Shown: piece after piece, positions 1 to 64,000 of the stretch | Layout of the letters: every line of letters begins with the position of its first letter | How positions within the stretch are numbered: the stretch's first letter is position 1 | Assembly (NCBI GenBank): GCA_030654395.1 | Contig: JAURXM010000076.1 | Coordinates: 1-64,000 of the forward strand | DNA: 64,000 nucleotides | Reading direction: 5' to 3' | Source: Aquabacterium sp. | GTDB lineage: Bacteria > Pseudomonadota > Gammaproteobacteria > Burkholderiales > Burkholderiaceae_C | Made by a program: the position numbers and the translations under genes | The notes under the pieces: generated by a model | Seen by the model: the letters and a program-made list of their open reading frames with translations, nothing else | Databases searched by the model: none | Told to the model about the DNA's origin: nothing

Positions 1-93
1 GAGCTTATTGTCGCCAGAAAGCTTGGGCATTGCTTCTTCTCTCGCCCGCAACAGGCAAGGCATGGGTGTTTTGCTTCGTGTCCCCCGCCCGCT

Positions 94-1047
94 TTGCGGG
101 CTCCTCCTTTACCTGCGCAGAACGCACTGCCACCCCGCGTCTTGGCGACGTTAACTTTTGCGTTCGCTTTTACGCTGGTCAGTGCCGCCCACGCATTGCA
201 GTTGACCGACGACCGTGGCGTCACCGTCACGCTGCCAGCCGCACCGCAGCGCATCGTGAGCCTGTTGCCCTCGCTGACCGAAACCGTGTGCGAGTTGGGC
301 CAGTGCCAACGCTTGGTTGGTGTGGATCGCTATTCCAACTTTCCGGCTAGCGTGCAAAAGTTGCCCCAGGTCGGCGGTGGGCTGGACCCGAACATTGAGA
401 TGATCGTCGCGCTGCAACCCGATGTAGTGCTCATGGCCACCTCGTCGCGCGCGGCTGATCGGCTGCAGGCGCTGGGCATCCAGGTGGTGGCCTTGGAACC
501 CAAAACACATGCCGATGTGCAGCGCGTGATGCGCAAGCTGGGCCAGTTGCTGGAGGTGCCTGATGCAGCCCGCATTTGGCGCGCGATTGACGCTGGTGTC
601 TCGGCGGCGGCCCAGTCGCTGCCTGCCAGCGTGCGCGGTACACGGGTGTATTTTGAAATCAACCAGGGTCCGTATGCGGCGGGGGAGTCGTCCTTTATTG
701 GCGAAACGCTGACGCGCCTAGGTGCCAAAAACATCGTGCCCGCCAAGCTGGGGCCGTTTCCCAAGCTCAACCCGGAATACATCGTCCGCGCCGACCCGGA
801 CTTGATCATGATCGGCCAGCGCAGCGCCGATGGGCTGCATGCGCGCCCCGGCTGGCAAAGCATGCGGGCGCTGCGCGAGCAGCGGGTCTGCATCTTTCCG
901 CAGGGTGAAGCCGACATGCTGGTGCGCCCTGGCCCGCGCATGGCCGAGGGCGCACGCCTGATGGCCACGTGTTTGCTGGTTAAGGCACCCACGCTTGCCG
1001 CTGCGCGGGCTGCGCTGCCCTCCCAAGCTCCAGGAGCCAAGCCATGA
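94..1047 (+). CDS. btuF: Periplasmic cobalamin/metal-chelate ABC transporter substrate-binding protein (BtuF-like); start codon uncertain, frame is open to the window edge
   Basis: Signal-peptide-like N terminus followed by PQRIVSLLPSLTETVCELG and LVGVDRYSNFP...LPQVGGGLDPNIEMIVALQPDVVL, typical of helical-backbone metal receptors; sits before cobO. Confidence 0.8.
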   Translation: MRAPPLPAQNALPPRVLATLTFAFAFTLVSAAHALQLTDDRGVTVTLPAAPQRIVSLLPSLTETVCELGQCQRLVGVDRYSNFPASVQKLPQVGGGLDPNIEMIVALQPDVVLMATSSRAADRLQALGIQVVALEPKTHADVQRVMRKLGQLLEVPDAARIWRAIDAGVSAAAQSLPASVRGTRVYFEINQGPYAAGESSFIGETLTRLGAKNIVPAKLGPFPKLNPEYIVRADPDLIMIGQRSADGLHARPGWQSMRALREQRVCIFPQGEADMLVRPGPRMAEGARLMATCLLVKAPTLAAARAALPSQAPGAKP

Positions 1048-1208
1048 TGCAGGCATGCGTTCTTTCGCTGCTCTGGGCCGGTGTGCTGGGCGTACTGGCG
1101 CTGAAATACGTATTCGACGGACGCATTGCTGTCCACACCGTGCAGGGGCAGTGGATTGCGCTGCCCAAGGTCACCCCAACCTCCCAAGAGGGCTCCCATG
1201 CAGATTGA
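1044..1208 (+). CDS. Small 54-aa membrane-anchored-looking ORF overlapping btuF stop and cobO start
   Basis: My translation: MMQACVLSLLWAGVLGVLALKYVFDGRIAVHTVQGQWIALPKVTPTSQEGSHAD*; overlaps btuF stop (ATGA) and cobO ATG. Confidence 0.4.
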   Translation: MMQACVLSLLWAGVLGVLALKYVFDGRIAVHTVQGQWIALPKVTPTSQEGSHAD

Positions 1209-1767
1209 AACCCCACCCGTCGATTACGAACGGGTCGTCCCCACGGCAGAGCGCCGCGGCCTGATTCTGGTCCACACCGGAACCGGCAAGGGCAAAAGCA
1301 CCGCCGCCTTTGGGCTGGCTTTGCGTGCCCATGGCCGTGGCAAAAAAATCAAGGTTTACCAGTTCATGAAGGTGCCCACGGCACGCTTTGGTGAACACCG
1401 CTTGTTTGAGCAACTGGGTGTACCCATTGAAGGCCTGGGTGATGGCTTTAGCTGGAAGAGCCGCGACCTGGACCACTCCGCCTTACTGGCGCAAGAGGGC
1501 TGGGCCAAGGCCAGTGCCACGGTGATGGCAGGCGAGCACTTCATGGTGGTGTTGGATGAAATAATGTACCCCTTGCGTTACGGCTGGATTCCTTTGGAGC
1601 CCATCCTCACCTGCCTGCGCGATCGCCCACCCCATGTGCATGTGGTGCTTACCGGCCGCAACGCCCCGGCTGAACTGATCGAGCTGGCCGACACGGTGAC
1701 CGAGATGACACTCATCAAACACCACTTCAAGGCCGGTGTGCCCGCACAGCGCGGCATCGAAGACTGA
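1198..1767 (+). CDS. cobO: Cob(I)yrinic acid a,c-diamide adenosyltransferase
   Basis: LILVHTGTGKGKSTAAFGLALRAHGRG P-loop and VVLDEIMYPLRYGW; CobO/BtuR family. Confidence 0.95.
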   Translation: MQIETPPVDYERVVPTAERRGLILVHTGTGKGKSTAAFGLALRAHGRGKKIKVYQFMKVPTARFGEHRLFEQLGVPIEGLGDGFSWKSRDLDHSALLAQEGWAKASATVMAGEHFMVVLDEIMYPLRYGWIPLEPILTCLRDRPPHVHVVLTGRNAPAELIELADTVTEMTLIKHHFKAGVPAQRGIED

Positions 1768-1790
1768 CTATTTTTAGAAACACAATCCTT

Positions 1791-2837
1791 ATGCAAACCC
1801 GAAAAATACCCGCCACCATCGTCACCGGTTTCCTGGGCAGCGGCAAAACAACCTTGCTGCGCAACCTGCTTACCAATGCCCAAGGCCGCCGCATCGCGGT
1901 CATCGTCAATGAGTTTGGCGAGTTGGGCATCGACGGCGAACTGCTGCGCGGCTGCGGCATTGGCTGCGATGAAAACGGGGTGGAAAACGGACAGTTGTAC
2001 GAGCTGGCCAATGGCTGCCTGTGCTGCACCGTGCAGGAAGAATTTGCCCCGGTCATGGAACAACTGGCCGCCCGGCGCGACCAGATTGACTATCTGGTGA
2101 TCGAAACCTCTGGCTTGGCGTTACCCAAGCCGCTGGTGCAGGCCTTCCAGTGGCCCGCGCTGCGCAATGCCTTCACCGTGGACGCAGTCATTACCGTGGT
2201 GGACGCGCCCGCCGTGGCGGCCGGTGACTTTGCCGACGATCCGGTGGCCGTGGATGCCCAGCGCCGTGCCGACGACAACCTGGACCACGACTCGCCATTA
2301 CACGAGCTGTTTGAAGACCAACTGGCCACGGCCGATCTGGTGATCGTGCACAAGGTAGACGGCATGGATGCTGCCGCGCTGGAAGCCGTAGAAGCCACCA
2401 TCCGCGCAGAAGCCCCCGCCGGTGTGAAGCTGGTGCGCGCATCGCACGGCAACGTGCCCATGGACGTGTTGCTGGGCCTGGAGCGCGAGGTAGAAGACGT
2501 GATCGACGCCCGCAAAACCCACCACGATGCGGAAGAAGACCACGACCACGACGCTTTTGATTCCGTGTCAATTGCGCTGCAAGTGACTGACCGCGCCAAG
2601 CTTCTCACCGCGCTGGCCGCTTTGGTGCAGCGCCATGAAATTTACCGGGTCAAAGGCTTTGTCGCCGTTCCGGGGGCTGCGATGCGCCTGGTGGTGCAGG
2701 GCGTGGGCCAGCGTTTTGACAGCTATTTCGACCGCGCCTGGCGTGCAGACGAGCCGCGTCAGACGCGCTTGGTGCTGATTGGCGACCACCTTGACGCAAG
2801 CGGCCTGCAATCTGAAGTCCAAGCCGCTTTGGCTTAA
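1791..2837 (+). CDS. cobW: CobW-family GTPase (metallochaperone)
   Basis: TGFLGSGKTTLLRNLL P-loop, GCLCCTVQEEF motif, His/Asp-rich HHDAEEDHDHD. Confidence 0.95.
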   Translation: MQTRKIPATIVTGFLGSGKTTLLRNLLTNAQGRRIAVIVNEFGELGIDGELLRGCGIGCDENGVENGQLYELANGCLCCTVQEEFAPVMEQLAARRDQIDYLVIETSGLALPKPLVQAFQWPALRNAFTVDAVITVVDAPAVAAGDFADDPVAVDAQRRADDNLDHDSPLHELFEDQLATADLVIVHKVDGMDAAALEAVEATIRAEAPAGVKLVRASHGNVPMDVLLGLEREVEDVIDARKTHHDAEEDHDHDAFDSVSIALQVTDRAKLLTALAALVQRHEIYRVKGFVAVPGAAMRLVVQGVGQRFDSYFDRAWRADEPRQTRLVLIGDHLDASGLQSEVQAALA

Positions 2838-2858
2838 TCAAAAACGGCGCTCAAGCAC

Positions 2859-5800
2859 ATGCACCTGCTCTCTACCCGCCCCGGCGGCCATGTTGAAGAC
2901 GATGGCCTGGGTGTGGTGCGCGTGGCGCAAACGCCGGGCGACATTGTGGTGCTCACCGTGGCGGATACCACGCTGTCTTTGCTGGCCGAAGTCGCCAGCG
3001 GCTTGCCGGATGACTTTCCCCGTGTGCGCCTGGCCAACCTGATGTGGCTGCGCCAGCCCGCCTCGATCGACCTGTACATGGACGATGTGCTGCGCCACGC
3101 CAAAGCCATCGTTATCGAACACCTGGGCAGCCCCAGCGACTGGGCCTACATCGTGGACCAGGTCTGCGAGTCCGCGCGCACGCGCGGCCAGTGGCTGGTC
3201 ATGGTGTCGGGCGAATGTGTGGAAGACGCGCAGTTGCTCATGCGCAGCACCGCCACCAAAGACGATTGCACTCACCTGTGGCGCTGCCTGCGCGAAGGCG
3301 GGCGCGACAACGCCACCAACTTTTTCCAGCTGATTGCCCACGCCGCATTCGGCCAGGGCCAGCGCCCATTGCCTGCTGTGGTGCTGCCCGCCGCCATGCC
3401 CTACACACCCGCCGTGCCCCTGGCCCCGTGGCGTGCTGGCGCGCCCGTGGCCTTGCTGGTGTTTTACAAAGCGCATTTGCAGGCGGGCAACACGGCGGCG
3501 TTTGATGCCATGCTGGCCGCGCTGGCCGAAGAGGGCCTCAACACCCTGGCCGTGGCGCTGGACTCGCTCAAGAACCCCGGCAGCATGGCGCTGCTGCAAT
3601 CGCTAGCCCTTGAGCACAAGGTGGACGTAGTGCTCAACGCCACCAGCTTTGCCGTGGGCTCAATGGATGGCAACGACGCGGGTACCGAGGTGCTACCCGT
3701 GTTGCTGGCCGGCGATGCGCCGGTGTTGCAGCTCATCACGGCGGGCTGCACGCAAGAGCAATGGCAAGACGACCCGCACGGTCTCACGCCGCGTGACCTG
3801 GCCATGCAAATTGTGCTGCCCGAGGTGGATGGCCGCATTGGCACCCGGCCCATCAGCTTCAAGGGTTTGGCCTGGCGCTGCGAACGCGCCGAGATCGACG
3901 TGGTGCGCTACCAGCCTGAACTAGAACGTATAGCCTTTGTGGCCGCTACCGCAAGTAAATGGTGCGCATTACGCTATAAAAAAAATAGCGATAAGCGCGT
4001 GGCCCTGGTGCTGGCTAACTATCCCAACGACGACTCCCGCTTGGCCAACGGCGTGGGCCTGGACACCCCCGCATCCACCGTCGTCATCCTGCAAGCCCTG
4101 CAGGCCGTAGGTTATGCCACCGGCGATGTGCCCCCGCATGGCGACGCGCTCATGGCCGACCTGGTGCGTGGCATCACCAACAACCTGCATGCCAACGACG
4201 ACCGCCCCGCAGGCCAAAGTTTGGCCATGGCCGACTACATGCAAGACTTTGCGGCCCTGCCGCTTGAGTGCCAAGCCGCCATCAACGCGCTGTGGGGCGA
4301 GCCTGCGCAAGACCCGCTGGTGCGCGCAGGCCGCTTCATGGTGTCAGGCCAGCGCTACGGCAATGTGTTTGTGGGCAACCAGCCCGCACGCGGGCGCGAC
4401 CTGGACCTGGTCGCCACCTACCACGATGCCGACCTGGTGCCCACCCACAATTACTTGGCCTTTTACTTCTGGCTGCGCCGCGTCTACGCGGTGGACGCCG
4501 TGGTGCACGTGGGCAAGCACGGCAACCTGGAGTGGCTGCCCGGCAAAAGCGTGGCGCTGGGGGCGGCCTGCTGGCCTGATGCCATCCTGGGCCCGCTGCC
4601 GCACCTGTACCCCTTCATCGTCAACGACCCCGGCGAGGGCGCGCAGGCCAAGCGCCGCACGCAAGCCGTCATCATCGATCACCTGATGCCCGCCATGACC
4701 CGGGCCGAAACCTATGGGCCGCTGCAGCAGCTTGAAGGCCGCATGGACGAGTATTACGAGGCCCTGTCGCTCGACCCGCGCCGCGCCAAGTTGCTGCGCG
4801 CCAGCATTTTGGAGCAGGTGCTGGCAGACGGCCTGCACGCCGAGCTGGGTTTTACCAAGCCTACCGACGACACCCAGCGCGAAGCCCTGTTGCAGCGCCT
4901 GGATGCCTACCTGTGCGAAATCAAGGAATCGCAAATCCGCGATGGCTTGCACATCTTCGGCCAGTCCCCTACCGGGCGCCAGCGGGTGGACACCTTGGTG
5001 GCACTGGCCCGCTACCCCGGCGGCGCAGGTGCGGCGCAAGGCAGCCTGACGGTGGCCTTGGCGCACGACTTGGGGTTGAAAGACTTTGATGCCCTGAGCC
5101 CCGACTGGGCAGCGCCCTGGACTGGACAGCGCCCGCAGGTTTTGCAAGCCCTGAGCTTTGAGCCCTGGCGCCACGCGGGTCACACCCGCGAGCGGCTGGA
5201 GTTGCTGGCCGTGCAGTTGGTGCAGGGAGCAACTTCCATCCCCCACCCCAAACCTCCTGCGGAAGGGGAGGGTGTGGAATCCGCATTACCCGCTCCCTCT
5301 TCGGGGGAGGGCTGGGGTGGGGGCGGGCAGCCACCAGCGATGCATGCAGTCGCGAGCTGGCCCCGCACCGCCCAAGTGCTGGAGCGCCTGCACACCACAC
5401 TGGCCCCACGTCTGGATGCCTGTGGGCCCAACGAGATTGGCCAGTTGTTGCGCGGCTTGGACGGCCGCTTTATTCCCCCCGGCCCCAGCGGCGCACCGTC
5501 GCGCGGCAGGCCCGATGTGCTGCCTACCGGACGCAACTTTTATTCGGTGGACACGCGCGCCATCCCCACTCAAACCGCCTACGCCATGGGCGCCAAGGGG
5601 GCAGACCGGGTGGTAGAGCGGCACTTGCAAGACCATGGCTGCTACCCCATGGCCATGGGCCTATCGGTCTGGGGCACCAGCACCATGCGCACCGGCGGCG
5701 AAGATGTGGCCCAGGCCTTCTCACTCTTGGGCGTGCGGCCCAAGTGGGCGCCAGGCAGCAACCGCGTGGTGGACATTGAGGTCATGCCCATGAGTGTGCT

Positions 5801-6764
5801 GGGCCGCCCACGCGTGGACGTGACGCTGCGTGTGTCTGGCTTTTTCCGCGATGCGTTTCCGAATGTGATTGACCTGTTTGACACCGCCGTGCGCACGGTG
5901 GCCGCCATTACGCCTGAGGACGAGCCGGACGATGTCAACCCCATCCGCGCACGGGTGCAGCTTGATGCCGCACAGGCGCAAGCCGCAGGGCAGTCGGATG
6001 CAGAGGCCGAGCGGGCCTCCACCTGGCGCGTGTTCGGCCCCCGGCCCGGTGGCTATGGCGCAGGATTGCAGGCGTCTATCGCCAGTGGCAACTGGACCGA
6101 GCGCGCTGAGTTGGCCGAAGCCTATTTGCGCGCTGGTGCTTTCGCTTATGGGCAAGACGCCCACGGCAGCGCTGCGCCCGAGGCATTTGCCCGGCGCATC
6201 GCCGCTCTTGACGCGGTGCTGCACAACCAAGACAACCGCGAGCACGACATTCTGGATTCCGGCGATTACTACCAGTTCATGGGTGGCATGGCCGCAGCGG
6301 TAGAGCACCTCAGCGGCACGCCCGCTGCGCTGTACCACGGCGATTTCAGCGTGCCCGGCGCACCGCGCATCCGCACGCTGGGTGAAGAAGTGGCCCGCGT
6401 GGTGCGCTCCCGCGCCGTCAACCCCAAGTGGCTGGACGGCATCAAGCGCCACGGCTATAAGGGCGCGTTTGAAATGGCCGCCACGGTGGACTTTTTGTTC
6501 GCGTTTGACGCCACCACCGGCGTGGTGGGCGACCACCAGTACGCGCTGGTGGCCGATGCCTATGTGCACGACGACGCCACCCGTGCCTTTTTGCAACAGC
6601 ACAACCCGCTGGCCCTGCGCAACATCGGCGAGCGCCTGCTGGAAGCCATGGACCGTGGCCTGTGGGCCGAGCCGGGCGACCAGCGCGAACGCATTGAAGA
6701 CCATCTGCTGGCACTGGAGCAGCGCTTGGAAACATCAGACGACATATTGAAAGAAGGGGCCTAG
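2859..6764 (+). CDS. cobN: Cobaltochelatase subunit CobN
   Basis: 1301-aa CobN/BchH-like protein: VHVGKHGNLEWLPGKSVAL, GRNFYSVD, GDYYQFMGGMAAAVEHLSG. Confidence 0.97.
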   Translation: MHLLSTRPGGHVEDDGLGVVRVAQTPGDIVVLTVADTTLSLLAEVASGLPDDFPRVRLANLMWLRQPASIDLYMDDVLRHAKAIVIEHLGSPSDWAYIVDQVCESARTRGQWLVMVSGECVEDAQLLMRSTATKDDCTHLWRCLREGGRDNATNFFQLIAHAAFGQGQRPLPAVVLPAAMPYTPAVPLAPWRAGAPVALLVFYKAHLQAGNTAAFDAMLAALAEEGLNTLAVALDSLKNPGSMALLQSLALEHKVDVVLNATSFAVGSMDGNDAGTEVLPVLLAGDAPVLQLITAGCTQEQWQDDPHGLTPRDLAMQIVLPEVDGRIGTRPISFKGLAWRCERAEIDVVRYQPELERIAFVAATASKWCALRYKKNSDKRVALVLANYPNDDSRLANGVGLDTPASTVVILQALQAVGYATGDVPPHGDALMADLVRGITNNLHANDDRPAGQSLAMADYMQDFAALPLECQAAINALWGEPAQDPLVRAGRFMVSGQRYGNVFVGNQPARGRDLDLVATYHDADLVPTHNYLAFYFWLRRVYAVDAVVHVGKHGNLEWLPGKSVALGAACWPDAILGPLPHLYPFIVNDPGEGAQAKRRTQAVIIDHLMPAMTRAETYGPLQQLEGRMDEYYEALSLDPRRAKLLRASILEQVLADGLHAELGFTKPTDDTQREALLQRLDAYLCEIKESQIRDGLHIFGQSPTGRQRVDTLVALARYPGGAGAAQGSLTVALAHDLGLKDFDALSPDWAAPWTGQRPQVLQALSFEPWRHAGHTRERLELLAVQLVQGATSIPHPKPPAEGEGVESALPAPSSGEGWGGGGQPPAMHAVASWPRTAQVLERLHTTLAPRLDACGPNEIGQLLRGLDGRFIPPGPSGAPSRGRPDVLPTGRNFYSVDTRAIPTQTAYAMGAKGADRVVERHLQDHGCYPMAMGLSVWGTSTMRTGGEDVAQAFSLLGVRPKWAPGSNRVVDIEVMPMSVLGRPRVDVTLRVSGFFRDAFPNVIDLFDTAVRTVAAITPEDEPDDVNPIRARVQLDAAQAQAAGQSDAEAERASTWRVFGPRPGGYGAGLQASIASGNWTERAELAEAYLRAGAFAYGQDAHGSAAPEAFARRIAALDAVLHNQDNREHDILDSGDYYQFMGGMAAAVEHLSGTPAALYHGDFSVPGAPRIRTLGEEVARVVRSRAVNPKWLDGIKRHGYKGAFEMAATVDFLFAFDATTGVVGDHQYALVADAYVHDDATRAFLQQHNPLALRNIGERLLEAMDRGLWAEPGDQRERIEDHLLALEQRLETSDDILKEGA
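3964..3988 (+). repeat. Palindromic dispersed repeat core, copy in cobN
   Basis: GCGC-N6-CTAT-N7-ATAG (GCGCATTACGCTATAAAAAAAATAG). Confidence 0.7.
5240..5323 (+). repeat. GC-rich inverted repeat inside cobN
   Basis: CCCCCACCCCA (5240-5250) and its exact complement TGGGGTGGGGG (5313-5323), with secondary hairpins between. Confidence 0.75.
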
Positions 6765-6767
6765 GCC

Positions 6768-7856
6768 ATGCGTACTGTTGAAGCCGCCGCACGGTTGGCA
6801 TTCCCATTCACCGCCCTGGTCGGCCAGCCGCTGCTGCAGCGTGCCCTGCTGTTGGTGGCAATCGACCCGCGCATCGGCGGCGTGCTGGTCAGCGGCCCAC
6901 GCGGCACGGCCAAATCCACGGCAGCACGGGCGCTGGCGGCCTTGCTGCCCCATACCCCCTTAGCCGCGCCGTTTGTGACCCTGCCGCTGGCGGCCAGCCT
7001 GGAGCAACTGGTGGGCACCTTGAACGTGGAAGCCGTGCTGGTTGAAGGCCAACTGCGCCTTGCACCGGGCCTGGTGGCGCGCGCCCACAATGGCGTGCTG
7101 TACGTGGATGAGGTTAATTTGCTGCCCGATGCGCTGGTAGACGCGCTGCTGGATGTCGCTGCCAGCGGCATCAACACGGTAGAGCGCGACGGCATCTCGC
7201 AGCAGCATGCCGCACGGTTCGCGTTGGTGGGCACCATGAACCCCGAAGAAGGCGAACTGCGGCCCCAACTGCTGGACCGTTTTGGCCTGTCGGTGGTGCT
7301 GGGCAACCCCTTGGACCCTCAGCAGCGGCTCGACATTTTGCGTACCCGGCTCGCCTTCGACGAAGACCCGCAGGCTTTGACGGCATTGCACGCGGCCCGG
7401 CTAGCCCCGTTGGCTGCAACCGTGGTCGCAGCGCGTGCCGCACTGCCCAGTCTGGTGTGGCCGGATGCCGTGCTGCAACACGCCGCCGCACTCGCAGTGG
7501 CCGCTGGTGTGGATGGCATGCGTGCCGACCTGGTGATGCTGCGCGCCGCACGCGCCCTGGCCGCGCTGGAAGGCCGCAATGCCCTGACCCCGCAAGACGT
7601 GGATGCTGTGGCGGAACTGGCGCTGGCGCACCGCCGCACGCTGGAGCCATCCGCTAACGACAGAACCAACGATAAGCCCAACGGTAGCGCCAATAACAAC
7701 AGTAATAACAACCGCAATAGCAACACTGGCCCGCGCAAAGACCCGCCACCCGCTTCAACCCCCATCCGAGAAGGCGATTGGGGTGCGTTGCCGCCCATAC
7801 CCACACCCACCACGCGGGTGCTGTCCACAGGAGCCTGGCCCGCAAAAAAAGCCTGA
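6768..7856 (+). CDS. AAA ATPase, magnesium-chelatase ChlI-like (cobaltochelatase partner)
   Basis: Walker-like GPRGTAKSTAARALA, LYVDEVNLLPDALVDALLDVAASG, GTMNPEEGELRPQLLDRFGL; follows cobN. Confidence 0.9.
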   Translation: MRTVEAAARLAFPFTALVGQPLLQRALLLVAIDPRIGGVLVSGPRGTAKSTAARALAALLPHTPLAAPFVTLPLAASLEQLVGTLNVEAVLVEGQLRLAPGLVARAHNGVLYVDEVNLLPDALVDALLDVAASGINTVERDGISQQHAARFALVGTMNPEEGELRPQLLDRFGLSVVLGNPLDPQQRLDILRTRLAFDEDPQALTALHAARLAPLAATVVAARAALPSLVWPDAVLQHAAALAVAAGVDGMRADLVMLRAARALAALEGRNALTPQDVDAVAELALAHRRTLEPSANDRTNDKPNGSANNNSNNNRNSNTGPRKDPPPASTPIREGDWGALPPIPTPTTRVLSTGAWPAKKA

Positions 7857-7915
7857 GCCACCGCATCCGCCAGCCGCCTACATCGGCTGGCAGTGTGCGG
7901 TGGCGCAACCCCCCC

Positions 7916-8554
7916 ATGCAGACACCACCCCCTCTCAAACCCGCTGTGAAAACGGGGGCTGACAGCCCCGCGATTGCCTGGCTGCGCACCCTGCTGGCCA
8001 AAGGCCCACGCCCGCTCCAACGCGAGCACCTGCGCTACCAACCGCAGGCGGTGGCTGCACCGCGCTTGCATCTGATCGTGCTGGACACCTCGGGTTCAAT
8101 GCGCCAAGGTGGCCAAGGTGGTCGCCTGGCGCTGGCCAAAGGCCATGCAACCCGCCTGATCGAGCAGGCTGCGCGTGCTGGAGACCATGTCGGCCTGCTG
8201 TGTTTTGGGGGCAGCGGTGTGCAGCTGGTGCTGCCGATTGGGCCGGCGAGGGCCGCCGGTGCCGCACGGGTTCGCCAATGCGGCGGCGGCGGCGGCACAC
8301 CGCTGCGCCAGGCCTTGGCGGTGGCCAATAACTTGTTGGCGCAGGCCCGTAGGCGCGGTAGCAGTGGCCCGGCCTGGTTGTGGCTGTTGACCGATGGTCG
8401 CACCCTGGAGCAGCCCGCTGCGCCCAAGGGGGTGGAACACGCGGTGGTGCTGGATTTTGACGACCGGTCGCCTGCATCACGCGCTAGTGGCCGCTGTGCC
8501 GCCTGGGCCGCCCGCTGGGGCGCGGAGTACCGTTTGGCCAGTTCGGCCGCGTGA
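7916..8554 (+). CDS. VWA-domain ChlD-like chelatase subunit
   Basis: MIDAS motif DTSGSM, GGGTPLRQAL, LLTDGRT; follows the ChlI-like gene. Start chosen at 7916, in frame with ORF 7778. Confidence 0.85.
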   Translation: MQTPPPLKPAVKTGADSPAIAWLRTLLAKGPRPLQREHLRYQPQAVAAPRLHLIVLDTSGSMRQGGQGGRLALAKGHATRLIEQAARAGDHVGLLCFGGSGVQLVLPIGPARAAGAARVRQCGGGGGTPLRQALAVANNLLAQARRRGSSGPAWLWLLTDGRTLEQPAAPKGVEHAVVLDFDDRSPASRASGRCAAWAARWGAEYRLASSAA

Positions 8555-8591
8555 CCCCAGTTTTTTTATGCCACACAAATGCACCCTTTAC

Positions 8592-9026
8592 ATGAGCGAC
8601 TCTGATTTTTTCCTTGGCACAGGGGTGGCCGTTGCCACCGAAATCGTCGTCTGCACCACGTGCCGACCCGCCGGTGCATCGCGCGACCTGCCTGCTGCGG
8701 GCGAGTCGCTGCTAGAAGCCGTGCAGGCCGCCACCTGGGACCTGGATGCGGCACTTCAGGCCCGTATTCGGGTGCGTGGCCAAGCCTGCATGAGCGGGTG
8801 CTCACGGGCCTGTACCATTGCGATCCAGGCACCGGGCAAGTTCACCTATTATTTTGGCGATCTGGCTGCCGATGAGACCACCGGCGCCGAGGTGCTGGCC
8901 TGCGCCCAGCTACACGCGTACAGTACGGACGGTAATTTGCTGCGCAAAGAGCGGCCCGAACGCCTGCGTAGCGGTATATTGGCCCGATTGCCCCCGCTTG
9001 TTACCATTGAACCCACTGGGCCTTGA
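8592..9026 (+). CDS. DUF1636-family metal-binding protein
   Basis: VVCTTCRPAG ... GQACMSGCSRACTIAIQAPGKFTYYFGDL; alternative start at 8568. Confidence 0.75.
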   Translation: MSDSDFFLGTGVAVATEIVVCTTCRPAGASRDLPAAGESLLEAVQAATWDLDAALQARIRVRGQACMSGCSRACTIAIQAPGKFTYYFGDLAADETTGAEVLACAQLHAYSTDGNLLRKERPERLRSGILARLPPLVTIEPTGP

Positions 9027-9095
9027 ATCGTTTTTCCGTAGTGCATCCGTAGTCCCAAGGGTGCACCTCATTTGTTTTTTTAAAAGGAGTCCTTC

Positions 9096-9299
9096 ATGCA
9101 TTCATCTACCACCACCGCCGCTAACACTGCCACCGAACTGCCCCGCACCTCCAGCGCGGTGCACAGCCTTTTGTTGCAGCTTGCCGCCGGTGCCGCCCTT
9201 GGCATGGTCGTGTTCTACGGCGTGGCATTTTCCGAAAGCCCGCTGGCACACAACGCCGCGCACGACGTGCGCCACATCACCGTGAAACCCTGTCATTGA
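9096..9299 (+). CDS. cbtB: Cobalt transporter subunit CbtB
   Basis: Single TM helix, His-containing C terminus (HNAAHDVRHITVKPCH), directly upstream of cbtA. Confidence 0.85.
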   Translation: MHSSTTTAANTATELPRTSSAVHSLLLQLAAGAALGMVVFYGVAFSESPLAHNAAHDVRHITVKPCH

Positions 9300-9323
9300 G
9301 TTGATTTTTCCCGAGAGCTTTTC

Positions 9324-10160
9324 ATGATTTTTCAACGCTTGATTTGGGCGGCGCTGGCTACCGCTGTGGTGGTGGGCAGTGTGCAAACCGGCGTGCAGCG
9401 TTGGCAAGCCGCGCCGCTGATTCTGGCCGCCGAGGTGTACGAGGCGCAAAAAGCCGAGGCCCCCGAACCGGTGACCCCCGCCGCGCATGTGCATTCCGAT
9501 GCGGCTGCCCCGCATGAACATGAACACGCGCACGAACATGGTGCTGCCAAAGAGTGGGAGCCTGAAAACGGCTTCGAGCGCATAGGCTGGACTTGGGTGG
9601 CCAATAGCCTGCACGCCTTCAGCATGGCGCTGCTGCTGTTTGCGGTGATGGGCGTGTGGCTCTACCAGCGTGGTGCTGCCGTTGGCTCTTTGACTTTGGC
9701 TGCTTGGGTGGCTGCGGCGGGCTTTGTCAGCCTGCACCTCTGGCCTTCGCTGGGCCTGCACGCCGAAGTGCCGGGCATGGAAGCCGCTCCATTGCAGGCC
9801 CGCCAGGTCTGGTGGGTGCTGGCCGTTGGCAGTGCGGCAGGCGCTTGCGCGGTGGCCGGATTTGTGCGTGCCTCTTGGCGCTGGTTGGTGGCAGCGGCCT
9901 TGCTGGCGCTGCCCTTTTTAGTGGGTGCACCGCAGTTGCAGGGTGATGCACTGCCAGGCTTTGGCCCCGAAGCCCGGGCCGCGCTGGAGCAGTTGGTCGG
10001 GCAGTTCATCTGGGCCACCACCTGGGTCGCGCTGTCGTTCTGGGCCAGCATGGGTTTGGTGGGCGGTTTGGCGTTTCAGCGCTGGGTGCGGCCTGGCCTG
10101 CTGGCTGTTTTGAAGGGTGCTGGTGTGGCCGATGTGGGGGCGGTGAACGCGGCTCGGTAA
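9324..10160 (+). CDS. cbtA: Cobalt transporter subunit CbtA
   Basis: MIFQRLIWAALATAVVVGSVQTGVQRWQAAPLILAAEVYE and FVSLHLWPSLGLHAEVPGM; multi-TM, His-rich loop. Confidence 0.88.
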   Translation: MIFQRLIWAALATAVVVGSVQTGVQRWQAAPLILAAEVYEAQKAEAPEPVTPAAHVHSDAAAPHEHEHAHEHGAAKEWEPENGFERIGWTWVANSLHAFSMALLLFAVMGVWLYQRGAAVGSLTLAAWVAAAGFVSLHLWPSLGLHAEVPGMEAAPLQARQVWWVLAVGSAAGACAVAGFVRASWRWLVAAALLALPFLVGAPQLQGDALPGFGPEARAALEQLVGQFIWATTWVALSFWASMGLVGGLAFQRWVRPGLLAVLKGAGVADVGAVNAAR

Positions 10161-10298
10161 GGGGTGTCGTATTCCGCGGGCGCATCCTGAACCATCCATG
10201 CAACAACGCCCCAGTGCGACATCGGTCGATCAGTCACAACCCGCAACCAGTTGGCGGACTGTGACACCAAAGCCACTTAGGCAGCGGCGTACCAAAAT

Positions 10299-11480
10299 TT
10301 GCCTTGGGCCATGACACCGCCCCACAAGCCCTTGTTCCTGCTCACGGGCTTGTGGGCCTGCCTGCCCCCCGTGGTCTGGCTGTGGCCTGGTGTGCTGCTA
10401 GACCCGGTGTTTTGGCACATGCACGAGCTGTTTTTCGGTATGGCAAGTGCTGCAATCGGCGCCTATTTGCTGACCGCCCTGCCACATTGGACGGGGAATC
10501 GGCCCGGGCCAATGGTGCTTTGGGTGCTCATCATTGCATGGATCGCGGGGCGCGGCGCGCAGGTGTTGGACACGCTGCACACGCCCGTTTTGGTTGGGTC
10601 AGCCCTTGCCTATCCAATGACGATGGCAGCCGTTCTGCTGTGCCCGGTTTTGCGCGCGCAGGCTTGGCGCAAAGTGTGGATGGCAACGCTGCCGTTGGGG
10701 CTTGGGGCGTCAGACGCGGCGCTATTGCTCGCGCATCGTCGGGATACTATGCCCGCCGCTGCGCCATACCTCCTCGTGCTGGCCTTTGCGTTGGTGATAG
10801 GGCTTATCGGCGGTCGCATCGTACCTGCGTTCACCCAAAGCCGGATCACGCAGCGCACCGGGACGAAAACGCTTCGAAGTGGCAAGTTTCTGGGCGGGCT
10901 TGCTGCGGCTGCGACAAGTTTGTCGATGCTGGGGCTTGCGGCCGACGGCGTACCAAGCTGGGCAGGTTGGGCGCTCATGTTAGCGGGCGTACTGCAAACT
11001 GTTCGTTTAGTCGGGTGGCAAAGTTGGGCAATCAAGGGGCAGCCCGATATCCTGATGTTGCATCTGGCATGGGCTTGGCTTGCGGCAGGCTTGGGCCTTT
11101 TCGGCGCTGCGTTGGTCTGGCCGCAGGCCATGTCGAAAACGGCTAGCATCCATGCACTTACCATGGGCGCGATGGGCTCAATGATCTTCGCAATCGCCGC
11201 GCGCGCGTTTATGACACGCGAAGCCGGGCGACTGGTGGTTGCTGCCGATTTGGCCGCGGGTTTCGCTCTGATTAGCGCCGCCGCAGCTTTGCGCGTCTTT
11301 CTTCCCGACCGGCTGGCGCTCGGCTACTCCGGGATTCAATGGGCGGCACTGTTCTGGAGCAGCGCATGGGCACTTTTCGTGGGGCGTATTCTGCACAACT
11401 GGCCCCGTCCGGTGCCGTTTCCGATCCTGAGCGCTGATCAGGGAAGGCGGGTACGCAGACCATCAAGCCCTATTTTGTAG
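10299..11480 (+). CDS. nnrS: NnrS-family heme/NO-related membrane protein
   Basis: PVFWHMHELFFGMASAAIGAYLLTALPHWTG, IGGRIVPAFTQSRI, MIFAIAARAFMTREAGR. Confidence 0.85.
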   Translation: MPWAMTPPHKPLFLLTGLWACLPPVVWLWPGVLLDPVFWHMHELFFGMASAAIGAYLLTALPHWTGNRPGPMVLWVLIIAWIAGRGAQVLDTLHTPVLVGSALAYPMTMAAVLLCPVLRAQAWRKVWMATLPLGLGASDAALLLAHRRDTMPAAAPYLLVLAFALVIGLIGGRIVPAFTQSRITQRTGTKTLRSGKFLGGLAAAATSLSMLGLAADGVPSWAGWALMLAGVLQTVRLVGWQSWAIKGQPDILMLHLAWAWLAAGLGLFGAALVWPQAMSKTASIHALTMGAMGSMIFAIAARAFMTREAGRLVVAADLAAGFALISAAAALRVFLPDRLALGYSGIQWAALFWSSAWALFVGRILHNWPRPVPFPILSADQGRRVRRPSSPIL

Positions 11481-11796
11481 CAGCGCATTCCACCTTTGGT
11501 AACAATGACCCGCATCGCAATAAGCGCAGCGTTTCTTTACGCCAACGCAGTAAATGCCGTCTTCAATGAAAAAATACTGATGCCCTCGCTTGACTTGGTG
11601 GGAAGCCCCTGTAGAGGGCTAGTGGCCTATTTGGCACATAAAAATCCACGTTGTCGCTGACGTATTTACATTCGGATTGGTACTCGAATCGTACAGCCCC
11701 ATCAGGCCAAAGCGGCAATAGCCGTTTTTGATTTATCCTTTCCAAAGCGGACGCTGGCTTGGGATGAGCCCATGAAAACGCAGGGATGAACGTACG

Positions 11797-14700
11797 TCAA
11801 GTCCGAGCGCAGAATGTCCCAAAGTCTTCCTTTTTTAGGGGGCGGCTGAAAAAGTACCCTTGATAAGAATAGCAACCGTTTGATTCCAGAAACTCTCTTT
11901 GCGCTTGAGTTTCCACGCCTTCAGCAATGACGTTGATGCCCAGTGTGTCACCCAGTGCAATAACGGTTCGGACAATGGCCGCATCGCTGGCATCCAACAG
12001 AATATCCCGTACAAAACCCTGGTCGATTTTGAGTTGATCGAGCGGCAAACGCTTGAGATAGGCCAGCGATGAGTATCCCGTACCAAAGTCGTCCAGAGAG
12101 AACGTGACGCCCTTGGCTTTCAGAGTATTCATTTTTCTAACGATACCGTCCAAGTCTTGTGCCAGCAGGCTTTCCGTAAGCTCCAGTTTGAGTAGTGCAG
12201 GGTTGGCACCAGACAACTCCAACTCCGACAGCACCTGGCTTACAAAGTCCGGGTGGTGGAACTGCTTGGCGCTGACATTGACAGCCACCGTCAGGCCAGC
12301 CGTTGCGGGCTCTGACTGCCATTGGGCCAGAGCCAAACAAGCAGTATGTATTACCCATTGCCCAATTTGCAAAATGAAACCGCTGTCCTCTGCGGCAGGA
12401 ATGAACTGCGCAGGTGAAACCAGACCTCGCTGCGGATGCGTCCAGCGCAACAGTGCCTCGGAGCCCACAACGCGACCCAGCCGGTCAACTTGAGGCTGGT
12501 ACACCAAGAACAATTCATTATTGTGAACACATTGGCGTAATTCACGTTCCAGCTCGGATTGCGCTTCGAGTTGGGCCTGCAGTTGCCCATCAAAAAAGCG
12601 GAACGTATTGCGTCCTTCGGCTTTGGCCGAGTACATGGCAGAGTCGGCCCGGCTGAGCAACTCATCAACCTTCATATCTGACCCGCCAAACAAGGCAATG
12701 CCCAGGCTGGCCGACGTGAAATGCTTATGCTGTTCTATCGTAAAACATTGCGCAAACGCCACAATAATCTTGCTGCACAACTCTTGAGCAGCCACTGATG
12801 CGCCAGCCTGGTCTCGACCCGCATCAGAGATGACGATCATGAACTCATCACCGCCTAATCGAGCCAGTAAGGCACCCGGGGGAATACATTGCTGAACCCG
12901 CAAGGCAACCTGCTTGAGCAATTCATCTCCAACTCGGTGCCCCCATTGGTCATTGATGCGCTTGAAGTTGTCCAAATCAAACAAAATGCCGGCGCTCAAC
13001 TTACTGCTCGATGTGTTGTCACGCAAAGCCTGATTTGCGAAGTCTAAAAACTGGGTTCGGTTGGGCAAGCCAGTCAGGGTATCGTGATAGGCCAAGTGCT
13101 GAACCTTGGCCTGAGATTTCAATTGCTCCGTGATGTCGTTGGCGAGAATAAGTACGGCGGGTCGTTCCTGAAAATCTATGGCGTGCGAGTTGATCTCAAC
13201 CTGTATCTTGCTGCCGTCCTTGCGCTGATGCGTCCAAACCTCGGAATTTGTTGAACGCTTGTCTATGTCCTTGGTTAACCGTGCTTCAAGCCTGATCAGA
13301 TCTTCAGCGGGCCGAATGTCTCGGATCGTCATCCGGGAAAATTCTTCTCGGCTGTAACCGTAACTGGTAACGGCAGCATTGTTCACTGACAAAAAGGCTA
13401 GAGTTTCGGCATCAAAAACCCACATCGGTTGCGGGTTGTTCTCAAACATACTGCGGTGGCGCATTTCGCTTTCACGCAAGTTTTCTTCGAATTTCTTGCG
13501 CTCAGTGATATCGCGCATGAATCCGGCGAATATCAGTTCGCCACCGATCTCCATGCTGCTGAATGCGATTTCAACCGGAAACTCGCGGCCGTCTTTGTGC
13601 CGTCCGATCGTTTCCACTGCCCGCCAGTCCATGGATCTTTGCCCGGTTTCCAGATGGCGTCGCATCCCTTTCATATGGCCGGCCGCCAGATGCTGCGGTT
13701 GCAGCAGGGCCAGACTATTCCCGATGAGCGCGGCCGGCGCGTGGCCGAAAACTTGTTGCAGAGCTGGGTTTGCGTAGCGAATGATGCTGTTGCGGTCCGT
13801 CAGCACGATTGCATTGGGGCAGGTCTCCCATAGCAGACGAAAGCGATCCTCGGTCTCGTCACGCGCCAGTTCGGCCCGCCTGCGCTCGGTGATGTCGCGA
13901 GTTAATAGTATGAAATGTGGCTCGACGTTACCGACCACCGGCATGACTGCTACCGACAGTTCAAACCAGGTCTCACCTTGCGGCAACGGCAAGGAATAGG
14001 TCGCCCCGGTGGACCACCCTTTAGTCGCGGCTTCTCTTAGAGCATTCATACAAACGTCGGTAGCTGCTGGTGGCAAAACGTCGGCAAAGCACTTGCCCAT
14101 GAACACTTCTGGCGGTGCGGCGAGCAAATCACTGCGGTGGGCGCGGTAACTGAGCACGCGCCCCTCGGTGTCTACCTCAAACAACAGATCGGGAATGGCG
14201 TCGAGGGTGGTTTGCAAATGGTCTTTGGCAACCCGCAAGGCTTCTTCGGCCAGCCTTCTGGCAGTGATATCGATATGTGACACCACCCCCCCTTGGCCTG
14301 CGGCCCCCAGTGGGGTGGCACTTAGGCTGAACCAGCGCTTTTCATCCGGTGAGTGGCAGGGGTATTCCAGCGTAAAGCTGGGCAGGCTGCCGCTGAGAAC
14401 CGCTTGTATGCCTTGGCGGGCGTCCAATGCCGTAGTGTCCGCCTCAGCGCCATCATCCGTCGCACACACTGCCAAATAGTTGCTGCCCACACCGGTGCGC
14501 GGCACAGCTTGTTCTGGCGCAAAACCGTTCTCATCGGCAAACCGTTGCCACGGTGCATTGACCGCCACGATCACGCCTTCGTGGTTAAGCACTGCAATTT
14601 CGGCGCTTACCGAATCCAGTATGGCGCGGCCAAATGTCTCACTGGCGCGCAACGCTGCCTCTGCCGCCTTGCGCGCGGTGATGTCGCTCGCCGCACCGAA

Positions 14701-16524
14701 CCACTCGCGCACGTTGCCGTGCGCATCGAGTATCGGCACCGCGCGCGACGCGGTCCAGCCGATGGAGCCGTCAGGTAGCAGCACGCGATGCTCGAGCGAG
14801 AAGATAGCCTTTTGCGCGATGGCTACGCCAATGGCCTGCCTGATGCGGGCGTGTTCGTCGGCCGGAATGTTCTGGTCCAGCCACGCCCAACCGGCGAGCG
14901 GCGTGTCGTTGCTGGCAACCAGCGCGCGGCCGTCCAGCGGGTGCATCACCGACCAGTCGGCCGACATGCGGTACACGATGTCGGACATGGCCTGCACCAT
15001 TGCCTTGAACTGCTGCTCGCTGGCGCGCAAGGCTTCTTCCACCCGGTATTTTTCGGTGACATCACTGAACACCAGCACCACACCCACGATGGCATGGGTG
15101 GCATCGCGGATGGGGGCGGCACTGTCGGCGATTTGGTACTCCTGGCCACCACGCGCCAGCAAGGCTGTGTGGTTGGCCAGGCCCACCACCTGACCATGTC
15201 CCATGACCAGTTGTACCGGGTTGACTGAAGGTAAGCGTGTCTCGGCGCTGATAATACGAAACACCTCCGTCAAGGGGCGACCCAGTGCGTCGGCCAACGG
15301 CCAACCGGTGAGGCGCTCGGCCACCGGGTTCATGCGGACAATCAAACCGCTCGCATCGGTGGCAATGACCGCATCACCGATTGAGTTGAGCGTGATGGCC
15401 AGGTTCTGCCGACTGTCTGTGAGCGCCGCTTCGCGCTGCGTCCAGGTTTGCACAATCTGGTTGAAGGCCGCCACCAGCTGGCCGATCTCGCCGGGCAGGC
15501 GCTCGGGCAGGAGCGTTGGAGTCTGCTCGGCATCGGCCAGGGCAACCATGGCCTCTGACGTGGCCACCAAAGGGGCGAGCTGGCGCCGCAACACCCACCA
15601 GATCAGCGCCCCGGTTATCAAGGTCAGCAGTAGCGTGGCCCGAAGCAGGTTTTGTTGAAGCTCATGCATCGGGACAAAGGCTTCTGCGGTGGGTAAGCCG
15701 AGCAGGATGTACCAGCCCCACGCAGGAAGCTGCTTCACCGAGGCCAACTGCTCCTCACCCAGCGCATTGACCAGCACCCCATAACCCTCGTAACCCGCGA
15801 TGTTGCGGTCCACATAACGTTGGATACCCGGCGCGGGCAGCACCTCCATGACGCGTTTCGGGTCAGTGGCCGTGATGATTTGCCGCGACTGCGGGTGAAT
15901 CAGCAAATACCCGCCCGTCTTGCCATACGAGTTGAGTCTCAGGTTATCCAGAAAACTGAGCTTTTCTAAATTGGTGACACCAACAAGCGCACCAATCACC
16001 TTGCCCTGGGCATCGCGTACGGGCACGGCCATGGCGAAAACGGGGGCTTTGAGCTGCTTGCCCATGACCGGTTTGCCAATGGCTTCCTTGCCCTGCTTGA
16101 GCGCTGCCAGCATGTAATCCCGGTCCATGAAATTGACGCCCACGCGATTGGCTGAGCGCGGCACGTCGGCCATGGCGGCGCCATCCAGGTCGGCCACCCA
16201 GGCGCCGCCATTGAACAGCACCTGTAGCAGGGGGCGCTGCTCCAGGCGGGCTTGCACGGCCGACGGGCTGCGCAGCAGGTCGGCATCCATCTCTTTGGCA
16301 ATGACGCGCAGGGCCTGCATGCGGGTGGTCATCTCCCGGTCGACCTGTTGGGCCATCGCTGTGGCCACCGAAAACTGCTGCTCGCCCAGCAGCCGCTCCA
16401 TACTAGCCTGCAGGCCGCTGCTGACATAGGCCGACATCGCCCAGATGCCCAGCACAAAAACCAGCAGCGTAAACGCCGTGGCGCGGGTCCTTAATGACTG
16501 CCAGGGGGAGAGTCTTGAAGTCAT
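11797..16524 (-). CDS. Membrane sensor with dCACHE-like sensor, HAMP, multiple PAS, GGDEF and EAL domains
   Basis: 1575 aa; LLARLGGDEF, GSEALLRW, KLELTESLL, DDFGTGYSSLAYLKRLPLDQLKID; repeated PAS segments (IVRMNPVAERLTGW, VFGHAPAALIG). Confidence 0.95.
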   Translation of the reverse strand: MTSRLSPWQSLRTRATAFTLLVFVLGIWAMSAYVSSGLQASMERLLGEQQFSVATAMAQQVDREMTTRMQALRVIAKEMDADLLRSPSAVQARLEQRPLLQVLFNGGAWVADLDGAAMADVPRSANRVGVNFMDRDYMLAALKQGKEAIGKPVMGKQLKAPVFAMAVPVRDAQGKVIGALVGVTNLEKLSFLDNLRLNSYGKTGGYLLIHPQSRQIITATDPKRVMEVLPAPGIQRYVDRNIAGYEGYGVLVNALGEEQLASVKQLPAWGWYILLGLPTAEAFVPMHELQQNLLRATLLLTLITGALIWWVLRRQLAPLVATSEAMVALADAEQTPTLLPERLPGEIGQLVAAFNQIVQTWTQREAALTDSRQNLAITLNSIGDAVIATDASGLIVRMNPVAERLTGWPLADALGRPLTEVFRIISAETRLPSVNPVQLVMGHGQVVGLANHTALLARGGQEYQIADSAAPIRDATHAIVGVVLVFSDVTEKYRVEEALRASEQQFKAMVQAMSDIVYRMSADWSVMHPLDGRALVASNDTPLAGWAWLDQNIPADEHARIRQAIGVAIAQKAIFSLEHRVLLPDGSIGWTASRAVPILDAHGNVREWFGAASDITARKAAEAALRASETFGRAILDSVSAEIAVLNHEGVIVAVNAPWQRFADENGFAPEQAVPRTGVGSNYLAVCATDDGAEADTTALDARQGIQAVLSGSLPSFTLEYPCHSPDEKRWFSLSATPLGAAGQGGVVSHIDITARRLAEEALRVAKDHLQTTLDAIPDLLFEVDTEGRVLSYRAHRSDLLAAPPEVFMGKCFADVLPPAATDVCMNALREAATKGWSTGATYSLPLPQGETWFELSVAVMPVVGNVEPHFILLTRDITERRRAELARDETEDRFRLLWETCPNAIVLTDRNSIIRYANPALQQVFGHAPAALIGNSLALLQPQHLAAGHMKGMRRHLETGQRSMDWRAVETIGRHKDGREFPVEIAFSSMEIGGELIFAGFMRDITERKKFEENLRESEMRHRSMFENNPQPMWVFDAETLAFLSVNNAAVTSYGYSREEFSRMTIRDIRPAEDLIRLEARLTKDIDKRSTNSEVWTHQRKDGSKIQVEINSHAIDFQERPAVLILANDITEQLKSQAKVQHLAYHDTLTGLPNRTQFLDFANQALRDNTSSSKLSAGILFDLDNFKRINDQWGHRVGDELLKQVALRVQQCIPPGALLARLGGDEFMIVISDAGRDQAGASVAAQELCSKIIVAFAQCFTIEQHKHFTSASLGIALFGGSDMKVDELLSRADSAMYSAKAEGRNTFRFFDGQLQAQLEAQSELERELRQCVHNNELFLVYQPQVDRLGRVVGSEALLRWTHPQRGLVSPAQFIPAAEDSGFILQIGQWVIHTACLALAQWQSEPATAGLTVAVNVSAKQFHHPDFVSQVLSELELSGANPALLKLELTESLLAQDLDGIVRKMNTLKAKGVTFSLDDFGTGYSSLAYLKRLPLDQLKIDQGFVRDILLDASDAAIVRTVIALGDTLGINVIAEGVETQAQREFLESNGCYSYQGYFFSRPLKKEDFGTFCART

Positions 16525-16538
16525 GCTTATGCCCTCAG

Positions 16539-16838
16539 TTATGGGTTGAGCAGAATGTGGTCCGGAATGCCGACCTTGCCACTGTCATGCAGCGGGGCCG
16601 ATCGGGCCAGCAACTCGATGTAGTGTTTGGTCAGTAGGTGCGCAAACCGCAGGTGCGTCTGGAGCCGCCGCGCCAACCGTTGCACATAGTCCTGGGTGCG
16701 CAGGAGGTGGGCCAATGCGCCCTCTCCTGAGTTTGCTGCCAACACGGTGTAAAAGGGCAGAAGCAAGTCGCTGAGTACCTTCAGGTAGTGCGGGTTGTCA
16801 TCCGTCAGGAGAATCGTTGGTTTTGAATGTGCCATCAC
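16539..16838 (-). pseudogene. Internally deleted response regulator: REC N terminus fused to HD-GYP core fragment
   Basis: MMAHSKPTILLTDDNPHYLKVLSDLLLPFYTVLAANSGEGALA joined to HLLRTQDYVQRLARRLQ...SAPLHDSGKVGIPDHILLNP*; phosphoacceptor Asp region and HD-GYP C terminus missing. Confidence 0.75.
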
Positions 16839-17281
16839 AGGTATTCATGCCACCTTTTTCGGAATGCGATTATCCGTTATCAATATGCCAGCTTGCGCAA
16901 ACGCCAGATGCATGCAATGTAGACCATTACTGAGGGTCTGTGGCGGATATCAACTTTTGCTAAGTACTATCCAAATGGTTGACGACCAGACGGTTGAATC
17001 CAAGCTCTGGAGGAGCCGAATCACGAACAGCTACTTCCGCATTGTGCGGTCGCCCCCAATTGGCTTTGGAACCGCGCCTAAGTGGCAAATTGGGCCACCC
17101 TAAAGCTGACTTTCAAAGCAGGTACACCTGTTTGATTTTCGGATTCGACATGCTGGAAAAGTATGGCTGGTAACGCGGCAAACATGAAGTCTACGACCGC
17201 CTGCTGACAGGCACCCCAGTGGACTTCCAGCAACCTTCCGTTCGCGAGTACCCGCAAACGCCCGCTTTGCAGACTGGTGCG

Positions 17282-18058
17282 TTACCAGGCCCGCGACCCC
17301 CGCCGCATCAAATACGTATCCATGATCCACCCATGCGCTGCCCGCGCGGCATGCCGCTGCGCCTGAATCCGTTCACCCACCTCGGCCAGCGGCCCCGCAA
17401 TGCAAATTTGCTGCGGCATGCCCAGATACGCCCCCCACCAGATCGTGATGCCCTCAGGTGCCAGGTGCTGAAAAGCGCAGTGCCCGTCCAGCATCACCGC
17501 CACGGTATCGGCGCTTTCTGGCCAGCCGTGGTCGCGCAGTTGGCGACCGGTGGTGATAGTGACGGGGGCGTTGATGTCGTTCAGCGCGATGGCGTGCGCG
17601 GCGGTCAGCGCTTGTAGTGCGGTGATGCCGGGCACCACCGATACCGCCAGTGGCAGTTGCAGTGCCAGGCGCTCGGCAATGCGCAGGGTGCTGTCGTACA
17701 GCGAGGGGTCGCCCCACACCAGCAGGGCCACGCGGCCGTCCGTACCGCGCGGTGGCAAGTGGGCGCGGATGGTGGTCAGCCACACCTCGGCAATGGCGTC
17801 ATGCCAGCGGTTTACGGCAGCAGGGTAGTTGGGATCATCAGCATCGCGCACCGGCATGTCAAAGCTCACTACCTGGGTGGCGGGGTTGGTCACCAATTCC
17901 TTGCAGAGTTGCAGGCGCAGCTCAGCCAGGTCCGCTTTGCCTGCGCCTTTGTGGGGTACCAAAATCAGGTCGGCCGCATTCAGCGCTTTGACGCCCTGGC
18001 GGGTCACATGGTCCGGGTTGCCGGTGCCGATGCCGACCAGGCAAAGGTCGATCCTCAT
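17282..18058 (-). CDS. cobF: Precorrin-6A synthase (deacetylating)
   Basis: [69 protein letters not shown]; start at 18058 rather than 18595. Confidence 0.92.
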
Positions 18059-18852
18059 TCGGTGCCTGCAGGAAAGCGGGGGCTGGTGCCCAGCGGGCGG
18101 TAACGGCGGTCGTAGTCGCCCGCGTAGAGGCGACTGTGGGCAAAGTCTTGTTCGCCCAAGTTTTTGCCCAGGGTGTGGCCGACCAGAATCAATGCGGTGC
18201 GCTCCATGCCTTCGCCCACGGCGGCTTCGATGGTGGACAGGGTGGCGCGCACCACGCGCTCGTCTGGCCAGCTGGCACGCCAGACCACGGCCACCGGGCA
18301 GTCTGCGCCGTAGTGGGGACTCAGCTCGGCCACCACGCGCGGTAGCACGTGGATGGACAGGTGGATGGCCAGCACGGCCTGGGTAGCGGCAAAGTTGGCC
18401 AAGGATTCGGTGCTGGGCATGGCCGATGCGCGGCCTGAGGTGCGCGTGAGCACCACCGACTGGCTCAGGCCCGGCAGGGTTAGCTCGGCCTCCAGCGTGG
18501 CCGCTGCTGCTGCAAACGCAGGCACGCCAGGCGTGACGGTGTAGGCAATGCCCAGCGCGCGCAGGCCGCGCAGTTGTTCGCCCATCGCCGACCACACCGA
18601 CAAGTCGCCCGAGTGCAGGCGGGCCACGTCATGGCCAGCGGCGTGCGCGGCGCTGATTTCGGCCAATATCTGCTCCAGCGAAAGCGATGCGGTGTTGACG
18701 ATGTGCGCACCGGGCGGGCAGTGGGCCAGCACGCCTTCGGGCACCAGCGAGCCTGCATACAGGCACACCGGGCTGGCGGCAATGTAGTCGCGGCCGCGAA
18801 GGGTGAGTAAATCTGGGGCGCCAGGGCCTGCGCCAATAAAGTGAACGGTCAT
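18055..18852 (-). CDS. cobM: Precorrin-4 C11-methyltransferase
   Basis: [71 protein letters not shown]. Confidence 0.95.
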
Positions 18853-19298
18853 GGTTGGATATTTTCAGAGAAAGCGATGGCTGCGGTCGCCAGGCGGTCG
18901 GGGCTGGTGCAGCGGGGGGTGAGCAGTTGGGCTTTGACAGGCAAAGCCTGAACGGTCATTGCTGCGGCGGCCAGCGCTGCGGCCTCTGCCACGCTGTGCG
19001 CGCCGTAGCGGGCGGGCACATGGGTACTGGGCGTGGCGGCTTGGCTGGCTAACTGTGGCAGGTTGACCGGGGTGATGGGTAGTTGCAATTCTGCGGCTAA
19101 TTGCAGCAGGGCGGGGTGGCTGGCTTTGTCGGCGGCCGTAGCCAGTGCGTTGAGGTTGATCGGCATACCGGGCGTGCTGGCAGGGCCATGGGCTTGCTGT
19201 GTTGCATCCAGGGCGGCGCTGAGCGCGGCATTCAGCGCGGCGCGCAAAGATGCCACATTGCACTGGGCCCGAAAGCCCAAGCCCGCCACCATCACCAT
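18849..19298 (-). CDS. cobE: CobE / CbiG C-terminal-domain protein
   Basis: [46 protein letters not shown], overlaps cobM by 4 nt. Confidence 0.85.
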
Positions 19299-19305
19299 GG
19301 CGCTC

Positions 19306-20499
19306 TCACAGCGTCACGCTCCACTGCACCACAGGGCGGCTAGGCTGCCAGCCGCGCATGCGGCCCAGGGGTGCGGCCTGTGCCAGTTCAATGCGCAGTA
19401 GCGCACCGCCGTGTTGGGCGTGCAGTTGCAGCAGGGTGGATTCGGTTTCCAGCGTCACGGAATTCACCACCAAGCGGCAGCCTGTGGGCGCTATGGACTG
19501 CAATGCTGTGAACAAAGCCATGTCAAAGCCGCCGCCTACAAAAATGGCCTGGGGCGTGGGCAAGCCTGCCAGCAGTGTGTGCGTGTTGTTGTGTGTGTCA
19601 CCCTGGTTCACGCTCAGGCGGTGGTCGATGCCAAAGGATGCGGCGTTGGCGCGGATGTTCGTCACCCGTTCGGCGTTTTGCTCGACCGCACTGGAGGTGC
19701 CGCCCGCCAAACACCACTCCACCGACACCGAACCCGAGCCCGCACCCAGGTCCCACAAGTGTTCGCCGGGACGCGGTGCCAGGGCGCTGAGGGTGAGCGC
19801 GCGGATGGGAGACTTGGTGATTTGCCCGTCATGGGCAAAGCCGCTGTCCGGCAGGCCAGGGGTGTTTGCAAGCCCCGGCGGGCCGACCACCTGAACAGCC
19901 ACTGCCACTGGGCTTTGGATGTCTGCAAAGTCAAGCCCGTGGGCGGGGCACTGGCGTATACGTTCACGCGGGCCGCCCAATGCCTCAAGCACCCACAGCG
20001 AAGATGAGCCATAGCCTTGCTGTGTGAGCCACTGCGCAAAGTCGTACACTGCCGGGCCATCGCGCAGCAAGCACAGCAGTTGCGCGCCGCCATGCAGGGC
20101 AGGGCGGGTGCGGGCAAAGGGCGCAGCGTGCAGGCCGAAGCAGTGCACCTGCTCCAAGCGCCATCCCAGACGGGATGCAGCCAGCGAAAAAGTAGAGGGA
20201 GCTGGAAAAGCCTGCCATTCGCCGGGCACCAAGTGGTTTGCCAAACTGCCGCCTGCACCAAACCAGAACGGGTCGCCCGAAGCCAGCACCACCACCGGCT
20301 GGCCGCGCAGGGCCAGCACCGGGGTTACATCAAACGGCAGCGGCCACTCACGGCCCCGGCCGCCCACACCGGCCAGCGCCAGATGCCGTGCACCGCCAAA
20401 CACGTGTTGCGCCTGGGCCAGGGCCGAGCGGCTACCATCGCCCAGACCATGCAAACCATCTTCACCGATTCCAATGATTGACAGCCAAGGTTCAGACAT
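19306..20499 (-). CDS. cobL: Precorrin-6Y C5,15-methyltransferase (decarboxylating)
   Basis: MSEPWLSIIGIGEDGLHGLG, VLASGDPFWFGAGGSL, HLWDLGAGSGSVSVEW; start reassigned to 20499. Confidence 0.95.
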   Translation of the reverse strand: MSEPWLSIIGIGEDGLHGLGDGSRSALAQAQHVFGGARHLALAGVGGRGREWPLPFDVTPVLALRGQPVVVLASGDPFWFGAGGSLANHLVPGEWQAFPAPSTFSLAASRLGWRLEQVHCFGLHAAPFARTRPALHGGAQLLCLLRDGPAVYDFAQWLTQQGYGSSSLWVLEALGGPRERIRQCPAHGLDFADIQSPVAVAVQVVGPPGLANTPGLPDSGFAHDGQITKSPIRALTLSALAPRPGEHLWDLGAGSGSVSVEWCLAGGTSSAVEQNAERVTNIRANAASFGIDHRLSVNQGDTHNNTHTLLAGLPTPQAIFVGGGFDMALFTALQSIAPTGCRLVVNSVTLETESTLLQLHAQHGGALLRIELAQAAPLGRMRGWQPSRPVVQWSVTL

Positions 20500-21262
20500 G
20501 GCGCGCGGCTCCTTGCGGGTTCTTGTGCTGGGGGGCACCCTTGATGCCAGCCGCTTGGCGCAAGCGTTGGCGCAGGCTGGGGTGGACGGCATATTTTCTT
20601 ATGCAGGCCGCACCAGCGCTCCAATAGCCCAGCCGCTGCCCACCCGCGTGGGCGGCTTTGGCGGCGTGGCTGGTTTGCAGACCTTTTTGCAGACTGAGCG
20701 CATCACCCATGTGGTGGACGCCACCCACCCGTTTGCCGCGCAAATGAGCAGCAACGCAGTGCTGGCATGTGCTGGTGCGGGCGTGCCCCTGCTGGCGCTG
20801 GAGCGGCCCGCGTGGCAGGCTCAGTCTGGTGATGTGTGGCACCACGTGCCCGATATAGCCGCTGCGGTGCAGGCCCTGCCCACCGAGCCTGCCCGGGTGT
20901 TTTTGGCCATTGGTCGCCAGCAGGTGGCGCCGTTTTTGGCTTGCGCGCAGCATTGGTACCTGTTGCGCTTGGTCGATCCGGTGGTCGATTCGATTTTGGA
21001 TTTGCCCGCCGAGCGCGGCCATGTGGTGCTGGACCGGGGACCGTTCACCGTGGAGAGCGACCGGGCCTTGCTGCAAGCCCATGGCATCACCCACATTGCC
21101 TCGAAAAACTCGGGCGGCGCGGGCGCGCAGGCCAAGCTGCTGGCCGCCCGCGAGTTGGGCTTGCCGGTGATTCTGATCGACCGGCCCTTCATCCCCATAC
21201 GCCATAGGGTTCACAGCGTAAATGATGCCCTGCGCTGGCTGGGCTTGGTAGGTAGCTATTAA
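20498..21262 (+). CDS. cobK: Precorrin-6A reductase
   Basis: RVLVLGGTLDASRLAQALA, VVDATHPFAAQMSSNA, FLAIGRQQVAPF, ASKNSGGAGAQAKLLAARELGLPVILIDRP. Confidence 0.93.
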   Translation: MARGSLRVLVLGGTLDASRLAQALAQAGVDGIFSYAGRTSAPIAQPLPTRVGGFGGVAGLQTFLQTERITHVVDATHPFAAQMSSNAVLACAGAGVPLLALERPAWQAQSGDVWHHVPDIAAAVQALPTEPARVFLAIGRQQVAPFLACAQHWYLLRLVDPVVDSILDLPAERGHVVLDRGPFTVESDRALLQAHGITHIASKNSGGAGAQAKLLAARELGLPVILIDRPFIPIRHRVHSVNDALRWLGLVGSY

Positions 21263-21280
21263 ATTCATAGCGCTGAGCGC
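21256..21280 (-). repeat. Palindromic dispersed repeat core, copy at cobK/cobJ junction
   Basis: CTAT-N7-ATAG-N6-GCGC on plus strand, i.e. same architecture on minus strand. Confidence 0.75.
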
Positions 21281-22014
21281 GGTGTATAGACGAAGCGGCC
21301 CACACGGCGGGTAGCGCTGTTGCCTACGATAACCACAGTGCGCATATCGGCCATCTCGGGGGTCGCCTCTGCCAGGCAGACGGTCAGCAACTTTTCTTCC
21401 GCCGTACTCACGGCACGGGCAAAGGTGATGAGCCGGTCTGGGCCGCAGGTCTCGCGCAATACCTCCAGCACGCGGCCAAAGGTGTGGGGGCGGCTGGCCG
21501 AGCGGGGGTTGTAGAACGCCATCGCAAAGTCGGCCCCGGCCGCGGCGCGCACGCGTGCTTCGATCAACGCGGCGGGCTTGAGGTTGTCGCTCAGGTTGAT
21601 GGCGCAGAAGTCATGGCCCAAGGGCGCACCGGCGCGTGCCGCCGCCGCCAGCATGGCGGTGATGCCGGGCAGAACGCGAATGTCCAGTGCCTGCCAGTCC
21701 GGGCGGCCCACCAAAGCTTCAAATACCGCAGAGGCCATGGCAAACACACCAGGGTCGCCGGAGGACACGATGACCACTTGCTTGCCGCTAGAGGCCATTT
21801 GCAGCGCCGCGCGGGCGCGGTCCATCTCGACCCGGTTGTCAGACGCATGCAGCGTGAGACCGGGGCGCGGTGCGATGCGGGCCACGTAGGGGATGTAACC
21901 CACGATGTCGGTGGCGGCGTCAATGGCAGAAGTCACTTCGGGCGTTACCAGTTGCGGATCGCCGGGCCCTAGCCCGGCAATGCAGAGCCAGCCCTGCACA
22001 CTATCCGGGTTCAT
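21265..22014 (-). CDS. cobJ: Precorrin-3B C17-methyltransferase
   Basis: LCIAGLGPGDPQLVTPEVTSAIDAATDIVGYIPYVARI, VSSGDPGVFAMASAVFEAL, GHDFCAINLSDNLKP; start reassigned to 22014. Confidence 0.95.
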   Translation of the reverse strand: MNPDSVQGWLCIAGLGPGDPQLVTPEVTSAIDAATDIVGYIPYVARIAPRPGLTLHASDNRVEMDRARAALQMASSGKQVVIVSSGDPGVFAMASAVFEALVGRPDWQALDIRVLPGITAMLAAAARAGAPLGHDFCAINLSDNLKPAALIEARVRAAAGADFAMAFYNPRSASRPHTFGRVLEVLRETCGPDRLITFARAVSTAEEKLLTVCLAEATPEMADMRTVVIVGNSATRRVGRFVYTPRSAL

Positions 22015-22742
22015 TCCAGCACCTCGGGGCGGCGGCCGCTGCCGTGCACCAGCACGATGGCGAAGTAGGGGCAATCGCTGCCATCTACTTCAGCCAGCTT
22101 CATGACCCGCTGGCCGGGCATGGTGCCGCGCTCAATGAGCCAGGCCTGCTCCAATCGGCCGGAGCGGGCCAGTGCGCTGCGCACGCGGGGCAGGTTGCGG
22201 CCAGTTTTCATGACAACCAGTGCGTCGGCGGTGTGCATATGGCGCACCAACTCGTCTTCGGGCAGGGTGCCCATGAGCACGGTCATCACATCGTCGCCCC
22301 AGGTAATGGGCACGCCAGTCGCAGACCAGCAGCCCACCATGCCGGGGATGCCGGGAATCACGTCCACCGTGGCGCGGCCTTGCAGCCGGGTGTAGAGATG
22401 CATGAACGAGCCATAGAAAAACGGGTCGCCCTCACACAACACCAGAACATCTTCGGTCTGGGCGAGTTCGGCCAAGCGCTTGGCCCAGTCGTCGTAAAAC
22501 GTGGCCAGGCAGTGGATGTATTCGGGGCTGTCAAACGGTAGCTCGGTGGTGACCGGGTATTCCATGGGGTACTCGACCACACCGGGGGTCAGCATGCCTT
22601 CCACAATGCGGCGGGCCTGGCCGGGGCGGCCTTTTTTGCGGAAGTAGGCTACGTGGCTGGCGCTACGGATGGCGCGGTCGGAGCGCACGCTCATCAAGTC
22701 GGGGTCGCCGGGGCCTAAACCGGCGCAGAGGATGCGGCCCAT
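22011..22742 (-). CDS. cobI: Precorrin-2 C20-methyltransferase
   Basis: MGRILCAGLGPGDPDLMSVRSDRAIR, VLCEGDPFFYGSFMHLYTRL, VIPGIPGMVGCWSATGVPITWGDD. Confidence 0.95.
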   Translation of the reverse strand: MGRILCAGLGPGDPDLMSVRSDRAIRSASHVAYFRKKGRPGQARRIVEGMLTPGVVEYPMEYPVTTELPFDSPEYIHCLATFYDDWAKRLAELAQTEDVLVLCEGDPFFYGSFMHLYTRLQGRATVDVIPGIPGMVGCWSATGVPITWGDDVMTVLMGTLPEDELVRHMHTADALVVMKTGRNLPRVRSALARSGRLEQAWLIERGTMPGQRVMKLAEVDGSDCPYFAIVLVHGSGRRPEVLE

Positions 22743-23374
22743 CAGATTTCCCTCCGACTGGCGAGTGCGTTTACGGCTGCCACGGTGATGGCGCTTCCAC
22801 CCAGGCGGCCCAGCACCACCATGGCGGGTACGGGCATGTCGGCCATCAGGGCGGCTTTGGATTCGGCAGCGCCCACAAAGCCCACGGGGCAGCCGATGAT
22901 GGCTGCAGGGCGTGGGCAGGCGGGGTCTTGCAGCATGTTGAGCAGGTGAAACAGCGCGGTGGGCGCATTGCCGATGGCGACTACGGCACCGGCCAAATGG
23001 GGGCGCCAGAGTTCCAGCGCAGCCGCGCTGCGGGTGGTGCCCATGCGCTCTGCCAGATCGCGCACGCTGGGGTCTTGCAGGGTGCAGATGATGGCGTTGT
23101 CGGCTGGCAGGCGGGTGCGGGTGATGCCTTCACTCACCATGCGCACATCGCACAAGATAGGGGCACCGGCCTCCAGCGCAGTGCGGGTAGCGTCAGCCAT
23201 GCCGTCGGTAAAGCGCACATGGGCCTCCAGCCCGACCATGCCGGTGGCGTGGACCATGCGGACGACGGCCAGCTCTTCAGCGGCGCTGAAGCGGCTTAGG
23301 TCGGCTTCAGCACGGATGATGGCAAAAGACTGTCGGTAGATGGCATCGCCATCGGTCTCATAGGTGTGGCGCAT
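22742..23374 (-). CDS. cobH: Precorrin-8X methylmutase
   Basis: SFAIIRAEADLSRFSAAEELAVVRMVHATGM, AAIIGCPVGFVGAAESKAAL. Confidence 0.95.
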   Translation of the reverse strand: MRHTYETDGDAIYRQSFAIIRAEADLSRFSAAEELAVVRMVHATGMVGLEAHVRFTDGMADATRTALEAGAPILCDVRMVSEGITRTRLPADNAIICTLQDPSVRDLAERMGTTRSAAALELWRPHLAGAVVAIGNAPTALFHLLNMLQDPACPRPAAIIGCPVGFVGAAESKAALMADMPVPAMVVLGRLGGSAITVAAVNALASRREI

Positions 23375-24548
23375 GCGCTAGCTGTTTTAAATGGGCGGCG
23401 ATAGCCGCTGGATTCAGATCGCGCGCATCCGGTGGGGATGCGGCGGTGCCGTGTTGTATCAGATCAAACCCTGCGGACGTGGCCACCAGCGTGAGGGCTT
23501 TGTGCGGGTGCGCGCAGCCTTTGCTGCAGCCCGATACATGCAATGTGTGACTTGGCGGAACCAACGGCGCCAACGCCTGGGCTAGCGCCCGCGTGGGTGC
23601 AGCAGCCTGAGTGCAGCCAGGCGCACCGGTGCAGGCGCTGACGCGCAGACGTACATCGTTGGCGTGGGTGATGAGTGTGGGCCGTGCGGGCACCCTCTGG
23701 GCGCCTTCCACCAGCACACTGCGCCACGGAGTGAGGCGTAAAGGGCTTAGGGCGGACAGTGTGCGCAGTGTGTCCACAGACATCTGGCCGAATTCGAAGC
23801 CCACCACGCAGCCTTGCGGCACCAGGCCCCAGGGTGGGCAGGCCGCATGCGCGGCGGGTACCGGGGTGCTTGCCAGATGGGCGGGCACGGGCGTGTGGGC
23901 GACCAAGGCTGCCATGCGGCCACGCCCGAATGATGCGCCGCCTGCCGTGATAAACCAGTGCGCCAGTTCCGTGGCCCGCGCGATAGCGCACTCTGCGGAA
24001 GCGACCACGCCGCGAGTGCTGCCGTTGGCATAGACCAAAAAACCCTGAGCGTGGCGCTCCAATCGGATGTCGGCCGAGCAGTCGCGCAGCACCGGGGTAG
24101 GGCCACAGTCCAGCGCAAAGCCGAATTTAGCGGGGAGTTGGGGGGCGGTTGGCTGCGCCAAGGCCTCTGTGAGTACCTGCGCAAGTGCCTGTGTGCCGTC
24201 GCCAGCCTCCCAAAATGGCGACACGAGGAGGTTTCGGCGCGATTCGGCGTTGATATCGGTGTCAATCAAGCCCAGGGCTTGCAGACCTGCCAGCAGGGCA
24301 GGGTAGTCTGCATCGGCAATGCCGCGCAGTTGCAAGTTCGCACGGCTGGTCAGGTCGAGCAGGGGCTGGGCGTAGCGCGCAGCCAAATCAGCAATGCCCT
24401 GGCCTTGCGCCTGGGTCAAACGCCCCAGTGGCGCTCGGATGCGCAGCACCAGCCCATCCCCAGAGGGCATGGGGCGCAGTGCACCGGGGCACCAGCCTTG
24501 GATGTGCGCAGCGTGGGTAGCCTTGGTAGCGTCGGGGTGGGCGGGCAT
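23358..24548 (-). CDS. cobG: Precorrin-3B synthase CobG (nitrite/sulfite reductase ferredoxin-like)
   Basis: TSRANLQLRGIADADYPALLAGL, CTGAPGCTQAAAPTRALAQALAP, LHVSGCSKGCAHPHKALTLV. Confidence 0.9.
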   Translation of the reverse strand: MPAHPDATKATHAAHIQGWCPGALRPMPSGDGLVLRIRAPLGRLTQAQGQGIADLAARYAQPLLDLTSRANLQLRGIADADYPALLAGLQALGLIDTDINAESRRNLLVSPFWEAGDGTQALAQVLTEALAQPTAPQLPAKFGFALDCGPTPVLRDCSADIRLERHAQGFLVYANGSTRGVVASAECAIARATELAHWFITAGGASFGRGRMAALVAHTPVPAHLASTPVPAAHAACPPWGLVPQGCVVGFEFGQMSVDTLRTLSALSPLRLTPWRSVLVEGAQRVPARPTLITHANDVRLRVSACTGAPGCTQAAAPTRALAQALAPLVPPSHTLHVSGCSKGCAHPHKALTLVATSAGFDLIQHGTAASPPDARDLNPAAIAAHLKQLAHAPHL

Positions 24549-24725
24549 GGTTGGCAAGGGAATCACATTCCTGGTCTAAGGATTTACAAGGATGAAACCC
24601 AGGGTTTGCAAAGCCTGCAAGTATCGCATCCATCGCCCGGTGAAAAGCCCATGCGCTGCGCCCGCAAGCTGAACGCCCGCTTGGCGCACGTATGATGGGC
24701 CGCCTCGTGATCGGCCCAATTTTCC

Positions 24726-25481
24726 ATGACTGAACGTTTTTCTTTTTCTGCCCAAGGCTTTGTTTGCATCGTCGGTGCCGGTCCGGGTCCGCTGGACCTG
24801 ATGACCCTGCGCGCGCTGGACCGGCTGCGCCGCGCCGATGTGGTGGTGCACGACCGCCTGGTCAGCACAGAAGTGCTGGACCAGATTCCACCCCAAGCCC
24901 AGCGCGTCTATGTGGGCAAGGCCTTGGGCGACCACGCGGTGCCGCAAGAGGGTATTCACGCATTACTGGTCGCACATGCCCGGCGCGGCAGCCGCGTGGT
25001 GCGCCTCAAAGGGGGTGACCCCTATGTGTTTGGTCGCGGCGGGGAAGAGGTGCAGGCCTTGCAGGCCGAAGGCATTGCTTTTGAGGTGGTGCCGGGTGTG
25101 ACAGCGGCCAGCGGTTGTTCGGCGGCGGCGGGCATTCCATTGACGCACCGCGATCTTGCGGGTAGTTGTGTGTTTTTGCCCGGCCATTTGGCGCAAGACG
25201 ATGCCACCCACGACTGGCGGGCTCTGGCCCGGCCCGGACAGACGCGGGTTTTCTACATGGGTGTGCAGCGCCTGGCGCAGATTGCACAGCAGCTGTTCAG
25301 CCATGGCTTGGCACCGGACACGCCAGCCGCTATCGTGCGCGACGGCACACGCCCTACGCAAACGGTAATCGCATGCAGTCTGCGGCGCTTGGTAGAAATG
25401 GCCCCAGCCTATGGCCCCCAACCCGGTTTGTTGATTATTGGAGAGACGGTGCGTATGAGCCCCCACTACCATGCCGATTGA
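24726..25481 (+). CDS. cobA: Uroporphyrinogen-III C-methyltransferase
   Basis: VGAGPGPLDLMTLRALDRLRRADVVVHDRLV, RLKGGDPYVFGRGGEEVQALQAEGI, VTAASGCSAAAGIPLTHRD. Confidence 0.95.
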   Translation: MTERFSFSAQGFVCIVGAGPGPLDLMTLRALDRLRRADVVVHDRLVSTEVLDQIPPQAQRVYVGKALGDHAVPQEGIHALLVAHARRGSRVVRLKGGDPYVFGRGGEEVQALQAEGIAFEVVPGVTAASGCSAAAGIPLTHRDLAGSCVFLPGHLAQDDATHDWRALARPGQTRVFYMGVQRLAQIAQQLFSHGLAPDTPAAIVRDGTRPTQTVIACSLRRLVEMAPAYGPQPGLLIIGETVRMSPHYHAD

Positions 25482-26202
25482 CGCGCCGATTGTCACCCTG
25501 ACCCAGGTCAAGGCTCAGGCCTTCACGCAAGCCGAGGTTGATGCGGTGTACCGCGCCATTTTCGAGCGACGCGACATGCGGCACTTTGCGGGTGGCAGCG
25601 TGGCGCCTGAGGTGATGCGCCGCCTGCTGACCGCCGCGCACCACGCGCCCAGTGTGGGTTTTATGCAGCCCTGGCGCTTTGTGCGGGTGGCATCCAGCGT
25701 TTTGCGCACCCAATTGCAGGCAATAGTGGAGCAGGAGCGGGTGCAAACCGCCCGAGCCCTTGGCCAGCGCGAAGACGAATTCATGCGGCTCAAGGTCGAA
25801 GGCCTGCAAGATGCCGCCGAAGTCTGGGTGGTAGCGCTGGCCGACGGGCGCGAAAAACATATTTTTGGGCGGCGCACCCTGCCGCAAATGGACCTGGCCT
25901 CGGCCGCCTGTGCCATTCAAAACCTGTGGCTGGCCGCACGCGCCGAAGGGCTTGGCATGGGCTGGGTCTCGCTGTTCGACCCCGCTGCGGTGGCCGCCTT
26001 GTTGCAACTGCCCGCCGGGGCCGACCCGATTGCTTTGCTGTGCATAGGACCGGTGCACGGGTTTTATGAAGAACCCATGCTGCAACAAGAGCGCTGGGCC
26101 AAGCGTTGCCCGCTGGATGAACTCCTGTTTGAAGACGCTTGGGGCCAACCCTTAAAATCATTTATTCATCAGGCCACTGGGGCCAAGGTACACACGAAAT
26201 GA
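25471..26202 (+). CDS. BluB-like 5,6-dimethylbenzimidazole synthase paralog 1 (nitroreductase fold)
   Basis: [47 protein letters not shown]; overlaps cobA 3' end. Confidence 0.85.
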
Positions 26203-27067
26203 CAATGGCCACCGAAACCCCGACTTCATCTCCTGTCGCCGTCAGTCAACCCATGACGTTCCATGCCCCGCACAAATCGCCCGCTGCCCCGAAGATTGTG
26301 GCTATTGTCCCCAGTCGGGGCACTTTGACACTGGCGTCGAGGCTGGCAAGCTGATGGGTGTGGAGGCCGTGCGTGATGCCGCTTTCGTCGCCCACGCCGC
26401 TGGCGCCACCCGCTTCTGCATGGGTGCCGCCTGGCGCGCCCCCAAAGACCGCGATGTGGAGGCGGTCAAGGCCACGGGCCTGGAGTCCTGCGCCACGCTG
26501 GGTATGCTGGGCGAAGTCCATGCCGAAGCCTTGCGTGATGCCGGGCTGGACTATGACAACCACAACCTGGACAGCCCACCCGATTTTTATGGAGACGTCA
26601 TTACCACCCGCGACTACCAGGACCGCCTTGACACCCTGACCCGTGTTCGCAATGCCGGTGTGAGTGTGTGCTGCGGCGGCATTGTCGGCTTGGGTGAATC
26701 GCGCCTGCAGCGCGCCGACTTGTTCGCCGAGCTAACTAACCTGGCGTCGTATCCTGAATCCGTGCCGATTAACCATTTGACCAAGGTCGAGGGCATACCC
26801 CTGGCCAACCAGGCCGACCTGTACCCGCTGGAATTTGTGCGCACCATTGCCCTGGCTCGCATCACCATGCCCCTGACCCGTGTGTGCCTTTCCGCCGGGC
26901 GCCAGAGTATTGGCGACGAGGTGCAGGCCCTGTGTTTTGTGGGCGGTGCCAATTCCATCTTCTACGGAGACAAGCTGCTCACCACGGCCAACCCCAAAGG
27001 CAATACCGATATGGACTTTTTGGACCGTCTGGACCTTAAAGCCGGCCACCCCATGTCCCGCGATTGA
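26199..27067 (+). pseudogene. bioB: Biotin synthase with internal deletion/frameshift near the N terminus
   Basis: [26 protein letters not shown] (frame from 26199) is out of frame with [29 protein letters not shown]... (frame of ORF 26354-27067); no in-frame ATG for the latter upstream of the CPEDCGYC cluster. Confidence 0.75.
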
Positions 27068-27084
27068 ACCGCGACTAAAGGGGA

Positions 27085-28134
27085 ATGATGGAACTCGCTG
27101 TGGCTTTGCTCGTCGCCTTAGGTATTGACCGATGGTTGGGCGAGCCGCGCGAGAGCCTGCACCCTGTGGTGTGGATGGGCAATTACCTGGTCTGCGTCGG
27201 AGCCTGGGTGCAACGTCATACCCAACAAGCGACATCTAAGGACCCGGATTACAAGTCTTTTTGGCTCGCAGCCATTGCTTGGTGTGCGGGAGCGGCTTTG
27301 GTTTTAATAGGAGCCTGGCGCTTGGAGTACGCCGTGCTCTGGGTCTGTGATGGGTTGCTTTTCAACGTTGGGGGCGGTATCGTTCCGGCCTGGGATTCAC
27401 CGCTGATGCACTCGCTGCTGGCGGGTCTGTTGTTGGGCCTGCTGCTCAAACCTTTGCTGGCCTGGGCCCTGTTGCGCAGCTCAGTGCAAGAGATCGAAAG
27501 CGCACTGGATGTGTCACTGGACGCTGGGCGTGAGCGCTTGCGTTGGCTGGTCAGCCGCGACGTGAATCAGCTCAGCGAAGCCCAAGTGCGCGAAAGCGCC
27601 ATTGAAACATTGGCCGAGAACCTGAACGACTCGGTCATCGCGCCCCTGTTCTGGTTTGTGCTACTGGGGCTGCCGGGTGCGGCCTTCTACCGCTTTGCCA
27701 ATACGGCGGACGCCATGTGGGGCTACCGCGGCGTCTCCCAAGGCCACAATTGGGAGTGGGCTGGCAAGTGGGCGGCGCGCTCCGACGATGTATTGAGTTG
27801 GATACCCGCGCGCCTGACGGCCTTGCTGTTGTGGGCGGCATCTGTGATGACCCCTGGGCGGGGCCCTGTAGCGTGGGGTCGCCTGCCCGCGCAGGCCCGC
27901 CGCACAACCTCACCCAACAGCGGCTGGCCCATGGCCGCCATGGCGCTGGCACTGCGCGTGTGCCTGCACAAGCCGGGTGTCTATGCCCTTAACGAAGGCG
28001 CAAGGGCGCCGGTGGCTGCGGATACCGCATTGGCCGTGCATTTGGCATCAAAAGCACTGCTAGCGCTCATATACCTTGCGCTGGCAACTATAGTTTTGAT
28101 AGTCATTTTGGCAAAGCAGGGAGGAGCGCCATGA
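27085..28134 (+). CDS. cbiB: Adenosylcobinamide-phosphate synthase (CbiB/CobD)
   Basis: LALGIDRWLGEPRESLHPVVWMGNYL, ETLAENLNDSVIAPLFWFVLLGLPGAAFYRFANTADAMWGYR. Confidence 0.95.
   Translation: MMELAVALLVALGIDRWLGEPRESLHPVVWMGNYLVCVGAWVQRHTQQATSKDPDYKSFWLAAIAWCAGAALVLIGAWRLEYAVLWVCDGLLFNVGGGIVPAWDSPLMHSLLAGLLLGLLLKPLLAWALLRSSVQEIESALDVSLDAGRERLRWLVSRDVNQLSEAQVRESAIETLAENLNDSVIAPLFWFVLLGLPGAAFYRFANTADAMWGYRGVSQGHNWEWAGKWAARSDDVLSWIPARLTALLLWAASVMTPGRGPVAWGRLPAQARRTTSPNSGWPMAAMALALRVCLHKPGVYALNEGARAPVAADTALAVHLASKALLALIYLALATIVLIVILAKQGGAP
28078..28102 (+). repeat. Palindromic dispersed repeat core, copy in cbiB 3' end
   Basis: GCGCTGGCAACTATAGTTTTGATAG = GCGC-N6-CTAT-N7-ATAG. Confidence 0.75.
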
Positions 28135-29177
28135 CAGTCCACGGTGGGCCGGACGCGCACGGTGTGTCGCGCTATGACTTTTCGACCAACAGCAACGCCT
28201 GCGGGCCGTGCCCGCAAGTGCTAGCGGCGCTGCAGGCTTGCGACGCCCACCATTACCCTGACCCGGCCTACACCGTGCTGCGCCAGCAACTGGCCGATTT
28301 TCATGACGTAGACACCTCGCGTGTGCTGTTGGCTGGCAGTGCCAGCGAGTTCATTTACCGCATCACCGCCTGGGTGGCCCATCAAGGTGCTGCGGTCGGG
28401 CGCAAGCGCGGCGCTGCTTTGCTCAAAACCGTGCGTGTGCCGCCGCATGCCTATGGCGACTACGCACAGGCGGCCCAGGCTTGGGGCTTGGCGGTTGTCA
28501 CCGAAGGGGAAGGAATTGTGGGCTTGCAGTGGCATGCCGATCCCAGCAGCCCGCTGGGTCAGTCGGCGCCGTGCGAACGGGACACTGCGTGCGATGTGCT
28601 TGACTCCGCGCTGAACGTGCTGGACTGTGCCTATGCCCCTTTGCGCCTGAGCGGCACCTCTGCGTGGGGGGATGCAGAGTGCCACATGGTGTGGCAACTG
28701 TGGACGCCCAACAAGGCGCTGGGTTTGACCGGTGTGCGCGGTGCGTATGCCATTGCCCCGGTGAACGCAGAGTTTGCCGTGCAAGCACTCAACAGTTTGT
28801 GCCCCTCCTGGCCCGTGGGTGCACATGGCGTAGCTATGCTGCAAAGCTGGGTGCAGGCCGAGGTGCAAACCTGGCTGTCGCAAAGCCACATCACTTTGCG
28901 CAATTGGAAGGCGCGGCAAATCAGTGTGCTCGAAGGTTTGGGTTGGCGCTGTCTGCCCAGCGATGCCAATTTTTACTGCGCCAATCCCTTTCCAAATGAC
29001 CACGATCAAGACAACGCAAACCTGCAGGCCGCGCTGCAGGCTTTGCGTTGCCAGGGTATCAAGCTGCGCGACGCACAGTCCTTCGATCTGCCCGGCCATG
29101 TGCGCGTGAGCGTGCAGCCGCCCGTGGCACAAGACGCGCTGGCACGGGCCTGGACCCAATTCAATGAAACCCTATGA
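28131..29177 (+). CDS. cobC: Threonine-phosphate decarboxylase-like aminotransferase (CobC)
   Basis: YDFSTNSNACGPCPQVLAALQACDAHHYPDPAYTVLRQQLA, NKALGLTGVRGAYAIA; PLP aminotransferase fold I. Confidence 0.92.
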   Translation: MTVHGGPDAHGVSRYDFSTNSNACGPCPQVLAALQACDAHHYPDPAYTVLRQQLADFHDVDTSRVLLAGSASEFIYRITAWVAHQGAAVGRKRGAALLKTVRVPPHAYGDYAQAAQAWGLAVVTEGEGIVGLQWHADPSSPLGQSAPCERDTACDVLDSALNVLDCAYAPLRLSGTSAWGDAECHMVWQLWTPNKALGLTGVRGAYAIAPVNAEFAVQALNSLCPSWPVGAHGVAMLQSWVQAEVQTWLSQSHITLRNWKARQISVLEGLGWRCLPSDANFYCANPFPNDHDQDNANLQAALQALRCQGIKLRDAQSFDLPGHVRVSVQPPVAQDALARAWTQFNETL

Positions 29178-30688
29178 CCGCCCAATGTGTGATGGTGATC
29201 GGCACCACCAGCGGCGCCGGCAAAAGCTGGCTCACCACGGCCTTGTGCCGCTATTACGCGCGCCAAGATCTCAAGGTCGCACCGTTTAAGGCACAGAACA
29301 TGAGCAATAACGCCCGTGTGGTGGCTTTTGAGAATGGCCAGGGTGAGATCGGTTCGGCCCAATATTTCCAGGCACTGGCAGCCATGGCGGTGCCCGATGT
29401 GCGCATGAACCCGCTGCTGCTGAAACCTGAGCGTGACACCCACAGCCAGGTGGTGCTGATGGGGCAGGTAAGTGCGGAACTGAGCGCCATGCCCTGGCGT
29501 GGCCGCAGCCTCATGGTCTGGCCGCAGATTGCCCAGGCGCTGGACGATTTGTGTGCCGAGAACGATGTGGTGGTGATCGAGGGCGCGGGCTCGCCCGCCG
29601 AGATCAATCTGCACAGCAGCGACATCGTCAACATGCGCGTGGCCTTGCACTGCAATGCCCAGTGCCTGTTGGTTACCGACATTGACCGCGGTGGAGCGTT
29701 TGCGCATCTGCATGGAACCTGGGCGCTGTTGCCAGAAGACGAGCGGGCGCTCATCAAAGGCTTTGTACTCAACAAGTTCCGCGGTGATGCCGCACTGCTG
29801 GCCCCAGCGCCGCAGATGTTGCAGGACCTGACCGGCATTCCCACCGTTGCCACCTTGCCTATGTGGTGGCAGCACGGCCTGCCCGAAGAAGATGGTGTGT
29901 TTGATGACCGCAGCGTGACCAAGGGTGCGGCGAACATGACGGTGGCCGTGGTCGCCTATCCGCGCATCAGTAACCTTGATGAATTTCAGCCGCTCAAGAA
30001 TATTCCCGGTTTGCGTTTGCAGTGGGTGCGCAGCCCGTCCGAATTGGCGGGATTGAAGCCCACCGACTGGGTCATCCTGCCGGGCTCCAAGCACACCAGT
30101 GGTGACTTGGCCTGGCTGCGCACGCAAGGACTGGATGCGGCGATTGCGCGCCATGCGGAGCAGGGCGGGGCGGTGCTGGGGGTGTGTGGTGGTTTGCAGA
30201 TGCTGGGAGAGGCTCTGATTGATCCGCATGGCATTGACGGTAATGCGCCGGGTCTGGGCCTGTTGCCCTTGGTTACTGTGTTTGATCAGGACAAGACGGT
30301 GCGGCATACACGAGCCTCTTTTTCTACTGATTGGCGCGCGCCGCCGCCATGGAGAGCGCTTGCAGGTGTTTCTGTAGTGGGCTACGAGATTCACCACGGT
30401 CAAACCCAGCAGCATGTGGCCATGGCCGCTGCGGGCGACTTGGCCGAGGCAGTGTTGCCCGATGGCTTGGGTTGGTGCAACGCGCAGGGCAATGTGCTGG
30501 GCCTGTATCTGCATGGCATGTTCGAAGACGCTGCTGTTTTGCAAGCCTTGTTTGGTGCGCAACTCCACGACCCTGTGCCCACGCTGGAGACGGTGTTTGA
30601 CGGTCTGGCGAACTATATTGAAAAACACTTTGAGCCAGGCGTGTTGGCCTCGCTTATTGTGTCCCCACCTGGCGTGGTGGTAGCGTAA
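29174..30688 (+). CDS. cobQ: Cobyric acid synthase
   Basis: MVIGTTSGAGKSWLTTALCRYYARQ, APFKAQNMSNNARVV, VIEGAGSPAEINL, LGVCGGLQMLGEALIDPHGIDG. Confidence 0.97.
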   Translation: MTAQCVMVIGTTSGAGKSWLTTALCRYYARQDLKVAPFKAQNMSNNARVVAFENGQGEIGSAQYFQALAAMAVPDVRMNPLLLKPERDTHSQVVLMGQVSAELSAMPWRGRSLMVWPQIAQALDDLCAENDVVVIEGAGSPAEINLHSSDIVNMRVALHCNAQCLLVTDIDRGGAFAHLHGTWALLPEDERALIKGFVLNKFRGDAALLAPAPQMLQDLTGIPTVATLPMWWQHGLPEEDGVFDDRSVTKGAANMTVAVVAYPRISNLDEFQPLKNIPGLRLQWVRSPSELAGLKPTDWVILPGSKHTSGDLAWLRTQGLDAAIARHAEQGGAVLGVCGGLQMLGEALIDPHGIDGNAPGLGLLPLVTVFDQDKTVRHTRASFSTDWRAPPPWRALAGVSVVGYEIHHGQTQQHVAMAAAGDLAEAVLPDGLGWCNAQGNVLGLYLHGMFEDAAVLQALFGAQLHDPVPTLETVFDGLANYIEKHFEPGVLASLIVSPPGVVVA

Positions 30689-30724
30689 TCGGGGCGTTGG
30701 CGCGGGCTGTTATCATCGCCCGCT

Positions 30725-30893
30725 TCAGGTGCCCGCTGCTGTCAAGCAAAGGGAGAATCGGGAAGGCGGTGTGAATCCGTCGCGTGCCCAACGCTGTAAG
30801 GATGATGACCCCCATAAAGTGCCACTGGCCGCCAAGGCCGGGAAGGTGTGTCGGGTCAGATGAATCCAAGCCAGAAGACCGGCCTGATAGTTC
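30725..30893 (+). ncRNA. Cobalamin (B12) riboswitch
   Basis: aggtgcc...aaagggagaatcgggaa...ggtgtgaatccgtcgcgtgcccaacgctgtaagg...gccactggccgccaaggccgggaaggtg...atgaatccaagccagaagaccggcctg; matches conserved B12 element segments upstream of bluB/cobT. Confidence 0.92.
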
Positions 30894-30946
30894 ATTGCGC
30901 TGCAAGGCCAGGCAGCGCTGTTTCTATTCACGCACAGGGGAATGCC

Positions 30947-31711
30947 ATGAATACCACGTCGGCGCACGCCGCGCAGAACGTCCACGCCTTCACACAAGAG
31001 GCACGCGACGCCGTTTACCAAGCCATTTTTTCACGCCGCGATGTGCGCGGGCAGTTCTTGCCCACGCCCGTGCCCGATGCGGTGCTGAGCCGCATTTTGA
31101 CCGCAGCGCACCACGCGCCATCGGTGGGCTTTATGCAGCCCTGGAACTTCTTGGTGGTGCAGTCGCCGCAGGTCAAGCGTCGGGTGTATGACGCCTTTGC
31201 CACCGCGCATGCCCAAGCGGCCGATTTATTCGAAGGCGAGAAACGCTCGACCTACCAAAGCCTCAAGCTCGAAGGTATTGTGGAGTCGCCCATTGGCATC
31301 TGCATCACCTGCGACCGAGAGCGCACCGGCCCGGTGGTGGTGGGACGCACGCACATGAAAACCATGGATTTGTACAGCAGCGTGTGCGCCGTGCAAAACC
31401 TGTGGCTGGCCGCACGCGCCGAAGGGTTGGGTGTGGGCTGGGTCAGTATCTTTAACCAGGCTGATCTGCAGCAGGCGCTGGGTATTCCCAAAAACATCAC
31501 CCCCATTGCCTACCTGTGTGTGGGCTATGTCAGCCACTTCCATGCCAAGCCCGAGTTGGAAACCGCCGGTTGGCTGCCGCGTCTGCCCATGGAAGACCTG
31601 GTCTACTTTGACCAATGGGGCCAACGTGACGATCAACAGCCGCTGATGGCCCATTTGCAGCGTGACCAGACGGCCGCACAGAACGTTCGCCAGACCGCAG
31701 CCACTGCATAA
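30947..31711 (+). CDS. bluB: 5,6-dimethylbenzimidazole synthase BluB (paralog 2, canonical-looking)
   Basis: [89 protein letters not shown]. Confidence 0.93.
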   Translation: MNTTSAHAAQNVHAFTQEARDAVYQAIFSRRDVRGQFLPTPVPDAVLSRILTAAHHAPSVGFMQPWNFLVVQSPQVKRRVYDAFATAHAQAADLFEGEKRSTYQSLKLEGIVESPIGICITCDRERTGPVVVGRTHMKTMDLYSSVCAVQNLWLAARAEGLGVGWVSIFNQADLQQALGIPKNITPIAYLCVGYVSHFHAKPELETAGWLPRLPMEDLVYFDQWGQRDDQQPLMAHLQRDQTAAQNVRQTAATA

Positions 31712-31789
31712 ATACAGGGCCAGCCATGGTCTTTGCGCTCGCACGGCGCAGTTTCTATCTACCCCTCGTTATTCCTGAAAGTCTTTGTT

Positions 31790-32929
31790 ATGAATACCAC
31801 CATTGCCCCATTGGTCGATATCGCCACGCCCGCTCTTACAACCGCCCTGCAACACAAGCTGGACAACAAAACCAAACCACTCGGTTCTCTAGGTCGCCTA
31901 GAGGCGCTGGCGCTGCAGCTGGGCCAGATTCTGGGCACCGAAACCCCCACGCTGGAGCAGCCGCAAATGGTGGTGTTCGCTGCCGACCACGGCCTGGCGG
32001 CGCGCGGTGTATCCGCCTTTCCCAGTGACGTAACCTGGCAGATGGTCGAGAATTTTCTCGCCGGTGGTGCTGCGGTCAGCGTGTTGGCGCGCCAGCATGG
32101 CTTGGCCCTGACGGTGGTGGATTGCGGCGTTAAACACGACTTTTTGGCCGGTTTGTCGGCCGGTGCTACACGCCCCGGTTTGCAGGTACGCAAGGTGGCG
32201 GGTGGTGAGGGTGGCACGGCCGATTCATCTGCCCAAGCCGCCATGACACCTGCGCAATGCCGCCAGGCCATAGACCACGGCCGCGCTTTGGTGCAAGTAC
32301 TTCCAGGCAATACGCTGCTTCTGGGCGAAATGGGCATTGGCAACACCTCGTCCGCGTCCTTACTGCTGGCCAAACTGGCCGGACTGGACATTGCCCAGTG
32401 CACCGGTGCCGGTACCGGGCTGGACGCAGCCGCCGTGCTGCGTAAGACTGAAATTCTGCGTGAGGTCATGCAGCGCCACGCCGCCCTGAGCGATCCGCTG
32501 GATGTGTTGGCAGCCGTGGGCGGGCTGGAGATTGCCACCATGGTGGGGGCCATATTGCAGGCCGCGCAGGAGCGCCGTGTGGTGCTGGTGGACGGTTTCA
32601 TCACCACGAGTGCGGTGCTGGTGGCGCATGCGCTGGCACCACAAGTGCTGCAACGCTGTGTGTTTGCACACCGCTCCGGCGAGCGCGGCCATGAATTCAT
32701 GCTGCAGCACCTGGGTGTGCAGGCTTTGTTGGACCTGGGCCTGCGGCTGGGCGAAGGCTCGGGTGCGGCGCTGGCCTGGCCACTTTTGCAGTCCGCCTGC
32801 GCCATCCTTCGTGAAATGGCTAATTTTGCGTCGGCCGGTGTGTCAGAGAAGTTGGCAGAATCGCAGGCGCAGGCCGCAGGTGAAGGCGATGTGGCTGCTG
32901 CAGACCTGTCGGTGCGGTCCGACGCGTAA
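31790..32929 (+). CDS. cobT: Nicotinate-nucleotide--dimethylbenzimidazole phosphoribosyltransferase
   Basis: LDNKTKPLGSLGRLEALALQLGQILGTETPTLEQPQMVVFAADHGLAARGVSAFPSDVTWQMV, GEMGIGNTSSASLLLAKL; start reassigned to 31790. Confidence 0.95.
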   Translation: MNTTIAPLVDIATPALTTALQHKLDNKTKPLGSLGRLEALALQLGQILGTETPTLEQPQMVVFAADHGLAARGVSAFPSDVTWQMVENFLAGGAAVSVLARQHGLALTVVDCGVKHDFLAGLSAGATRPGLQVRKVAGGEGGTADSSAQAAMTPAQCRQAIDHGRALVQVLPGNTLLLGEMGIGNTSSASLLLAKLAGLDIAQCTGAGTGLDAAAVLRKTEILREVMQRHAALSDPLDVLAAVGGLEIATMVGAILQAAQERRVVLVDGFITTSAVLVAHALAPQVLQRCVFAHRSGERGHEFMLQHLGVQALLDLGLRLGEGSGAALAWPLLQSACAILREMANFASAGVSEKLAESQAQAAGEGDVAAADLSVRSDA

Positions 32930-33066
32930 AGAAATTTGCTGCTACCGTCTTGATTCACCACGTAGTCATAGAGCATGCCGGGGATGATTGCAACAAGGCG
33001 GACAAAATGGTTCTCATCGCCGCCGTATGGAGTTGGGACTGAAACGCTATCGCAAATGTTAGGCAT
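32918..33066 (-). pseudogene. 5' fragment of a PAS-type sensor gene truncated at the cobT 3' end
   Basis: Good SD (AGGAG) before ATG at 33066; MPNICDSVSVPTPYGGDENHFVRLVAIIPGMLYDYVVNQDGSSKFLYAS resembles the start of a PAS_3 sensor domain, then runs into antisense of cobT. Confidence 0.55.
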
Positions 33067-33365
33067 CAAATCACTCCTGTGTTGGACACATTCTCGTAAA
33101 TGGCAATGCGCCGCTCTGAAGGCAGCAGATTTGAACTAGTCCGAGTAAGTAAGAATTAGTAACTTCTCAGGGTTCCACGCCGGAACCGCCGGAAATTCCG
33201 TCACCCCAAAACCAGTCTGGCCAAGATCGATTCCTTCGTTCCGTGCCTCAAGTGGGCGGCGGCGTCGAAATTCCTTCAGCCGAAACTAACTGTGCGATCG
33301 CGCGCACAACAGGGGGGGCACTCAGATAGCGGAAATCAAAGCACGTTCCAAGCCTCAACCAACAC

Positions 33366-34016
33366 TCATTGCGCCGCAGCAGTCCACTCATTCACGCCAG
33401 CGCGCAACTGCAACGCCGTATATCCGTACTCCTGCAATAGTTGAACTGCATCTGCTGACATCAGGCAATACGGTCCACGACAATAAGCCACGATGGGCTT
33501 GTCTTTGGGTAAATCGGCTAACCTGGTGCGTAGCTCTGGCAATGGCATTGAACGCGCAAACGGTAGGTGTGCCTGTTCATATTCGTTGACTGGTCGAACA
33601 TCAATAACCACCACCTCTCCATCGCGTGCTTTTCGCAGCAACTCCTCATGGTTCTCTCCCCGCCATTCACCGTTTGCCGCCGACAGTTGGCGCAAGGCGT
33701 CTTGCAACTCGAACAGGCGATCTTCAGCCAGTGTTCTCAGCAACACCCAGAAGCGTGGCACTTCAGGGCTGGCAATGCGATAAATGATGCGCTTGCCTTG
33801 CCGCTCGGTATCCACCAGCCGCGCTGTACGCAATTCTTTAAGGTGGGCACTGGCAAGCTTGACGCTGATTCCGGCTTCACTCGCCAGCGTTTCTACGGCC
33901 TTGGGAGCCTGACACAGTAGCTCTACCAACTCAAGTCGCTTTGGGCTGGCCACCGCCTTGGCAATTCGGGCCACTTGCTCAAAGAGGGCGTCCTTAATTT
34001 CTCGATTTGTACTCAT
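33366..34016 (-). CDS. ArsR-family HTH regulator fused to C-terminal rhodanese domain
   Basis: AKAVASPKRLELVELLCQAPKAVETLASEAGISVKLASAHLKELRTARLVDTERQGKRIIYRI plus VVIDVRPVNEYEQAHLPFARSMPL and CRGPYC active-site loop. Confidence 0.92.
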   Translation of the reverse strand: MSTNREIKDALFEQVARIAKAVASPKRLELVELLCQAPKAVETLASEAGISVKLASAHLKELRTARLVDTERQGKRIIYRIASPEVPRFWVLLRTLAEDRLFELQDALRQLSAANGEWRGENHEELLRKARDGEVVVIDVRPVNEYEQAHLPFARSMPLPELRTRLADLPKDKPIVAYCRGPYCLMSADAVQLLQEYGYTALQLRAGVNEWTAAAQ

Positions 34017-34085
34017 AGCTGGATCGTGACCGAATGGAATGGTGGAGGTCAATTTTCTTACGACAGAAAATTTGCACGTGGTATA

Positions 34086-34111
34086 TTCTAACAATCGTTT
34101 GAATGTTAGAA
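34086..34111. promoter_or_regulatory. Candidate ArsR-family operator between divergent arsR-rhodanese and dsrE genes
   Basis: Perfect 8-bp inverted repeat TTCTAACA-N10-TGTTAGAA in the divergent intergenic region. Confidence 0.55.
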
Positions 34112-34129
34112 ATTGAAAGGTTGGGCATG

Positions 34130-34480
34130 AAAGCTCTATTCATCCTCAATGGTGCACCCTACGGTGACGAGCGCACCTACAACGGCCTGCGACTCGCAGG
34201 CGCATTGGCCAAACGAGACGGCAACGAAGTTCGCGTATTTCTGATGGGAGACGCCGCAACTGCCGCCAAAGGAGGTCAAAAAGTCCCTGAAGGCTTTTAC
34301 AACATGCAGTTGATGTTGGGGAAGATTGCGCGTGCAGTCCCTAACGCAGTTGGCGTTTGCGGCACATGCATGGATGCCAGAGGCATGAAGGGGGACGAGC
34401 TGATGGAGGGCGCACACCGGGGCACGCTGGATGAGTTGGCGCAGTGGTCCGAGCAGGCTGAGCAAGTATTTGTGTTTTGA
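34130..34480 (+). CDS. DsrE/DsrF-family protein
   Basis: MKALFILNGAPYGDERTYNGLRLAGALAKRDGNEVRVFLMGDA...VGVCGTCMDARGM. Confidence 0.88.
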   Translation, partial: KALFILNGAPYGDERTYNGLRLAGALAKRDGNEVRVFLMGDAATAAKGGQKVPEGFYNMQLMLGKIARAVPNAVGVCGTCMDARGMKGDELMEGAHRGTLDELAQWSEQAEQVFVF

Positions 34481-34490
34481 GGTGCACACC

Positions 34491-35690
34491 ATGAGTCTCA
34501 CTTCAACAGAAAAACGCAACGTATTTTTGCTTGCTGGCACGCAAGCGCTGTTTCAAACCGCGTCGGTCATGGTGATGACTATTTCCGGCTTGGTGGGCCT
34601 GAAGCTCGCCTCAGACAAGAGCTTGGCTACTTTGCCCATTGCAATGATGATGGTGGCGGCAGCGGCCACCATGATTCCCGCCTCGATGCTGATGCAGCGC
34701 TTTGGCCGCAAAGCGGGATTTTTATTGGGAACCTCGCTCGGTTGCCTTGCGGGGTTGACCGCAGCAGGCGCGATCTGGCTTGGCAACTTCTGGCTCTTCG
34801 TATTGGCCAATATGCTGGTGGGAGGCTACCAAGGTTTTGCCCAGTATTACCGCTTTGCCGCTGCCGATGTGGCCAGCGCCAACTTCAAGAGCCGGGCGAT
34901 TTCATGGGTGATAGCAGGTGGTGTGGTAGCGGCACTGGCTGGGCCGAATATCGCCAGAGTAACGCAGGGAGTTGGTTCCGTGCCGTTTATGGTGCCCTAT
35001 CTCGCCTTGTCCGCCCTGACTGTGCTTGCCCTGTTGCTGGTCACTCGGCTTGAACTGCCCCCCATCGTGGTGGCTGAAAGCCATGGGCCTGCAAGACCTC
35101 TGCTGGAAATCATGCGGCAACCGGTTTTTTTGACGGCGCTGGCCGGTTCCTCGGTTGGTTATGCCGTGATGATCATGGTAATGACGGCCACACCGCTGGC
35201 CATGCAAATTTGCGGTCAGTCGCTGGGTGCGGCAGCTACCGTTATTCAATGGCACGTGTTGGGCATGTTCGTTCCGTCCTTCTTTACCGGCAATCTGATT
35301 CGTCGTTTTTGTGTGCTGCCAATAATGGGCCTGGGCATCGCCTTATTGGGTGGACACGTTGCCATCGCATTGAGCGGCATCGAGTTTCTGCATTTCATTT
35401 CCGGCTTGACGCTGTTGGGCGTGGGATGGAATTTTCTGTTCATTGGCGGTACGACGCTGCTGACCGAGGCTTACCGTCCACCCGAGCGGGCAAAAACTCA
35501 AGCAGCGCATGACTTCCTGATGTTCGGTGCGGTGAGCATCGCCTCGTTTTCCGCCGGGGGACTGCTCAATAACTGGGGATGGCGTTCGGTCAATTTGACG
35601 GCATTGCCGTTTCTAGCGCTGGTTTTGCTGATGGTCTTTGGGCTCGGTGCTTTACGCCGAAAGGATCGACCTGCCATCACTGCCGGTTGA
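34491..35690 (+). CDS. MFS transporter
   Basis: 12-TM-like; LMQRFGRKAGFLLGTSLG, FAAADVASANFKSRAISWVIAGGVVAALAGP. Confidence 0.9.
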   Translation: MSLTSTEKRNVFLLAGTQALFQTASVMVMTISGLVGLKLASDKSLATLPIAMMMVAAAATMIPASMLMQRFGRKAGFLLGTSLGCLAGLTAAGAIWLGNFWLFVLANMLVGGYQGFAQYYRFAAADVASANFKSRAISWVIAGGVVAALAGPNIARVTQGVGSVPFMVPYLALSALTVLALLLVTRLELPPIVVAESHGPARPLLEIMRQPVFLTALAGSSVGYAVMIMVMTATPLAMQICGQSLGAAATVIQWHVLGMFVPSFFTGNLIRRFCVLPIMGLGIALLGGHVAIALSGIEFLHFISGLTLLGVGWNFLFIGGTTLLTEAYRPPERAKTQAAHDFLMFGAVSIASFSAGGLLNNWGWRSVNLTALPFLALVLLMVFGLGALRRKDRPAITAG

Positions 35691-35825
35691 TCCCATGCTT
35701 TGCTGTCAGTCTGAGGTATTCCTCACCCAGCTCCCTAGTTGGGTGTAAAAAGACTGCTTTAAATGCGTGCTATCGAGATAACGATTATTACCACGCTAGA
35801 TTCAATTTAGTCATAAACTCGATAA

Positions 35826-37538
35826 ATGCAAAAGTACGAGGTAGTCAAGTCTGCAAAAGTAATTAGCCCAGAAATCGATGGATTTCCGGGAACGGCGGAG
35901 CTTGCCGCCCTGCGCGCTTGGTACTCAGGAATGTCCACCCGGGATGCTGTTGACCAGTATCTGGGTGACCAACGGCTTTCGGGGCAGTCTTCACGATCTC
36001 AAATAGGGAACATCCGCAGGAAACTGGCGAACCTTGCAAGGCTTAGTAGACGCGAGGATCTTGCCAGTGCCTTTGAGCATCCGGAATCGGATCGTATCCC
36101 GCACAGCCGCACCGCTGTTGCCGCGATTGAATTGCTGCGCACCATTACCCCACCAGCGCCGCAAATCACCGACGATATCGGTTTGTGGCTGTCTGAGCGC
36201 TCGGTGCGGTCCTTGAAAGCCCATGGCATCAACACCCTGGCCGACCTGACTGTGCGGGTGCCGCGTCGGCGGCGCTGGTGGGTGGCTGTACCTGGGCTGG
36301 GAGTGACTGGTGCCCGGCAGATTGAGGCCTTCTTTGCCCAGCACCCGCAGCTTGTTGAGCGCGCTCGTGCCCTGATCGTTCGCAATGCCCAGCAGGAAGT
36401 GCAGCCCTGGGAGGTGCTCGTGGTGCCCGGTGAGGTGGATGGTTCCCGTGGGACCTTTCGTGCGCCACCTGAGAGTTGCACACTGAATTCTGCCAATGAC
36501 TACGAAGCAGTCCAGGCTTGGCTGTCCTTGCACGAGTCGGCCGCCACCCAGCGTGCTTACAGAAAAGAGGCCGAGCGACTGATCCTGTGGGCCATCGTCG
36601 AACGCGGCAAAGCACTATCTTCCCTGAACACGGAAGACGCCATTGCTTACCGGGCGTTTCTGCGGCACCCGACACCGGCCAGGCGGTGGATTGGCCCACC
36701 CCAGGCGCGAACATCACCGGACTGGAAACCCTTTGTGGGCGGTTTGGCACCCCGCTCTGTGGCTTATGCCTTGGCGGTCCTTGGTGCCATGTTTCGCTGG
36801 CTCATGGAGCAGCGCTATGTGTTGGCCAACCCATTCTCTGGGGTCAAAGTGCGTGGTGCTTCGCACGCGGCACCCATGGATACGGGGCGGGTGTTCTCTG
36901 AAGGGGAATGGGCCATCATCCGAGCAGTGGCCGATGGGCTGGAATGGACCTATGGCTGGCAGGTTCCGGCAGCGCAACGATTACGCTTTGTGCTGGACTT
37001 TGCATATGCAACGGGACTACGGGTCAGCGAGCTGGTCGGCGCCAAACTGGGGCAGATCGAAGTCGATTCGCATGGGGACCACTGGATCAAATTGGTTGGA
37101 AAGGGCAGCAAGTCAGGCAAGGTTGCATTGCCGCCGCTGGTGCGCTCGGCTTTGGACCATTCTCTTATGCAGCGGGGCTTACCCATTACGCCAGCGCATT
37201 GGAAGCCTTCCACCCCCTTGATTGCCGACCTGGGCGACCCAGACGGCAAATCTGGCATCACCGCCACCAGGGTATGGAGCCTCATGAAGCGCTTCTTCAC
37301 TACGGTGGCGACGGCAATCGAAAAGGAGGCACCTGCCACTGCGGAAAAGCTGCGCAAGGCCAGTCCACATTGGATGCGGCATACGCATGCCACGCATGCT
37401 TTGGCGCGCGGTGCCGAACTGACCACCGTGCGCGACAATTTGCGCCACGCGTCGGTGGCCACAACGTCGATCTACCTGCACACCGATGAGGTCAAACGGG
37501 CAAGGCAGATGGGGGATGCGTTTGGGGCGCGGTCATAA
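35826..37538 (+). CDS. Tyrosine recombinase/integrase with N-terminal DUF3701-type region
   Basis: C-terminal catalytic motifs TGLRVSEL, HWMRHTHATHALARG, LRHASVATTSIYLHTDE; N-terminal LRAWYSGMSTRDAVDQYLG. Confidence 0.9.
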   Translation: MQKYEVVKSAKVISPEIDGFPGTAELAALRAWYSGMSTRDAVDQYLGDQRLSGQSSRSQIGNIRRKLANLARLSRREDLASAFEHPESDRIPHSRTAVAAIELLRTITPPAPQITDDIGLWLSERSVRSLKAHGINTLADLTVRVPRRRRWWVAVPGLGVTGARQIEAFFAQHPQLVERARALIVRNAQQEVQPWEVLVVPGEVDGSRGTFRAPPESCTLNSANDYEAVQAWLSLHESAATQRAYRKEAERLILWAIVERGKALSSLNTEDAIAYRAFLRHPTPARRWIGPPQARTSPDWKPFVGGLAPRSVAYALAVLGAMFRWLMEQRYVLANPFSGVKVRGASHAAPMDTGRVFSEGEWAIIRAVADGLEWTYGWQVPAAQRLRFVLDFAYATGLRVSELVGAKLGQIEVDSHGDHWIKLVGKGSKSGKVALPPLVRSALDHSLMQRGLPITPAHWKPSTPLIADLGDPDGKSGITATRVWSLMKRFFTTVATAIEKEAPATAEKLRKASPHWMRHTHATHALARGAELTTVRDNLRHASVATTSIYLHTDEVKRARQMGDAFGARS

Positions 37539-37577
37539 AGGGATGGGCAGGATAGCGCGTTCTTTTAGCTCTACTTT

Positions 37578-37598
37578 ATTCCATTGACGGAATATTCC
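37578..37598. promoter_or_regulatory. Candidate TA autoregulatory operator
   Basis: ATTCC-N6-GGAAT followed by perfect palindrome GGAATATTCC (37589-37598), 20 bp upstream of the toxin ORF. Confidence 0.4.
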
Positions 37599-37618
37599 AT
37601 GGAGGCTATACTTGTCGC

Positions 37619-37996
37619 ATGATTTGGGATGTTGAGTACACAGACGAATTCGGCGAGTGGTGGAACGGTCTGTCTGAAGATGAACAAGAGTCTCTGGATG
37701 CATCCGTGCGCTTGCTGGAGGATCGAGGCCCAAATTTGGGGTTTCCTCACAGCAGCGGGGTTAACGGATCGAAACACAGCCATATGCGTGAATTGCGCAC
37801 GCAGCACGATGGGCGACCGTATCGAACCTTATATGCGTTTGACCCTAGACGGTCGGCCATCCTGCTGATCGGAGGCGACAAGACTGGGGACGACCGGTGG
37901 TATGACGTACACATCCCGATTGCGGACGGACTCTACGATGAACACATAGAGCAACTTCGAAAGGAAGGACTGATAAATGGCAAACAAATTCTCTGA
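37619..37996 (+). CDS. RelE/HigB-like (phage Gp49-like) toxin
   Basis: YTDEFGEWWNGLSEDEQESLDASVRLLEDRGPNLGFPHSSGV...HMRELRTQHDGRPYRTLYAFDPRRSAILLIGGDKTGD. Confidence 0.9.
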   Translation: MIWDVEYTDEFGEWWNGLSEDEQESLDASVRLLEDRGPNLGFPHSSGVNGSKHSHMRELRTQHDGRPYRTLYAFDPRRSAILLIGGDKTGDDRWYDVHIPIADGLYDEHIEQLRKEGLINGKQIL

Positions 37997-38303
37997 CTTG
38001 CGCTCGCGCATGGCACCCCAGGCCCAAGCGAGGGCGGCGGTTAAGGCGCAAGCGATGCTTGCCGAAATGCCACTCAATGAATTACGGCAAGCCCGTGGCC
38101 TGTCCCAAAAGATGCTGGCCGAGGTGTTGCACGTCCAGCAGCCATCTATCGCCAAAATGGAAAAACGCACGGACATGTATCTATCAACGCTGCGCAGTCA
38201 CATTGAAGCGATGGGTGGGCAGTTGGACGTGATTGCGCGCTTTCCGGATGGCGCGGTCAAAATCAGCAACTTTGGTGACCTTGGGTCCGCTGCGGTAGCG
38301 TGA
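37977..38303 (+). CDS. XRE-family (HigA-like) antitoxin
   Basis: MPLNELRQARGLSQKMLAEVLHVQQPSIAKMEKRTDMYLSTLRSHIEAMGGQLDVIARF; overlaps toxin 3' end. Confidence 0.92.
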   Translation: MANKFSDLRSRMAPQAQARAAVKAQAMLAEMPLNELRQARGLSQKMLAEVLHVQQPSIAKMEKRTDMYLSTLRSHIEAMGGQLDVIARFPDGAVKISNFGDLGSAAVA

Positions 38304-38935
38304 CTATTCCGGGCGAGTGGAGCCCAAGGGTTAACCCCTGGGTCTTACCGATACGATTTGCACCTAAACCGAGATTACCCCCATTTCCATTGACGTATGT
38401 CTTCAACCCGAGAACCAGAACGGGACTTACACCTGGGCAGATGATCCGCGTCAATCTGGAGCCTGCTGACATGCACCTCAAGTATGGCAAGCCCAGAAGC
38501 GTGGATGTGCCGTGGTCACTGATGGAAGACATGTGGACCTATTCGCTGCACCAGCGAGAGGTCCGGCGGCAAAGGGCTGGGCAGGTCCCGACCGCGCTTG
38601 TGCTGACAGAGCTTGGAACAGAATTCTCGAAAGGCGCGGTCGTCGACGCCATGAAAGCCATTGAGAAAAAAGTTGGCTTCCCTGTGAGGGCGCACATGCT
38701 TCGGCACACCTATGGAACCTACACACTGTCGGCTCTGCGCAAAAGCACGGTCTTCCAGGGTGAGCCGTTGCTTTATGTCCGCGACCGCATGGGGCACTCG
38801 GATGTGCAAACCACTGCGATTTACCTGCATCTGATCAATCAGTTGGACGCCCAGATTGTTTTGGCCCATGAGGACGAAATGGACATGCTGTTCGCCAACG
38901 GTGGCGAGGCCCAGATCGCGATGGGGAATCGTTGA
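38300..38935 (+). pseudogene. N-terminally truncated tyrosine recombinase (first member of trio)
   Basis: Retains C-terminal box II (AHMLRHTYGTYTLSAL, MGHSDVQTTAIYLHLINQLD); Arg-I region absent; ORF opens with GTG overlapping the antitoxin stop. Confidence 0.7.
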
Positions 38936-40560
38936 TGGCGCGCACAAAGGACTACAAGGCTAAGGCATCTGGACCCGCCACCGACCTGGCCGCTGGCTTG
39001 GGAGCAACTGATGCGCTGGTCGAGCTGCCTCCCAATCCGCGAAATCAGAACCTGATTGACCTGCGCCCATGGTTAGGGTGTGGCTTTGACGACTGGATTT
39101 GGGCCGTGACCACGGTGTTGAAGGCCCGGCTCCACAGTGGGAACTATTCGGTGGCAACCATCGTGAGTTTTGCATCCAACGGGATCAAAGTGTTTCTCCC
39201 ATACCTTACGGGAAGCCATGTGGACACCATGCCCTCAAGGCCGGCTGATATGGGCCATGGAGATGTCGCGCGATACATCGCGTGGCTCAGGCTCAAATAC
39301 CCCAAGGGCTCCACTGCCAAGAACTACTACAGCGCCTTCAAGTCGGTGGTGATTGGCCTGATGGACTATGGCTTTATCGACCAAACTCCTGAGGTTCTAC
39401 TGCCCACCAATCCATTCCCCATGAACGCAAAGGTGACGCGAGGCGAAACATCTTTAAGTCAGGCGGAAATGCAGAAGTTGGCCACGGCCCTTAAAGCCGA
39501 CCTGATTGCCATCCATCATGGACGATTTGTGGGATTGGAGTCGGAAGCCATTGTGGCTCTCATGCTCATCATTGGCATGCGCTCGGGCATCAACACAACC
39601 CCACTTCTGGAAATGAAGCGGGATTGTTTAGGCCCACATCCTTTCATGCCCAATCTCATGCTGGTTAAAACATTCAAACGCAGGGGCAAGGGCGCGCAAT
39701 CTACGTCATTGCGGCAGACCCACGTCCACGATCGCGCCGCGACCATTCCTATGGATGGAGTTGCGGTGCTCAAGAAGGCATTGGCCTTAACGGAGTTACT
39801 GGTGCCCGATGCACCTGAGGCAATCAAGGATCGTGTTTGGCTCTACCGATCGGCGCAGCGTGGAAAAGACAAAGGAAAGGTGCTTTGTCTGAATGTGGGA
39901 AGCGTGTCCGAACTCACGCGGGCAATCGTTCAACGACACGGGCTAGTGGCAGATGACGACTCACCGTTGCGGGTGACACCTGGACGCCTGCGAAAAACCA
40001 TGGAAAACCGGCTCTGGCAGATCAGTGATGGCGATCTGCTTGCCGTGTCCGCAGTAATGGGGCATTCCCCTCAGGTAGCAGATAACCACTACTTGCGCCT
40101 TGACGAGCACACCAAGGCTGAAGGCGCGAAATTCATTGGTGAAGCGCTGCCAGCTAAGCTCAGGGGGCAAGACCTCGTGCCAACACCTACGGGTAGTTGC
40201 AAAGACAGCTTGCAAGGCGCGCTCGCCCCTAAAGACGGCGCCACACATTGCGCGGAATTCACGCATTGCCTGGGGTGTCCAAGCTATGCCATTGTGGGGA
40301 CGGTCAAGGACCTGCACCGGCTGTTTAGCTTCCAGCGCTTCCTACTGTCGGAGATGGACTACTACGCCAAAGAAGAGTGGCATGAGTGGAAAGGCCACCA
40401 TCAAGATCTCATTGCGCAAATCGACCGAATTGCAGTCGATAACTTCTTCCCGGAAATGGTGGAGCAGGCCAAGGCGCTGGCTCAAAAGGACCCCCACCCA
40501 TTCTGGGCGATACGCATGCGCCAGGCTCTGTTGAATCGAGAGGCCCGCTATGGCAGTTAA
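38935..40560 (+). CDS. Tyrosine recombinase, second member of trio (Tn554 TnpB/RIT-like)
   Basis: IIGMRSGINTTPLLEMKRDCLG, RLRKTMENRLWQISDGDLLAVSAVMGHSPQVADNHYLRLDEH; TGATG overlap with upstream stop. Confidence 0.85.
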   Translation: MARTKDYKAKASGPATDLAAGLGATDALVELPPNPRNQNLIDLRPWLGCGFDDWIWAVTTVLKARLHSGNYSVATIVSFASNGIKVFLPYLTGSHVDTMPSRPADMGHGDVARYIAWLRLKYPKGSTAKNYYSAFKSVVIGLMDYGFIDQTPEVLLPTNPFPMNAKVTRGETSLSQAEMQKLATALKADLIAIHHGRFVGLESEAIVALMLIIGMRSGINTTPLLEMKRDCLGPHPFMPNLMLVKTFKRRGKGAQSTSLRQTHVHDRAATIPMDGVAVLKKALALTELLVPDAPEAIKDRVWLYRSAQRGKDKGKVLCLNVGSVSELTRAIVQRHGLVADDDSPLRVTPGRLRKTMENRLWQISDGDLLAVSAVMGHSPQVADNHYLRLDEHTKAEGAKFIGEALPAKLRGQDLVPTPTGSCKDSLQGALAPKDGATHCAEFTHCLGCPSYAIVGTVKDLHRLFSFQRFLLSEMDYYAKEEWHEWKGHHQDLIAQIDRIAVDNFFPEMVEQAKALAQKDPHPFWAIRMRQALLNREARYGS

Positions 40561-42391
40561 CGCGATTGCATTGCAGCCAGCTAAGGCTTACGACCTATTG
40601 GCCGCCCAGCCCGTCTCATCCAAAGGGCTATCGGAGTCCGCGAAATTCAATATCGTGGTCAGCGCGGTGGCTGACATGGATGGCAGCAATCACGTTCTAT
40701 CCAGATTTGGTGATTCCATTTGGGACTTCAGACCCTACTTCGAGCAATCCAACGTGGCCGATGGTCAGAAATACATTCCTTGGCCAGGGGATTGCTCGCA
40801 GGAGTTGGTCGATGACTGCAAGGCTGTCCTGTATGCATGGTTCAAGCGAGGCTTGCCTGGCTCGAAGCCTCCGGTGGCAATGGGTATCTGCCAGGCTGCC
40901 ATTGCATCAGCGATTCCGATGATGCGTTGGCTGACTGCACTGAACATCAAGAGATTCGACCAGGTGAAACCCATTCACGTCGTCAACTATGTTCATTACA
41001 CGAAATCTCGACTTACACGCAATGCAGGTAGCGTCTACGACAGCTTGCGCATCCTGGACTTCTTATGGGTGTTTCGCAACGACACGTCATTCCCGCTTGC
41101 TGCATGCCCATGGGGCGACAGCTCTCTGTGGCGGGTCAGCGGTTTGGCAAAACAAGTTGGGCGAACTGAAACCGGGAAAACGCCCATCATCCCTCCTGAT
41201 GTGCAGGCCAAGGTGTTCAACTATTGTGAAGAGATTTTTGCAGCGGCACCGAGAATTCTCAACGAACGAGACGCCGGGAGCTTGGGGCTTAGAAATCCCG
41301 CGCTGATTCGCATTCGGGATGCAGCACTTTACGTCCTGTCGATCACCAGTGGCATGCGCAACGAGGAAGCGATCGGGGTCGAGGCCGGATCATGGCGTAG
41401 CGAAGTGAGAGACGGCATTGAATTCCACTGGGTCGCCACCACCGAGCATAAGACGGGAAAAGGCAGGGTGGAGTTCTTAATACCCGAGCTCACGGTCAAA
41501 GTCTTGGCTCTGATGAGCCGCTACGCAAAGCCACTTCAAGAAATGCTGGCTCTTGAAGTGGCAGAACTGGAATGCAACCCAACACCTCAGGGCTTGACGA
41601 ATCGAATGCTGCGATTGGCAAAGGCAAAGCGAGACGCCAGAAAACTGTTTCTATGCACCAGCCGGTCTGGGCAGAGTGAATCGACTGGCTATCACGTTGA
41701 CGCGCTATCCAATGGTGGATCGAAGGTCTCATTCCGGCGATTGGCAAAGGCTGCTGGCACAGACTGGCAGTTGGCACCCCACCAGTGCCGCAGAACTTAC
41801 GCGCGCAACATCGTTGAGTCGCGCATGGGCTGCGCCTCACTTGTCTTCCTCAAATGGCAGTTCAAGCATTCCAGCATGAGCATGACCCAGTTGTATGCAT
41901 CCAACCCAATGCAAGACGCATCGTTGTTCGATGAAGTGCTGGATGAAATGACCGACTTCAAGGTGGACTTGATTGAGTCCTGGCTTGGTGACCAGGCCCT
42001 AAGCGGCGGCGCTGGCCGCCAAATCAAGAAGTCGCGTGCGATTACCCTGAAAAGTCGCACCGCGTTGTTGGCTGAAACAGCAGCCCAGGTTCACATCCGC
42101 GCCACGGGCCACGGATGGTGCCTGGCGCAAGAAAAGGGGTGTGGTGGCGCGGGTCTGTATGAAGCGACCCGGTGCGTTGGATGCAAGAACGGCGTCATTG
42201 ATGAGTCGTTTGCCGAGATCTGGAAAGGCATCTATGCGCAACAGACCGAATTGTTGACCATTGACGATGCTGGCCCAGCGGTCAGGCAACGTGCTGAGCG
42301 TGACGTTCAATGGGCGCGCCAAGTGATGGTAGACCTTGGTGTTCTACTGACACCGGATACGTCAAATCTGAATGGAGCTCCAAATGAGTGA
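40550..42391 (+). CDS. Tyrosine recombinase, third member of trio
   Basis: SITSGMRNEEAIGVE, LAPHQCRRTYARNIVESRMG, FKHSSMSMTQLYASNP; 11-nt overlap with upstream gene. Confidence 0.85.
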   Translation: MAVNAIALQPAKAYDLLAAQPVSSKGLSESAKFNIVVSAVADMDGSNHVLSRFGDSIWDFRPYFEQSNVADGQKYIPWPGDCSQELVDDCKAVLYAWFKRGLPGSKPPVAMGICQAAIASAIPMMRWLTALNIKRFDQVKPIHVVNYVHYTKSRLTRNAGSVYDSLRILDFLWVFRNDTSFPLAACPWGDSSLWRVSGLAKQVGRTETGKTPIIPPDVQAKVFNYCEEIFAAAPRILNERDAGSLGLRNPALIRIRDAALYVLSITSGMRNEEAIGVEAGSWRSEVRDGIEFHWVATTEHKTGKGRVEFLIPELTVKVLALMSRYAKPLQEMLALEVAELECNPTPQGLTNRMLRLAKAKRDARKLFLCTSRSGQSESTGYHVDALSNGGSKVSFRRLAKAAGTDWQLAPHQCRRTYARNIVESRMGCASLVFLKWQFKHSSMSMTQLYASNPMQDASLFDEVLDEMTDFKVDLIESWLGDQALSGGAGRQIKKSRAITLKSRTALLAETAAQVHIRATGHGWCLAQEKGCGGAGLYEATRCVGCKNGVIDESFAEIWKGIYAQQTELLTIDDAGPAVRQRAERDVQWARQVMVDLGVLLTPDTSNLNGAPNE

Positions 42392-42785
42392 CCCCAAGGC
42401 TCGTAGCCGAAAAAAGACCGCTGATGAGATTCAGCAGGCCATTGCGCAGGTGCAGGCTGGCCAGAGCAAGGTGTCCATCTCTGCGGTTGCGAAGTTGGCT
42501 GGGGTCACCCCTGCGCTGATTCACAACACTTACCCAGACCTCGCCGAGAAAATCAGAGGGCTGGTGGGCAAGGCGACGCGAACCCAGCGCGATGCCAAGC
42601 ATGATGCGTTGGTTCGTGAGCGCGAGGTCAACCGTGCTCTGAGGCAGGAACTAGCAGAGGCGCGCGCGGACTTGGCCAAACTTGCATCCGTCAACCAAGT
42701 GCTTCTGAACGAAGTGGCCTTACTCAAAGGCATGGCCACTGGCAAAGTGGTTTCGATTCTTCAACCAAAAGGCTCAGGCGTTTAG
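42384..42785 (+). CDS. Small HTH/coiled-coil helper protein of recombinase operon (Tn554 TnpC/DUF6262-like)
   Basis: VSISAVAKLAGVTPALIHNTYPDLAEKIR followed by a coiled coil; 8-nt overlap with third recombinase. Confidence 0.7.
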   Translation: MSDPKARSRKKTADEIQQAIAQVQAGQSKVSISAVAKLAGVTPALIHNTYPDLAEKIRGLVGKATRTQRDAKHDALVREREVNRALRQELAEARADLAKLASVNQVLLNEVALLKGMATGKVVSILQPKGSGV

Positions 42786-42806
42786 TCCTGTTCAAAGGCT
42801 CTGGTC

Positions 42807-44105
42807 ATGTTTGCTCTGGTTGATGGCAATAACTTTTACGTCAGTTGTGAGCGCGTGTTTCGGCCCAGTTTGAACGGTCGTCCAGTGGTTGTGCTGTCTT
42901 CAAATGATGGGTGTGCGATTGCACGCAGCAACGAGGCCAAGGCGCTGGGAGTCAAGATGGGCGCGCCGTGGTTCGAGATCCGGCACTTGGAAGAACAGGA
43001 AGGTCTGGTCGCGCTGTCGGCCAACTTCGCTTTGTATGGAGACATGAGCGACCGCATGATGAGCATCGCTGCTGGGTTGGGCCCTGCCCAGGAGATCTAC
43101 AGCATCGACGAGTCATTCATTGGGCTTGATGGGGTTCGCGGCGACCTGACTAAGAGATCGCATGCTGTGCGTGACCGGATCAATCAGTGGACTGGCATCC
43201 CCTGCGGCGTCGGTATTGGTGCCACCAAGACACTGGCCAAACTGGCCAATCACATTGCCAAGACCGCCGAAAGAAAGCCTGGCAGTTACCCTGAGAGTTT
43301 GGCTACGGTCTGCAACTTGTTAAACCTCCCTGGATCTGATGTGGATGCCATATTGGCTGCGACCGATGTGGGCGAAGTGTGGGGGGTCGGTCGGCGCATC
43401 GGACAGCAACTGCGTGACGCAGGGGTGACTTCGGTTCTCGACCTCGCAAGATTGAGTCCATCCATGGTTCGTGATCGTTGGAGCGTTGTATTGGAGCGCA
43501 CAGTCAGAGAATTGCAGGGGGAGGCATGCATCAGCTTGGATGACGCGCCAAGCCCTAAAAAACAGATTGCTTGCACCCGCTCATTTGGTCAGCCCGTCAC
43601 TGAAGTTAAGCCTCTCATCGAGGCGGTGAGCGAGTTCACCAGCCGTGCGGCAGCCAAGCTGCGGCGTCAATCCGGCTTGGCTGGTCAGATACTGGTGTTC
43701 GCCCACACGTCCCCCTTCCGACAGGGGCCACACTTCTCCAAAAGCATAGTCATACCGCTGCGCCGTCCGACGGCGGACACGAGGCATCTGGTTCAGGCCG
43801 CTGTAATGGGAGTCACCCAGATTTACAAACCGGGATTCAAACTCTCCAAGGCAGGAGTCATGCTGCTGGACTTGATGCCGGACAACGTCTCACAAGGCGA
43901 GTTTGACTTCGGTGCGCCTGAAACACGGGATCGCGGAAAATTGATGGCAGCAATGGATTCCATCAATGATCGGTTTGGACGCGGTGCCATCCATGTAGGA
44001 AGCGCTGTCGGTGGGTGCAGGCCCCGCGACTGGTCGATGAGGCAAGAAAGACTTACGCCTCAATACACCACCAAATTTAGTGACATGCCTGTGGCCAGAG
44101 CTTAG
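42807..44105 (+). CDS. umuC: Y-family DNA polymerase V subunit UmuC
   Basis: [58 protein letters not shown]...[12 protein letters not shown]. Confidence 0.95.
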
Positions 44106-44177
44106 GAATCCAGCAGGCTGGATTCGTCTGCGTTCTTGCTTGACGCGGTTTCAACCACGCAAAGTTCACTGGCTTGC

Positions 44178-44429
44178 TTATTGAAGTCCAAAATGCACAC
44201 GCATGGCTGTCTTCAAGTCCTCAACATTAGCCACGCCCTGTTCGCCTTCAATGCCTTCTCGCTCAACAATGGTGATGCATTCTTCGACAAACATCTTTGC
44301 AAACGCGTCGAAATTGACCTCGCTCCAAGTTTCACTATGCCCCGAGCAATGGTCACTGGTCTGCTTGATCTCCGTGGCTCGGACTAACAAGGCTTTGATT
44401 CTTTGATTTGTGGGGTCAGTTATTTGCAT
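44178..44429 (-). CDS. Small hypothetical protein (phage/ICE-type)
   Basis: 83-aa ORF: MQITDPTNQRIKALLVRATEIKQ...FAKMFVEECITIVEREGIEGEQGV...MRVHFGLQ; convergent with umuC. Confidence 0.55.
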   Translation of the reverse strand: MQITDPTNQRIKALLVRATEIKQTSDHCSGHSETWSEVNFDAFAKMFVEECITIVEREGIEGEQGVANVEDLKTAMRVHFGLQ

Positions 44430-44457
44430 TTACGCCTTCTTAAATGTGAAAAATAGG

Positions 44458-44928
44458 CTATTCGTGCACTTTGAATGACAAAAAGAGAATTAGCCCGGAA
44501 CCGACGCATATGGCGACATCTGCGATGTTGAACGCAGGCCAGTGCATACCACGTAAGTGAAAGTCCAGGTAATCGACGACCTGCCCGCGAGCGATGCGGT
44601 CAACGCCATTGCCAACGGCACCGCCTAAGATCAGGCTGTACGCCAGGGCCTCAAGACGGCGATTCGGCTTGGCGAGCATTCAGTCCAACCACATAGACGC
44701 CCCTAATGCGATCGCCAGAAAGAACCAGCGCTGCCAACCTCCGGCGCCAGCCAGAAAGCTGAAGGCCGCGCCTGGGTTTAGAACATTAACCAGATTGAAA
44801 AATGGCGTCACCTCAAGTATCCAGCCAAGTGGGGTGGTTAGACTTATGAAACTCTTGGCGGCTTGGTCGATTGCCAGCACGAGAATCGCCACAGAGTACC
44901 AATGCGCTTTGCGATTTGGATAAGTCAT
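44458..44928 (-). pseudogene. lspA: Signal peptidase II interrupted by an in-frame TGA
   Basis: MTYPNRKAHWYSVAILVLAIDQAAK...GAAFSFLAGAGGWQRWFFLAIALGASMWLD* then, in the same frame, [44 protein letters not shown]. Confidence 0.85.
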
Positions 44929-45162
44929 TACTTCATTTTCAAGTTCGAAGACAAAGTTACCTGGCGCCACAGTAGGCGGCAGCGACAACCGTAGCTGCTT
45001 GAAGGCGCACACGGCTGACGTGACCTGCAGATCCATAGATTGTTCGTTCAAAGGATTTTCCAGCCACTTGGAGGGAGGTTCGATAGCTGCCCTGCTTTAG
45101 TCGTCACCGAACTAAGGAGCATGAAACAGTCTCTATCGACGTCGCACCATTGCATTGCGAAG

Positions 45163-45456
45163 TCAAGTGGCTACCTTCCCACACTGTGCACAGAACTTAG
45201 CCCCCGCTTGCAGGGTGGCTCCGCATTGCGTACAGGCCGACGGAACCTGTGAAGTTCCGCACTGCTGGCAGAAACGAGCGCCTAGCGGGTTTAGCACCTT
45301 GCAGCTCGGACATGTAACGCTGCCGTTGCCTCCTCCGCCAGCCGTAGGTCCGCCGCTTGCGTACCCACCGCCATAGCCGTGGCGATCACCGTTGTGCCCC
45401 CCGCCACGGTGACTGCCTCGCTGGTGACCACCGAAAAGTTTGTCAAAAATACTCAT
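45163..45456 (-). CDS. Double zinc-ribbon protein of the metal-resistance cluster
   Basis: VTCPSCKVLNPLGARFCQQCGTSQVPSACTQCGATLQAGAKFCAQCGK; Gly/His-rich N terminus. Confidence 0.85.
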   Translation of the reverse strand: MSIFDKLFGGHQRGSHRGGGHNGDRHGYGGGYASGGPTAGGGGNGSVTCPSCKVLNPLGARFCQQCGTSQVPSACTQCGATLQAGAKFCAQCGKVAT

Positions 45457-45582
45457 ACATCTTTCCTCTTTTATGAACGCCGTACAAGCCCACTAGGCCC
45501 AACCGACGAGTTGCATCACTGCTTTTATCTTCGCTAGGGCAATCTAAAGAAGGGGCCAAGAAGCTCGCTCTTGGCCCTTAAG

Positions 45583-45966
45583 TCATTTCAAAACAAATCG
45601 CGCCGTTGTCAGCTTGCCCGCAAGACTCACCTGCGCGACAACCTTAGTACCAGGCGTAACGTTGAAGCTGCCTTTGGCTTCAAGCTTGTCACCCGATGGT
45701 TTCAAAAGAATCTCTTGCTTGTCACTGCCTGACAGCAAAGTGACCTTGGCAGATACCTTGTTGGCATCAACTGGTTTCCCGTGATCGCGTACGTACAAAT
45801 GAAGCACATTGGGTTTGGCTACGAGCTCGTAGTCCATATCCTTGACTTCCGTGACTAAACCTCCATGCAGAGGCTTGTCTTCATGACCATGGTCGTGTTT
45901 GTCTGCGGCGAATACGATGCCCGATGCCATCAACATCAAAGCGAAGGTGGTCGAAATCAGTTTCAT
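45583..45966 (-). CDS. Small secreted protein downstream of czcA, putative metal-binding
   Basis: Signal peptide, ADKHDHGHEDKPLHGGLVTEVKDMDYELVA. Confidence 0.7.
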   Translation of the reverse strand: MKLISTTFALMLMASGIVFAADKHDHGHEDKPLHGGLVTEVKDMDYELVAKPNVLHLYVRDHGKPVDANKVSAKVTLLSGSDKQEILLKPSGDKLEAKGSFNVTPGTKVVAQVSLAGKLTTARFVLK

Positions 45967-46015
45967 GAGTTTTCCTTTTAAAAGTACAGGTTGAGAATCA
46001 GGTCAAAAGGCTCGT

Positions 46016-50825
<4,810 letters not shown>

Positions 50826-50827
50826 GT

Positions 50828-52186
50828 TTATTCCTTATTCGCTGGCTGGGTAGCATTTACGCCAGATTCGCCGAGCACGCGGTCAATGTCCGCAGCCGTG
50901 CGATGCGCCTCAGCCAATGCTTTGAGGTATTGAGACTTGGCAGCAAAGTAGGTGCGCTGTGCGTCCAGCACTTCCAAGAAGTTGAACTTGCCGTTTTCAA
51001 ATCCGACGGTGGCCGCGTCGTAGGCACTTTTGGCCCCAGGTAAAACATCCCGTTGCAAGACGTCGACTTCCCCACGAATGGATTCCAGCCGCTCGCGGGC
51101 TTGCAATACGTCCGTGCTGACTCGCATGTTCAAAGCTTGGAGTTCGTCCCGCGCCTTGTCTTCGCGCTTCAGCGCTTCCAACAAGTTCCCCTGATTGCGA
51201 TCAAACAGCGGCAAGGGGACGGAAACACCAAACAGCAGTTGATCGCGCTGCAGTTCGTTGGGGCGTTTCACCCCTAGGCTGAAAGTGACGTCGGGTATCC
51301 GTTTGCTGCGCTCTACATCGACCAACGACCTGCGGCGCTCGACCTCCAGATGCATACGGCGCAGCGTTGGCGAAGCGGACAGGCGCTGCTGGACGTTGTC
51401 GAACGAAGAGACAGCCGGAAGCTCTTCCACGTTGCCCGACACGAGAGTAAATCGCGGTGGGTTGGCCCCTAGCAAACTGGCCAAGCGTGCCCGAGCATTA
51501 CGTTGCTCGCTCTGGGCCTGTGCCAATTCGACTCGCACACCTGCTTCGGCCACCCGTGCCTTGGTTTCTTCGACCGGAGAAACCTTGCCCGCTGCCACAC
51601 GTTTGGCAACGGCATCAGTAGCGCGTTTTGCCAGATCGACACTGGCTTGAGCCAATGCTGCACGTTCCTGTGCCGCCAAAGTCTCGAAGAAGGCAGCGAC
51701 CACGGCGGCACGAATTTCGACGCGGCGCAAGTTCAGTTCTTCGACCGCAATGTCGCGTCCTCGCTCTGCCGCAGTGATACGAGCCGCGCGCTTGCCACCC
51801 ATTTCGACGGGCAGATTGATCTGCACACTTTGTGTGCGGGTTGCTGCCCGCTGGTCTTCCAGCGAGTACGCCAGTTCGGGATTGGGGCGAGCTTGCCCCT
51901 GGATCACCTGACCTTGCGTTGCCTCGATTTCCCGCCTTGCGACAGCCAGGTCTAGATTGCCATCCAAGGCTAGCGCGACGGCCTTTTGCAGCGTCAGGAT
52001 CGTCGCTGTTTCGATCTGCAAGCCGCTTTTGACGGCTGGATGATTGTCTTGTGCTGCTGGCAGCGCCTGAGCGAAAACTGCCCCTGCAGTGAACGCAACG
52101 AGCAAGCTCGTCGCAGCCGCAACTTTTGAGGTGCGAAGGACGGAAACTGACACCCGTCGTTTGTGATTGCAATGACTCTTCAACAT
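50828..52186 (-). CDS. czcC: TolC-family outer membrane protein CzcC
   Basis: Upstream of czcB; LTLQKAVALALDGNLDLAVARREIEATQGQVIQGQARPNPELAYSLE. Confidence 0.93.
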   Translation of the reverse strand: MLKSHCNHKRRVSVSVLRTSKVAAATSLLVAFTAGAVFAQALPAAQDNHPAVKSGLQIETATILTLQKAVALALDGNLDLAVARREIEATQGQVIQGQARPNPELAYSLEDQRAATRTQSVQINLPVEMGGKRAARITAAERGRDIAVEELNLRRVEIRAAVVAAFFETLAAQERAALAQASVDLAKRATDAVAKRVAAGKVSPVEETKARVAEAGVRVELAQAQSEQRNARARLASLLGANPPRFTLVSGNVEELPAVSSFDNVQQRLSASPTLRRMHLEVERRRSLVDVERSKRIPDVTFSLGVKRPNELQRDQLLFGVSVPLPLFDRNQGNLLEALKREDKARDELQALNMRVSTDVLQARERLESIRGEVDVLQRDVLPGAKSAYDAATVGFENGKFNFLEVLDAQRTYFAAKSQYLKALAEAHRTAADIDRVLGESGVNATQPANKE

Positions 52187-52354
52187 CCGATTCTCCAGTG
52201 ATATTCAAATACACGAGGGAATCGGCGGAGAGCGATCCAAATGATCGCCTACGACGTCATCACGTCTACCGAACGAGTCGGCTTGACACGGACACGCGCT
52301 AGGCGTATCCGCGAATTAGTGATGACGAAAGGAAAGGAACGCGCTCCCCGCCGA

Positions 52355-52708
52355 TCAGGCGAGGACACGCCACTGCGGGCGTTCGAGGCGTTCGGAAGGG
52401 GGCGGCGAGAGACGAGCACGATAATCTGCTCTACCCAGAGTTGGGTCGGTGAGCGATGCTACCGTTACTGCCCCGGGCAAGGCAGAGAAACATCCCGCGT
52501 GACAGGACGCGCAATCAGGATCACCACCAATGGACTTGGCTGGATCGGAGGATGCGTCTTTGCCATCCACAGTCTTGTGCTGATGTTCGTGGTGACCAAA
52601 GTGTTTGGCTGTTGCACTGGTTTCGTGTTGGCAATAGCTAGCTGCAGCCGCCCAGCTAAGCTGTAGCGGCATAAATACCAACAAAAGGATTGCCAACCAT
52701 TTATGCAT
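52355..52708 (-). CDS. czcI: CzcI-like cobalt-zinc-cadmium resistance protein
   Basis: Secreted, HFGHHEHQHK and DPDCASCHAGC, immediately upstream of czcC. Confidence 0.75.
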   Translation of the reverse strand: MHKWLAILLLVFMPLQLSWAAAASYCQHETSATAKHFGHHEHQHKTVDGKDASSDPAKSIGGDPDCASCHAGCFSALPGAVTVASLTDPTLGRADYRARLSPPPSERLERPQWRVLA

Positions 52709-52735
52709 ATATCGATGATCTTAGCATCTATAGAT

Positions 52736-55021
52736 TTATAACGTATTTGCTTGCTTTTGAAGTACCCTCAACCCATTGAAAACGACCAGCAGGCTTGCAC
52801 CCATGTCTGCAAACACCGCCATCCACATCGTCGCCCCACCAAACAAAGCCAGTAGCAAGAACACCGCCTTGATGCCCAAAGCCAAGGCAATGTTCTGCCA
52901 CAGAATGGCTTGGGTCTTGCGCGAAAGCCTGATGGCTTCGGGAATGCGTCGCAGATCGTCGTTCATGATCACCACGTCTGCTGCCTCCATGGCGGTGTCG
53001 GTTCCAGCTCCGCCCATGGCAAAGCCAATGTTGGAGCGGGCGAGTGCAGGGGCGTCGTTGATGCCGTCTCCGGTCATCGCGACGTAGCCATATTGCTTTT
53101 GCAACGCCTCAATGGCGGCGAGCTTGTCCTCGGGCAGCAAATTGCCACGCGCGTCGTCAATGCCAGCCACCTTGGCAATGGCCTTGGCGGTGGCGACATT
53201 GTCGCCCGTGAGAATGACCGAAGCCACGCCAAGGGCATGGAGATCGGCGATGGCCTCGCGCGAACTCTCCTTGATGGTGTCGGCAACCGCGAAGATCGCC
53301 AGCACCTGGGTTGATGACGCCAACATCGTGACCGTGCGGCCCCGCGCTTCATTCTCCTCCAAGCGCGCTTCGATCTGTGGGCTGCAAAGGCCGCGTTCTT
53401 CGATCAGGCGGTGATTCCCCATAATCAATGTCAGACCATCGGCTTTGGCCTCGACGCCGCGTCCCGGAATGGCTGTGAATCCCTCGATAGGGCCGCTGCC
53501 TCGATTCCCCAGGCCTTGGGCAATGGCTTTGGACACGGGATGGTCAGAGTGCCCTGCCAAGTCCGATGCCCAACGCAAGACTTGCGAATCCTTCTGGTCG
53601 GTAGGAAGAACTTCGGTCGCCACCAGCTTGGGCTTGCCCTGCGTGATGGTGCCGGTCTTGTCCAGCGCGATGGCCTTGATCTTGCGGGCGCCCTCCAAGT
53701 GGATGCCACCCTTGATCAAGATGCCGCGTCGCGCGGCAGCGGCCAGTCCGCTCACCACCGTCACGGGCGTGGAGATCACCAACGCACAGGGGCAAGCAAT
53801 GACCAAAAGCACTAAGGCTTTGTAGATGGCCTGCATCCATGTCCAGTCCAGCAACCAAGGCGTCAGCAGGCACACGGCCAAGGCCAGCGCGAAAACGGCG
53901 GGCGTGTAGATGGAGGCAAAGCGGTCCACAAACTGCTGCGTGGGCGCGCGCGATCCTTGGGCCTGTTCGACCGCATGGATGATGCGGGCCAGCAAAGTGC
54001 CATTGGCCGCAACGTTAACTCTGGCCTCAATCATGCCCGTGGTGTTGATAGTGCCCGCAAACACGGGGTCTCCGATGGCCTTGTCAACAGGAATGCTTTC
54101 GCCAGTCACTGGGGATTGGTCTACGGAAGTGGTCCCAGCAACAATCACTCCGTCCAGCGGAATACGCGCGCCAGGTTTGACCCGAACGATTGCGCCTATG
54201 GCGACGGCTTTGACCAGACTCTCCACCCATGAACCATCGACTTGCTTGACTTCGGCCTTCTCAGGGGTCATGTCCAGCAGTCCCTTGATGGCATTGCGGG
54301 CGCGGTCCACGGAGCGGGCCTCGATCAGTTCGGCAATCGCATACAAGGCCATCACCATGGCGGCTTCCGGCCATTGACCAATGAGGAAGGCGCCCGTAAC
54401 GGCGACGGTCATCAAGGCATTGATGTTCAAACGCAGATTGCGCAGTGCTGCCAAACCCTTCACATAAGTCGAAAATCCGGCCAAGCCAATGGCGGCGGCT
54501 GAGAGAGCCATGCCGACGCCCGAATAGATCAATGAATCGGGTGCAAAGAAGGAAATCGATTCGGCGCCAAAGGCCAGGACCAATGCCAAGGCGTATCGGG
54601 GCAAGCCTTCGGGAAGCGCGAAGCCGCCTTTTTTGTGCACGACTTGAAGATCATGGGCTTGGATTTTGTCGACACGAGCTTCTTCACCATCGCCGTTCAC
54701 ATTGGATGTTGACAATGGAACCGGTTTGAATCCTGCCTTACGGATGGCATCCAGTGCTTGCGGTATGGATTCAGCAGGCGCGTCGATGGCAACCGTTCTC
54801 GCACCCAGTTGAAAACTCAAGCTGCGCAGTCCTGGAAGCTTTGCCAAGGCATGGCGAATCTCTCCTTCCTCCGACGCGCAGTCCATGGATGGAATGTGAA
54901 ATACGGGGATGCCTTCTGGCTCCTGCTTAGGTGGGGCTAGCGAAATGGGTTCGGACCCGCAGACGCTCCCACAACCGCAGGATGGGCTGACATTGGGTTC
55001 TTCGGTGTTTGGGAGGCTCAT
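52736..55021 (-). CDS. cadA: Cd/Zn/Pb-translocating P1B-type ATPase
   Basis: IPSMDCASEEGEIRHAL, IACPCALVISTPVT, ALDKTGTITQGKP, MTGDGINDAPAL. Confidence 0.96.
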   Translation of the reverse strand: MSLPNTEEPNVSPSCGCGSVCGSEPISLAPPKQEPEGIPVFHIPSMDCASEEGEIRHALAKLPGLRSLSFQLGARTVAIDAPAESIPQALDAIRKAGFKPVPLSTSNVNGDGEEARVDKIQAHDLQVVHKKGGFALPEGLPRYALALVLAFGAESISFFAPDSLIYSGVGMALSAAAIGLAGFSTYVKGLAALRNLRLNINALMTVAVTGAFLIGQWPEAAMVMALYAIAELIEARSVDRARNAIKGLLDMTPEKAEVKQVDGSWVESLVKAVAIGAIVRVKPGARIPLDGVIVAGTTSVDQSPVTGESIPVDKAIGDPVFAGTINTTGMIEARVNVAANGTLLARIIHAVEQAQGSRAPTQQFVDRFASIYTPAVFALALAVCLLTPWLLDWTWMQAIYKALVLLVIACPCALVISTPVTVVSGLAAAARRGILIKGGIHLEGARKIKAIALDKTGTITQGKPKLVATEVLPTDQKDSQVLRWASDLAGHSDHPVSKAIAQGLGNRGSGPIEGFTAIPGRGVEAKADGLTLIMGNHRLIEERGLCSPQIEARLEENEARGRTVTMLASSTQVLAIFAVADTIKESSREAIADLHALGVASVILTGDNVATAKAIAKVAGIDDARGNLLPEDKLAAIEALQKQYGYVAMTGDGINDAPALARSNIGFAMGGAGTDTAMEAADVVIMNDDLRRIPEAIRLSRKTQAILWQNIALALGIKAVFLLLALFGGATMWMAVFADMGASLLVVFNGLRVLQKQANTL

Positions 55022-55068
55022 GGTTGTCCTTGCTTAACGGCATTCGAGGCGATACAGTATTAAAAACC

Positions 55069-55089
55069 CTGTAGCCGCTACAGAGTCAA
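55069..55089 (-). promoter_or_regulatory. CadR-type operator within a long-spacer promoter for cadA
   Basis: CTGTAGC-C-GCTACAG dyad (55069-55083) next to TTGACT (revcomp of AGTCAA 55084-55089) with a TTAATA/TAATAC -10 about 20 bp away. Confidence 0.75.
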
Positions 55090-55106
55090 GCCCTCGAGGA
55101 AATCCC

Positions 55107-55589
55107 ATGAAAATTGGCGAACTGGCCGCTCTCACGAACACGCAAGTCGAAACCATCCGTTTCTACGAACGCGAGAACTTACTGGCCGAACCCGGTCGCA
55201 GTGAAGGCAATTACCGCATTTACGGTGAAGCCCACGCAGAGCGCTTGTCCTTCATCCGCCATTGCCGTGGACTGGACATGACGCTGGATGAGATTCGTGT
55301 TCTGTTGCGATTCAAGGACGCGCCGACTGAAAACTGTCTGGAAGTCAATGAGCTGCTTGATGAACACATTGGACACGTGGCCGAGCGGATCAAGGAGCTG
55401 CGCAACTTGGAAAAGCAGCTCAAAAGCCTGCGCGAGACCTGCCTGGGTGGCCAGCAAGCCCAGCACTGCGGCATTCTCAATGAATTGACAGAGATTGCAA
55501 AATCGCCTGTATCAGGCCATGGGCGGGAGGGGCATGTTCATGGTTCTCACGCAGCCAGCGGCGCGCACAAGTCGCATCACAAGCACTGA
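55107..55589 (+). CDS. cadR: MerR-family Cd(II)/Pb(II)-responsive regulator CadR
   Basis: MKIGELAALTNTQVETIRFYERENLLAEPGRSEGNYRIY; ENCLEVNELLDEHI; ETCLGGQQAQHC; His-rich C terminus. Confidence 0.94.
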   Translation: MKIGELAALTNTQVETIRFYERENLLAEPGRSEGNYRIYGEAHAERLSFIRHCRGLDMTLDEIRVLLRFKDAPTENCLEVNELLDEHIGHVAERIKELRNLEKQLKSLRETCLGGQQAQHCGILNELTEIAKSPVSGHGREGHVHGSHAASGAHKSHHKH

Positions 55590-55607
55590 CAACCCACTAC
55601 GGTTTGA

Positions 55608-55826
55608 CTAACGCGCGCAGCAGGCGGCCTCCGCTTGAATGGGCGGGCACTTCACATCTCCATAACTGCAAAAAACACAGCAGTCTCCAGGCAGTGGGCG
55701 CATCACTGCCTTGCATCCTTCGCATTCGTAAAAAAACTGACAGGCGTCCGTCGGCATCTCAAGCTTGATGGCATGGCCGCATTCGGGACATGTCAGGGCC
55801 GATGTGGTTTGAATCGGGTTGCTCAC
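55608..55826 (-). CDS. GDCCVxC-domain protein
   Basis: TCPECGHAIKLEMPTDACQFFYECEGCKAVMRPLPGDCCVFCSYGDVKCPPIQ. Confidence 0.9.
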   Translation of the reverse strand: MSNPIQTTSALTCPECGHAIKLEMPTDACQFFYECEGCKAVMRPLPGDCCVFCSYGDVKCPPIQAEAACCAR

Positions 55827-56104
55827 TTGACCTCCCGCGCAGTGGAGGGGTATCCAGCATTGGTTGTGGCCTGGGTCAAAGCCGCCACGGTGGCGACATC
55901 GGGGTCAAAGGTGACCGTGGCGGTCTTCTTCGCGAAGTCGATTTGGGCTTTTGCGACGCCAGGCGTCTTCTCCAAAGCCTTCTTGACCGTCACGGGACAA
56001 AGATCACAAGTCATGTTCTTTATGTCGAGGGTGACTGTCTTTGGCGTTCCAGCGAAAGCGTTGATTGAAAGGAAAATCGAGAGGGCCAAAAGATATGAAC
56101 GCAT
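55823..56104 (-). CDS. merP: Periplasmic mercury-binding protein MerP-like
   Basis: MRSYLLALSIFLSINAFAGTPKTVTLDIKNMTCDLCPVTVKKALEKTPGVAKAQIDF. Confidence 0.93.
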   Translation of the reverse strand: MRSYLLALSIFLSINAFAGTPKTVTLDIKNMTCDLCPVTVKKALEKTPGVAKAQIDFAKKTATVTFDPDVATVAALTQATTNAGYPSTAREVK

Positions 56105-56114
56105 GGTGGTGTCC

Positions 56115-56471
56115 TTAAAAGATGAAGGGAAGAAGCCAGGGTGATGCCGCCATGAGGCAGACCATTGCCAACACGACCCAAAAGATGGTTCGTTGCCGCG
56201 CGACCACCTCAGGGATGGCGCAGGCATCTCCGGTGGCGCACGTCGACTCGCGGTAAAGCCGTCGCCAAGCCATGACCATGAACACCGCAACCAAGGCCAC
56301 GAAGATGGGTCGGTAGGGCTCGAGCGCGGTCAGGTTGCCAATCCAGGCCCCGCCAATGCCGAGCGACAAAAGGATGAGAGGTCCAGCGCAACACGCAGAG
56401 GCGCCAATGGCTGCCAGCGCAGCCGCGGCCATTGAAGATTTGACTTTAATGTCCATCACAAATCCTTCCAA
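56115..56471 (-). CDS. merT: Mercuric transport protein MerT-like
   Basis: ASACCAGPLILLSLGIGGAWIGNLTALEPYRPIFV...ATGDACAIPEVVARQR. Confidence 0.93.
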   Translation of the reverse strand: MEGFVMDIKVKSSMAAAALAAIGASACCAGPLILLSLGIGGAWIGNLTALEPYRPIFVALVAVFMVMAWRRLYRESTCATGDACAIPEVVARQRTIFWVVLAMVCLMAASPWLLPFIF

Positions 56472-56498
56472 CCCAACAAGGGATAGGCTAATGTAAAG

Positions 56499-56516
56499 TC
56501 TGGACTAGAGTCCAGA
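56499..56516. promoter_or_regulatory. MerR operator (merO)
   Basis: TCTGGACT-AG-AGTCCAGA dyad between divergent merT and merR, adjacent to TTGACT on the minus strand. Confidence 0.75.
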
Positions 56517-56539
56517 GTCAAGCACTATTTGGAAATGCC

Positions 56540-56935
56540 ATGAACGAGATGACAATTGGCCGAGCGGCCAATGCGGCGGGTGTAAAGATCGACACGATCC
56601 GCTATTACCAGCGCATTGGTCTGATTGCTGAGCCCTTACTCCCGCAGGGCGGGCAGCGCAAGTATGGCGAAGAGGTCGTCCGACGAGTCAAATTCATCAA
56701 GCGCGCACAAACATTGGGATTCACGTTGGGTGAGGCCAGCAGTCTTCTCAGCTTTGAAGAAGCAAAAAACTGTTGCGAAACCAAGGAACTGGCTGAGCAC
56801 AAGATCAAGGAGATTGATGCCCGCATTGCTGACCTGCGCCGCATGAAGAAGACCCTTACTGACTTGTCTAAGCGCTGCGAAAACGGAGTCGAATCTGGAC
56901 CATGCCCCATCATTGACACTTTGGCTGGCACTTAA
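56540..56935 (+). CDS. merR: Hg(II)-responsive MerR regulator
   Basis: MTIGRAANAAGVKIDTIRYYQRIGLIAEP; Cys in AKNCCETKELAEHK and the C-x8-C pair CENGVESGPC match MerR Hg ligand spacing. Confidence 0.93.
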   Translation: MNEMTIGRAANAAGVKIDTIRYYQRIGLIAEPLLPQGGQRKYGEEVVRRVKFIKRAQTLGFTLGEASSLLSFEEAKNCCETKELAEHKIKEIDARIADLRRMKKTLTDLSKRCENGVESGPCPIIDTLAGT

Positions 56936-57015
56936 TTCCTGCAAAAATTGTTAGTCGTCAAATTGACGATAGAGCATAGGCGTATATAGCCTACTAACAG
57001 TTAGGGTCATTCAGA

Positions 57016-57483
57016 AACAACGACGGATGCGCTATTGCGCGCTCCAACGAAGCCAAGGCGCTGGGCATAAAGATGGGAGCACCTTGGTTCAAAATTCGTC
57101 ACATGGAGGACTCGCACGGCCTGGTCGCCCTTTCTGCGAATTTCGCTCTATACGGGGAACTTAGCGACCGCATGATGAGCCTGGCGGCCGGCTTGGGACC
57201 GCACCAGGAGATTTACTCCATCGATGAATCCTTCATCGACTTGACTGGCGTGCCCGGCAACCTTGTAGAGCGTACTGGCCAGATCGGCGGTCAACTTAGA
57301 CTCGTTTCACTCCCAGGACGGATAGAAACGGTCAACTATGCAATCAATGGATACAGCTATCTGATTCAACGTAACGAGCGAATCTCCCCGCAGGAGTTTG
57401 TGCGGCGCATACGGAAGGCTTACGACTGTGACGACTGCCCTCAAAATAAAGCTGTCGTCGATGCGCTGGAATGTCTCATCTGA
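57016..57483 (+). pseudogene. Internal umuC fragment fused in frame to an unrelated C-terminal sequence
   Basis: [90 protein letters not shown] then GGQLRLVSLPGRIETVNYAING... Confidence 0.85.
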
Positions 57484-57563
57484 GCTGATCACGAGAGCTA
57501 TGACAAGCAATCATCGGATGAGTACGTTCGTGAATTCCGTTTGAGCTGAAAATTCATCAACCA

Positions 57564-57634
57564 ACCCGGACGGGCACATGCCCGTTGGGCCGGTGTTCTC
57601 CGCATAACGGAGCAGGCTTCGGTCTGAAAGGAAT
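57564..57634 (+). promoter_or_regulatory. GC-rich hairpin leader copy 1
   Basis: aacccggacgggcacatgcccgttggg...gaaaggaat preceding ORF 57635. Confidence 0.5.
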
Positions 57635-57862
57635 ATGGCAAAGCGGCCAAAGAAGTCATCCAAAATGGCCAATCTCAAGAGGCGCATGAAACAGATTGAA
57701 AACGGGATGAGAGATGCTGGACCAAATACTCCGGTCTTCATCATGCAGAACAAGAAGATCATAAAACTCACACGAGTTGAATACGACAAGCTGAAGGAGG
57801 AGGCTGACTCGCTCAGTTACTTTGCTGGATACACAATTCAGCCCGAGCAACTTCTGAAGTAA
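57635..57862 (+). CDS. Small basic hypothetical protein
   Basis: ORF 75 aa with SD GAAAGGAAT; MAKRPKKSSKMANLKRRMKQIENGMRDAG. Confidence 0.6.
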   Translation: MAKRPKKSSKMANLKRRMKQIENGMRDAGPNTPVFIMQNKKIIKLTRVEYDKLKEEADSLSYFAGYTIQPEQLLK

Positions 57863-57880
57863 TTGCGAATATTGTGATCA

Positions 57881-57942
57881 CCCCGGACGGGCACCAAATG
57901 CCCAATCGGGACGGGTGCCTGGCCTTTTAGAAGGAATAGAAA
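57881..57942 (+). promoter_or_regulatory. GC-rich hairpin leader copy 2
   Basis: ccccggacgggcaccaaatgcccaatcgggacgggtgcc...agaaggaatag preceding ORF 57943. Confidence 0.5.
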
Positions 57943-58224
57943 ATGCTGATGAGCAATGAACCTTGGCTGCCCATGTATTCGAAATGGCGCCATGGGGGTT
58001 GGTATGTCAACAATGTGCGGTACCCCAGCGGTGCGTGTGGTTGTGTCAGCAACAACTACCCGGATAAGAAGTGGCGCATCGTCTGCGATGATCGAAGGAC
58101 GGATCTGGGGCAACCTGGCGATTTCACGTTTCAATCACGTGACGCCGCTGCTACGGCCGAGAGCGAACTCGTGCAGACAATGCATTCCACGCAAAATGAA
58201 TCGCAACAAGCCATGTGCGTGTAG
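57943..58224 (+). CDS. Hypothetical ICE-type small protein
   Basis: ORF with SD AGAAGGAAT; WLPMYSKWRHGGWYVNNVRYPSGACGCVSNNYPDKKWRIVCDDRRTDLGQPGDFTFQSRDAAATAESELV. Confidence 0.7.
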   Translation: MLMSNEPWLPMYSKWRHGGWYVNNVRYPSGACGCVSNNYPDKKWRIVCDDRRTDLGQPGDFTFQSRDAAATAESELVQTMHSTQNESQQAMCV

Positions 58225-58243
58225 CAAGAAGATTAATAACCTC

Positions 58244-58284
58244 ACAAGCCCTCAGTCCGCAAGGATTGGGGGCTTGTTTCTTGG
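58244..58284 (+). terminator. Rho-independent terminator-like hairpin
   Basis: ACAAGCCCTCAGTCC-GCAA-GGATTGGGGGCTTGT: 15-bp stem (two G-U pairs) with GCAA tetraloop, followed by TTCTTGG. Confidence 0.65.
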
Positions 58285-58558
58285 GCGCAATACTTACTCT
58301 TTTCAGTACGGTACGGAAATCTACGTGGTGCCGGACCGGTCATCCAAGCTTCCTTTTTGATGGACCCCGCCAAAAGACCTACCTCATCCACGTCTGGCGG
58401 ACCACCAGTAGCGCACGCCCTGCCGTGCCGACGCAATGTGAATGGCTGGGGGGATGGGTTGCCCGGGCATCCGGTTTCTCGGTGGTGAGGTCCATTTCCG
58501 CTTCGCTGCATCCTCTGGCGGGAATAGGGTAGGGTGATTCCCAACTATCCTTTATGTT

Positions 58559-59881
58559 TCAAACGCTTAGCCAGTCGCCGTGCCGGATGCCGAATTCCTT
58601 TGCAACGCTCTGGGGTTTATCGAACTTCTCGTAGTTTTTTGCGATCCATTTGATTGTTTCCCACACGTCACTAGGTGCATTCCGCGCCGGCGTTTGGTTG
58701 ATGAGGTCCAGCGCATCCAAGAGCGATTCCGCACCATCGATCTTTGGGAAAAGGATCAGGCTCGTGTGGTCGCCGTAGGGGGCAAAGACAAGCACCCTCA
58801 TAGGAATCTCTTCCCCTGGTGGAGAAACGACCTCGAAAGAGAATTCCAAGTCGCCGCCGTGTGAAAGTTCGGTGTAGACGCAATCGACTGCTTTTGCGGT
58901 GCGAGCGACCAATAACTGGCCCCCGCCTAGAACGTATTCGCCATACCGTGAATCGTAAAACGCGCCTGCCTTGGCCAACACCTCCCTGGGCGTATCAATC
59001 GGAAGGTGAGCCCGTCCAGCAACCCAATGGTCGAAGTCCCCTGCTGTAACGTTCAAGTCGTGGAAAAACGCACGCCGACCGCCTGGCCACATAGTCACCA
59101 GTTCCTTCAGGCCGGGAATGTATAGCGGCTCATCTTCTTCGTTTCTGCGCAGCACTGCCAAGTGGGGTTTCGGCACGGCCTTGGGTTTCTCAACCATGCA
59201 TGCGGGATTCCAGTCGTCAGCCGTCCAGCTTCCTTTAATAAATCTTCGCTCTCGTGCCATCCAGGCATCAAATGTCAGGGCATCCATGCTCTTGCGAAAG
59301 GCGTTGCTGGTTGTGATGGAGAAGGTGTCGTAGTTGAGCAAAGATCTGTTCGCAATCTCCAGTCGCGGAGCAGGCTTGCCCTCATTGTCTAAGGAGGGCC
59401 AAGTAACCGACCATTGAAGATTCTGGGGCGAACGTGCGAATGCCCTGAGTGACTTGGATGACGCCGCTGGCGAACACGCTACGCCCTGCGATTGAGCCCA
59501 ATTGACGAACCCTTGATCGCTGGCCAGCAAAGCAGCTTCTGCCTCCAGCCGTTGTGGCATGCTGAGTTGATATTCGGACGACCATGCCTGCGACAAGAAT
59601 TGGGAGATCGGGATAGGCGTTGCGGCGTCCACGAGCATGCGGGCCATGACGGAATAGCAAGGCGCGACGACTGAATACACCAAAAGCGGTTTCAGTCCTG
59701 CGCTTTCTCGGCTGATGCGGTCGCTTTCAAAAGACGTGACGCCACCCCTCATGTTGAGCCCAACGTCCTTGGCGAATGACACATTGAGGTACTGCATTTC
59801 AGCGTCATAAATCTTTGACATGGATGCGCCTGAAGTCGGTGGTGGAGGGCAATCTGATTGTGACATGGGTAGGTCGATCAC
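58559..59881 (-). CDS. Hypothetical protein, 440 aa, no family recognised
   Basis: Long ORF, coding-like composition; no overlapping alternative on the other strand of comparable length. Confidence 0.75.
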   Translation of the reverse strand: MIDLPMSQSDCPPPPTSGASMSKIYDAEMQYLNVSFAKDVGLNMRGGVTSFESDRISRESAGLKPLLVYSVVAPCYSVMARMLVDAATPIPISQFLSQAWSSEYQLSMPQRLEAEAALLASDQGFVNWAQSQGVACSPAASSKSLRAFARSPQNLQWSVTWPSLDNEGKPAPRLEIANRSLLNYDTFSITTSNAFRKSMDALTFDAWMARERRFIKGSWTADDWNPACMVEKPKAVPKPHLAVLRRNEEDEPLYIPGLKELVTMWPGGRRAFFHDLNVTAGDFDHWVAGRAHLPIDTPREVLAKAGAFYDSRYGEYVLGGGQLLVARTAKAVDCVYTELSHGGDLEFSFEVVSPPGEEIPMRVLVFAPYGDHTSLILFPKIDGAESLLDALDLINQTPARNAPSDVWETIKWIAKNYEKFDKPQSVAKEFGIRHGDWLSV

Positions 59882-60014
59882 TGTTCTGCTGGCCCAGCCC
59901 GAGCGCCAAGTTTCCTTTATGAACTACACGCGGTGGGTTAACGCCCCTTAGTGATGTGCTCAACTATGAATCTGGCACCGAAAGAGTCGTTTTTATGAAA
60001 GCGTAGAGCACCTA

Positions 60015-60455
60015 ATGCAGGCTCACCCAAATAATCCGTATCCAGCCGCGCTATTTTTCTGGGATGTGTGTGCAAAAGCCAATGATGATGACGAAGACGA
60101 AGACGAAGACGAAGACGATGACGAAGACATGGATTTTGAATTGGCAAATGAGATTTGGCCTCAGATGAAGGCTTGCCGCTCAATGTTTGATTCAGCAATG
60201 CCACGCAGCTTCCGTGGGGTCATTGAACCAAAACTGGTTGGCAACGGTGCTGCGAACAAGCCTTACTTCGCGCTTCTATATTGGGGAGCAATTACAGCCT
60301 CTGCACTAGGCCTTGATAAAGACGCACTTGCATGGGCGCGACGGTCACTAGGCTATCAAATGCAGCATTGCGAGTGGATTCGGCAACATGATCAGATCCT
60401 GCGCGAGCGTAAAGCCAATCCATTGCCTTTTCAAGGATTGCGCCTTTTTCTGTGA
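60015..60455 (+). CDS. Hypothetical protein with acidic repeat tract
   Basis: MQAHPNNPYPAALFFWDVCAKANDDDEDEDEDEDDDEDMDFELANEIWPQ...; (GACGAA)4-rich tract. Confidence 0.6.
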   Translation: MQAHPNNPYPAALFFWDVCAKANDDDEDEDEDEDDDEDMDFELANEIWPQMKACRSMFDSAMPRSFRGVIEPKLVGNGAANKPYFALLYWGAITASALGLDKDALAWARRSLGYQMQHCEWIRQHDQILRERKANPLPFQGLRLFL

Positions 60456-60945
60456 GCCGAAATACGCCTTCGTGGTAGGTACGGGTAGACACTAAAGGAT
60501 CTGTCAATTGATCGGACTCCTCGAACCACACGTAGTCCGAGGTTGGGGTGTCGTGTTGAATTTTCCCAGTGCCGATAATTTCCGCATCCACTGCCGCTTC
60601 AAAATCCATAGTCGCTTTGCGTGCCTCTGGAGTACCAAAGATATCAAGTTCGTCAATGGTCAACCTGCCTGTTGGGAGGCACGCTTTCGCAACCTCATAG
60701 AACCTGCTCATACCATCTATGCGAAGTGACCACATGGACCCGTAGTCTGCGTCACCCGGAAAGGGGCCAGCAACAGGCCCTTGTTTACAGTGCTCTTGAA
60801 GTGCGTGCAAATCCGGATAGCCATAGACTTTTGCAAGCACTTCCTGGCTCTGCTGCAAACTAAGGGGATACGCCCTTTGGATGTCTTTCGAGGTGCGTTT
60901 GAAGGCCTCAATGGAGGCGGGTGTGAAGCGAGATGCATTAGACAC
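60292..60945 (-). CDS. Hypothetical protein with N-terminal LSLQQSQEVLAKVYGYPDLHAL motif found in plasmid/ICE proteins
   Basis: 217-aa ORF; motif LSLQQSQEVLAKVYGYPDLHALQEHC. Confidence 0.65.
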   Translation of the reverse strand: MSNASRFTPASIEAFKRTSKDIQRAYPLSLQQSQEVLAKVYGYPDLHALQEHCKQGPVAGPFPGDADYGSMWSLRIDGMSRFYEVAKACLPTGRLTIDELDIFGTPEARKATMDFEAAVDAEIIGTGKIQHDTPTSDYVWFEESDQLTDPLVSTRTYHEGVFRLTEKGAILEKAMDWLYARAGSDHVAESTRNAAFDSLVTVAPMQVRLYQGLVQRL

Positions 60946-61243
60946 AGAAGTCTCCGTTAATCAGACAAACGCCCACCTTGAACCTCAACTGGAAGAAGCA
61001 CGCTGGCCTTGCTTCTATGCAGTTCGAGGTGAGCGTCAATCGGGTTAAGAAGAAATCGTTAACACATGCTGATCGCTATAAATTCCGCTTACCTATTCTG
61101 TGTGTCTGTGAAACAGTGCCAGCACAACGAGCAGCGGAAGGCCCGTTGGTAGTTACTGTATCAAATTCTTGATGTGCAAAGGCAAAACAGTCGTTTTACT
61201 TTCCTTTATGTGGCGCGGGACTTGACGCGTCAGTCAGATTTCC

Positions 61244-61957
61244 ATGATGCAGGCTGGTAAGATGCGTGGAATTGCACTCTATGAGCGAATTGCACGAATG
61301 GCAAAGCCCCCTGTTGTTGAAGACAAGAACCTTGAACACATGCTCAAAGCCACCGCAGGCTACAGCCGCATGGCCGAGCGCGATGTAGCGTTGTTGCTCA
61401 CGCTCTACGGCACCGCCATGGCAACTACCGAGCTGGCCAAGATCACTGTGAGCGACTACCTAGAGGCGGACGGCACTGTCAAGGTCAATAGCGCGGTTCG
61501 TCATGACGTTGCCCACAACGGCGAATTGCGACCGTTGTACTGGTCAAACCGGCGTGTGGTCAATGCCGTGGACAAGTACCTCGCCTGGCGACTGGCGCAC
61601 AAGCATGGCGCAACAGTTAAGAAGGGCGCGTATCGTGGCCTGGACCCCGCCAGTTCCCTTTTCCTGACGGACGATGGCAAACCCTATGCCTTGACGGCCA
61701 AGACGCTGCCATCGGGCGTTGTGAGCTATTCCTGTAACACCCTTGGTGCCGTCATATCCAAGCTGCATGCCAACGCCGGCATCAAGGGCGGCAACGCGCA
61801 GGCCGCACGGAGGACCTGGGCAGTGAAGCAGCACCGAAAGGGCTATGACCTGGTGCATATCGCCAAAATCCTCGGGCACAAGAGCGTGACAACCACCAAG
61901 CGGCTGGTGGAAGGCGACCCGACCAGGCTTGCAGACATCGTGGCGGGGGCGGTTTGA
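61244..61957 (+). CDS. Short tyrosine-recombinase-fold protein lacking canonical catalytic residues
   Basis: NAQAARRTWAVKQHRKGYDLVHIAKILGHKSVTTTKRLVEGDP aligns by eye to box II, but Tyr replaced by Leu and Arg-I replaced. Confidence 0.75.
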   Translation: MMQAGKMRGIALYERIARMAKPPVVEDKNLEHMLKATAGYSRMAERDVALLLTLYGTAMATTELAKITVSDYLEADGTVKVNSAVRHDVAHNGELRPLYWSNRRVVNAVDKYLAWRLAHKHGATVKKGAYRGLDPASSLFLTDDGKPYALTAKTLPSGVVSYSCNTLGAVISKLHANAGIKGGNAQAARRTWAVKQHRKGYDLVHIAKILGHKSVTTTKRLVEGDPTRLADIVAGAV

Positions 61958-61971
61958 TGCGTCAAAAAGCG

Positions 61972-61996
61972 AAAAGCCTCCACAAGGGAGGCCTTT
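61972..61996 (+). terminator. Possible terminator after recombinase-like gene
   Basis: aaaagcctccacaagggaggccttt: GCCTCC/GGAGGC stem. Confidence 0.4.
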
Positions 61997-62053
61997 ACAC
62001 TCTTTACGCAGGGGCGCCCTTTCGGGTAATGCCTTCCAGCGCTTCGAGACGGA

Positions 62054-63013
62054 TTGTACAACAGGTTTATTGAAAGACAGAAATTGCTTCCCAATCCAAT
62101 TGCCTTCGAAGAGCTGATCTCGAAACCTCGTCTGGACAGCTACCGCGGTTACTTCCATGCCAGCCTGGATGAGGCGATCGGGCTTTACATGTGGAATGGA
62201 GCAGTCTCTGTTTGTCTAGGGACGATCATTGCTTACTACGAGATCGCTCTGCGCAACCGGCTACATCATGCCATGTCTACCTTTTACAGCAATGGCGGAT
62301 CTACCAGTATCCACTGGTACGACCGAATCTGGGCTCAACTGAAATCAGAAACTCAGCGCAGTATTGACAAGATCAGAACTGAGCGCGGCCCTGGGGGAAC
62401 GGTGGTTGTTCGAAATCCAGCACCAAGTCCTGATGAGGTGGTGTCCAGACTTACCTTCGGATTCTGGCCAGCGATTCTGGCCGTGATTGATCGAAGGTAT
62501 GGCAGTCAGATTTTCCCAAACGTATTCCCTCACCATCCGTTGAACGCGACACCGGCAGCATGGAACAACAGAGTGAGCCGTAAGCAGGCTACAGAGTACA
62601 TCTACGAAGTGAACTACATCCGCAACAGAATTGCGCACCACGAACCGATATGGAAGTTTCCTGCAGTAATGAACACATCCCAATCACCACCCGTAGTGGT
62701 CATTTCAGAATCACTTAGCAAAAGCGATTCCATTGCGCGCTTTCGCAGTTTTATTGCCAACCTTGATGCCGGCATAGCAAGCCTGAGCGCTGATCTGACA
62801 AATGACCTAAGCAACTCAAGCTGGAGAAATGATCTGAATTTTCTACTCTCGGATAGGGGTGTAAGCCGGTATCGATCATTGCGGCATGTGCCAGCCAATG
62901 GCACGCTTTCTCCAGCTGATTTGAGAAAGAACTATTCGCTTGTTGGGAAGGCAAATCAGCCAGTACGTATAGGCGGTCGTGCGCAATTCGGTGGAATTTT
63001 CATTCCAAACTAA
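62054..63013 (+). CDS. Abi-like protein with HEPN RNase-type motif
   Basis: YIYEVNYIRNRIAHHEPIWKFP (Rx4H-type RNRIAHH), AYYEIALRNRLHHAM. Confidence 0.8.
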   Translation: MYNRFIERQKLLPNPIAFEELISKPRLDSYRGYFHASLDEAIGLYMWNGAVSVCLGTIIAYYEIALRNRLHHAMSTFYSNGGSTSIHWYDRIWAQLKSETQRSIDKIRTERGPGGTVVVRNPAPSPDEVVSRLTFGFWPAILAVIDRRYGSQIFPNVFPHHPLNATPAAWNNRVSRKQATEYIYEVNYIRNRIAHHEPIWKFPAVMNTSQSPPVVVISESLSKSDSIARFRSFIANLDAGIASLSADLTNDLSNSSWRNDLNFLLSDRGVSRYRSLRHVPANGTLSPADLRKNYSLVGKANQPVRIGGRAQFGGIFIPN

Positions 63014-63021
63014 GTTCAGCA

Positions 63022-63234
63022 ATGGCAACCCAACAAGAATTCCTGCGGAATGCAGCAGCTGAGCTGGACTTGACCCAGAAGGAGCTGGCCGCACGCATGG
63101 CGGCCCCGTGGGAGACATTTCGCAAGTGGTTGATGCCAAATGACTCCGGCAGCTATCGCGAAATGCCAGTAATCGCCTGGCAATTGGTGCGCGAAATCCT
63201 TGAGCACGAGAAGTTGAAGCAGAAAGCTAAATAG
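63022..63234 (+). CDS. Small HTH (XRE-like) protein
   Basis: AAAELDLTQKELAARMAAPWETFRKWLMP. Confidence 0.65.
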   Translation: MATQQEFLRNAAAELDLTQKELAARMAAPWETFRKWLMPNDSGSYREMPVIAWQLVREILEHEKLKQKAK

Positions 63235-63271
63235 CACTTGCAAGGTGCCCAATGGGCACTATACTAAAACC

Positions 63272-63433
63272 ATGAATACAAAGCCCAAAATAACGTTCGC
63301 TCTGGCCGGAGAGCTGGTGTCTGATGCAGCCCATGCAAAGCGCATCCTGGTTGATGCCATTCACAAAGACAAAGCATGGCTGGTGCCGCAGGCTGAGTCC
63401 GTTCTTCGCCAACTCCGTGCCCAGGTGCAATAG
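63272..63433 (+). CDS. Small hypothetical protein
   Basis: MNTKPKITFALAGELVSDAAHAKRILVDAIHKDKAWLVPQAESVLRQLRAQVQ. Confidence 0.45.
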   Translation: MNTKPKITFALAGELVSDAAHAKRILVDAIHKDKAWLVPQAESVLRQLRAQVQ

Positions 63434-63443
63434 GAAGCCAACA

Positions 63444-63704
63444 ATGTCTGCTCTCCAAGTCATCACACTCGCGTCGGTCTGGAAAGAGGTTGATCCACGG
63501 CTTACCCGCTTCGTGAAGGTGTGGGCCATCGGAGTTGGCTCAACACCAGTGGCGAGTGGTGCTGCACCCATTCGGTCAGGATTTATTACCCTGTGCGCAG
63601 TAACCCCCGATACGCATGAACCTATTCCCGGTCGCCGCCTGACATACGCCAAGCAGGAGCGATTCAACGGGAAACGTGGCGGCTATGCCCTGCATTGTGT
63701 TTAG
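63444..63704 (+). CDS. Small hypothetical protein
   Basis: MSALQVITLASVWKEVDPRLTRFVKVWAIGVG... with SD-like aggaagcc upstream. Confidence 0.45.
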   Translation: MSALQVITLASVWKEVDPRLTRFVKVWAIGVGSTPVASGAAPIRSGFITLCAVTPDTHEPIPGRRLTYAKQERFNGKRGGYALHCV

Positions 63705-63720
63705 ACCAAAGGAAATCGGT

Positions 63721-63954
63721 ATGGCAGAAGATAGATATGGATACGTGGAGCATCAAATCGTGGAGGTTGAGGGCTTCCGCATGGTGGATGCAACCTCCAC
63801 GGGGCCACGCCCGCATGATGATGTTGTGTGGGTGGGGTATGGCGGCATGGAAGGTCAATGGCTCACTCCTGATAAAGCGTTGGCCGTTGCAGCGGCCATT
63901 ACCGCCGTGGCGAATGGCAACCTTTTGCGCCGTGGCCAATCTATCGAAAAGTGA
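63721..63954 (+). CDS. Small hypothetical protein
   Basis: MAEDRYGYVEHQIVEVEGFRMVDATSTGPRPHDDVVWVGYGG... Confidence 0.5.
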   Translation: MAEDRYGYVEHQIVEVEGFRMVDATSTGPRPHDDVVWVGYGGMEGQWLTPDKALAVAAAITAVANGNLLRRGQSIEK

Positions 63955-64000
63955 TCGAGGAACCCACAAATGATTCGATCAATGGCCTCTGCTCACGTGC

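Follow-up and report, generated by a model that had tools for sequence, protein, structure and literature searches.

Close to the end of the window (the whole 64,000-nucleotide stretch of Aquabacterium sp. DNA that was analysed), a gene for an Abi_2/PD-T4-5-like HEPN protein (62054-63013, plus strand) is found between a gene for a tyrosine recombinase (61244-61957, plus strand; Phage_integrase, E 1.6e-9) and one for a small HTH-like protein (63022-63234, plus strand). The gap between integrase and Abi gene contains a candidate non-coding RNA of about 80 nt, which is divergent from Abi (61970-62049, minus strand) and was recognised from the identity of its leader DNA and from its fold; this RNA, overlooked by an earlier note on the same DNA, is the likely partner of the Abi protein and is proposed to be an RNA antitoxin.

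Counted from the TTG codon at 62054, the Abi ORF encodes 319 amino acids. The actual start is probably the second TTG, at 62084, leading to a protein of 309 amino acids, since the proteins of the two closest relatives, L002 and L074 (46% and 41% protein identity), begin at the residue matching this codon. Profile searches revealed a match to Pfam Abi_2 with 33.1 bits, compared to a gathering cut-off of 25.6, and further matches to the PADLOC profile PD-T4-5 (E 9.4e-16), to the AbiD profile (E 5.8e-7) and to PHROG 26181 (E 1.1e-26). The PD-T4-5 match is partial, since it covers positions 12-213 of 309, or residues 20-208 in another count, corresponding to the HEPN part, with 55.9 bits; among the Abi relatives the scores for this profile are 52-132 bits. 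The earlier note had proposed an Abi_2-type HEPN protein carrying an R-x4-H motif, and both proposals are borne out, the first by the Pfam match and the conserved motif, the second by the presence of YIYEVNYIRNRIAHHEPIW, where R190 and H195 fit the spacing. In the active-site motif RNRIAH (62621-62638, plus strand), R190, N191, R192 and H195 do not vary among 30 aligned relatives, nor across the 23 sequences of a second alignment; an upstream RN pair (R67, N68) and E63 are also invariant in the 30 relatives.

An AlphaFold2 model of the protein, built from a 23-sequence alignment, reached a pLDDT of 85, compared to 34 for the single-sequence model. Its top match in the PDB is 8vz6, the PbAbiF dimer with its ncRNA (probability 0.99, E 0.087), with TM values of 0.44-0.46 and 15% identity; given this E value and these TM values, the match supports an AbiF-like fold but does not prove it. 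A PDB search with the protein sequence produced no meaningful match. Abi is placed, as a probable RNA-cutting phage-defence protein, in the AbiF/PD-T4-5 group, and the proposal of a candidate phage-defence or toxin-antitoxin unit finds support, at the sequence level, for the Abi_2 HEPN protein.

On the minus strand, the elements of the candidate RNA are a -10 box, the closing helix P1 and the hairpin inside it, a linker of the AAAGAG type and an intrinsic terminator. The -10-like box, TACAAT (62053-62058, minus strand), matches in position the boxes of L074 and L002; the window promoter has 8 of 12 positions in common with the consensus and is without a good -35, while the promoters of the other two RNAs are TTGACA-17-TAATAT and TTGACA-17-TAGTAT. 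The 5' strand of P1 (62036-62042) pairs with its 3' strand (62006-62012), both on the minus strand, as found in alignment A7; one U-U mismatch is present in the window copy. The terminator hairpin (61972-61996, minus strand), followed by CGCTTTTTG, is the best terminator-like site in the region. The leader DNA is 80% identical to that of L074 over 81 nt, while the Abi proteins are just 41% identical; weaker similarity is also found to L049, L055 and, via L074, to L002. The window RNA folds with a z of -2.75, better than all 200 shuffles, and the plus strand with -1.65; the core of the RNA alone has a z of -1.80, the terminator contributing part of the full value. No Rfam family was matched over the Abi region, and RF03085, the Rfam abiF RNA, is absent from the region, the window and the genome, the phiC2 positive control having been found. 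A cobalamin riboswitch (30710-30900) is the sole Rfam match above threshold in the window. From these sequence features, the locus appears to possess one of the features expected of a type III toxin-antitoxin system, a structured RNA gene linked to the Abi gene.

Similar RNAs accompany Abi genes elsewhere. Of 68 dereplicated loci, 31 have a minus-strand terminator in the interval 80-185 nt upstream from a fixed Abi anchor; ten dinucleotide-shuffled sets gave 1-4 of 68, and minus-strand terminators occur in 8 and 6 loci in two intervals further upstream. In the 80-185 nt interval plus-strand terminators were found in 18 of 68 loci, and among distant Abi_2 loci the terminator feature is seen in under half. 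The 5' and 3' segments belonging to the same locus pair at a mean of -11.2 kcal/mol, compared to -8.8 for swapped partners (sd 0.62), a result matched by 2 of 20,000 permutations, with the anchor mis-set in a few loci, the window included; using an earlier and narrower regex anchor, wrong in some loci, P1 pairing was matched by 29 of 5000 permutations.

A model, R2, was built from five of these RNAs (L044, L046, L051, L052 and L055) and also matched L058, L053, L095 and L061, with scores from 42 down to 33 bits; each of these RNAs is next to an Abi gene and on the opposite strand. When the nine RNAs are aligned to R2, 98.7% of the cells are paired, eight pairs have changed on both sides and the covariation score is reached by none of 500 shuffles; although the alignment was itself fitted to R2, the five-sequence MAFFT alignment beneath it points the same way. 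The non-Watson-Crick cells comprise seven G-U and no A-C, so that the minus strand fits as the functional one. The clade of the window is represented by a separate model, R1. R2 finds the window RNA at the exact place and strand with 14 bits (E 1.3), and the tie between R1 and R2 therefore rests on shared sequence and layout: 5' AAGCG..TGGAA and 3' CCAAT..AAAGAG are common to both clades, in the same layout. Genome-wide, R2 loses its specificity under about 42 bits, since ordinary terminators are matched by its terminator part, and only seed loci exceeded this value; thus, R2 gives no independent genome-wide support. Searches of plasmid DNA with the RNAs as queries retrieved Abi-linked copies and otherwise three chance-level Streptomyces matches (28% coverage), and R2 had no match on an E. 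coli Abi plasmid.

On the small Klebsiella and Serratia plasmids L058 and L053, the RNA is located downstream of Abi and ends about 15 nt past the Abi stop codon. That the position moves while the fold is constant speaks for an RNA active as a molecule, rather than just a leader of an mRNA; its unvarying location on the opposite strand, in turn, means that antisense control has to be considered. Such a regulator, type I-like or based on transcriptional interference, would limit the abi mRNA through pairing with its untranslated region or through collision of the promoters, and would not bind the protein. Indeed, the RNA is opposite to Abi in every layout found, mostly upstream and divergent and, in L053 and L058, downstream and convergent; moreover, the -35 position overlaps the Abi start in several copies and any upstream Abi promoter would yield a leader complementary to the RNA. 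However, P1 and the terminator persist, with covariation, at varying positions relative to Abi, as for an RNA acting through its fold, and known AbiF RNAs bind protein (PMC12373285), making antisense control an unlikely explanation. A plus-strand function, either as a cis-acting leader or as a bidirectional terminator that would regulate how much integrase transcription continues into Abi, is more doubtful still. The hairpin could stop plus-strand transcription in many loci (the 18 of 68 mentioned above), and L. lactis abiD1, a comparable case, has a structured 5'UTR (PMC12373285); conversely, the excess of G-U over A-C cells favours the minus strand, this strand also has the better T-runs and -10/-35 boxes, the plus-strand fold is less exceptional (see the z values above) and in two plasmids the RNA is found downstream of Abi.

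The genes on the two sides of the RNA and Abi have a different history of linkage. Homologues of the integrase, 66-76% identical, are present on Delftia, Alicycliphilus, Simplicispira and Comamonas plasmids (66% for the Comamonas copy), and the DNA remains homologous to these integrase-bearing plasmids up to 61957-61959; the sequence shared with Polaromonas pE10SP1 starts again at 63018, 4 nt ahead of the HTH start. On the Comamonas plasmid, a relative of the HTH protein (51% identical) starts 2 bp past the integrase; in pE10SP1, what is left of the integrase is a C-terminal remnant of 19 residues, and a RelE/HigA pair stands between it and the HTH gene, whose product is 81% identical to that of the window, while the gene order in Polaromonas JS666 is integrase, RelE, HigA and HTH. 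Since the HTH relatives follow either the integrase directly or RelE/HigA, Abi is cargo between backbone genes; thus, as seen from the plasmid comparisons, the slot between integrase and HTH can be empty, occupied by a toxin-antitoxin pair or occupied by the Abi cassette. The cargo segment delimited by the homology breakpoints (61958-63017) contains the RNA and Abi, and no near-identical copy of the Abi locus was found on plasmids. Judging from this synteny, the HTH protein and the recombinase are parts of the receiving backbone. The single transferable unit of recombinase, Abi and HTH that the earlier note had considered possible is therefore retained in part: the Abi segment appears transferable, while the unit consists of RNA and Abi, the recombinase being rejected as a component because it belongs to the plasmid-type backbone. 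On the plasmids L065 (Alicycliphilus) and L067 (Simplicispira), genes for AbiEii or DUF6036 nucleotidyltransferases are found directly before the same integrase, so toxin-antitoxin and defence genes gather on both its sides.

The HTH ORF encodes 70 amino acids. A Pfam search with this protein gave no family above cut-off; PHROG transcriptional regulators match it with an E of 0.001, and its plasmid homologues carry the annotation "transcriptional regulator". Just past the gene, the palindrome GTGCCCAATGGGCAC (63245-63259, plus strand), a perfect inverted repeat and possible operator of the backbone operon, overlaps a promoter-like TTGCAA-16-TATACT, and palindrome and promoter-like site are largely conserved in Polaromonas pE10SP1; this arrangement is consistent with HTH control of the downstream backbone operon. 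The operon downstream of GTGCCCAATGGGCAC is long and made of small unknown genes. It includes related small DUF6907-like genes, found at 63718-63954 in the window and at 6699-6974 in L043, and the DUF6907-like gene pair (YGYVEHQ...EVEGFRMVDAT) is apparently a duplication. Chromosomal proteins from the same order, about 420-540 amino acids long, have an N-terminal extension that the small HTH protein resembles, and the latter matches the NCBIfam aspartate carbamoyltransferase PRK11891 over residues 3-69.

Another reading is that the locus is plain cargo of the plasmid type, in which the Abi gene has decayed or fallen silent. The TTG start, the weak promoter and the mismatch in P1 would agree with decay, as would the Polaromonas integrase remnant adjoining the same slot; nevertheless, the ORF is full-length and keeps every invariant residue and the RNA fold surpasses all its shuffles, so that this explanation is very improbable. 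As for the HTH protein, a homologue of the one in the window was found near none of 95 Abi relatives (34 genome or plasmid loci and 61 viral-contig loci, with flanks of a few kb searched for each and many loci mutually related); other HTH genes, unrelated to that of the window, are near some of them, on the upstream side. Hence the conserved pairing expected of an Abi effector with an HTH regulator or antitoxin, as the earlier note had suggested from a gene order and an 8-bp gap that are indeed present, was not found among these relatives, and a two-gene, type II-like unit is extremely improbable, the HTH gene being linked instead to the integrase and RelE/HigA on plasmids and backbone homology restarting 4 nt before its start.

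Elsewhere in the window, another toxin-antitoxin pair, a Gp49-type toxin with an HTH antitoxin (37619-38303), is present beside recombinases in the same island; it is flanked by a DUF3701 integrase (35826-37538) and by three ORFs (38300-42391), two of which match Phage_integrase. A truncated second UmuC-type polymerase containing only the IMS domain (57073-57483) is found near metal-resistance-like genes, and a full UmuC-type copy is at 42807-44105.

A protein of the Abi_2 family with an invariant HEPN motif is thus accompanied by an RNA that is conserved, with covarying structure and constant strand, and that is linked to Abi, while the HTH gene is not. The explanation we regard as probable is a compact cassette of RNA antitoxin and HEPN ribonuclease of the AbiF kind, similar to type III toxin-antitoxin systems. 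By analogy with AbiF relatives, from which RNA cutting, RNA-protein binding, neutralisation and the phage trigger are taken, Abi would form a HEPN dimer in which R190 and H195 cut RNA. The minus-strand ncRNA is predicted to fold into the closed P1, the inner hairpin and the intrinsic terminator, and in this form it would bind the Abi dimer and maintain the RNase inactive; the RNA of about 80 nt thus probably keeps the Abi toxin in check. Phage infection, by halting host transcription or removing the RNA, would free the RNase, which may then stop growth ahead of phage release.

Cas13 is proposed to descend from AbiF proteins and their RNAs. We are inclined to believe, with somewhat less assurance than for the cassette itself, that proteobacterial PD-T4-5/Abi_2 defence genes, treated until now as single-gene systems, commonly carry an opposite-strand structured RNA of a new family, separate from Rfam abiF. 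In that case, the alliance of AbiF with RNA from which Cas13 would have arisen extends further than has been described, with RNAs of more diverse orientation and sequence. If this is true, a second and differently oriented RNA family on the PD-T4-5-like branch would represent a missing component of single-gene systems, affecting the cloning and testing of such defence systems, and would add to what can be learnt about the origin of RNA binding in HEPN RNases. Furthermore, RNA and toxin would travel jointly between backbone genes as a cassette of about 1 kb, allowing a toxic gene to move safely.

In ToxIN and other type III toxin-antitoxin systems an RNA antitoxin neutralises a toxin RNase, a logic shared with the reading proposed here. 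However, those systems have tandem RNA repeats, an RNA in the direction of the toxin and a different toxin fold, differently from this locus. AbiD/F proteins have been reported to co-occur with RF03085 RNA (PMC12165695), so the kind of system is already known; among the open-access papers searched, no account was found of an opposite-strand RNA at PD-T4-5-like genes. PD-T4-5 itself is an E. coli plasmid gene, distantly related to AbiF/D, which gives abortive infection (PMC9519451); it resembles the window gene in being plasmid-borne and Abi-type, and its HMM matches the HEPN part of the window Abi, but in the portion of PMC9519451 dealing with it PD-T4-5 is described as a single gene, with RNA unmentioned. 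PbAbiF-AbiFr (PDB 8VZ6; PMC12737573) is a HEPN protein with an RNA antitoxin and the best structural match of the Abi model; the differences are the 15% identity, with an E of 0.087, and the lack of a match to the Rfam abiF RNA at the window locus. The AbiF of C. difficile is toxic, R202 and H207 being required, and the RCd22 RNA neutralises it by binding to it directly (PMC12373285). This system (RF03085) shares with the one described here an Abi_2 HEPN protein with R-x4-H, an RNA of about 100 nt running from promoter to terminator beside the gene, and the nature of a small mobile defence or toxin-antitoxin cassette. Conversely, RCd22 carries the RF03085 motifs, which the window RNA does not have, and is read co-directionally with abiF, a co-direction of RF03085 confirmed in phiC2, while the window RNA and Abi are on opposite strands.
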